DNA of 42,174 nt from Karstenula rhodostoma CBS 690.94 (Eukaryota; Ascomycota; Dothideomycetes; Pleosporales; Didymosphaeriaceae), in assembly GCA_010093485.1 (NCBI GenBank), contig MU001508.1, forward strand, positions 27,750 through 69,923. The letters run 5' to 3'. The notes below the pieces were generated by a model. It worked only from the letters and a program-made list of their open reading frames with translations. It was not told where the DNA came from and made no database searches. Positions within the stretch are counted from its first letter, which is position 1; every line of letters begins with the position of its first letter. Of this stretch, positions 1 to 42,174 are shown piece after piece. The translations under genes and the position numbers were made by a program.

Positions 1-1725
1 TTTTTTTTTTTTTTTTTTTTTTAATATAAAGCTACTATTATAACTATCTAGTAATAAGGAAAGATCTAGAGGTACTATATAGTTCTATTAAATAGCTCTA
101 AAGGATAGTACTATTTATAATAAGAGAGAAAAAAGGGCACCTATAGTACTAGGCTTAATTAACTAAGTATTAACCTACCTATATATATTATATAATATAG
201 CGATACTATAATACTATAACGCTATAATACTATATAATACTAGTAGGGTAGTATACTTCTTATTTACTAATATTTAACGCGTAATTATAGAGAAGTTACG
301 AAACGTTAAGGATATTATAAAATATTAATAATATTATAATTTAAAAAAGAATATAAAAGAGAGGTTACCTACTAGTAATAAGTAACTTATAGTACTATAT
401 ATAAAGACTAGCTCTTATAGAAAGAGACCTATACTATATCCTACTCTATTAAAATAGCTAATAATAGTAAGTAACTAATCCTTAATAATAAATATAACCT
501 AGTATATACTAGTAGTAAGTCTATTAGTAACCTAGATATATCTAACTATATATATTATAAGATTTAATATATTATCTAGTAAGTTAACTTCTATTAGTAT
601 AATAATTAATCTAGTATATAAATACTATAAGTTATAGCTATAGACTATATAATTATAGAGTCTATTAGTAAGTTTTTTATATATATATATACACGGTATT
701 ACTAATATAATATTACTAACCTAGACTATATAGGGATAATACTATAGTAGTTAACTAAGAATAAGGACTTTATATATAAGTAGTAAGAGATAATTATAAT
801 AATTCTTAAGGGCTAAAAGGAGCTAGACTTTATAGTAAAGATAATTATAATTAAGTTAAAGTAACCTATATAGTTAATAAATATAGAGTAGGTAATAGCT
901 ACCCTATAATAGTAGGTAAAGTAAGAAGTAATAGGTAATATTAATAGTAATAATAGGTAGGTAATAATAGGTAAGTAGTATTAATAGTAATAGTAATAGT
1001 AATAGGGTAATATACTAAGCTATAAGCTATAGGTAAAAATTAAAGATATTAGTAAGTATAAGTAAGTAAAAGAGTTAGTATTTAAATAACTATTAGTTAG
1101 TATTACGCTAATAATTAAAAAAGTATAAAAATATATAAAAAAAAGGTCTAAATTATATAAACGAAGGTCTAAAAGTAAGTAAATAAGTATTAAAGAAGAA
1201 TAAAAAGGTCTCTCTCTTATTATAAGTATACTATATAGTCCTATAGGCCTGGATTAGAATCTAGGCCGAATTAGTTATTTACTATTATTAATTATTTTAA
1301 TAAAGTAGGATATAGTATAGGTTTTTTTTTTTAAGAGCTAGCCTTTATATATAGTATTATAAGTTACTTACTACTAGTAAGTAACCTCTCTTTTATATTT
1401 TTTTTTTTTTTAAATTATAATATTATTAATATTTTATAATATCTTTAATATTTTATAACTTCTCTATAATTATATATTAGGTATTAGTAAATAAGGAGTA
1501 TACTATTCTACTAGTATTATATAGTATTATAGTATTATAGTATTATAGTATCGCTATATTATATAATATATATAGGTAGGTTAATACTTAGTTAATTAAG
1601 CCTAGTACTATAGGCGCCCTTTTTTCTTTCTTATTATAAATAGTACTATTCTTTAAAGCTATTTAATAGAATTATATAGTACCTTTAGATCTTTCCTTAT
1701 TACTAAATAATTATAATAGTAGCTT

Positions 1726-1762
<37 letters not shown>
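1..1762. repeat. RIP-degraded foldback element with ~480-base inverted repeats
   Basis: Bases 1-480 are repeated in reverse complement at about 1270-1762. The match runs from the poly-T at 1-22, paired with the poly-A at 1732-1762, inward to the sequence near 480/1270, with scattered C/T and G/A differences and small indels. The loop of about 790 bases (481-1269) has no open frame and is rich in TAATAG-type triplets. CpA and TpG are nearly absent, as expected after RIP. Long terminal inverted repeats suggest a dead DNA transposon or a palindromic duplication. No transposase can be read. The element may continue left of the window. Confidence 0.75.
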
Positions 1763-1765
<3 letters not shown>

Positions 1766-2916
1766 ACCTTATATAATAGTCTAGTAATTTTAATAGTAAT
1801 AGTTTCTAAATTTAGATTTATTATATATTTTAGTATAAGCCTAGTACCTAAGCTAATTATATTTATTTAATATTTTAGATTATATAGTAAAGATCTAAAT
1901 AGATTATATCCTTTTTTTTTAAAAAGAAGTTAGAAGAACTAAATAAGTTTCCTATAATATATAGACTTTTAATATAGTTTAATAGTTCTTATAATTATAA
2001 ATCTATATTCTAGATATTATTAATATTTTTATATTAGGCTAGTATAGAAATAAGACTATTTTTATTATAATTTTAATATTTTAATAGAGAACTAAATAGA
2101 CTAGAATTCTATAATATTAATACTAACTTATATTAATAGTATAATACTTTAATTACCTATAAAATTAAAGTATATATTTACTTTTACTAATTTTAGTTAA
2201 AAAATTATAAATAAGTAATTACTATAATAACTAAGTAATTACTTAGTTACTATTACTATTACTATTTACTAATTACTTAGTTACTATTTACTATTACTAT
2301 TTACTTAGGGTAAATTAATTACTTAGTTACTATTTACTTAGTTATATAATAATTACTTAGTTATTTATAACACTAAGCTTTATCTATCTCTAATAAGGTA
2401 CTATACTTAGAATTCTTCTATAGCTTCTTCTTAAACTAGACTTTTACTTAATAATCTAAAGCCTAGGCTTTCTTAATAACTTAGTTTTCTTTAGAATAAA
2501 AAGTAGTATAGTCTCTTTACTAAATTATATAGCTACTTATACTAAGTTTACCTTTATATATTAACTTGAAATTTATAAGATAGCCTTTCTTAGAACTAAC
2601 TTAATTATAGAGTATAAGGATTTAGCTAATTTTATTAGCTTTAGAGGCCTAATCTTATATAAATTAGTAATAGCTATAATAAAAGACTAGAATAAATACC
2701 TCTATTAGTATAAAGAACTTTTTATATATAAATCTATTAGAAATTAGGGTCTTAGGGAGTAAAGTTTTAGGTAATTTATACTTAATATACTCTATTATAT
2801 AGGAGTAGGAAAGAATAGTAATAAAGGTATATAATTATTTAAATATAGGTATAAATATTAGGTTAGCTAATTTTAGGTAGATTATTTATAGGTCTAGTAT
2901 AATATTTTAATAATAT

Positions 2917-3000
2917 AATACTTAGTAATTATATAATACTTAGTAATTATATAATACTTAGTAATTATATAAAACTTAGTAATTATATAATACTATATAA
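2917..3000. repeat. 18-base minisatellite
   Basis: The unit AATACTTAGTAATTATAT occurs four times in a row at 2917-2988; the fourth copy differs by one base. A partial fifth copy follows to 3000. It lies inside the RIP block and has no coding meaning. Confidence 0.85.
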
Positions 3001-3659
3001 ATATAACCTATATAAGAATAATAAACTTTTACCCTAATACTAATCTTTCTACTATAGTAAAAACTAAGTAAACTAGTATTTAAGCTTTTACTAATAGTAA
3101 AGTATCTAAGTTAAATCTTATAGATAAGGCTACCTATAAAGTACCTCCCCCTAAAAAGTCTAAAAAGAAGAACTACTATAAGCTAAGTAGTAAATTATTA
3201 TAATTTATTATTATAACTTTAAACTAATTATATATAGCTATTACTCTTTATTAGATTAAGTAATACTAGAAGTCTACTAAGCTTCTCTTTAAAAAGTTAC
3301 TATTCTTAAGACTTATATATAAAATTACTTATTATAATCTTAGCTATTTAAATTTCTAATTCTAATTAAATACTTTTAAGGCTTTATAAGAGTTTACTAA
3401 AACCTTTTTAGTTAGATATTTAAAAAGTATATAATTTAATTTCTAGTTTTTTACCTATTTTTACTAACTAGAATAGATTATAATATAAATATAATCTATA
3501 CTAAGTATATTACTATTTAAGTAAAGAACTCTTAGCTTATATAGTAGTATTATAATAAGTTCTAGTATATAGATTTTAGTATATAGATAGGGTTTTAGTT
3601 CTAGTTCTAGTTTCTAAATTCTAGTTCTAGTTTCTAGATTTTAGTTTTAGTTTTTAAGT

Positions 3660-4655
3660 TCTAGTTATAGTTTCTAGGTCTTAGTTATAATAAAAACTTT
3701 AGTTTTAAGATTTCTAGTAGATATAATTTAGATAGTATTTACTATACTTAAATAAGACTTAGTATCTATATTTATAATAATTATCTATAATAAACTATAT
3801 ATTTTTAACTTCTAAAAATATATTTTTTAAAATTCTAACTAACTAAAATATTTCTTATTCTATTCCTTACTATATTTTTTAATATAGAGTTTTATTTATA
3901 TTTATATTCTAAATTATAGGAATTTTATTTAGCTATAATAATTAGCTATAATAATTTTAGGATATATTTTAACTTAATAAGACCTACCTTAACCCTATTA
4001 TCTAAGACTTTACCCTAATCTAGAATTTATATAACTACTATCTAACCCCTATTTAAAAAAGTAATTAAAAATCTAAATAGAAGTTAGGTTAGGGTTAGAT
4101 ATACTTATATAAGACCTTAACCCTAACCTAACCCCTATCTATTTACTAGTCTAGTTCTAGTTATAGTTTCTAGATTTTAGACTTTTAGTTATAATAAAAG
4201 CTTTAGTTTTAAGGTTTCTAGTAGATATAATTTAGATAGTATTTATTATACTTAAATAAAACTTAGTATCTATATCTATAATAATTATTTATAATAAACT
4301 ATATATTTTTAACTTTTAAAAATATATCTTTTTAAATTTTAACTAACTAAAATATTCCTTATTCTATTCTTTACTATATTTCTTAATATAGAATTTTATT
4401 TATATTTATATTCTAAATAATAGGAATTTTATTTAGTTATAATAATTAGTTATAATAACTTTAAGATATATTTTAGCTTAATAAGACCTACTCTAATCCT
4501 ATTACTTAAAAACCCTACCCTAATTTAGGGTCTATATAACCCCTACCTAACCCCTATCTAAAAAAGTAACTAAAAATCTAGATAGAGATTAGGTTAGGGT
4601 TAAGTATACTTATATAAGACTCTAACTCTAATTTAATTTCTATCTATTTACTACG
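3660..4655 (+). repeat. Tandem pair of ~500-base direct repeats with CCCTAA-like hairpins
   Basis: Copy 1 (about 3660-4150) and copy 2 (about 4155-4655) match along their whole length, mostly with C/T and A/G differences. Near the 3' end of copy 1, TTAGGTTAGGGTTA (4084-4097) is followed about 20 bases later by TTAACCCTAACCTAACC (4118-4134), a clean inverted repeat of telomere-like units. Copy 2 keeps a decayed version at about 4587-4640. It may be a subtelomeric or transposon-borne repeat; no protein is readable. Confidence 0.7.
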
Positions 4656-5214
4656 CTATTCTTATTATTAGTATTATTTTCTATTATACTATTTTTTACT
4701 AATATTCTATTATAGGCCTTTATATTTATAATATAATTACTCTAATTAAGTTATATAACTAATAACTATACTATAGTAACTATACTATAAAAATTATATA
4801 TATAATCTATTATATCCTTTTAGTTAAATTCTAATAATTACTAAATACTTTATATAGAAAATAGTTATTATATTTTCTATTATTCTCTCTAACTAACTAA
4901 AAGTTTATTAGCTATAAGTTCTCCTATTACTAAATCTATATAACCCTTTTTTAAATAGTTATTAGCCTATAGAATCTAGATATATCTTATTAATATATAT
5001 TATAAAATATTTTTACCTTACTAGTATATATAGGTAGCTAGTATAGTCCTATATATACTTATATATAATTATATATACTAGGTATTTTAAGTATACTAAC
5101 TAGTTCTATATTTTTATAAATATATATATATAAGAATATATATAGATATACTATAATATTACTTTAGATATCTAAAGTATCTAAGATACTTAGATAGTCT
5201 TTATATATACTTAG

Positions 5215-6745
5215 TAAGTAGCTTAGTAAGTAAAAAATATTCTTTACTTAAAGTTTTAAAGCTTTAAAAGTTCTACTATTATATAATAGTATAATAGGTT
5301 ATATATACTAGTAATATATATAGAAATTCTATCTTAACCTAAAATATAAAATTTTATTATATTAAAAATATAAAAAATTTATTTTTATAATATATTTAAA
5401 GAACTAGAATAGGTAAAAACTATATTATAAAAAGTTTTTTAGGAGAGCTATATAGATATATATATTTATATATATTTATACCTATACTATCTAGAGTATA
5501 TAGGTGTATATAGGTATATATAGGTATATATAGATATATATAGATATATATAAGTATACTAGATTTATATAAAATCTTTATAAAAGAGAATATTTTTATT
5601 CTTTAATAATATTTATAATATTAAAGTTATAATTATAATTTTTTAATAGGTTTATAGAGAAACTCTTATATAATTTTATTAATAGAAAATATTATATTTT
5701 TTATTATATAATTATCTAATAAAATAAGAAATAGCCTATTTAGGGCTAGTTTAAATATATATTATATAATATTTTATTATTAATATAATCTATATATATT
5801 ATATAATTATATTTTTAAATAAAATTCTTAAACTATTCTATAATAATAGAGTTATTAATAAAGTAAATAAAGAAACTAGTTTTCTATACTAAATTACTAG
5901 TTTTTACTTAATTTAATTCTTTAAATATATTATAAAACTATATTTTTTATATTTTTAATATAATAAAATCTATTATTTTAGGTTAAGGTAAGATTTCTAT
6001 AGATATTACTAGTATAACTAACCTATTATATTATTATATAGTAGTAAGACTTTTAAAGCTTTAAATTTATAATTATTTTTTTTACTTACTAAGCTACTTA
6101 CTAATATATTATTAATTTATATAAATATATATAGGCTATAGATATATATATATATATATATATAAAAATATAGGGCTGGCTAGTATATACTAGGCGCCTA
6201 GGGCACTTAATCGTGCGCGAGTGTGTATAGGACTGCGCTAGCCACCTATACGCACTAGTAAGGTGAAAACGTTTTATAATATAGTAGCTTAGTAAAAAAC
6301 TAGTTTATTTTAAATATTAATTAATAACTCTATAACTAGTAGACTTTTTAATAATATTATTTAAAAATATAATTATATAATACTAATAGTATATAACTAT
6401 AATATAATATTATATAATATATATTTAAATTAGTAATAAGTAAAATTTTCTTTATATTATTAAGTAATTATATAATATAAAATAGACTTTTTTAAATAAA
6501 TAAAATTATATAAGGATTTCTTTATAAATCTATTAAAAAATTATAATTATAGCTTTAATATTAAGAAAGTTATTAAAGAATAAAGAAATTCTCTTTTATA
6601 GAGATTTTATATAAATCTAGTATACCTATATATACCTATATACACCTGTATATACCTGTGTATACCTGTACACTCTAGATAGTATATGTATAAATGTGTA
6701 TAAATATATATATCTATATAGCTCTCCTAAAAAACTTTTCGTGAT
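5215..6745. repeat. Nested inverted repeats, arms of ~225 and ~450 bases
   Basis: Segment A (about 5215-5440) is repeated in reverse complement at about 5885-6115. The adjacent segment B (about 5440-5885) is repeated in reverse complement at about 6295-6745. The order is therefore A, B, A', spacer, B', which is not a simple palindrome. Divergence is RIP-like. The last B' bases, GCTCTCCTAAAAAACTTTT, end at the border with unique DNA. This may be a decayed element rearranged or inserted into itself. Confidence 0.65.
6170..6262. other. GC-containing island inside the RIP block
   Basis: About 90 bases with ordinary GC content sit between arms A' and B' of the nested inverted repeat. They include CpG-rich stretches such as AATCGTGCGCGAGTG and two short palindromes, CTAGTATATACTAG and CTAGGCGCCTAG. 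GGCTAG near 6177 pairs with CTAGCC near 6240. The island is unmutated, so it was probably single-copy or arrived after RIP. Confidence 0.5.
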
Positions 6746-6777
6746 ATACCTCTAGTGCAGGCTACTCCACTATAATA

Positions 6778-8093
6778 TTATTCTTGGTTAGTAGTAAAAG
6801 ACTTATATATAATAATCTCGTCTCTTCCAGGCGCAGGCTCATGGCTTACACTAGGGTCCATCTCGGCTCTCGCGCTGCCCGAGTTATTATTCAACCTAAC
6901 CCAATCTCGCCTCGAATCCTCGAGGTCGCTCTTGTCGGCCCTCTTGGCAGAGTTGTTGGTCCCTCTAGAACCCCCACTGCCCAGGCTCCTGAGAGAGATG
7001 GCGGAGCGCACACTCGCGACAATCGACTCGGCGGTGCGACTGCTGATGACTGGGCGGAGGGTTGGTAGGCATGCGGCAATGACGGACATGCAGGGCTCCA
7101 CACGCGACCAGATGAGAACATTTGCGACGACGGCTGCGAGTTTTGAGTGAAGGGCGCATATATCAACGAGAGAAGTGAGCTTACGGCCAAATGCATCGGC
7201 ATGCTTGCTGATGTCCTCGTAGAGGAATCTGTGGAAGTAGTAGATCCGCACGGCTTCGGCCACTGCACAGCTGTACACGAATTAGCCTCATAAGCTGGTA
7301 CCTGGTAGTGTCATTTACATACAAGGCACCAAGCCAGAAGATTGCGATCAAAGCAATTTTACGACGGATCTCCATTTGGAGGGTAGTGATAGCAGGAATG
7401 GGTAAGCACAGAATGGCAATGTCGAGCACGAGATCGAGCGAAGCATGAGTGACCAGGAAGGCCTGAAAATCAATCTTCTTAGCCGCAGGGTCCGGTCTGA
7501 GGGACCAGTGAGTTGATATTGGATAATAGCTGAACAGCAAAGCCTGCATCAGTCAGCACATATTGCGCATGGCAGGAAACTTACAAAGATTGATCCCGTG
7601 AACCACGCGAGTGTCACGCAGATCATGATATTGGCCGCCAGGAAGAAGCCCTTCGTGGCAAAGACGCGCTTGTAGAACAACAAGATGCTGACTTTAACAA
7701 TGGCCAGAGCCGTAAAGCACAGGAAAGAGTCGCCATAGACAATCTGCGTCGCCATCAGTCACAATGAGCAAACACGGAACGGCGCACTCTACCTTCAACA
7801 GTACGACAGCCTTTTGCGGACCCAGGGCTTGTTGTGGCTTGCCAATGACGCCTTTGGCAACCCCAACAATGGTATTAATGCCCAGTCCAAAGCAGAACAC
7901 CTGCGAATGTCAGTTCCCCGCCCACGAACAGCATCAGATGTGGCCATGGTACCTGAGCGCAGACGATAACCCAGTCGTCAGCCTTCGGTGAAGATCGCAG
8001 CCTGCGGGCCCAAAATCGCAGCAGCACAGCCAGTAGAGAGAGAAGAGGGAAAATGATGCTGACGCTCAGCAAACCAACGGCCGTGGAATTCAT
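6778..8093 (-). CDS. Fungal rhodopsin-domain (SAT4/PTH11-like) 7TM protein
   Basis: Six exons: 8093-7953, 7900-7793, 7743-7585, 7543-7323, 7270-7185 and 7133-6778. They join in phase to give 356 residues. The protein has several hydrophobic segments, including residues 6-26 and others through exons 3-5. Family hallmarks are an early Arg-rich loop ending in KADDWVIV, the region near VTHASLDLVLDIAILCLP, and SRVEPCMSVIAACLPTLRPV before a polar cytoplasmic tail of about 90 residues. Proteins of this fungal rhodopsin/PTH11-like family sit in the plasma membrane; some act as receptors for surface cues, but most are uncharacterised. The fourth intron uses GTATGT, chosen because it restores FWLGAF-CAVAEAVRI. 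The gene is divergent from the UstY gene at 8607. Its stop lies only 33 bases from the RIP block. Membership in the neighbouring cluster is inferred from position. Confidence 0.82.
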
Positions 8094-8606
8094 GACGAGC
8101 GCTAGTCCCAAAAGTCGGGCTATGTGATGCTCACAGTAATGTGAACGAGGCGCAGAGTCTACTGAACCATCAACTTTTAAGACTAGGCTTATCGGTTGCA
8201 CAGGCAGGATGCGTCTGTGCCGACGCGTGGGGCGAAAACCTCGCCCAATCGTTAAAGCCGTGTCGTTAATTGCGTCAAGCTTTTAATCAAAGCCTTGCGG
8301 ATGTGATCCATCATTCTTGGATTTGAATGGTGAGGTTTCTTAGCCTCCCTAGAAGCGATGCGGAGACGGCCCAATCTCACCGGTTAAAGTCAGGAGACTC
8401 GTATTCGACCCAGCACGCCGGGGAGATGGTGGGGTGGAAACTAATCGAGTGGAGTAGTGAAACCTGCAGGAACTGTTTGTCCGCCATATCTCTCGGACCC
8501 CTGCTCGCCTTCGGAGTTCGAGCATATTGTTGAGCCAAGATACTTGGGATGATGCGTATTTGTTCGAATTCACCATTCAATATCCGCTGCCGCAAACGCG
8601 GCACAC
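8094..8606. promoter_or_regulatory. Divergent promoter between 7TM gene and UstY gene
   Basis: These 513 bases separate two divergent start codons. I see no further gene and no convincing binding site. Confidence 0.4.
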
Positions 8607-9392
8607 ATGTTGCGACTGTGGCAGAAGCACCGCTACGCGCTCCTCCAGACCGCCGTCGATGTTGAACCCAAACGAGCGTCGCGGTCGAAAACGGCACTAG
8701 CAGTCTTGGGCTTCCTTGTCTGGACATGGCTGGTGGGATTCGCTAGCTTCAGGGCGGGCCGCTCTGCCACCACGGAACCGGGAGTACTGCAACAGGCCTT
8801 GGAACGTGAGTTGCACCAATCGAACCCAATCGAACCCCATCATTGTCATAGAGAATGCCTGACATTAGAGGCGCTGTTACAGTGGCATCCGTATACAGGA
8901 CATTCACCTACAACCGCACCTATTCTGAAGCGCCATCCAAAGCAACCACCGATCCAGCGTGGGCAGCCCTATTCCCCTTGGGCGGAACGTTCTTCACGCA
9001 CCCCAAAATCGCGCGTAATGTATCCACCTTCTCTGTCTACCACCAGCTGCACTGTATAGTACGACTAAGTACCTCCATCGCTTTCTGAAGGTGCTAACAG
9101 GCTGTAGGATGCGATCCGCCAAGGCTACTGGGCCGTCGTCGAAGCAGCCGCCCAGGGCAGGACGCCCTCGGATGCAGACACGCCGGCCATGGGGACGCTC
9201 CCACACATCCGGCACTGTCTGGACTTACTGCGCCAGAGCATCATGTGCCATGGAGACACAACGCTTGAGGTTGTGGACCCGCGGGTGAAGGGGGTGCATG
9301 GGTTTGGCGTCAAGCATCGCTGTCGAGATTGGGGGCAGTTGGTGCATTGGACGGAGCAGTGGAATGACATACCACCGGAAGAAGATGCCTAG
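8607..9392 (+). CDS. UstY-family oxidase (DUF3328), copy 1
   Basis: Three exons (8607-8805, 8883-9058, 9108-9392) give 219 residues. A single transmembrane segment near residues 29-48 follows a basic N-terminus, so the enzyme is probably a type II membrane protein. Both family signatures are present: YHQLHC (H120, H123, C124) and HIRHC (H158, H161, C162), the second followed by LDLLRQSIMCHGD. The C-terminus ends in the usual Cys/Trp-rich tail (HRCRDWGQLVHW). UstYa/UstYb proteins catalyse oxidative cyclisation of fungal ribosomal peptides, for example in ustiloxin, phomopsin and asperipin biosynthesis. Other family members act in non-peptide pathways. Exon 1 ends at a GTGAGT donor in phase 1, and the acceptor at 8881-8882 was chosen to preserve the reading into ASVYRTFTYN. 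The gene converges on the second UstY gene with 45 bases between stops. Confidence 0.9.
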
Positions 9393-9437
9393 AATTCTAT
9401 ATCGTACCTGGACAGTACAGATGGAAACTACATCGCA

Positions 9438-10341
9438 TTATGATGCCTCCGTTGACAAAGGAGTTTTCAATGCACTCATTTCGTCAGAACTGACCACTCG
9501 CCCTTGCATTGACACCATCATTGCATCCCAGTCCACGCATTCGTGCAGCGTCTTGGTGCCGTCCACCGTGGGCTTTGAACCCTTCTCCCAAAAGAACGTG
9601 ACGAGTGATGATATGTCCGGATGGCACATGAAAACAGCTCTCATGCGGTCCAAGCAATGATCTATATTGCATGAGTACAATCACTACAAACAATGGCGAA
9701 GGCGATCAACCTACCCGTATGGCTTTCCAAATCTGCAGCTCTGCTCTCCGTGATGTTGGGGTAGTAATGCTCCTTATATTTCCACTGCCGCAGCAACTTC
9801 TGCGTTATCGTGAGCATTACCTTGATACAGTCCGCAGCTGAGACCTACCACGCAATGTAGCTCGTGGAATACACCGAGCCATGCTAGATAGCCTCCACTG
9901 GGCAAGCTTACGGAGCTCCGGTTATTCCTCTGCAGTTCTTGCTGCGTAACGCGAATATCGATGTTTGCCAAGAGTTGCTGCCACGCTTCGTCGACGAGGT
10001 GATGCGACGACCCTGCGAACCTGCTACTCACGTACAAATTCCGCGCTTCTGGATCGTGCTGCACTTTAAGATTATCGATTGCTACTGGGGTCAGAGAGTA
10101 TGGCGTAGAAATATATGGGGAATGGAACTCTACCTTTTAGAGGAGGACACGCCTTCCTGGAATCCGAGCGAATCACTACGATACTCACTGTTGTGTAGGC
10201 TGTGATAAGGAGTATATGAAATAGAACGATAGAGAAGGTTCTTTTCCTCGATCGCTTTTCGGCTTTTCTCGTAGCGTGTTGGGCGCAATGGTTCGAAACG
10301 TCTTTGCACGTGGCCAGAAAAGGCTGGCTTTCTGTTTCCAT
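9438..10341 (-). CDS. UstY-family oxidase (DUF3328), copy 2
   Basis: Four exons (10341-10134, 10084-9849, 9799-9715, 9661-9438) give 250 residues. Residues about 36-57 form one membrane anchor after a basic stretch (RKAEKRSRKR). The first signature is HELHC (H143, H146, C147). The second, HTDHC (H175, H178, C179), is split by the third intron and restored exactly by a GTAGGT donor and TATAG acceptor; it is followed by LDRMRAVFMCHPD. The tail has HECVDW. The usual D-x-A-W motif appears as VDEAW (residues 100-104). In-frame ATGs also exist at 10362 and 10389; I chose 10341 because it leaves a short cytosolic N-terminus. Two different UstY proteins beside a tyrosinase match the dikaritin arrangement, where the pair work together on the core peptide. 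Confidence 0.88.
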
Positions 10342-10569
10342 GGTGGAGACTGGGGAAAGCATAAGCCAGGTATATGGGGACTTCGGCATTTTATGCGCTA
10401 GAGCATCATCCCTCGTCTCCAACCCATTTCCCGTTAGTAAAAGTGGACCCGCTGGGTGTATGACGAACTGAGGTGTCCCGATAGTCTATTGGATCTGAGA
10501 CACCAGGAAACAGCGCATAATTATCAGAATTCAGCATTGCGAGGTATTGTCTAATTTGATTCATTACAC

Positions 10570-11793
10570 TCAGTAAACATAGCACAGAACTTCCGCTTCC
10601 GTACTCAGAATCTGCTCAACCGCAACTCCTGGCGCCAAATCCCCAAAATCGAGCACTCTGCTCAATCCATCCTCTTCTCTGCCGCCAGCCTCTTTCTTCC
10701 CTGAAAGCTTCCTCACGCGATTCTCCGGATCCGCTGCCTGCCACATCCACCACAGCCGATCTAGCTGCCCATGGTGCAAAAAGAACACCGGATCTGCGCC
10801 TCAATCAGCAAACTCCTTTACAGCCATTTCACGCATACAGACCGTACGGCGCCGTGACTTCATAAAAGTCCCCCCTGACCAGCGCGGGGATAGCATTGTG
10901 CCCTTTGAACTCCAACCGCGTGTAAAAGCCCTCGAAACTCGTTTCGTCGAGCACCTTCTGCACGGCATTGGGGCTGATCAGGTGGCGGATGGGGCGCACT
11001 TCTTCTAGGTTGGTGAGGAAGCCGCGCGAGAGGCAGTGCTTGTGCGCGGTGCCGCCGTAGTACAGCGCTGAGAGGTGCGCAAAAGGGCCTGACGTCACGC
11101 AGTGCCCGTAAGCGACGGATTTGGTGGCGCTAGTGTTGCCGTTGCCGCCGAAGCCGTACGTGCTGTCCCATATCGGTGCTTGAGTTAGGTCTTCCCAGTC
11201 CAGCGCCCAGTCCCAGTATCTGTGGAATGCATCAGTGCTTTAGCTTCCAACCGACCATCACCGCGGATGCACATACGTAGCGTGGCCGGTGTACTGGCAT
11301 TTCTCCTTCAACATGATCTCGTAGAGGTGTAGGAAGTGTCGGTGCCAGAGGAGGAAGTCCGTTGTCCCATGAGCTACATTTTGAAGTCAGTATGCGAAAC
11401 GAAGAGGAAGCCATACGTACAGTAATTTCCTATCCTGCTATGGATGTAGGGAAAATCGTCGTACAAACTGTGGTTCATGCCGATTACAGATGGCTGAGTC
11501 CGCAAACATTGAACCGCGTCGAGATAGTGGATCTGCTCAGTCTTTGTCAAGGCTCTCCACTCGCGACGAGTGACTGGCGATGCGCATGACGACGATGTGC
11601 TTCCGCCTTGCGAGCCAGCATATCTCCATGACACTACACCTGTAAGGCATAATAAAATGAGGGTGAGGAAACCCGCGACAGTTCGCTGGTGAACTTGGGT
11701 CCTTTGTTGAATCCTGGAAGTAACAAAATCGGACCTGCTGTCACCTTTTGAGCCGGGTATCAACGTGTACCCGGTAGTTGACGTCTGTTCCAT
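10570..11793 (-). CDS. Membrane-anchored tyrosinase-like copper oxidase
   Basis: Four exons (11793-11421, 11373-11277, 11219-10843, 10793-10570) give 356 residues. A transmembrane anchor lies near residues 39-57. The CuA site reads YIH (H118), SHG (H126) and WHRHF (H135). The CuB site has GHN (H264) and DPVFFLHHGQLDRLWWMWQ (H289). The position four residues after H264, His in classical tyrosinases, is Pro268. YWDWALDWED is also typical. Tyrosinases oxidise phenols; in ustiloxin and phomopsin clusters (UstQ type) one modifies the Tyr of the core peptide. The first join uses GTACGT and ATGTAG, giving NYSHGTTDFLLWHR. The last intron (10842-10794) has a weak GTCTGT donor, chosen because it gives APYDPVFF. 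The gene is codirectional with UstY copy 2 and divergent from the precursor gene. Confidence 0.87.
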
Positions 11794-12837
11794 CTCTTTG
11801 CATCATACCCACTCGACACGACTTTGGCTGTCAATGGAAAATATCAGATTCTCAGTACCGGATCATGAATGGGCTCGCTAGTCCAGCATCCGCGCTGCTG
11901 ACATCAATGATACTGTGCTAGTACGAACGATAGTCAGCCATGCCGAGACCTGGCATTGGGGGCGCTCATCGATTGAAGAGTTTCGGAGTCCGAAAATAAA
12001 GGCAGCTGCTGCATTTTGATGAGTTCCGATGGCGGCGCTTAATCATTGGCATGTTGGCATGATGCAGTAACCGCTTTTGTCAGGTCATATGTGCGTACGC
12101 GGGGTAAAGCTAACGCCGGCTGATTGCAGCAGTTATACTACTCATCCATGTATGCCTACATAGTATATAGAGGTCACACAGGCCCTTGTCCTGTTATGCA
12201 GCGGAGTGGCGTATCCGGGTGAAAGCCATTGTCGATCTGTCGATCATGTCCACGATGCGGACCGCTGTGCATGACGTCCGCACAATGTCCCTGATTCGGA
12301 CATAAGCAAGCAAACGGCCCTCGGAAAAAGCTCGTAAGGTTCGATATGCCTAGACATGGTCTTTTTGTTGAATCTTACTGGCCAGGTTTCGGGAGTGTAT
12401 ATTGCCAGATGCTCCAACGTGCAGTATTACCGGCAGTCTCGCGGTCCTTGATAAGGGAATGGCCACGGGCAACATGTGCCAAAGGATCAGATACCTTGCA
12501 AGCATTCATATCGACGACTATTCTAGCCTTTGATGGTTAATAAAGGGACTCCATGATGCAATGTTGCCTGGCAGTACTGGAGCTGATCCACACCTGAGCT
12601 TGCTTCCGATGTCCGACCGAATGATAGCCCCCAAGTAGCCTGTATACTCGACGTCAGATTGTGGGGGGGGGGGGGGGGACTAATTAAACGGGCAGGAGTT
12701 GTATCTGAAGTCGAGCAATTAGGAACCGAAATCTTCCTACTCAAGAACAAGCAATTCCCTTAACTTTAGCTTCGGCCACCACACTAAGACATCACTCTCA
12801 AGAAACCCAATCACTTACTTCTTTTTCCGTCGCAAGA
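11794..12837. promoter_or_regulatory. Divergent promoter region between tyrosinase and precursor genes
   Basis: About 1.04 kb with no supported gene. A 64-codon open frame at 12346-12540 has no recognisable features and I do not call it. The region carries several TCCGA/TCGGA words, among them the palindrome listed separately, and a run of 16 G at 12663-12678 about 160 bases before the precursor start. Confidence 0.45.
11982..11994. promoter_or_regulatory. 13-base palindrome TTCGGAGTCCGAA, possible regulator site
   Basis: A perfect palindrome with CGG and CCG triplets facing each other across three bases (CGG-AGT-CCG). Zn2Cys6 transcription factors of fungal gene clusters bind paired CGG/CCG triplets, so this may be a cluster control site. 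No such regulator gene is in the window. Function is inferred from sequence form and position only. Confidence 0.3.
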
Positions 12838-13121
12838 ATGAAATTCTTTGCTCTCTTTGCTGTAAGCCTTTTTACGGCTGCATTGGCTGCTCCACTAGGT
12901 GCGTATTTCTCTCCACTCCCATAGCTCCTCGCGAGATACGATATTAACCTATTATTTTAGGATTTCAAAAACGCACGGAAAATATGGGCAAGTATCTAAT
13001 GGGCTTGAAAAGACATAAAAGAGGCTTGCTAACTCGTGTAGTGGTGCGTGACGAAGTGGCAGACACTGCAGACGACCAAGTTGTCTACACCGCCTACCCA
13101 CCAAATGTCGATGAGAAATAG
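12838..13121 (+). CDS. Secreted small peptide precursor with Kex2 sites, candidate RiPP precursor
   Basis: Two exons (12838-12898, 12961-13121) join in phase 1 across a 62-base intron with GTGCGT donor, TTAAC branch-like sequence and TTTTAG acceptor. The product is 73 residues. Residues 1-18 form a clear signal peptide (MKFFALFAVSLFTAALAA). Dibasic KR sites stand at 24-25, 37-38 and 40-41. They would release an 11-residue peptide (26-36) holding Tyr32, and a 32-residue acidic C-terminal part holding Tyr63 and Tyr66 before PP. Dikaritin precursors share this plan: signal peptide, Kex2 sites and Tyr-containing cores, though most have repeated cores and this has none. It sits between the divergent tyrosinase and the convergent methyltransferase. 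I cannot say which segment is the core. Alternatives are an unmodified secreted peptide or small effector. Confidence 0.7.
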
Positions 13122-13335
13122 GTTGACATGAATGACTCAGTCAGTTCATGAAGGGTGATGGGTGGCGAAATGTTCAGCTATTCATGGACCATTCTGGGAC
13201 TTGTGGTGGCGAGATTGAGAACGTGACTTAGTTTCTCGGCCGAGGAGTGTGTTCAATAGCTCATTCTCCAAATGATTAATTCTTGTTTGGCTCTTCAGGT
13301 CGAGTAAATGCTTCGGCGGATTCCACTTCATTTCG

Positions 13336-14701
13336 TCAGAACATGTCATCTCCCTCCCAGGTTGCGCATATGATGGACAGGTTTGCCTTGAGCGGTTTTT
13401 GAATCTCTTGCAGCTTGAACCGGGCATCGACAGTACGAAACAAGAGCGACCAGTCATCAGGGTCACGCTCTTTCGCATTCTGAATACCCTTCATTCCGAG
13501 GTCAAACGTGCTATGGCCATGAGTCAGAAGTAGAATGAAGAAAAGAGCAGGCCACTTACCGAGCTGATCGCTCCTTGTATGGAGACAGCATACCGGGCGG
13601 TGGCATACATAGTTCAGATACCAATACTCGAGCTCCCTTCTTGAGAGCAGGTACCAAGTTTTGCAGGATCTGAGCGGCGTACTTGTCTGACCAGTCGTGC
13701 AGAACCCACCGAAGATAATAGATGTCCGCGCCTTTTACCGGCTGCTCTTGGAAAAAGTCGTGTGGCATGAAGCGTAGCCTATTCCCGTGGCGTAGGTCCT
13801 CCGGAACTTCTGCGCCGTCAATAACATCGGGCAAGTCCTGAATGATGCAGCTGATGTGGGGCAGCAGCCGCGCAATTTCGGCACCAATGGTGCCTCGTCC
13901 ACCCCCAACATCGACCAACAGACCCTTGGCGGCGTCGCCCCAGTCAAAGCTGTCTACGACGTGGTGCATGCTGTAGGCAGGCCCAGAGTGCATGAAGCTC
14001 ATCGCGCCAGCCATTCGCTTTGCTCGCTCGGGGTCCCGACTCACGACGTCAAACATGGGCGTATCTGTTCCATATGCAATAGCGAAGCCAGCTTGGTTGG
14101 GTTCCTCAGACCCAGGCCATTTTTGCATCGCATCCGAAACCCGCGAAGCCGAGGGCCACATTTCATTTCCAAGAAATCCAATGCACTGGGCGAGGGGTGG
14201 TATCTCAGCAAGAACTTTGGACGCAGCCGTGTGCGCCACCACGCCCGGCGAAGGCTCGGTGAAAATGTAGTTGGTCATGGCATGGCGCAGAATACGGCGC
14301 GTGTCTGACAATGGAAGCGAGCAGACTTGTGCAATGTCCTCAAAAGTCGCAGTCTCCCCTGGCGGAAACGCCTTCGCGATTCCGAATCGTTCAATAACTT
14401 GGGTACTCGTCCATGAATTGAACTGCGCATGTGAGCTTGAATCTGGTATGAAAGCTGGAATACAAACTCGATCTTTGCCTATAAGCGAGCCTGCAGGTCC
14501 TAGCAGAAGAGCTGTGAGCTCATCCGAGGCTTCGAGAACAGCGTCTTGTGATGCTTGGATTTCGGGTGGCAATGTAACCCGTGCAGGATAGGAAACATCA
14601 AAAGACGGCGCAGGAAGATCATGGCTCGATAGATACGAGTCGAGTTTGGTAGTATGTTCCTGGATAATACCAGCCAGTTCAACAATTCTGCTAGAAGACA
14701 T
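13336..14701 (-). CDS. COMT-type SAM-dependent O-methyltransferase
   Basis: Two exons (14701-13560, 13510-13336) join in phase 2 through a GTAAGT donor to give 438 residues. The N-terminal half is the dimerisation region of class II O-methyltransferases. The SAM site is LLVDVGGGRGTIGAEI (GGG at 266-268), followed by QDLPDVI. The catalytic region is LRWVLHDWSD with His335 as probable base. The C-terminal exon carries ICATWEGDD near the end. Fungal members methylate hydroxyls of aromatic secondary metabolites. Placement 214 bases from the convergent precursor gene suggests it modifies that peptide's phenol or another product of the same cluster; this is inferred. Known ustiloxin-type clusters also include a methyltransferase, but I cannot claim it is the same type. 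Confidence 0.88.
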
Positions 14702-15413
14702 TTTAATTAACAGATGATACTGTATGGATGTGAGGGACGTTGTGTTACGAACGAGAAGTGCGAGGTGGAGGATGGGTGCTTAAGACTAGACGGCAGGCCG
14801 GGATTAAGATCTCCCACCTTACCACGCGGCTTAGATAGCAATCATGTAACGTGCTCGGTGGCTTAGTTAACTAATCAACTAAGTAGGCCACGTGATATAC
14901 TCAGTGGCTTAGCAGTACTACACAGACGCTGGGCGCGCCTTCGCCGCTTTTTTGGTCCCCCTTTTGTTCGTGCATTGGCAAAGCACAACGCGCCTTTTTT
15001 GTCCCCCCTACTTTATTGAGTCACCCTACCTCATAGTGAATCTCTACAATATAGTAGTACTAAGTAACTAAGTAACCTAAGTATATAGGGACACGAGGAT
15101 AGACTCTGATCACTATGAGGTAGGGTGGTTCAATGAGGTAGGGGGCAAGGAGGTGTTGTGTTTTGCTGATGCGCACTTGCCTGTATTACAGTGCGAATAA
15201 GCACCTAATCGTAATGCAGAATATTGTATCTAGCTGTAGTGTTCGGGATTGCGTGACTTTCCGCTACGCATCGGGCTAGCAGCGATCCACGGTGCCGCTT
15301 ACGGTAAGATCATGACTCGCCAGTTCTTACTCCTTACGTATGTACAATGGAACCGCGTTTCTAGACCTGCACTTCTCCGCTTTGCAGCCTAGACTTTCGG
15401 TTCGCATTTTATT
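14702..15413. other. Intergenic region holding a MITE-like element
   Basis: These 712 bases separate the methyltransferase start from the GH76 start. The part near 14862-14883 contains CTTAGTT and AACTAAG arms about an 8-base spacer. The MITE-like element is listed separately. No gene is seen. Confidence 0.5.
14969..15176. mobile_element. MITE-like element with ~68-base terminal inverted repeats
   Basis: Bases 14969-15039 and 15110-15176 are inverted copies; the inner ends read CACCCTACCTCATAGTGA on the left and its exact reverse complement on the right. Arms differ at about a quarter of positions farther out. The 70-base centre has no open frame. Small size, long inverted ends and intergenic location fit a non-autonomous DNA transposon. 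No certain target-site duplication was found. Confidence 0.6.
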
Positions 15414-17369
15414 ATGTTAGTCCGACCTTCGACCTGGCGGCAGCGGGGGGTAGTCTTGCTGCTTCTAGGGCTGCAGGCAGCTTCCGCGGCAGGTGAGACT
15501 CGTAAGTGCTCCGCTCCCAACGAGCCAGAAGCCCGCACATGTTCCACCTGGACATGGGCTAGCCTTAGGCAGAGAACAACTTGACACGCAAAACACCAGC
15601 GTAGGCTCTGGTTCTTTTTGACATTCTAAGAAGCGTTAGACCACCAAGATGCATCCCAGCCAGACGCTCCAGCCGGATTAAGCCAGTCACCACTTACAGA
15701 TATTGCTACCGCTCCTCATACGCTTCGCAATCTTCACGATGCTCTATCAGTAATGCAAGACCAGTATTTCTCCCTCTGGCTCGGAAAATGGACCACGTCA
15801 ATAGACTGGACCGCCGCAGTTACAGGCACCCACCTTGCCGCTACGCTACGCTCACTCTCAGCTTCGTTTCCCTACACCATGCGAGGCGCTTTCGAAAAGA
15901 CACGAAAGCCAGACGTGGAAGCGCAGATGGTGGAAAGCGAGATCAACAAGTACTTCGGACATCTTATAACATACTATTTCGGACAGGACTACTTCGCCAT
16001 ACGCATGCAGGCATTCGACGATATGTTGTGGGTGGTCCTTGGATGGCTGGAAGCGATCCACCTCATTAACACGCACTCGGAGAAACACTACCCGGAAGGA
16101 GGACACGGGAAAAGAGCCTGGCATGCACACCAGTTCATTCCTGCGTTTGCGCACCGCGCGCGCGTGTTCTACGAACTGGCGGAGGAGGGCTGGGACTGGG
16201 TACTCTGCGGTGGAGGCATGACTTGGAACCCGCGACTTCTCCCGTACAAAAATGCAATCACGAACCAGCTGTACATCTCCGCGAGTATCAGCATGCATCT
16301 CCATTTTCCCGGTGACGACAATTGCTCGCCCTTTATGGGCGCCGCAGAAAGACAGCACCCGGATTGGACCTTGCTCTACGCAAAAGAGCAAGGCTCGACA
16401 TCCGCATGCTCGGAGTTAGACCACATGCTAAATCACAACGCTCGCTATCTGACCAACGCGATAGACGGCTATAACTGGCTCGCGAATAGCGGCATGCTCA
16501 ATGACGAGGGACTCTACACTGACGGCTTCCACATCAGCGGATACGCGCAGAACCACAGCAAGACGACGTGCGACGAGCGCAACGAAATGGTCTACACCTA
16601 CAACCAAGGCGTTATCCTGTCCGGCCTCCGCGGCCTCTGGGAAGCAACAGGTAACCTCACCTACCTCACCTCCGGCCACGAGCTCGTGACAAACGTGATA
16701 CGCGCAACAGGCTGGACAGCGACCAATCTCACCTCCGCCCCCTTCACAGCCAGCGGTCCCGCAAAGAAACTAAAAGCGGCGGGGACCAGCGGAGTCCTCG
16801 GCGCACACGGCATCCTCGCCGAACTCTGCGACCCCGCCGCCACCTGCAGCCAGGACAGCCAGACCTTCAAAGGCATCTTCTTCCACCACCTCACCGCCTT
16901 CTGCACACCGTTGCCCATGCACCCTGCGAGGAGGGGGAAGACGCATCACGCCAGCTCCGAGGTGTACATGCTGCATCGGACGTCGTGCGACGCGTATGCA
17001 CCGTGGGTGGTGCGGAATGCCCGGGCTGCACTCGCGACGCGTGATGGGGATGGGAAGTTTGGCATGTGGTGGGGTGCTGGGGACGCAGCAGAGAATGGTA
17101 GTGAGGTGGTGCTGCCGAGGCATGCGCTGGATTGTAGGAATGATCCGGGGGTGTTGGCGACGGGTAACTTCTCGGCGATGCCTGACGATGATGCGAGATA
17201 CGGAACACTACGCAAGCGGGACTGGGTCGACGACGGCGATCCTAATGAGCGGGGCCGGGGTCGCACCGTGGAAACGCAGGGCGGAGGTGTCGCTGTTGTG
17301 CGTGCCATGTGGGAATTTCTGCGTCGGAGGGGGGACTATGACGACGAGCTGGCTGCTCTTGAGTTGTAA
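15414..17369 (+). CDS. GH76 family secreted alpha-1,6-mannanase-like protein
   Basis: Model of two exons: 15414-15501 and 15640-17369, 605 residues, joined in phase 1 with a GTAAGT donor. A weaker GTGAGA donor at 15493 is also in phase. The N-terminus has a signal peptide (VVLLLLGLQAASA). The catalytic domain includes SIDWTAAVTGTHLAATLRSL (about residues 81-100) and AFDDMLWVVLGWLEA with the adjacent Asp pair at 156-157, the usual GH76 catalytic pair. N-glycosylation sequons occur downstream. GH76 enzymes cut or transfer alpha-1,6-mannan; fungal Dfg5/Dcw1 members attach GPI proteins to the wall. The stop at 17369 lies within a GTAAGT donor. Splicing from 17359 to an acceptor near 17403 would add a hydrophobic tail (LALILLGFAAFGRGIIF), so the true C-terminus may be a membrane segment. 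Confidence 0.83.
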
Positions 17370-17729
17370 GTTCTCATGCGGAGCCGCTCGCGCCTGAAGC
17401 TACAAGCTTAGGACATTTGGCGTTGATATTGTTGGGGTTTGCAGCGTTCGGTCGTGGCATTATATTTGATCAAACCAGGTGGCACACGTTGAATACAAGT
17501 GAAGCATCTCGTGCGGAAGACACTCAAATTTTGCGTGGGTATATACGATCTAAGCCTCAGTTAACAAGCCACCCAGGGCCGCCATCGCGCTTCTCGCGCC
17601 CAGGGACTCCACATCCTCCTCCACGCCCTCATCCGCCTCTGCGGCCCTGTTAATCCCACTGCTCGCACACTTCTTATTTTAGACACCCTCGAGCAAACCA
17701 ATCCCTGAATTTCTCCTCCACCGAATCAG
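17370..17729. other. Convergent intergenic region
   Basis: 360 bases between the GH76 stop and the KAP120 stop. It may hold the alternative C-terminal exon of the GH76 gene described above. I see no other gene. Confidence 0.4.
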
Positions 17730-20700
17730 TTACATGACCCCCAAGTCACCAAAACCCTTCAGCACGTCCTTATCCACACGGCCCAGCCAGTCTTCTTGGA
17801 ACCGCGCTTCGCCGCCCACCGATTGAATAGCAGCCTGCAGGTGCTCGCGGACAAAGGTAACGAGGTTGAGGCGGTGGACGGGGTCGGAATAGAGGAGTAT
17901 GCGTTTGCGGGCGTCCTCTGGGGCTTCGGGCTCGATTGGGGCGTAGGGGTTGGGTTCGTCGGGCCAGTAGAGCGAGCTATCCACATCGTCAGCCAACGTA
18001 TCCCATTACCTTGCCAAAGAGTGGCATTCGGGGGTAAAGTGCACTTACTCTACGGTCTTGTCATCCATGCCATCGAGCAACTCGCCCAAAACATCCGTCC
18101 ACATGGCCACGAGATTCTGCAAACGGCCCAGGATCCACGGCTGACCCGTCTCCAGAAGGCGCGTCAGGACCAGCGTCATGAGCTTCTTGTTCGGCGGGTC
18201 ACCGATGTTCTCAATGTGTCCGAACCACTCTTCAAGCAGCCAGTCCAGCGTCTTCTCCAGCTCAGCGCCACCAACCGATGAAATTGCCTCAAGCAGGATT
18301 GCAGGAGATGCCAGCCCGATGCGGGCCAAAACCGAGAAGTAATCAGTCTCCACCACGCCGTCGACAGCGCGGGACGGCACTTCGCGCAGCGGGCCGTGAG
18401 ATTGGTGGTGTTTCCAGGCGCCGTGCAAACCCTCCATTGCCTTGGCGAGGAAGTTTGACGAGATCAAATCACCGACAAGCACTTTGGTGGCTTGTTCGCC
18501 GCCGAGGTCATCTGCGCCGCGGATGATGCACATCATGAGATGCGAAACGGCGCCGCTGGCTTCGGGCTTCAAATTACCCAGTATCTCAGATAGGCAGCGG
18601 ATTAATTGCGGTCGGAAGTTGTCAGCCAGGACGGCGGCGGGAGCTAGGAGAAGGTACGCTTCGGTGATCTCGATGGCTTTGCGGAGTGTGTCGTTGTCCA
18701 TCGAAAACAATGGAACCAGATACTGAAGGAGGTTGAGGAGCTCTGGGGACGTGGGCTCGGGAGCAGAGGGAGTCTGCGCGATGATCGAAGACCAGAGATC
18801 GAGCGCGTCCTCTAACAGGTACACTTGCGTCTCGGAGCCGGGCTCAATGGCGCTTTGTATTATGGGAAGAAAAGAGACGTGGAAGGAGCGAGACTCGGCT
18901 TTCATGGCGTTCGTTAGGCGGGAAAGGATGGTGAGAATGGCTTGCTTCATGAGGTGCTCTTCGCCGGACTGCTCCCACAGCGGAGGGAGGAGAGCGATGA
19001 TGCTGTTCGCATATGGCGTAATCTGTAATATGTCAGTAAAGTCACCGTCATGCCCGTGATGATACTCACATTGTGTTCCAGCCTCTCCACAATGATGCTG
19101 ATTGTGTTCAGCAGCGCCATCTTCGTCTCCTGTAGTTCGACCTCCTGCACCAGCGCCATGAGTCTATCCAATATCCCTGGCGCATATGGCACAAAGTTGT
19201 CGGCCTTGAACTCCCACTCGTCTGCGATCTGGTGGAACTTCCTGCCAGCGGTAACGCGAACGACTAGGTCATTGAGTGGGTCATTTTTGTTCATCAAATG
19301 CGCGAATATTTGATAAACGATGGGCTTTTTGTCCATCGCAATCTTGATGGCGATCCATTGGGAAAGAATAATGGCAATGCGCCGTCGGATGATGTTATAG
19401 CCAGGCTTCTGTTTCTGGGCCTCCTGCACCAATGTGTTCGTGATGAAAGTGTCAAAATCGACGTGATCGTGGAGTACGTCGGCCGCTAGACCGATAGCAG
19501 TGTAAACGGAGTCCTTGAAGAGTACATCCTCATTGTCCGGGGCTGCTCGCAGTTAGCTTGTGCAATTTTCGGGATCGATCGGGTACTCACTCGCGACCGT
19601 CAGGAAGACTTGAAGAAGAGGCTGGGTGATCAAATCTTTGAAATTCTTCGCAAGATCTAGGAACAGTTTCTCTGCGCAAGGCCGGATCGCGAATTCCCAA
19701 TCCTCGGCGCCCTCTTCCATCTTCTCCCACTCGTCAGGCTCTTCCTCCCACATGCGGAGGTCGCTCGGCCTGAACACGAAGAAACGCGTAACAAGGGTAG
19801 ACACCGTCTCGCGAACGAGATCGTCGGTCAAAAGTTCTTGCTTGACCATCCGAATAGCCTTGGTGCGCTCGTCTTTCTCTTGTTGCTGACGATAGCGGAA
19901 AGTCTGAACCGGATAAAATACCATCTTCACGCAGGCGCGGACGATTAGCAACCCCTTCAAGCCCAAGCGCTCGAAGATGGGCGCGTCGTCTGCTTCGTCG
20001 CCGTCGGTGCCGATCTTGGCACCTTCTACCGACTTGGAGCCCCAGGTCTCCCCAAGACGGGAAACCAGACCCCAATATGCGCGAACCAGATCTAATGAGT
20101 CGGGCATGAGGACGAAGTCTGCCGGGTGTGTCGTCGCCATGAAATAATGAAACTTGGAGAGCTGCATCAAGTGCTTCTCCACAAGGTTGCGAACTGGCGG
20201 CGCGAGCGTGCTATCCTCCTGAACGTATGTGATGAACTCGCCGAAAAAGGTGCGCGAGAGTGTCCATAGCTCATGCACGTCTTTTTCTCGCCCAGGGAAA
20301 TCATAGCTGTTTACAACAAGCCGGCGTATGATCTTGATCGCAATCAAGCTGTTCTCAATGTCTTCGAGGGCTCCTCCTTCATCATCTCCCCCCTCGCGGA
20401 AGAACTTTTGCCAGCTTTGCACCTTGCTCACGTATATGTTTCCTAGTACGTTCAGGATCTCGGGCGCAATGTTCTGGAGATTCTCTCGTGTCCGCCGTAG
20501 TCGTCCTGTGGACAGCTCTTTGACGATGTATAGTAGGAGAAGGAGCGCTCGGGGCAGTTGAAGGCGGAAGGCGGTCGGCTCGGTCGAGGCGCGGAGGAAC
20601 CGGATGAGTTGCTGGAAGACATCGGGCCTGCGAATTGTGAGGAGCTGGGGCAAGGGGAAATTCATCTAATAATTACCAGTCGTTGGGATACTCAAAGCGG

Positions 20701-21190
20701 ACGATCTTGGCGACCATGAGAGCATTCTGCAAGGCCAGGCGACTGTCCGCCTCGCCGACTGCACTCTCGAGCAGGCGAACGCGAATGGTGTTCCTGTCCT
20801 CCTTGTTGACGGCACTAACACTAGTCAGGTTGTGTGCGCATGCATCCTCTTTGCGGTGGTAGGCAATACTTCTGAGCTGTCTTGCGCCAGTACTTGTCGA
20901 TGCCGTTCTTGAGCTGGATAATGGCGAGGTACCGAACTTCGTACGGGAGAGACTTGTCCAGAAAGACAGCCTGCCGATGTTAGCCACCTGCCCGGACGGG
21001 CGGTAGAGGTACATGCCTGCAACAACGGGTAGTAGCCACGCGCCTTCTCCCACTCCTGCAGCTGCTTCGTGCCCGTCTGTATCTGGGTCGGGTCCGTCGA
21101 GGATGCGGAGCGCAGGACGTGGAAGAGGATGCCCTCGGTCAGAGGGTTCGCCTCGGCAGGCACCTCAATGGCGTTGAACTCGACGTTCAT
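17730..21190 (-). CDS. KAP120: Importin-11 / Kap120 nuclear transport receptor
   Basis: Seven exons: 21190-21017, 20970-20870, 20814-20677, 20627-19591, 19542-19070, 19022-18049 and 17976-17730. All joins hold phase and give 1047 residues, close to yeast Kap120. The importin-beta N-terminal domain reads KQLQEWEKARGYYPLLQ, then VRYLAIIQLKNGIDKYWRKT and AKIVRFEYPNDWPDVF. Later come a HEAT-repeat body, EDVLFKDSVYTAIGLAADVL, GYNIIRRRIAIILSQWIAI and LPPLWEQSGEEHLMKQAIL. The protein carries cargo, including ribosome precursors in yeast, between cytoplasm and nucleus. The first intron has a GC donor (CAG/GCATGT), the only choice that keeps LLQ-AVFLDKSLPY in frame. Divergent from PEX2 over 617 bases. 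CSE1 was considered and rejected on N-terminal sequence. Confidence 0.9.
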
Positions 21191-21807
21191 GGCTGAGATC
21201 TCTCAGGGGCCAAATTGCACGATTCGGAGTCGTGGCGGGGTCATGCGAGCTTTTGAGCGGGAGCGATTCAGCGGCCGTCTATGTGGGGGTGGAGCGGGCC
21301 AAGGGTGCGTTGGCGGCTGCCTTGTGAAGGTCGAAGGTGTCCCGCTCACCCAGGAATTCAAAGGGAGCATGAGGCAGCAACTGTTCGAGCTTGTTTGCTC
21401 GCGGGCGCAGAGGGCTCGAGAAAGTCCCCCCCGCAGTGCTCCCTATCAACGTCACGCAGCATGCCTGCTCCGAAGCGGACATGGGCGCGTCGGAATCGCG
21501 TTCCGCGTGCTCGTGATGATACGCATCTGCAGTTTCGAGGTGCACGATAGCAACGAAACCACCGAACTGGACCGTCATACGGTGAACATGCAATCATTTC
21601 ATGTCACATGTTCGGTACTTGACCGTCGCTACGCATAGCTCAAAGCTGCCACAGCACCGACTCCAATCGCCGACAGCTCGGCCCTGAACCTCGGCCCATC
21701 CTGCTGCAGATCACGCTATCAGGGCGTCTCCCTCCAAGCATATCACCACCGCCCTTGTCCAGCGCATTCGCGCCCTACACTTCTCACGCACCCTCTCCCA
21801 TGCTCCA
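21191..21807. promoter_or_regulatory. Divergent promoter between KAP120 and PEX2
   Basis: 617 bases between two housekeeping start codons. No additional gene is supported and no individual site is convincing. Confidence 0.4.
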
Positions 21808-23325
21808 ATGCCTTCCGCCGACTTCGCCGCCGCCCAAGAACGCATAGCCGCCCGCCGCGCCCAACGCGCCCGCAAACTCCCCCCCTCCGCACCCACCTCC
21901 ACACGCCTCCCGCTCGGCACCTCGATACTCTCCATATGGGACTCGATCAAAGGCCGGGAAGGCACGCGCCCCGCCTTCCGCGTCGGCCAGGTCGATGCCG
22001 AGCTCCTTGACGAGGAGCTGCTCGGCCTGCTAAAGGGGCAGGTCGCCGACGGCCTGAAGTACTTTGGGCACAACATCGCCGACGCATGGGCGCCCGAGAT
22101 CCTGCTCGCGCTGCGCATCGTGCTCTTCAAGCTGAGCATCTGGAACAACAGCGCGAGCTACGGCGCGCACCTGCAAGGCCTGCGGTACACAGACGCGCGC
22201 AGCACCGCGCCCGATCGGCCGCCGCCGGGGAAGTGGCAGAAGATTGCGTATGGGGCTGTCACAGTGGGCGGGCGCTATGCGTGGACGAAGTGGGAGGAGT
22301 ACCTACTCGCTGCGCAGGAGGACTATTCGAGACCGCAGTCCGAGACGCTCAGCTTCGCAAGCAGAATGACAGAATACCTCGACTCAGCGCACGACATGGC
22401 CTCGCTGGCCTCCTTCCTCGTCTTCCTCGTAAACGGACGCTGCAGAACCCTCACCGACCGCTTGCTACGCCTGCGTTTGACGCCCACATCCCACTCCACC
22501 AGCCGCGAGGTCTCCTTCGAGTACCTCAACCGCCAGCTCGTCTGGCACGCCTTCACAGAGTTCCTGCTCTTCCTCCTCCCGCTCGTCGGCATCTCCCGCT
22601 GGCGCCGCATCCTCGCGCGCTCCTGGCGCAAAGCCCGCGCCTCCTTTCTCGCGCTGCTTGGCCGCTCGCCTGCCCCCGCCGACGACGACGACGACGACGC
22701 GAAACCCGCCGGCGAGCTGGGCTTCCTGCCAGACCGCACCTGCGCCATCTGCTACCGCGATCAGAACCCCACCACAGCCACGGAACAAGATATCATGTCG
22801 GCGTCGGCGGGCGGCGGCGGCGTGGTGGGGTCTGCCGCGACGGACATCACGAACCCGTACGAAGCCGTGCCGTGCGCATGTGTTTACTGCTTTGCGTGCG
22901 TGGCGCAGCGCATAGCGAACGAAGAGGGCGAGGGGTGGACGTGTCTCCGGTGCGGGGAGACGGTGAAGGAGTGCCGGCCGTGGGATGGAGATGTGCTGGA
23001 GACGACTAGGCGGTCGCAGTCACAGTCTAGTGGGGGCAATGGCAAGAGTGTCGGGTTTGTGGCTGTGGGGGGTGCGGAGGAAGGCAGTACGGATGAAAAG
23101 GCGGGGCTGAGGGAGGTGGATCCTATGGCCGAGGAGGAACAGGGTGACGCAGGGTCGTTTGTTGAGGAGAGTAGATCACGGAGCTTGGATTGGGGACAGG
23201 CGCTTGACGAGAGCGCCGAGTGGGCGCGGGAAAGTGACGATCAGAGTACGGACCAAGACAATCAGAGCGAAGAGTATGACGAAGACGAGCAAGAAGAAGG
23301 CGAAGAGCTGGACTTTGACCAATGA
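21808..23325 (+). CDS. PEX2: Peroxin-2, RING ubiquitin ligase of peroxisomal import
   Basis: One uninterrupted exon, 505 residues. The Pex2/Pex12 membrane domain spans about residues 60-285 and includes helices around 98-112, 196-210 and 249-263. The RING domain has CAIC (312, 315), then PCACVYCFAC (356, 358, 361, 364) and CLRC (379, 382). Fungal Pex2 commonly has Cys where human PEX2 has the RING His. Pex2 works with Pex10 and Pex12 to ubiquitinate and recycle the receptor Pex5. The stretch from about 321 to 348 between the first two Cys pairs and the rest is a long Gly/Ala-rich loop. The tail after 395 is acidic and low-complexity (EEYDEDEQEEGEELDFD). No upstream in-frame ATG was found before a stop, so this start is favoured. 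Confidence 0.92.
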   Translation: MPSADFAAAQERIAARRAQRARKLPPSAPTSTRLPLGTSILSIWDSIKGREGTRPAFRVGQVDAELLDEELLGLLKGQVADGLKYFGHNIADAWAPEILLALRIVLFKLSIWNNSASYGAHLQGLRYTDARSTAPDRPPPGKWQKIAYGAVTVGGRYAWTKWEEYLLAAQEDYSRPQSETLSFASRMTEYLDSAHDMASLASFLVFLVNGRCRTLTDRLLRLRLTPTSHSTSREVSFEYLNRQLVWHAFTEFLLFLLPLVGISRWRRILARSWRKARASFLALLGRSPAPADDDDDDAKPAGELGFLPDRTCAICYRDQNPTTATEQDIMSASAGGGGVVGSAATDITNPYEAVPCACVYCFACVAQRIANEEGEGWTCLRCGETVKECRPWDGDVLETTRRSQSQSSGGNGKSVGFVAVGGAEEGSTDEKAGLREVDPMAEEEQGDAGSFVEESRSRSLDWGQALDESAEWARESDDQSTDQDNQSEEYDEDEQEEGEELDFDQ

Positions 23326-23718
23326 ATGAAGGGATTGGCCAGAGCACACTATACAGTCCTGCAAGTGCCATGTGAACTCCACTTTCGATTAGCGTGTTCG
23401 TTGCTCCAGTATGCGGTCGTAACTATGCCCATTCGCAGGCGGATGTCTTACAATGTGGTGGCCGTGTGCCTTTTAGGCCGAGGCTGCGGCCAGTTCTCGA
23501 GATATCCCTCCTCGCACCTGACACTCACAGCTCATGTTCTCCTTGAGACCTTCTGCAATCCTCCCCAACCGTGCAGCCGCGCCCGACAGATCCGCACCAT
23601 GACCGACAAAAACAGTACAAAATTACCAGTGCCTGGAATCTCAATCACGATCTACCCCTCCCCAAAGAAGTATGTGGCGCTCCTCAGCGAAGATTGCCAT
23701 CTCACACCCCCCATCCTC

Positions 23719-24716
23719 TCACACTCGCGCAAACTCCGCATACCTCGGCAACGCAGCCATCTTCTCCTCCGGGCTGACAATCTCGTCAAAGAACACCAAC
23801 TTGATGTTCTTGTCCTTCTTGCTCTTCTTCTCCGCCGGCGCTTCAGCCGTCGGGGGCTTCTGCGCATCTGCAATAAGATCATCAAGCGAGGCAGTGAAGT
23901 CGGTGCCAGGGGGTGCGCCATTCGGAGGGAACGCGCCTGGAGGCGGTGCACCGAAGGGGGGTCGTTGCGGGAGTCCGCCGGCGCCGGGGATGCTGCCTGG
24001 ACGCACGGGGGGGACGGCGCCGGGTGAAAATGGGCCGGGGGCGTACGGTGCGGCGCTGGGCGGAGGTGCGAAAGGTGGGACGGCTGGTGGAGTCTTTCGA
24101 TGGTGTTAGCGGTACGTTCGACGAGCGCAGTGCAACAAGACCCACCGGCTCAAGCTGGACCTCTGCAACAGGCAGCGGCAGCACGCCGTTCGCCCTATCA
24201 ACCCTGTACTTCTCCGCGCGCTCCAGGATCTCCTCGAGCGTCTCGTTCTTCTTCGCGCGCTTGTTCGCCGATCCGTTCAAGCCAGAGCCTCGCGTCGGAT
24301 TGCCCGTGGCCTGCTGTCGCGCACGCTCGTCTGCGAAATGCTGCGCCGTGACCTGCTGGTTGTGCTGGTCGACGATCTCGGGCGGCACGCCCTCCATGCC
24401 AAAGATCTCGATGTCGAGGCCGCCGCGGCCGGCAATCGCATTCTCGACCTGGTTCAGCTGCTCCTTGTGGACTTGCGTCATGTGCACGTTGAGACCTGGG
24501 TTGAGCATGTCAGCCGGTGTAGCAGAGGGAGGGCAGTGTGCAATGCCAACCTCCAGCCGTGTTCAGACGGCGACCGCATTTCTCGCACTTGAAGTGCTTC
24601 GCCTTCTGGTGCGATATGAGAATCTTCAGATCGTCGAAGTCGCGCTCGCAGTAGAAGCACCATGGTCGCTCGAGCTTCTGGTTGAGGTCTGGGTATCTCT
24701 TCCTCTTTTTCGTCAT
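23719..24716 (-). CDS. BuGZ/ZNF207-like C2H2 zinc-finger protein
   Basis: Three exons (24716-24551, 24495-24146, 24093-23719) give 296 residues. Two linked C2H2 fingers occupy residues 20-65: C20, C23, H36, H41, then C44, C47, H60, H65. The signature is HQKAKHFKC followed by [17 protein letters not shown] and [17 protein letters not shown], as in ZNF207/BuGZ and its fungal relatives. Animal BuGZ binds Bub3 and microtubules and helps spindle assembly and splicing. Residues about 175-235 are Pro/Gly/Ala-rich, and the end reads [21 protein letters not shown]. The frame stays open for 67 codons upstream to 24917, but I start at MTKKRKR because that is where family similarity begins. The second intron ends in GAAAG, a less usual acceptor that keeps the frame. 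Confidence 0.85.
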
Positions 24717-25638
24717 CGTGGCTAACTCGCGCTCGTTGAAGCGGCGATTGGATCTGCGGTCGGATTGTTTGCGCGCGCGTGAGGTCGACGGCGGCTTCGA
24801 GCTCGTCGAGGAACGTTTGGAGGCGGAGGGAGCTCGGACCCTAGCGCCTTGGCGGTCGCCGCACGTTGTGAACTTTTCTTCGCAGGTGCAAGCGTCTGCC
24901 ACCTTCACTCTCGTCATTCATGCCCTCTTTCTAAGAGCATACCCTGGACACAACCGAACAATGGAAGCCAGGCAATGCTCTGCGCGTGTAGTGTTCTCGC
25001 TCGAGCCTGCCACGGGTACCTGCTCTAGGAAACAATGATCTTTCACTACCCATATCTGAAGCGGCTATCATCTTCGTACCCACCGTGCCATAGCGCGGCA
25101 AACACTCTTCAGCTTCATCAGAAACCTGATTGCAGTCTATACGCAACGAGCACAGCAGTCACTTGGTCTCACGACACTACCACAAGTCCTTTCGGGGAGC
25201 ATCCTGCATCGGCGCGTCTTGCGTTTGATGTAGGTTTGCGGCTGCAGAAGCTTCGTGCCCTCTGATTCTTCAGAGGCTGTTGCAAGAACAACCCTACCAG
25301 AGGTCCTTCATAGTTCACACTTCCTCGCTCTTCATGAGACATCCTACGAAGAGTGTGACTCCTTGCGCACCTACATTCAACTATATTTTCACCGCTAAAG
25401 ACATGGAGCTTCTAAGTTTGGTACCTATTACATCCGTTCTTTTCGCGGCAGTGCATCTTAATATACAATCCCCTGATTCCGCCAGCTCACCATCTCCCGG
25501 GTGATACGCACTGCCCAAACTCCTAGCAGAGCATTGTAATGTATCCTCAACGATATGCCGTTTCCATTTGTGCACATGCTCCCAATTTCTTTTCGAGTTG
25601 ATGCGAACGCGCGGGAATCCCGTCCCGATTCGAATGTG
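24717..25638. other. Intergenic, no gene seen
   Basis: About 920 bases between the zinc-finger gene start and the proposed end of the UCH gene. Short open frames have no recognisable similarity or good signals. Confidence 0.4.
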
Positions 25639-26982
25639 CTAGAACAGTGCGCCTGCGTGCGCAAGCTGCTTCTCCGGCTGCTGGGATGGTGTCAATGGCA
25701 TTCTCAACCGTGGGTACAATTTCTACAGCCTGGGATGGGCGTTGTGAACTTACGTTGTATAATTGCCCTAGCTATCGCTTGCTTTTGTAGGTCCAGGGGC
25801 GTGGTACCTGCTGGAGCTCACCTGCCCGGAAACGAGCGCCAGGATGGTGACGCGCCTTCTACCGACCGATGCCTCCACTACAAGATTGACATGATCCAAG
25901 CACCTGTCAGAGAGAACATTCTTGGCCGACGGACCTAAGCTGCCAGGACGATTTCGCTTGGCATCCAAGTGATACAAATTCCCGTCAATGCGTGACTTGA
26001 CCATGCAGACATAACGCATTGCTGGTTCTTCGAGGGCGAAAGCTGAATCACCCTGTATGGCAACATCCGTGTAAGCCTCCTCAAGGGGTTTGTTAAGCTC
26101 CAAAGCGAGTGCGTGGTTGTCGGCAGTGCGCGGTATGTCGTCTGTCAATACACCCGTGAGGAGGTTGTTCGATCCTAGAGTTTCAGGTCAGCATCTGAGC
26201 CCAGTTGTCAGTGGAGCATCACTGCCCCCGCCACCACAGACCAAGCATGGAGACTGGAGGTCCGTGGAAGAGCGCATGGAGGATCGCGTATAAGGCGCAT
26301 GCACCATCAATCGACTGTTCAAAGAATAGAACAGGGTGTCTATAGCACAACACTGTGTCAGTCACTGTACAGGGGCAAGTTTTTAGTCCAATGGATTGCG
26401 ACGGCTGGGTGGTATTCTCAGTGTGTGTACCAAAAGGTTGACTTCAGCAACGCATGGAAAAGGGTGCTGTAGGATATCACTTGCCTCGGACGCTTCTCAT
26501 CTGACGCTTCAACACGTTGCCTCTCGTTTAGCCTCGCTTTCATCGGTAGCGCAATGATCAGAGCATGTATGTTCTCATATTCCTGTCGAAGCTCCCGGCG
26601 GTTGTCGTCGACACCGTACATCTCCTCGAACCGAAGGCCTTCTTTCGTGGCTCCCTCGGGCACCCCAAGCTTTCGGATGAGCCGATTCCAAAGCACAGCG
26701 CTCGCATCGAGTGGAATCCAAGATGTCGGCAGCTCTGGCCAGAGCGATTGTCTCGGTACAGATATCTGCAATGCGAACAAGGTGTCAGCATGCATTAACG
26801 TTATCAGTATCGTGTGTTATCCCACTCCTCTTTCTGAACAGCACGTCCTGTATCGGGGTGTCCGAACTCACAGTCTGCCACTGACGTAATTGTTCGCAGA
26901 AACACAGATGTTCGTCCAAGGTATCATGCTCAGGGTTGTCTGGGTGTACGGGACGTGGGCATGAGATCGACTCGAGATGCAT
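25639..26982 (-). CDS. Ubiquitin C-terminal hydrolase homologue lacking the catalytic His
   Basis: Proposed exons: 26982-26872, 26765-26485, 26339-26242, 26174-25822, 25771-25754 and 25680-25639, 300 residues. The UCH domain begins at about residue 54 with WIPLDASAVLWNRLIRKLGV and LRFEEMYGVDD. The active-site motif FFEQSIDGACALYAILHAL keeps oxyanion Gln139 and nucleophile Cys145. The partner region reads AMRYVCMVKSRIDGNLYHLD: Asp234 is kept, but the His expected at 217 is Arg (codon CGT). UCH enzymes (YUH1/UCHL3 family) remove small adducts from ubiquitin. Losing the His should abolish or greatly weaken catalysis. The second intron has a GC donor (AG/GCAAGT). The last two exons, one only 18 bases, are uncertain. 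The core domain is well supported, the ends less so. Confidence 0.72.
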
Positions 26983-28430
26983 TTGTCGGTTTAGCCTTCA
27001 ATGCTGTTTATTCGCGATGAACGAGAACGATGTTGCGAAAAATCTGCAAGCTGCATACTATGCTAAGTAGATATAGGCTATGCTTGACGGACGATGCAAG
27101 GTGAGCGATGTGGAGAGAGAGGTTGCGTTCTTGCAGCGGCGCAAAGCGTACCGGCGGCCACATGGGGAAAGCAGGCACGATACAGTCGAAGCCAACATGG
27201 GCAGGTGCCACCACCCATCTATTCGTGAGAAACCCATATATGGCATTTTGTAACTTTTGAACATGCATGAAAACCTGCTCCTCCCAACCCTGCTTGACGC
27301 CCACGATGCCTGACCATGGAGAAATTCCTGGGCAGAGGCGTGGGCAGAACACCCTAAAACGGGGGGCTGCTAGCATAACGAGCTCGCAGAACAGAGAACG
27401 CACCGAGATCCGTCACTGCACCAAGCACGGCATCCGTACGAGCAACGTCCCTATGCTCAAAACTACCATAACACCCGCCCATCGCGTTACACTCCTAGTC
27501 CCACCGACACATTCTATCACATCGCATCCTACTCTCTATACGAGCGCAGGTCTAGATCTATAGGAAGGGTCACTACTTGGAGTTCCAGCTCTGGGGGATG
27601 ATACTGTATCTATTCTTCGGTGGGCTCCAGGGGGGCGTTCATGTCACGCTCTACGTCGGGAGCTGGCTTCATTTTGGCCGTGAGGTGTTGGAGATTGAAA
27701 TGAGTTTTCGGACTGAGAAATTGAAATGAGTGAGGATTCGAACGCGAATGAGAAGCAGAGCTCCTGGAGATGGAAATATGCTGGAAGAAATATTGCAACT
27801 TGACACGCGCGGGTAGAGTACCACTGGTGTCACCCCAAAGAAGGCCATCTCGGGTACTGGATCTGTCGGATGACCATGCCAGTAGTACAGTATCAAGCCA
27901 TACTCTTGAGTACAATCGGCCTAGGTATTGTCTACCCTGGGGTAACACACTTTAGCATAATCAGACTTCTCTCTCGGACCTGCGGCGGAAGAATGGTAGG
28001 ATCCGCCAAGGTGGCCTCAGCGCTGATAGGTTGGTTGTTCCAACTTTGCCCCACCAGCAGATATCGGGTCCAAGGCACCACCGCTCCAGACGAAAATTGG
28101 CTGCGGAAACAAGCAGTGACGGCCGGAGCAGTGCAGCGCTGACGTCTCGGCAGCAGGCAACATCTCTCTACTTTGCTATCAGTGTTGCTTGGCCGTAGAT
28201 GACGCCGAGCCGACCGAGTCGACGATCAGCCCCCTGCTCCTGCTGCATCGAGGCTAGACCCCCCAGCTTTGGTGTACCTGTTTACGCACCTGCCGTAATC
28301 AGCCGTCTTCACAAAGCTACCCTTGAGCTTGCATCACTTATCCCGTCATGGAGCTGCACTGCTGGTATATAGTGTGGCGTGCTCTCTTCTCGCGACAGCT
28401 CGTGCACTGTGTCTGTCGTTCACAGCAACC
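26983..28430. other. Intergenic, no gene supported
   Basis: About 1.45 kb between the UCH gene and the S28 peptidase. Open frames at 27008-27403 (-), 27267-27563 (+) and 27610-27948 (-) lack recognisable domains, signal peptides or splice partners. I do not call them. The final 110 bases are the probable promoter of the peptidase. Confidence 0.4.
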
Positions 28431-30254
28431 ATGCGCTATTCTTTGTTAGCAGCTACCCTGTTGGGTCTTGAAGCGGCTGCCTTGCAGCTTGGACTTCCCA
28501 CCGCGGGTGAGCTCGCCCAGAAGGTATCTATCCGAACGACCTCGTACCAGCCATTGATTGCTGACAGCTTCGGAAGGTTCAGACAATCAAATCGCGGCAC
28601 TCTTCCGTGGCCAAGCGCGATGTGGACCTCTCTGCTCTGTACCCGCCACACAACCTGAGTGTGCCTATTGATTTCTTCCACAACGACACTCGATACGAGC
28701 CGCATACCAATGGTGAGTAGTTCTCGATTTGTCCCTTGGCCACGAAGAGTACAAAGAACTTCGAGATGCTACATTCGTCGGCTAACAGGACACGTAGAAA
28801 CGTTCGATCTGCGGTACTGGTTCGATGCCAGCTACTACAAACCTGGCGGCCCTGTGTTCGTCCTTCTGGGCGGAGAAACCTACGGAGACGACCGTCTACC
28901 CTTCCTGCAGAAGGGCATCGTTCACCAGGTCATTGAAGCCACCAACGGTCTTGGTGTGATCCTGGAGCACCGCTACTACGGAGAAAGCTTCCCGTACCCC
29001 AGTGTGTCGCTTGAAAACCTTCGTTTCCTGTCTACCGAGCAAGCGCTAGCTGAAGTCGACTACTTTGCCCGCAACGTCAGGTTCCCGGGTGTTGACGCGG
29101 ATCTGACAGCACCAAACACCCCTTGGGTTGCTTACGGTGGCTCGTACGCCGGTGCTCAAACGGCATTCCTGCGAGTTGTGTACCCCGAAACTTTCTGGGG
29201 AACCATTGCATCATCTGGAGTCACCGAGGCTATCTATGACTTCTGGGAGTACTTCGAGCCGATCAGGCAATACGGTCCTCCCGACTGCATTTCCGCTACC
29301 CAGAGCTTCATCAGCGTGTTGGACGGCATACTTGCAAAGAACGATACCGCCGCAACCAAGCAGCTCAAGGACGCATTTGGATTTGGGGGCGTCACAAACA
29401 ATCAAGACTTTGCCAACATCTTCACCGACATTTACGGATGGCAAAGCACCAACTGGGATCCTGAGATCAACAGCCCCAGTTTCTACAATTACTGTTCCAA
29501 CATTACTGGATCGCTCAACTACCCTAGCCTTGAGGCGAATAGGTCCACCGCCGCGAGCCTGGTCGCTGCTGCTGGAAAAGGAAATAACACCGCGACTGTG
29601 GACACGGTCTTGAACGCCATCGGTTGGTATGGCAGGAAGCTCACAAGCCAGAAGTCTTCTGGTCTGACCCAGAACGAGTACTTCACCGCGCTCAACGACA
29701 CCCAATGGAAAGATGACTCTCTCGACGCTGCGAACGCTTACAGGAGCTGGTACTACCAGGTCTGCACCGAGTGGGGCTACATCCAGACTGGAAACACTCC
29801 TCCAGAGATCCAGCCCCTCATCTCACGGACTTTGGACCTCGAATACCTGACCTACTTTTGTCGTGCGGGTTACAACCGTACCGAGCCTCCGGATGTCGAC
29901 AAGGTCAACAAGTACGGTGGCTTCAACATCAGCTACCCTCGCTTGGCGCACATCGGAGGCAACGCTGACCCATGGAGGCCTGCTACGCCTCTGTGGTTCC
30001 CGGATGCAAGGAACGACACTATCGAGGAGCCGTGGTTGCTGATTTCCCACGGAGTGCACCACTGGGAGGAGAACGGCATCTTCCCTAACGAGACGACGCC
30101 GACGCTGCCGCCGTACCCGGTCATCTATGCTCAGCAGTACCTCAAGAATGTAAGCGAAATGACCCCAATCACATGTACCGACACTAACACACAACAGTTC
30201 GTCATCGACTGGCTGAAAGGCTTCAAGAAGCCAGGCTACCAAACCGAGCTGTAA
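28431..30254 (+). CDS. Secreted serine carboxypeptidase, S28 family
   Basis: Four exons (28431-28523, 28577-28712, 28789-30149, 30198-30254) give 548 residues; the last intron is in frame. A signal peptide (MRYSLLAATLLGLEAAA) leads the protein. The nucleophile Ser195 sits in WVAYGGSYAGAQTAF. The Asp lies in GGNADPWRPATP and the His in GVHHWEENG, the order seen in lysosomal Pro-X carboxypeptidase and fungal relatives. YWFDASYYKPGGPVFVLLGG and LEHRYYGESFPYP are also family motifs. Many N-glycosylation sequons are present. These enzymes cut after proline in secreted or vacuolar peptide breakdown, often at acidic pH. A KR pair (residues 44-45) may be a propeptide site. The first intron ends in GGAAG, chosen because it keeps the frame. 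Confidence 0.93.
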
Positions 30255-30380
30255 GCTCACGCGATGCAGGTTGCTCGTATACCACAGTAGCGTAGCACCA
30301 TCTTTTGCATAAAATCGTTACATTCAATCCTCAAAACCCATCACTACACTCCTGCAATCCCGCGTCATGAAAAACCTCCC

Positions 30381-30836
30381 CTAAGAAGTCCCCGTGTAAT
30401 ATCCCTCGCTGCTGACCAAGTCCTCACTCACCTCCTCCCCAACCTTAACCGTAACATTGAAGTTCGTCACACTCGGCCCCGCACTCGCTCCATACAAGCT
30501 AAACAGACTCGCCGACAGCACGACCTCCTTGCCGCTCCACTCTTTGAGCCCCGCGGGCGCAGTCGTCGAGATGGTCACGTTGTCGAGTTGGTTGGACTTG
30601 TTTGGGCCGAGGTACTCGGAGGACGGGTAGGCGCCGAGGCTGAAGGGGTATCCTGGGGCCGGCTGGTAGCCCCATGCGATGGAGATGTCGGCGACGGATT
30701 GGATGTAGTTCTCGGTGACGAGGGTGAGGTTGAAGGGTTGTGAAAGCGTGAGGGTGGAGGGGGCGGCGATGCCGGTTAGGCGCGCGGTTGTGAGGGTTGC
30801 GCTGGCGAGGGTGGTGAGGAGGGTGGTGGTGCGCAT
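30381..30836 (-). CDS. NIS1-family secreted protein (candidate effector)
   Basis: Single exon, 151 residues, with a signal peptide at about 1-18. The mature part has the marks of the NIS1 family: TGIAAPSTLTLSQPFNLTLV, YIQSVADISIAWG, GYPFSLGAY, YLGPNKSN and SLYGASAGPSVTNFNVTV. There are few cysteines. NIS1 proteins are widespread secreted effectors of plant-associated fungi; Colletotrichum members suppress immune signalling by binding receptor-like kinases. Non-pathogens also have them, so virulence cannot be inferred. The 5' leader at about 30840-30930 is strongly CCA/CAC-rich on the coding strand. The gene is convergent with the S28 peptidase, 126 bases between stops. Confidence 0.82.
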   Translation of the reverse strand: MRTTTLLTTLASATLTTARLTGIAAPSTLTLSQPFNLTLVTENYIQSVADISIAWGYQPAPGYPFSLGAYPSSEYLGPNKSNQLDNVTISTTAPAGLKEWSGKEVVLSASLFSLYGASAGPSVTNFNVTVKVGEEVSEDLVSSEGYYTGTS

Positions 30837-31796
30837 TTTGGCGGGTTTGAACGGGGTTGGAATTGGTGGTGGTGTTGGTTGGTGGTTTGCTTTGAGTGTT
30901 TGGTTGTGGATGTGGATGTGGATGGTGGTGTAGATGCAATGCTCTTATAGCATTCAAGTTGCACGCTTGCGGATTGAGGAGACGATGAGTACATAGTGGA
31001 GGCTGAATATGCCATTTGGACACAGACCTGCTGTGGCACCGCGTTGCAATATTGTGTGATGCTGATCGGTGCAGGGTTGGTGTGGAGAAGGGCCGTGAGG
31101 AAATGTTCCGAGGCTGCCGCCAGCCTCACCCGGGCTAGCTACGTCAGTGCGGATAGCATCGCAACTGGAGATGTCGGAATCTGAAGGACCTCATAAACAG
31201 CTTGTTCAATAATTGAGCATTCTTTTGGTACTCTGTGGCTCTGTTCAACAATTTTCTGCGTTTCGAAGAGGTTCGTGCACTTGCTTGGACCCTGCCAACC
31301 CGGAAAAATGACGGTCGCCTAGCTACTAGCTACCATGCGCCACGTATGGCTGAGATGAATGCTTGACCAACTGACGTTGTCTCCACCGACGAGGGAAGCC
31401 CATGCGACAAGGAGGCAATACAATCGGCAGCAATAGGCCGGCGTGGGGCTATTTTCGGCTTAGCGGGTCACTCTACATACGTGTACGACATTGCTAACGA
31501 AAATAAGGGAGAATAACAGGATTGCGTTAATGGCTTTTGTGAATGGAGCTGCATGGAAGAGAAGTGTGAGATCTACATTGTATTATTACGCTAAACATTG
31601 GATGCATACATTATTGAAACATCATCTTGTACGAAACAGGCCTAGAGGTCCTACCTGATTGCTGGTGATTCCTCCCCCTGTCTTGAAATATTGCTATCAC
31701 AACTACCATCCCTATATTCGAATTCGAGATTCTAGTCAGGAATGTGCTCTTAGGAGAAGACAGCCTGAAAAAGAAGGAGGCTCTGCCAACGTGACA
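30837..31796. other. Intergenic, no gene seen
   Basis: 960 bases between the NIS1-like start and the 6PGDH stop. It includes the likely NIS1 promoter. Short open frames have no recognisable features. Confidence 0.4.
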
Positions 31797-33506
31797 TCAC
31801 TGCTTCGTCCCGGTATAACCGTATGTCTCTTTCTGGCTGACCGCAGGTTTCCACTCAAAGTGGTGCTTTCCCTCCATTGGCTTTTTGATCTCATTGTCTT
31901 GATCGCCCTTCTTGTCGAACATGTGCGAGCCAAAGTAATCCAGCTCCGCCTCGTAAAATGACGTCGGCAGGTCCGTTCCAGTGACGACCTTGAAGTACTC
32001 GAGCGTCGCGCTGAGGGCTGGAGCGACTTGATCCGTCTCCACAACTTTCGCAACAACGCGGCGAAGCGACGGGTAGCACTTCCGGACAGAACTTGCAGCA
32101 CGGTCGTTGTTGAGGAGGTTGATGGTCGAGTGATTCGCATTCGGTGCTTTCAGGACCGGCGCCAGAATCTCGTCGGAGATGGAGTCCGCCTGGATGATGC
32201 AGCCTGCGCGCCAGATCTGCCAGATCTCAGCGTAGTTGATGCCCCATCCGTGGGTTTTGTCGGCTGCCGCGATGGTGTTGAGACCCTGGATGAAGGATGC
32301 CAAGCATGCGGCATATGTTGCCCTGTGGAGGTCTTCAATGAACGTGGTTCGGTCCCCGATGTCGAGCTTCTGAGGAGGGAAACCCCCGGAAAAGGTCTTG
32401 TTCGCTTCTTCGCGGCTGCCGCGGTACGCGGATGCGAGGCGGAAGCCGTGGGCTATGTTTAGCGTGAAGGCAGGAATGTGCTGCTCGATCGCTTCGGTGT
32501 TAGACCAGACGCCGGTGCCTTCTTCGCCAGTGATGTCCTGGACAACTTTGTCGAGGACCTCGGAGATGACGAGGGGATGGTTATCTGGAGTTTTTTCGGG
32601 TTTGGAGCCTGGTTCGCGCTTGTGCGAGAGGTCTGCACCGATCGAGACAAGGAACGTTCCTTTCTACAAGAAAGTTAATTTGACCGCATACATGGACACG
32701 GGTCTACTCACCAGTTCTCCCCAGTCGTTCCACTTCGCGAAGATGTCCCCAATCTCTTCGTAGCCTAAGCCCATCTTTCGCATGATACCCCACGCTTCCG
32801 AGATAGCGCTCATCATACCATGCTCAATCCCATTGTGAATCATCTTCGCATAGTGACCACATCCTCCGGTACCAACGATACCGACACATGGCTTCCCATT
32901 CTTGTCTTTCGCGGCCACTCTCTTTAGCAAAGGTAGCACTTCCTCGAGGGCGGATTTGTCACCGCCAGGGCACATGGAGGGTCCCGCGCGTGCGGCCTGG
33001 TAACCTCCACTAACTCCACATCCGATGTATCGGATCCCTGGCTCAATGCACTTCTTCTGTCGACGCTCGGTATTTTCGAAATGTTCGTTACCGCAATCAA
33101 GTACGATATCGTTCTTGGAGAGACTGGGCATCAATCCTTCGAGTACCTTGTCGCCGACGTTTCCATGGGGTAGGGAGAAGACCAGAAGCCGCGGTTGTGA
33201 GAGCGAGCTGCACAGAGATTTGTAGTCTGATGACCCGTCAGCATGGGTAATTGGCTTAGCAGGGAAGAGGATGCCTACCTGTGTACTTGGAAAGCTTTCC
33301 GTGATATCCTGCTTTCTCGGCCTTGTCGATCACTGAGTCCATCGTTGCTTCCGCAGGGTCCGATAATGAGACGTTGACTCCGTTCTCGGCAAACAACATC
33401 GCCATTCCGCCTCCCATACTTCCGCACCCGATCATCGCAATCTATCACAAGTCAGGTCAAACTCCAGGGTCCGTCTCGGAAATCATACTGAACTAAATTC
33501 CGGCAT
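31797..33506 (-). CDS. 6-phosphogluconate dehydrogenase (decarboxylating)
   Basis: Four exons (33506-33489, 33441-33279, 33226-32712, 32663-31797) give 520 residues. The first exon encodes only six residues (MPEFSS) and ends at GTATGA; it is in phase with the NADP-binding loop MIGCGSMGGGMAMLFAE. The substrate signature reads GVSGGYQAARAGPSMCPGG and the catalytic helix CGHYAKMIHNGIEHGMM, with the usual Lys, His and Asn. Canonical enzymes have GGEEGAR in place of GGYQAAR, so this is probably a divergent fungal paralogue and not the main pentose-phosphate enzyme. The reaction would be 6-phosphogluconate plus NADP to ribulose-5-phosphate, CO2 and NADPH, with a possible shift in substrate. A KGDQDNEIKKPMEGKHHFEW tail replaces the classic C-terminus. 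Confidence 0.88.
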
Positions 33507-33651
33507 CTCTGCGACCTCTGCGGATTCGAAAGTCGGACGAAATTAACAGGGCACCCAGCAAACAAGCAATATACAGATAAGCAAGGCTGGAGAGTTGGGG
33601 CGCGCTGGGATCTTGGTAGCGGACTATGTTGTCGAGAAAAGAAAAGACCAT
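33493..33651 (-). promoter_or_regulatory. Possible 52-codon upstream ORF overlapping the 6PGDH start
   Basis: An ATG at 33651 opens a frame that stops at 33493, inside the first coding exon of the 6PGDH gene but in another frame. The peptide includes a hydrophobic stretch (LAYLYIACLLGALLI). If the transcript starts upstream of 33651, this frame would compete with the real start and lower translation. Transcript start is unknown. Confidence 0.3.
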
Positions 33652-34250
33652 GGCGAAAGCTTGGGCACAAAGCTTGATAGAACGTTTGATTTGCGATGAT
33701 TGCGAAGTGACGAAGGGATCATGGATGTGGTACGGTCCGCATCCCAACACGGTGACGTCGGCGGGGCTAAGCGGAGCTAGATAAGCTTTATGGCACGATG
33801 GCGGGAACTGACAGGGAACTTCGGAAGGTTGGCAGGGGCATGGTGTTTCGAATGTGGGTTATAGAGAAACATGAACAAATCGATGCTCGAAGCTACGGCC
33901 AGGTGCGTGTGCGTGTACAGCACAGTTTGCGTCATTTTTCGTTGACATTCAGTGTCCAGGCGAGTGATTGATGTCGGTTGTGAATACCGGACTGGTCGGA
34001 CTTCCGTTACTTCGAATTTTCATGGTATAACATGCAGAAGAGGTTTGAGGTCGCCTTCAATAGAGATGGATGCAGAAGAAGGCGCGGCCAAGGCACAGCA
34101 TGATCACGTTACCGCGAGCGAGCAGGGGTCAGAGCTGCGCTAGCCGTCTTGGGAAGTAGGCGAGAGCTTCTCCGGAAGGCGCGAACGGCCCGCAACACGA
34201 ACTCAACACCATAACGCAGCCCGCCACGCTCCCATACACACATCGCAACC
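33507..34250. promoter_or_regulatory. Divergent promoter between 6PGDH and Y14 genes
   Basis: 744 bases between the two divergent starts. Apart from the upstream open frame, I see no gene. Confidence 0.4.
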
Positions 34251-34783
34251 ATGGCCGACACCGAGATGGACATTGACCAGCCCGAGCTCACCTCCGCTGA
34301 CCCCAAAGCCAGTGACGCGCGCACCGCAGCTGGCGCAACCGCCGTCCGCTCCATCGAAGGCTGGATTATCATTGTCACCAACGTCCACGAGGAGGCCACC
34401 GAAGAGGACCTGCAGGACATGTTTGGCGAATACGGCACCATAAAGAACCTGCATCTGAACCTGGACCGGCGGACGGGTTATGTCAAGGTGCGGAATGCGT
34501 GCCAATGCGGGGAGAGTTGATGATAACGTATGTTTAGGGCTACGTTCTCATCGAGTACCCCACCCTCGACGAAGCAAAGGCTGCCGTGGGAGACGGCAAC
34601 GGTCTGGAGCTCCTCGAACAGAAGGTTGTCGTAGACTACGCCTTTGTTAGGCCCCCTCCTCCGAACAAGGGCCGTGGGCGCGACCAAGCACGCGACCAAG
34701 CACGCGAAGACAGGCGAGGCAGCGGTCGCGGCAAGGGAAGGAGCAGGAGCCCCGGCAGAGAAGGCGAGGACATGGAGGACTGA
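34251..34783 (+). CDS. RNA-binding protein Y14/RBM8A, exon junction complex
   Basis: Two exons (34251-34487, 34538-34783) join in phase 0 to give 160 residues, near the usual Y14 size. The central RRM starts at [20 protein letters not shown] and has [20 protein letters not shown] and [16 protein letters not shown]. The C-terminal tail is Arg/Gly/Ser-rich and ends in [15 protein letters not shown]14 pairs with Mago to form the core of the exon junction complex deposited on spliced mRNA in the nucleus. The intron separates the two halves of the RRM. Confidence 0.93.
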
Positions 34784-35139
34784 GCGCGACTATTGCAATG
34801 GTTGTGGAAGACCAGGAGTGTTCAGAGCGAGAAACGGCACCGAGGCATTCGCGGTTATCATACGGCTCGGCTGCAAAGCGAACGGAATTGGGCGATTGGC
34901 TGCATTGATGAATCACGGCATCTATAAGATGAATTGAGCTTACCAGCATGCCTCCCTGGGCAGGTTGGTTTTCTTGCTGCACATGGTAATTATCCCTATC
35001 CTTTCTTTTTTGCGACCGCGCTGACCCACGCTCAGACTCCATGTGAACCATAACAACGCCAGTGAACAGGCAACCGTAAATGTGACTGAATGCGCAGCGC
35101 GAGTTGATCTACTGCAGAGCCGCCCTTCCGGTTCGAATA
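34784..35139. other. Intergenic, no gene seen
   Basis: About 350 bases downstream of Y14. Sequence is ordinary; the left boundary of the rearranged RING region follows. Confidence 0.35.
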
Positions 35140-35209
35140 TCTAAGGCAGCGCCACCAAGCGCATGGTTTTTATGTCTAAGACAGCGCCATCATGCGTATG
35201 GTTTTTACA
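35140..35209 (+). repeat. Two tandem ~35-base repeats, left copy of an inverted pair
   Basis: Two units starting TCTAAG(G/A)CAGCGCCA at 35140 and 35175 lie head to tail with a 35-base period. Reverse-complement relatives lie at about 37559-37641. The second unit shares CTAAGACAGCGCCATC exactly with the right-hand side. Confidence 0.75.
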
Positions 35210-36011
35210 TCTCACAAGTTTACCCAGCTTATGACGCTTTACGTCCTGAATGCGGCCATCGCATTGGGAGTGACTGTTTTCTCAAGTTGTTAAAAGCAGG
35301 CAGTCCTATGGTCTGTGGCATTTGTCGGACCCCTTATCCACGCGCCGAATCCACATTCAGACGAAAGCTCGCTCTCGTGCTACAGTACAGTGGCATCTTT
35401 TCTTGGTCGAATCGCGGATTTTTTACCTTTTCAACAGCAAACACACTACTTTTCAGGCTGACCGTCGCGAGCGCTTAAGCAACCGACTCGTTCGTGGAGA
35501 GGTTGATCTCAATTTGGATACCGCAGAAGGAAGCATTAGAATTGGAGGCCATCCTTGTGCTCTGCTCCTGATGATTTTCATGGTTACTTGTCTGTTCTTA
35601 CAGGGTTTCGTCCTTCGCCTGAAGGAGCTTCCACCGGGCTTCTATGCAGAAGTGTGGACTTCGTTCGGTCTCTTCGGCTATGAAGTGGCGGGTAGATCCT
35701 GGCTTGGCGATCTGGTGCCTTCACTCCTCATCCTTCATGAGGTTGTTGAGACTGCTGATCTCATATTGCTTGCTGAGGAAAATCTTCCTTTTGGAGCGCT
35801 CAACCCCGTTGGGTATGCAGTGGAGAAGCTGCTGTCTTTCCTATATCGCGTATCCATCATAGTCGTGATTGTATTCGCAGCTCGGGTGCTTCATCTCTTT
35901 CTCTCTCTTCCGGACTACGGCCTAGTTGTCTTGTATGGCTTCAACTTGGTACTGGCACTTCACATCGTACTTTACCGCGCTCTATCCTCACGCGACTTGC
36001 AGAGGTATTAA
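35150..36011 (+). pseudogene. C-terminal half of a RING/transmembrane gene
   Basis: The frame from about 35150 contains the second half of a RING: RPECGHRIGSDCF and VCGICRTPYP, that is Cys-Gly-His, then Cys, then CxxC. The first CxxC pair is missing upstream. The frame stops at 35478. A second frame, from about 35457 to 36011, carries at least three hydrophobic helices (ALLLMIFMVTCLFLQGFV, VSIIVVIVFAARVLHLFL, YGLVVLYGFNLVLALHIVL). A GTGCTA...TTTCAG intron (about 35377-35456) would join the two in phase. A RING followed by membrane helices suggests a membrane ubiquitin ligase. The missing N-terminal half appears to be at 37602-37784 on the other strand, so the gene looks broken by rearrangement. 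Confidence 0.6.
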
Positions 36012-36711
36012 GCGTTAGTATACACGTCTTACCATGCAGCAAATTCCTACAAGAACGGGTGTCGACAACATGGTCATTTGCACGAAAGGCCAGAGGCAGC
36101 AGTCCGGTACCATTAGAAAGCCATACCAAGATACTGGGATCATCTTGCTTCAACCGGCAGCCTTTCGGCCTTTGTGTACATATTCTTGTGCAATATCACA
36201 ATTCCATGTTTTCAAGGACCTCTTGCGCTGCGGTACTGAGGTTATGTGTTTTCCTGCATACCAAGAGATAACTAAGATGAAAAATGTGATTATAAATGCT
36301 GGAACATTAATTGATATTTTCTGGAGAGATTCGTCACTGATAAGCGCGAATGTAGTGCACGTTAACTGGGTTTAGTATTCAGACCGCCAAACGTTAGTAT
36401 GACCTCCTAGCTAGAGCATTATCTATTTATGGGACCGAATACGTGATGAGGAGCTACGATCGTAGGTACGACGTTGCGGCAACACGATGGTTCTACTCAA
36501 CCATGAAACTCCACACCTCAACATACAACAAAAACTCCACGACCAAATTCAATTTTTTACCTCTATTATTTATTCGCGATGTCTAGTACCGTATCATGTT
36601 TGTCCCCAGACCACTATCAAAAAAGGCAACCCTCCAGTCGTGCCCAATCTCAAGTCTACTATTAAAAATACACTCTACACATCTTATACACCACAAGCCA
36701 CACCTTCCATG

Positions 36712-37464
36712 TTCGCCTCCAAACTCAGCAACATGTTCTCGGGCTACAGTTACCAACCCCTCTCCAGCGCCCTCCCACCCGAGTATACCGAATGCCCTAT
36801 CTGCTGGCGCGGTTTTGGCATCGAAGAAAACGATGACGCGGCGCCATGCCAGCCTCTCCAGACACCATGCGGGCACATCGTCGGCAGCGTGTGCGTTGAG
36901 GGAATGAATCAAAAGGGGATCAAGATGCGGTGCTAGACGTGCTTCCAAGACGTGCCCCGACACGGAAAGACTTTAACAAAGAGACTGTACGAGATATCGC
37001 AGTGGCCGCCATTCTCATATAATACGAGCTGGTTGCGCCACAGCGAGATCTTTTAGGAAATGGACGAACTTGTTAAGAATGAGGAAGCCGGAGGTGCAGA
37101 AGCTTGGGCGTGGTTCGCGTACCATATGCTAGCCTCGGAGCTTGTCATTCTGCTGATGCACGTCTGTGCTGCCACCTAGTATGCATTCGACATCCACAGG
37201 TGGGGAATAGGCGGCGATAAGGGCTGGATCGAGCGTTATGCACCCGGCTCAAGCTACAATTACCAGATGTGGGTGAGCAAGCTGAGTCTGCAGCGTGCCT
37301 CTATTCTGGAGTTCAACGCAACGCTTGCAATATTCATGTTCATCACCCGAGCTGCGGTCCGCAGGTATCCAAACAGCAGTTGGGTCAAATGCGCGCTGGA
37401 GAAGCTGCTCATGGTCCCTGTGCTCAGGTTCATGCTTGTGCTCGGTAACGCTTGCGTGGGCTAA
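36712..37464 (+). pseudogene. RING/transmembrane pseudogene with three TAG stops
   Basis: One continuous frame of 251 codons from ATG 36712 to TAA 37464 is interrupted by TAG at about 36934, 37054 and 37180. It starts with a RING: ECPICWRGFGIEENDD, then TPCGHIVGSVC, then MRC, a stop, and TC where the last CxxC should be. Two hydrophobic stretches follow (MLASELVILLMHVCAA and ATLAIFMFI). No GT-AG introns remove the stops. All three could come from CAG by C-to-T change, the RIP direction. It resembles the split RING gene in layout and is probably a diverged relative. Confidence 0.65.
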
Positions 37465-37558
37465 GACCTGCTGTTTTATTTTGTTTGGGGGTGCGAGGTG
37501 GCAAACTTGGTTCTATTTGGTGCGCTTGCACTGTGCTCTTGCTACAGGATCCGAAGTA

Positions 37559-37641
37559 TCAAGCGCATGGTGGCGCTGTCTTATATATGAAAACTGAGCA
37601 CTTAGATATAAGTACTAAGCGCTTGATGGCGCTGTCTTAGG
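37559..37641 (-). repeat. Right copies of the short repeat, inverted relative to 35140
   Basis: GCGCATGGTGGCGCTGTCTTA (trailing from 37563) and GATGGCGCTGTCTTAG (about 37625-37640) are reverse-complement relatives of the repeat units at 35140-35209. The two units here are about 56 bases apart. Confidence 0.7.
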
Positions 37642-37784
37642 GAAAATATCCTCTTTTGAAAGAACCAACGGTCGTCGTCTTTGTCTGCTACGCCGAATTT
37701 TCGCAAACAGATATAGCATCGGTTGTCCGCGTCGGGAATAAGTTCGGTCCACTGCTGGAGTCTGTACAGCCTTGCTAAAGTCAT
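37602..37784 (-). pseudogene. N-terminal half of a RING gene, cut at the repeat
   Basis: A 60-codon frame starts at ATG 37784. It contains NRCYICLRKFGVADKDDDRW, the first CxxC pair and loop of a RING, and closely resembles CPICWRGFGIEENDD at 36712. After FFQKRIF the frame enters the short repeat (SLRQRHQALSTYI) and stops. The same repeat-encoded LRQRH sequence precedes the orphan second half of a RING at 35150. The N-terminal fragment alone cannot fold as a RING. Confidence 0.6.
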
Positions 37785-37943
37785 GGCTGGGGGATGTTGG
37801 CGAGTTGACTTATGCTAAGGGTATTGAACTGTGCATGGCACGGATTGGTTTGCCATGTCTCCATCGTCGTCAGTGCCAGATTTCGCTGCAACTACTACCA
37901 TTACTCACGTTGTTTAAGTATCGCAGGCGTTCATCGAGGTTCG

Positions 37944-37988
37944 AAGGAGTTAAAGGAGTTAAAGGGGTTAAAGGGGTTAAAGAGTCAA
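37944..37988 (+). repeat. 9-base minisatellite
   Basis: Five units of AAGG(A/G)GTTA, the last degenerate (AAGAGTCAA). The period is a multiple of three. No gene around it is supported. Confidence 0.8.
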
Positions 37989-38948
37989 AGGTTTCAAGAG
38001 ATATTCGTGTGTGCGCTACTCCTCTACAGAGCCGGCCCCCCCGGGTTACCCAGCCCAACAGCCTCCTGATCCTGAACTGTGCATGGGAAGGTCATGCGGC
38101 ACAAAGGTGTTATAGCAACTAGTATCCCTTATAAGCGTAACTATGTCTAGCGGTGAAACATAGTTATCAGGATTTTACACCACCCTCTCGACATGACTAA
38201 AAGGGTACCTGCAATGACATTGAATAAAAGGCACGTGCGTATCTCTTTTGTCAAGTTGGTGAAGAAACAACGTTCATCACACATTCTTTGTCTTGGGTTG
38301 TGTGATCTTACTGTTGCTTACATGAGGCGAATGATATACGTAGGTAGTAAAATGGTAGGTTAATTTAGTTGCAGATTACTCGTGAGGGGGCTTCGGAGTC
38401 GGCGAAATTGTGATGTGGAATGAAAATCAGTTATTGGTAATATTGCGGCGGGAAACAGTGTTAGAGTTATTGAAGAGTGTTTTGTTGTAGTGTGGATCGT
38501 ATGATTAATGGCAAGAGTTCAAAGTGGACACCACGTCAAGGATCCAAGGATGTCATAGCATAGGGGGCAAGACCTATCAAGACAGTGGTTGTTGATATGC
38601 AGCACCTGAGCGGGATTGTCTTGCGGCCGAACGCCTGTTCTCCACATAAATTATGGATCTCTCGACAGGCCAGTTATAAGGACCTGCTCCTTCGACAACA
38701 TCCCCCAATCCACAGACCGTCGACGTCCGCAATTCATGGACTTCTTGACTTACAGCTTAACAAGTTGCAAATACTGAGGCAGGTCCACAACAGTGGCTGC
38801 ATTGTTAGTCAGTTCAAGCTGCAAGTCAATTCAGCCTTGAACACCCCAACATATAGCACGAGAAAAATAAGGAACGCGGTACACACCAACTCAATGATAT
38901 CATCGCCCGATATATCATCGAGACTGTACTTGGTGCCGTCGGCGAGGA
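37989..38948. other. Intergenic, no gene seen
   Basis: About 960 bases of normal composition between the RING remnants and the small secreted-protein gene. No supported coding or RNA gene. Confidence 0.4.
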
Positions 38949-39356
38949 TCAGAGCATCCGGCTTGCGCGACTGTTGGCAATCCTGTCCTCGGCGGCACAT
39001 GTATCAGGGTATATGGCTTCCCTCCTGATCTTCTTGCCTTTATCGCCAAAGTAGTTGTAGTAATTGCCTGTGGGACCCAAACACATGTTGGTCGTACCAC
39101 GGGCCAGCCCTCTTTGTGCTATGTGGGTACAAGCACCATCGATGTACAAGTAGGCTGTGATGGTGCAGTAGATCGGGATGCCGTAGTGGCCGACGGTCAA
39201 GTAGTTGTAGCCGGGCGCGGTGTAGCACATGCGAGGTTCAATTTTCTGGTAGACGAGGCCGACGCCGCCGCACCCACCCTGCTCGGCCTTGGAGAAGTAG
39301 GCATAGATTGCTGAGACGGTGGCAACGAAGCCAATGACGACCTGGGGGCACTTCAT
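38949..39356 (-). CDS. Small secreted Cys-rich protein, unknown function
   Basis: Single exon, 135 residues. Residues 1 to about 25 are a signal peptide or membrane anchor (QVVIGFVATVSAIYAYF). The mature part has six Cys spread across GGCGGVG, RMCYTAPG, PIYCTITAY, GACTHIA, TNMCLGP and DTCAAEDR, and is Tyr/Gly-rich. I do not recognise the family. The frame ends at ASRML, but an overlapping frame (+1) continues as RKPDALILADGTKYSLDDIS and a hydrophobic helix, to about 38809. A one-base frameshift near 38970 or an unseen intron could make a longer protein. Position beside the AT-rich block is common for fungal effector-like genes, but a role is not shown. Confidence 0.55.
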   Translation of the reverse strand: MKCPQVVIGFVATVSAIYAYFSKAEQGGCGGVGLVYQKIEPRMCYTAPGYNYLTVGHYGIPIYCTITAYLYIDGACTHIAQRGLARGTTNMCLGPTGNYYNYFGDKGKKIRREAIYPDTCAAEDRIANSRASRML

Positions 39357-39669
39357 TGCGATTGGGGAGAGGGGGTGTTTGAAAGAGCGGCGTCCAAGGT
39401 CGGAGGTAGCGGAAGGAAAGAAACGAAGTGGTGCGAATGGTGAGGATGGTGAGGATGGTAAGAAGGGAGGTATTTAACCAGACAGCTAAGCGGTGCACAA
39501 AGTCTTACAATCCCAGAATTAACAGCACAAATTTGATCCAGTAGAGATGCAAGTCTTAGCCTAGACTGGGTGGACAGTCCACGTATCTGGGGGTATACCT
39601 TCGTGCTGCCTCTATCATAGTATTGTCTCAGTCACATGCTGAATCAAACAATCAGAGGTAGCGATGAGG
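39357..39669. other. Promoter side of the small secreted-protein gene, no gene seen
   Basis: About 310 bases leading into the AT-rich block. The first 110 contain GGATGGTGA-type tandem repeats (GGTGAGGATGGTGAGGATGG near 39440) and no coding sequence. Confidence 0.4.
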
Positions 39670-42174
39670 CTAGAGCAGGCTATCTAATTAACTATAGGAT
39701 AGGGTAACCTAGTAGACATGTGGGGATCCTGGAGTTATAGAAGATAATAGGGAGGCGCCTATAAGGGTTAATTTAACCTAAGGTTAAATCCCCTTATAGG
39801 ATATTTACCCACCTTTAAGCTTAGGCCTTATCTAGTAGCCTATATATAGATTAGTTAGTAGATCTTAAATATCTAGTATATAGAGAATCCCTCTCTAGGA
39901 CCTTTTCTATTTTAGTATTTTAAGTTTAGTTTTAATTTATATAGTTTTTTCTAGTTATCTAATTCTAAGAGTATTTACTCTATTTAACTATATTCTAGCC
40001 TTATATTAAATTTAAGACCCTTTTTTTTAGCTAGAGATTAGTAACTATAATATTTACCTTTAGCTCTTTAAGTATAAAAAAGTTTACTAAAATCTTAAAA
40101 TTCTTTTTTAGATTAGCTATTAAGGTACTAGAATATCCTCTAAAGTCCTTATATTAGATTATATATATATATTATTACCTATAGTATAGTATACTTACTA
40201 TTATAGTAAGTTATAGTAACTACTAGTAGTAGTAGGTAGTAAGTATAAAAGGAGAGGCTAGGATATTTTATACTATTAGAACTAGTATAGGGTACTAAGG
40301 CACTATTTAAGGGCGTATCTTAACTAGACTTAAAATAATAATTAATTATAATAATTTATATAATTATATAATATATAACTAACCTATTTATATCTATAGT
40401 TTATAGTAATCTATTATTATTTATAGTAGATCTAATAATTAAGAGTCTTACTACCTTATTACTAATTATATATACTAAATAATATAGCACTACCTATTAG
40501 ACCTATAAAGACCTTCCTTACTATCTTTATATAGTATATAGAATAGCTAATAGCACTAGAAATATAAGTAAGAGCTAACTAAATATAGTATATATTTAAC
40601 CTAACTAATAATAAGGTACTAAAGCTATAACTATAAGTATTATAGCTACTAGACCTATATTAATTTATATATAATAATAACCTAATATTAAGTAGCCTAT
40701 ATATCCTTATAAATATATAAAAGTTATAGTAGAACTTATAAGTTAAATACTATAAACTATAATCTAATTAGTATAAAATAGAACTAGTAGAATATTATAT
40801 AAAGGTATAGGGAGTAGAAAAGCTTATATTATACCTATAGGGTTCTATTATAGCTAACCTATTTAGTATCTACTACCTCCCTAAGAAACTATATAAAGAA
40901 TAGATCCTCCTTATTATAAAAAAGATAAGAGTTAATAATAAAGAAGTAAAATTATAAGTATAATATAAATACCTATATATTATCTAAAGTACTAAGAGGT
41001 TAACTAAATAAGACCTCTAGCTAGCTAAATATAATTATATAGTATCTACTACTAAAAGGTAAAATTATATAGAGACTATAAATAATATAACTATTCTTAA
41101 TAATTTTATAAAAAGTATTATAGTACTAGATAAAATATATACTACTACTTTTAAATAGGCCCTCTAAAATAAATAGGAGATAATATACTAAAATATAATA
41201 AAGAGGTTTAGACTCTATATAGAGCGCTATTATCTAGTTAAAGCTATAATTAGAGCTATATTTATTATTAGAGGAGAACTAGATACTAGTACTAAAGGGG
41301 ATACCTTTTATACTAGTAATAGTATACCTATATAAATATAAGGTACTTAAAAATAGGAATAGAGTATAATAATATCCTTATAGGGATTATATAACCCTAA
41401 TCTACTTATACTATATAAATAAGGATTCTTTATACTATATAGGTAAAGCTCTATACTATATAGGTAGAATACCTCTATACTATATAGGTAGGGAGGTTAT
41501 AGAAGGAATAAAACACCTTACTAGTAAATAAAAAATTAAGGTATAAATAAAAAAAAGTATCTTATATATTCTATAGAATATATACTAAAGGATTACTACT
41601 ATACCTTTCTAGAAAAAGCTCTAGTATAGTAGAAACTATAACTAGAATAGAATAGTTTTATTAAGTATAATATCTAAAATAATCCCTTAATATAAGAATA
41701 GATATATATATTTAAATAAGTATAATTTAGAATACTATAAATTAAATAGTTATATACTCCTATACTAACCTAAATATTAGAGGCTAGTAATAAATAACTA
41801 AAAGGATAGAAAATTACTATAATCCCTATAAACTTCTAAGTAACCTTTTAATCTAACCCTTATATATACCTACTATAAACCTTATTAATCCTTAACTTAG
41901 GTATTATATATTATATCTTTAATAATATTAATTAATTTATTTTACTCTAGCTACTAATACTAGAAGACTTTATATAGGCAGGTAATATATAGGTCTAGAT
42001 ATAAGAATATAGAAGTATTTACCTTAGACTATAAAGTTATTAGGGAAATAGTATAATTAGGCTTAATAATATAGCTTACTACCCTAACCTACTCTATAAC
42101 CTAGTATCTTTTTAACTACTTAGATATTAAGGACTATAGTAGAATACTAAATTAGAACCTATAGTACTAAAATA
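39670..42174. repeat. AT-rich RIP block, right side
   Basis: Gene-free sequence with the same traits as the left block: TA-rich, stop codons in every frame, CpA and TpG almost absent. It runs to the window end. No transposon domain is readable. Three related units of about 24 bases containing TATACTATATAGGTA lie at about 41427-41492. Confidence 0.75.
39758..39800. repeat. 43-base near-perfect palindrome at the right block edge
   Basis: CCTATAAGGGTTAATTTAAC on the left pairs with GTTAAATCCCCTTATAGG on the right around a centre of a few bases. It lies about 90 bases inside the AT-rich block and would form a strong hairpin. It may be the end of a mobile element. Confidence 0.65.

What the first reader, a model, noticed from the sequence alone, without database searches (positions are those of the whole stretch)
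8607..14701. Candidate new dikaritin-type RiPP cluster: two UstY, tyrosinase, precursor, O-methyltransferase
Two UstY proteins with both HxxHC motifs, a membrane tyrosinase, a COMT-type methyltransferase and a secreted precursor with Kex2 sites sit within 6.1 kb. UstYa/UstYb plus tyrosinase with a Kex2-processed precursor is the known core of ustiloxin, phomopsin and asperipin pathways. This set is unusually small: no P450, flavin monooxygenase, transporter or dedicated peptidase is seen. The product cannot be read from sequence.
Basis: partly seen in the sequence, partly recalled or inferred. Interest (0 to 1): 0.88.

Follow-up and report, generated by a model that had tools for sequence, protein, structure and literature searches.

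The report
Compact fungal copper-oxidase peptide gene cluster
A fungus carries a small, real gene cluster that probably turns a short secreted peptide into a cross-linked, methylated natural product, similar to known fungal peptide toxins but with a single, unrepeated peptide core.

Summary
Window 8607-14701 encodes, after splicing, two UstYa-family (DUF3328) proteins each with two HxxHC motifs, a membrane-anchored tyrosinase, a 73-aa secreted peptide with Kex2 sites, and a Methyltransf_2 O-methyltransferase. The genome is most likely Karstenula rhodostoma (Pleosporales). The oxidase core is conserved: Hymenoscyphus fraxineus has the tyrosinase and both UstY genes at tags 1778, 1780 and 1781; Polyplosphaeria fusca and Bisporella have tyrosinase and a UstY on contigs of identical length. 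In its own genome this is the only place found with UstY and tyrosinase within 30 kb.

The precursor is the weak link. It has no relative found and one unrepeated Tyr segment (TENMGKYLMGL). A secreted peptide with KR sites turns up about once per 30 kb in control loci anyway. Better support: it has the same 61-nt signal exon and phase-1 intron as a two-repeat Kex2 precursor beside another UstY gene of this genome.

It works like a dikaritin (UstY/UstQ) RiPP pathway, but the repeated-precursor hallmark is not met. Lichen 'Clan R1' clusters already show two UstY, tyrosinase and OMT, so this is a new member of a known kind. Side finding: the tyrosinase has Pro where type-3 copper proteins have the second CuB histidine.

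The parts
8607..9392 (+). UstY-1 (UstYa/DUF3328), 219 aa; exons 8607-8805, 8883-9058, 9108-9392; HQLHC and HIRHC
   Evidence: Splice models; PF11807 87.8 bits; identical from residues ASVYR to the end to P0121, K. rhodostoma P171DRAFT_368535
9438..10341 (-). UstY-2 (UstYa/DUF3328), 250 aa; exons 10341-10134, 10084-9849, 9799-9715, 9661-9438; HELHC and HTDHC
   Evidence: Splice model; PF11807 119.8 bits; relatives at 52% in Hymenoscyphus and 66% in Bisporella
10570..11793 (-). UstQ-like membrane-anchored tyrosinase, 356 aa; exons 11793-11421, 11373-11277, 11219-10843, 10793-10570 (third intron has a GTCTGT donor; a second acceptor would add two residues)
   Evidence: PF00264 116.6 bits; 85% identical over full length to P. 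fusca P0001, also 356 aa
12838..13121 (+). Candidate precursor, 73 aa; exons 12838-12898 (61 nt, signal peptide) and 12961-13121; QKR|TENMGKYLMGLKR|HKR|GLLTR...; predicted core region TENMGKYLMGL
   Evidence: only ORF of its kind in the 33.3-kb GC block by two heuristic scans; single copy in genome
13336..14701 (-). COMT-type O-methyltransferase, 438 aa; exons 14701-13560, 13510-13336
   Evidence: PF00891 105.2 bits; membership in the pathway by position only
1..6500 (.). AT-rich, RIP-degraded block that closes the cluster on the left
   Evidence: GC 0.165-0.199 in 2-kb steps to 6 kb; TpA/ApT 1.3-1.8 and (CpA+TpG)/(ApC+GpT) 0-0.14

Best explanation
A compact RiPP pathway that works like the ustiloxin/phomopsin (dikaritin) core. 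The 73-aa precursor enters the ER, is cut by Kex2 after KR, and the membrane-anchored UstY pair with the tyrosinase oxidatively cross-links the Tyr of the single core segment (TENMGKYLMGL; its Y-L-M-G recalls Y-A/V-I-G of ustiloxin). The O-methyltransferase then caps a phenol or hydroxyl. Shown: gene structures, families, motifs, conserved linkage of the oxidase genes. Inferred: that this peptide is the substrate, the cross-link, the methylation site and that the OMT belongs.
For: Families and intact motifs. Linkage kept in other genomes: H. fraxineus tags 00001778 (tyrosinase), 00001780 (UstY-2), 00001781 (UstY-1) on a contig of 2,231,685 nt; P. fusca tyrosinase and UstY-2 both on a contig of 98,317 nt; Bisporella both on 1,546,927 nt (same contig inferred from identical length). 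Tyrosinases of Karstenula, Polyplosphaeria, Kalmusia, Hymenoscyphus and Bisporella group together (90/86; 97/94 with one metagenome row). Only UstY-tyrosinase pair within 30 kb among about 43 UstY and 13 tyrosinase places in the genome (places merged by me, counts are lower bounds). The peptide is the only secreted ORF of at most 120 aa with two KR sites in the 33.3-kb GC block and shares a 61-nt phase-1 signal exon with a two-repeat Kex2 precursor near another UstY gene (L030). UstQ/UstYa/UstYb make the cyclic core of ustiloxin (PMC6514808, passages); DUF3328 CctR is a binuclear copper enzyme (PMC12435403, text part 1 of 3).
Against: No repeated core, the hallmark of dikaritin precursors (PMC9632046, passages). 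No relative of the peptide found in a search of 5.8 billion proteins, although small genes are often unannotated. KR-bearing secreted ORFs occur about once per 30 kb in control loci. Signal exons are only 11 of 20 identical to L030, and signal peptides resemble one another anyway. Of two other repeat precursors in this genome, L001 shows no intron at that place and L002 has its intron at nt 65 rather than 61. Linkage of OMT and peptide to the oxidases in relatives was not tested. No expression data.
Confidence: 0.62

Rival explanations
1. The oxidase genes form a real cluster, but the 73-aa peptide is an unrelated small secreted protein (for example an effector or pheromone-like peptide) at the edge of an AT-rich region. 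The true substrate is another ribosomal peptide elsewhere or a non-ribosomal or polyketide molecule.
For: No repeats; no relatives found; single copy; KR-bearing secreted ORFs are not rare; small secreted genes often lie beside AT-rich blocks (general knowledge). UstY proteins also act in NRPS and polyketide pathways (PMC12048977 section 17).
Against: No Kex2 precursor with three or more similar units was found in the window or in the readable part of the 27.7 kb to its left (that scan does not flag two-unit precursors), and no other short secreted KR-bearing ORF in the GC block. No NRPS or PKS among the 18 sequences scanned. The peptide gene lies between tyrosinase and OMT and has the intron structure of a UstY-linked precursor.
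Confidence: 0.23
2. A decaying dikaritin cluster: the precursor once had several repeats and has shrunk to one unit near a RIP-degraded scaffold end; the product may no longer be made.
For: The block left of the cluster is heavily RIP-degraded; a two-repeat precursor exists elsewhere in the genome (L030), so low copy numbers occur.
Against: All five spliced reading frames are intact; RIP indices over the cluster are not raised; the enzymes are close to those of P. fusca: tyrosinase 85%, UstY-2 108 of 126 compared residues.
Confidence: 0.1
3. The OMT is only a neighbour and the pathway consists of the two UstY proteins, tyrosinase and the peptide (compatible with the best explanation apart from methylation).
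For: No relative was tested for OMT linkage; it is placed by proximity only.
Against: Its 3' end is 214 bp from the 3' end of the peptide gene, the next gene found to the right is a GH76 enzyme, and lichen Clan R1 clusters carry a conserved OMT (PMC12048977 section 11).
Confidence: 0.25

Closest known systems
Lichen RiPP Clan R1 (Parmeliaceae; PMC12048977)
   Same: Two UstY genes, tyrosinase and O-methyltransferase; secreted KR-bearing genes seen in some lichen RiPP clusters without repeats; no P450 or flavin monooxygenase
   Different: OMT between the two signature genes and a conserved FGE-sulfatase there, a further SAM methyltransferase; lichen tyrosinases (Letharia, Usnea) fall in another clade of the tree
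Ustiloxin cluster (UstA/UstQ/UstYa/UstYb)
   Same: UstY pair plus tyrosinase, Kex2-cut secreted precursor with a Tyr core
   Different: No 16-fold repeat; UstM, UstF1/F2, UstD and P450 counterparts not seen in the sequences scanned; OMT instead
Phomopsin cluster (PhomA/PhomQ/PhomM)
   Same: Tyrosinase and UstY proteins, secreted KR precursor
   Different: Eight repeats in PhomA; N-methyltransferase, S41 peptidases and zinc-finger regulator, not seen here in the sequences scanned
Asperipin-2a cluster (AprA/AprY/AprT/AprR)
   Same: Very small UstY-based cluster
   Different: One UstY, no tyrosinase among its four genes, a reductase and a transporter present, repeated precursor

Membership tests
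Dikaritins (UstY-dependent fungal RiPPs) | UstYa/DUF3328 protein with two HxxHC motifs next to the precursor gene | tested here: met
   Two, both motifs in each
Dikaritins (UstY-dependent fungal RiPPs) | Precursor with ER signal peptide and Kex2 sites around a Tyr-containing segment | tested here: met
   MKFFALFAVSLFTAALAAPL signal exon, KR-TENMGKYLMGL-KR; home-made signal heuristic, not SignalP
Dikaritins (UstY-dependent fungal RiPPs) | Multiple tandem repeats of the core (hallmark in PMC9632046 and PMC7329392, passages) | tested here: not met
   One unit only; no precursor with three or more units elsewhere in the window
Dikaritins (UstY-dependent fungal RiPPs) | Tyrosinase of UstQ/PhomQ kind (present in ustiloxin and phomopsin, not in all) | tested here: inconclusive
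   PF00264 and relatives auto-named ustQ (P0105, P0059); the characterised UstQ and PhomQ were not recognisable among the 120 listed hits
Dikaritins (UstY-dependent fungal RiPPs) | Oxidatively cross-linked Tyr peptide product | not testable with these tools
   Needs mass spectrometry
KEP (Kex2-processed repeat proteins, PMC7329392) | At least three tandem repeats of 8 or more residues between Kex2 sites | tested here: not met
   definition
Clan R1-like clusters | Two UstY, tyrosinase and OMT in one cluster | tested here: met
Clan R1-like clusters | Orthology to the lichen genes | tested here: inconclusive
   UstY-2 is 56% identical to Letharia lupina P0126, but tyrosinases lie in different clades; Clan R1 sequences themselves were not identified
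Type-3 copper tyrosinase | Six histidine copper ligands | tested here: not met
   Pro268 aligns with the second CuB His of hemocyanins; 7 of 7 paralogues with a readable CuB stretch have His

The most novel reading that the evidence does not exclude
A distinct branch of UstY pathways, shared by Dothideomycetes and Leotiomycetes, that uses a single-core, non-repeated precursor and an O-methyltransferase, and whose 'tyrosinase' is an atypical five-histidine copper oxidase acting with binuclear-copper UstY proteins. Genome mining that demands repeats would miss such precursors, which would explain why some UstY clusters, including lichen Clan R1, appear to have no precursor.
Probability: 0.3. Interest if true: 0.62.

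Novelty: new member of a known kind. Interest (0 to 1): 0.42.

Why it matters
Precursor searches usually ask for repeats (three or more in PMC7329392), and the lichen survey found no repeated precursor in its two conserved UstY clans. A concrete, testable single-core candidate with a same-genome structural parallel offers a way to find the missing ones. The widespread loss of a copper-ligand histidine in the partner tyrosinase is a direct, checkable hint about how the cross-linking chemistry differs from ordinary tyrosinase.

Tried and rejected
Protein search with the 73-aa peptide gave no hit at E up to 1. Solved-structure search with UstY-2 gave none. One search repeated the tyrosinase search for P0001 with a very strict cut-off and gave none. 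Rfam (gathering threshold) and ARAGORN (bacterial code) found nothing in the window. No structure was predicted, and no scan of viral or bacterial contig collections was made, as fungal genes were not expected there.

Idea that this is the direct orthologue of lichen Clan R1: not supported by the tyrosinase tree, though the gene set matches. Idea that a conventional repeat precursor hides elsewhere in the window: none with three or more similar units (single open stretches of 60 codons or more; the rule did not flag the two-unit precursor of L030, which searches found by the signal-peptide rule instead). Idea that the S28 peptidase at 28.7 kb belongs: rejected because GH76 and Pex2 genes and a large gene at 18-20.7 kb (no Pfam family for the ORF tested) lie between.

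The first precursor model was wrong by two bases and corrected. The first paralogue scan for copper ligands gave no rows and was redone with a looser pattern: 10 rows, one of them the cluster's own locus in a wrong frame, 6 with the CuB histidines readable, 3 not readable. The closest paralogue, L034 (35%), was not among those rows; I first read it on the wrong strand, then on the right one: it has His (HGSGH). So 7 of 7 readable.

Control limits: the 44 control loci are UstY and tyrosinase places and some overlap (L037/L042 give the same peptide twice), so they are not a random sample; I could not get random stretches. One search used these plus L056 and L057.

Full report
What is there. The window has a GC-normal block (about 6.5-40 kb) between AT-rich blocks with RIP-like dinucleotide indices. 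Everything before scaffold position 34 kb is AT-rich or N (window = C17:27750-69923 of G000). UstY-1 is identical, from residues ASVYR to its end, to protein P0121, listed as Karstenula rhodostoma CBS 690.94 P171DRAFT_368535 on a contig of 1,506,074 nt, which is also the length of C17. I infer the organism from that; it belongs to Didymosphaeriaceae, Pleosporales.

Gene models (lengths checked). UstY-1 on +, 8607-9392, three exons, 219 aa. UstY-2 on -, 10341-9438, four exons, 250 aa. Tyrosinase on -, 11793-10570, four exons, 356 aa; its P. fusca relative P0001 is also 356 aa. Peptide on +, 12838-13121, two exons, 73 aa. O-methyltransferase on -, 14701-13336, two exons, 438 aa. Pfam scores are far above cut-offs for four of five, none for the peptide. 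Both HxxHC motifs are present in each UstY. These are models without transcript support.

Is the cluster conserved? Of the 32 UstY relatives (from 3 genomes) lie on contigs whose length equals that of a contig holding one of the 120 listed tyrosinase relatives (196 found, 120 listed): P. fusca (98,317 nt), Bisporella sp. (1,546,927 nt) and H. fraxineus (2,231,685 nt, two UstY). The other 28 of 32 have no such match; one of them is the window's own UstY-1 entry. In H. fraxineus the locus tags are 00001778 (tyrosinase), 00001780 (like UstY-2, 52%) and 00001781 (like UstY-1, 53%). The tyrosinase is 85% identical to P. fusca over its full length; the next listed hit is 55%. For UstY-2, P. fusca's partial model matches in 49 of 52 and 59 of 74 residues; a JGI metagenome protein on a contig of 8,348 nt matches in 65 of 69 and 78 of 79. 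In a tree of the query and 42 of the 120 listed relatives, Karstenula joins Polyplosphaeria (100/100), then Kalmusia (89/90), then Hymenoscyphus plus Bisporella (90/86); the root is for drawing only.

In its own genome there are 59 exon-level UstY matches, which I merge to about 43 places, and 22 tyrosinase matches, about 13 places. Only C17 has both within 30 kb; the next nearest pair (C4) is about 34 kb apart. Both searches give lower bounds, and the tyrosinase search used this one protein as query.

The peptide. A heuristic scan for secreted ORFs (0 or 1 intron) in the window's GC block found 5 starts; 2 have at least two [KR]R sites, of which one is this gene and the other a 181-aa reading inside the rhodopsin-type gene. 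In 149,928 bases of 44 control loci the rule gives 15 starts and 5 ORFs of at most 120 aa with two sites, 4 of them distinct, so by itself the find is unremarkable. Two of those sit at UstY loci with real repeat precursors (L030; L002, where the scan read a wrong frame of a repeat gene). A narrower rule, signal exon of 55-70 nt, intron, KR soon after and at least two KR sites, gives 3 places in 164,128 control bases (L002, L030, and L034, which looks spurious) and 1 in the window. L030 (C14) encodes MKFSALALLSVATLAAAAPI | NDKRTEAEVQAYARGDGAPLGFKINKRDAEAQAYTRVDGSPLGFKINKREE with exon 1 of 61 nt, phase 1; the window gene encodes MKFFALFAVSLFTAALAAPL | GFQKRTENMGKYLMGLKRHKRGLLTRVVVRDEVADTADDQVVYTAYPPNVDEK with exon 1 of 61 nt, phase 1. 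The signal exons agree in 11 of 20 residues. Against this, the repeat precursor at L001 reads through that place without an intron and L002 has its intron at nt 65. This is support, not proof. The peptide has one copy in the genome and no relative was found.

Mechanism. From the literature, UstQ, UstYa and UstYb are together needed for the first cyclic intermediate of ustiloxin, and PhomQ for phomopsin (PMC6514808, passages). CctR shows DUF3328 proteins to be membrane-anchored, binuclear-copper, oxygen-dependent dimers with the HxxHC pair as metal site (PMC12435403, first of three text parts). I therefore expect Kex2 cutting at KR and oxidative cross-linking of the Tyr in TENMGKYLMGL by the three copper enzymes. 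The similarity of YLMG to YAIG/YVIG was noticed after the fact; no statistical weight is put on it. The OMT is assigned by position and by analogy with lichen clusters, whose authors state that OMTs had never been reported in dikaritin clusters (PMC12048977: abstract, section 11, and section 17 part 1).

The tyrosinase copper site. Aligned with hemocyanins, the second CuB histidine position is Pro268 (H-N-A-I-P against H-N-A-I-H). Among 121 aligned sequences (query plus 120 listed relatives) this column is Pro 97, Ser 13, His 9, Arg 2. The other ligand columns: H118, H126 and H135 are His in 121 of 121, H264 in 120 of 121, H290 in 110 of 121 with 9 gaps. His218-Cys219 is nearly invariant too (120 and 121 of 121) and could offer a substitute ligand; that is a guess. 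Seven of seven own-genome paralogues with a readable CuB stretch have His there. I could not fetch UstQ or PhomQ themselves to see if they share it.

Verdict. Observation confirmed; interpretation as a dikaritin-like RiPP cluster likely, with the precursor unproven and the repeat hallmark not met. The gene content is already described from lichens, so it is a new member of a known kind with some interesting deviations. Literature searches bearing on this: (open PMC papers only). I saw titles and abstract beginnings of the listings and opened five papers in part (PMC12048977, PMC7329392, PMC9632046, PMC12435403, PMC6514808); no title or abstract beginning named this cluster, but the 16 papers that mention Karstenula rhodostoma were not opened.

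Noticed in passing
window 10570-11793, residue Pro268 of the tyrosinase: Second CuB copper-ligand histidine is replaced by Pro; Pro in 97, Ser in 13, His in 9, Arg in 2 of 121 aligned sequences, with a nearly invariant HC pair (218-219) between the copper sites; 7 of 7 readable paralogues in the genome have His.
   Followed up: partly
L030:2965 (C14 of G000), L001 from about 400 (C18), L002 minus strand near 860 (C5): Three other UstY loci of this genome carry repeat-type Kex2 precursors (two-repeat QAY...GFKINKR; WYDITYVD repeats; SDGALQVDS..ASSYAQ repeats).
   Followed up: partly
window 12663-12678: Run of 16 G in the 1-kb region between tyrosinase and peptide genes; could be a sequencing artefact or an unusual promoter element.
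   Followed up: no
window 7181-7552, minus strand (gene may reach further): Fungal rhodopsin-type (PF20684) membrane protein fragment, the only other gene noticed between the AT-rich block and the cluster.
   Followed up: partly
window 30381-30944: Nis1-family protein (PF19271, 126.6 bits); from memory, a family named after a plant-interaction effector.
   Followed up: no
JGI protein P0122 (contig 8,348 nt): A metagenome contig encodes a UstY-2 matching in 65 of 69 and 78 of 79 residues, so a near-identical cluster may be partly present there.
   Followed up: no
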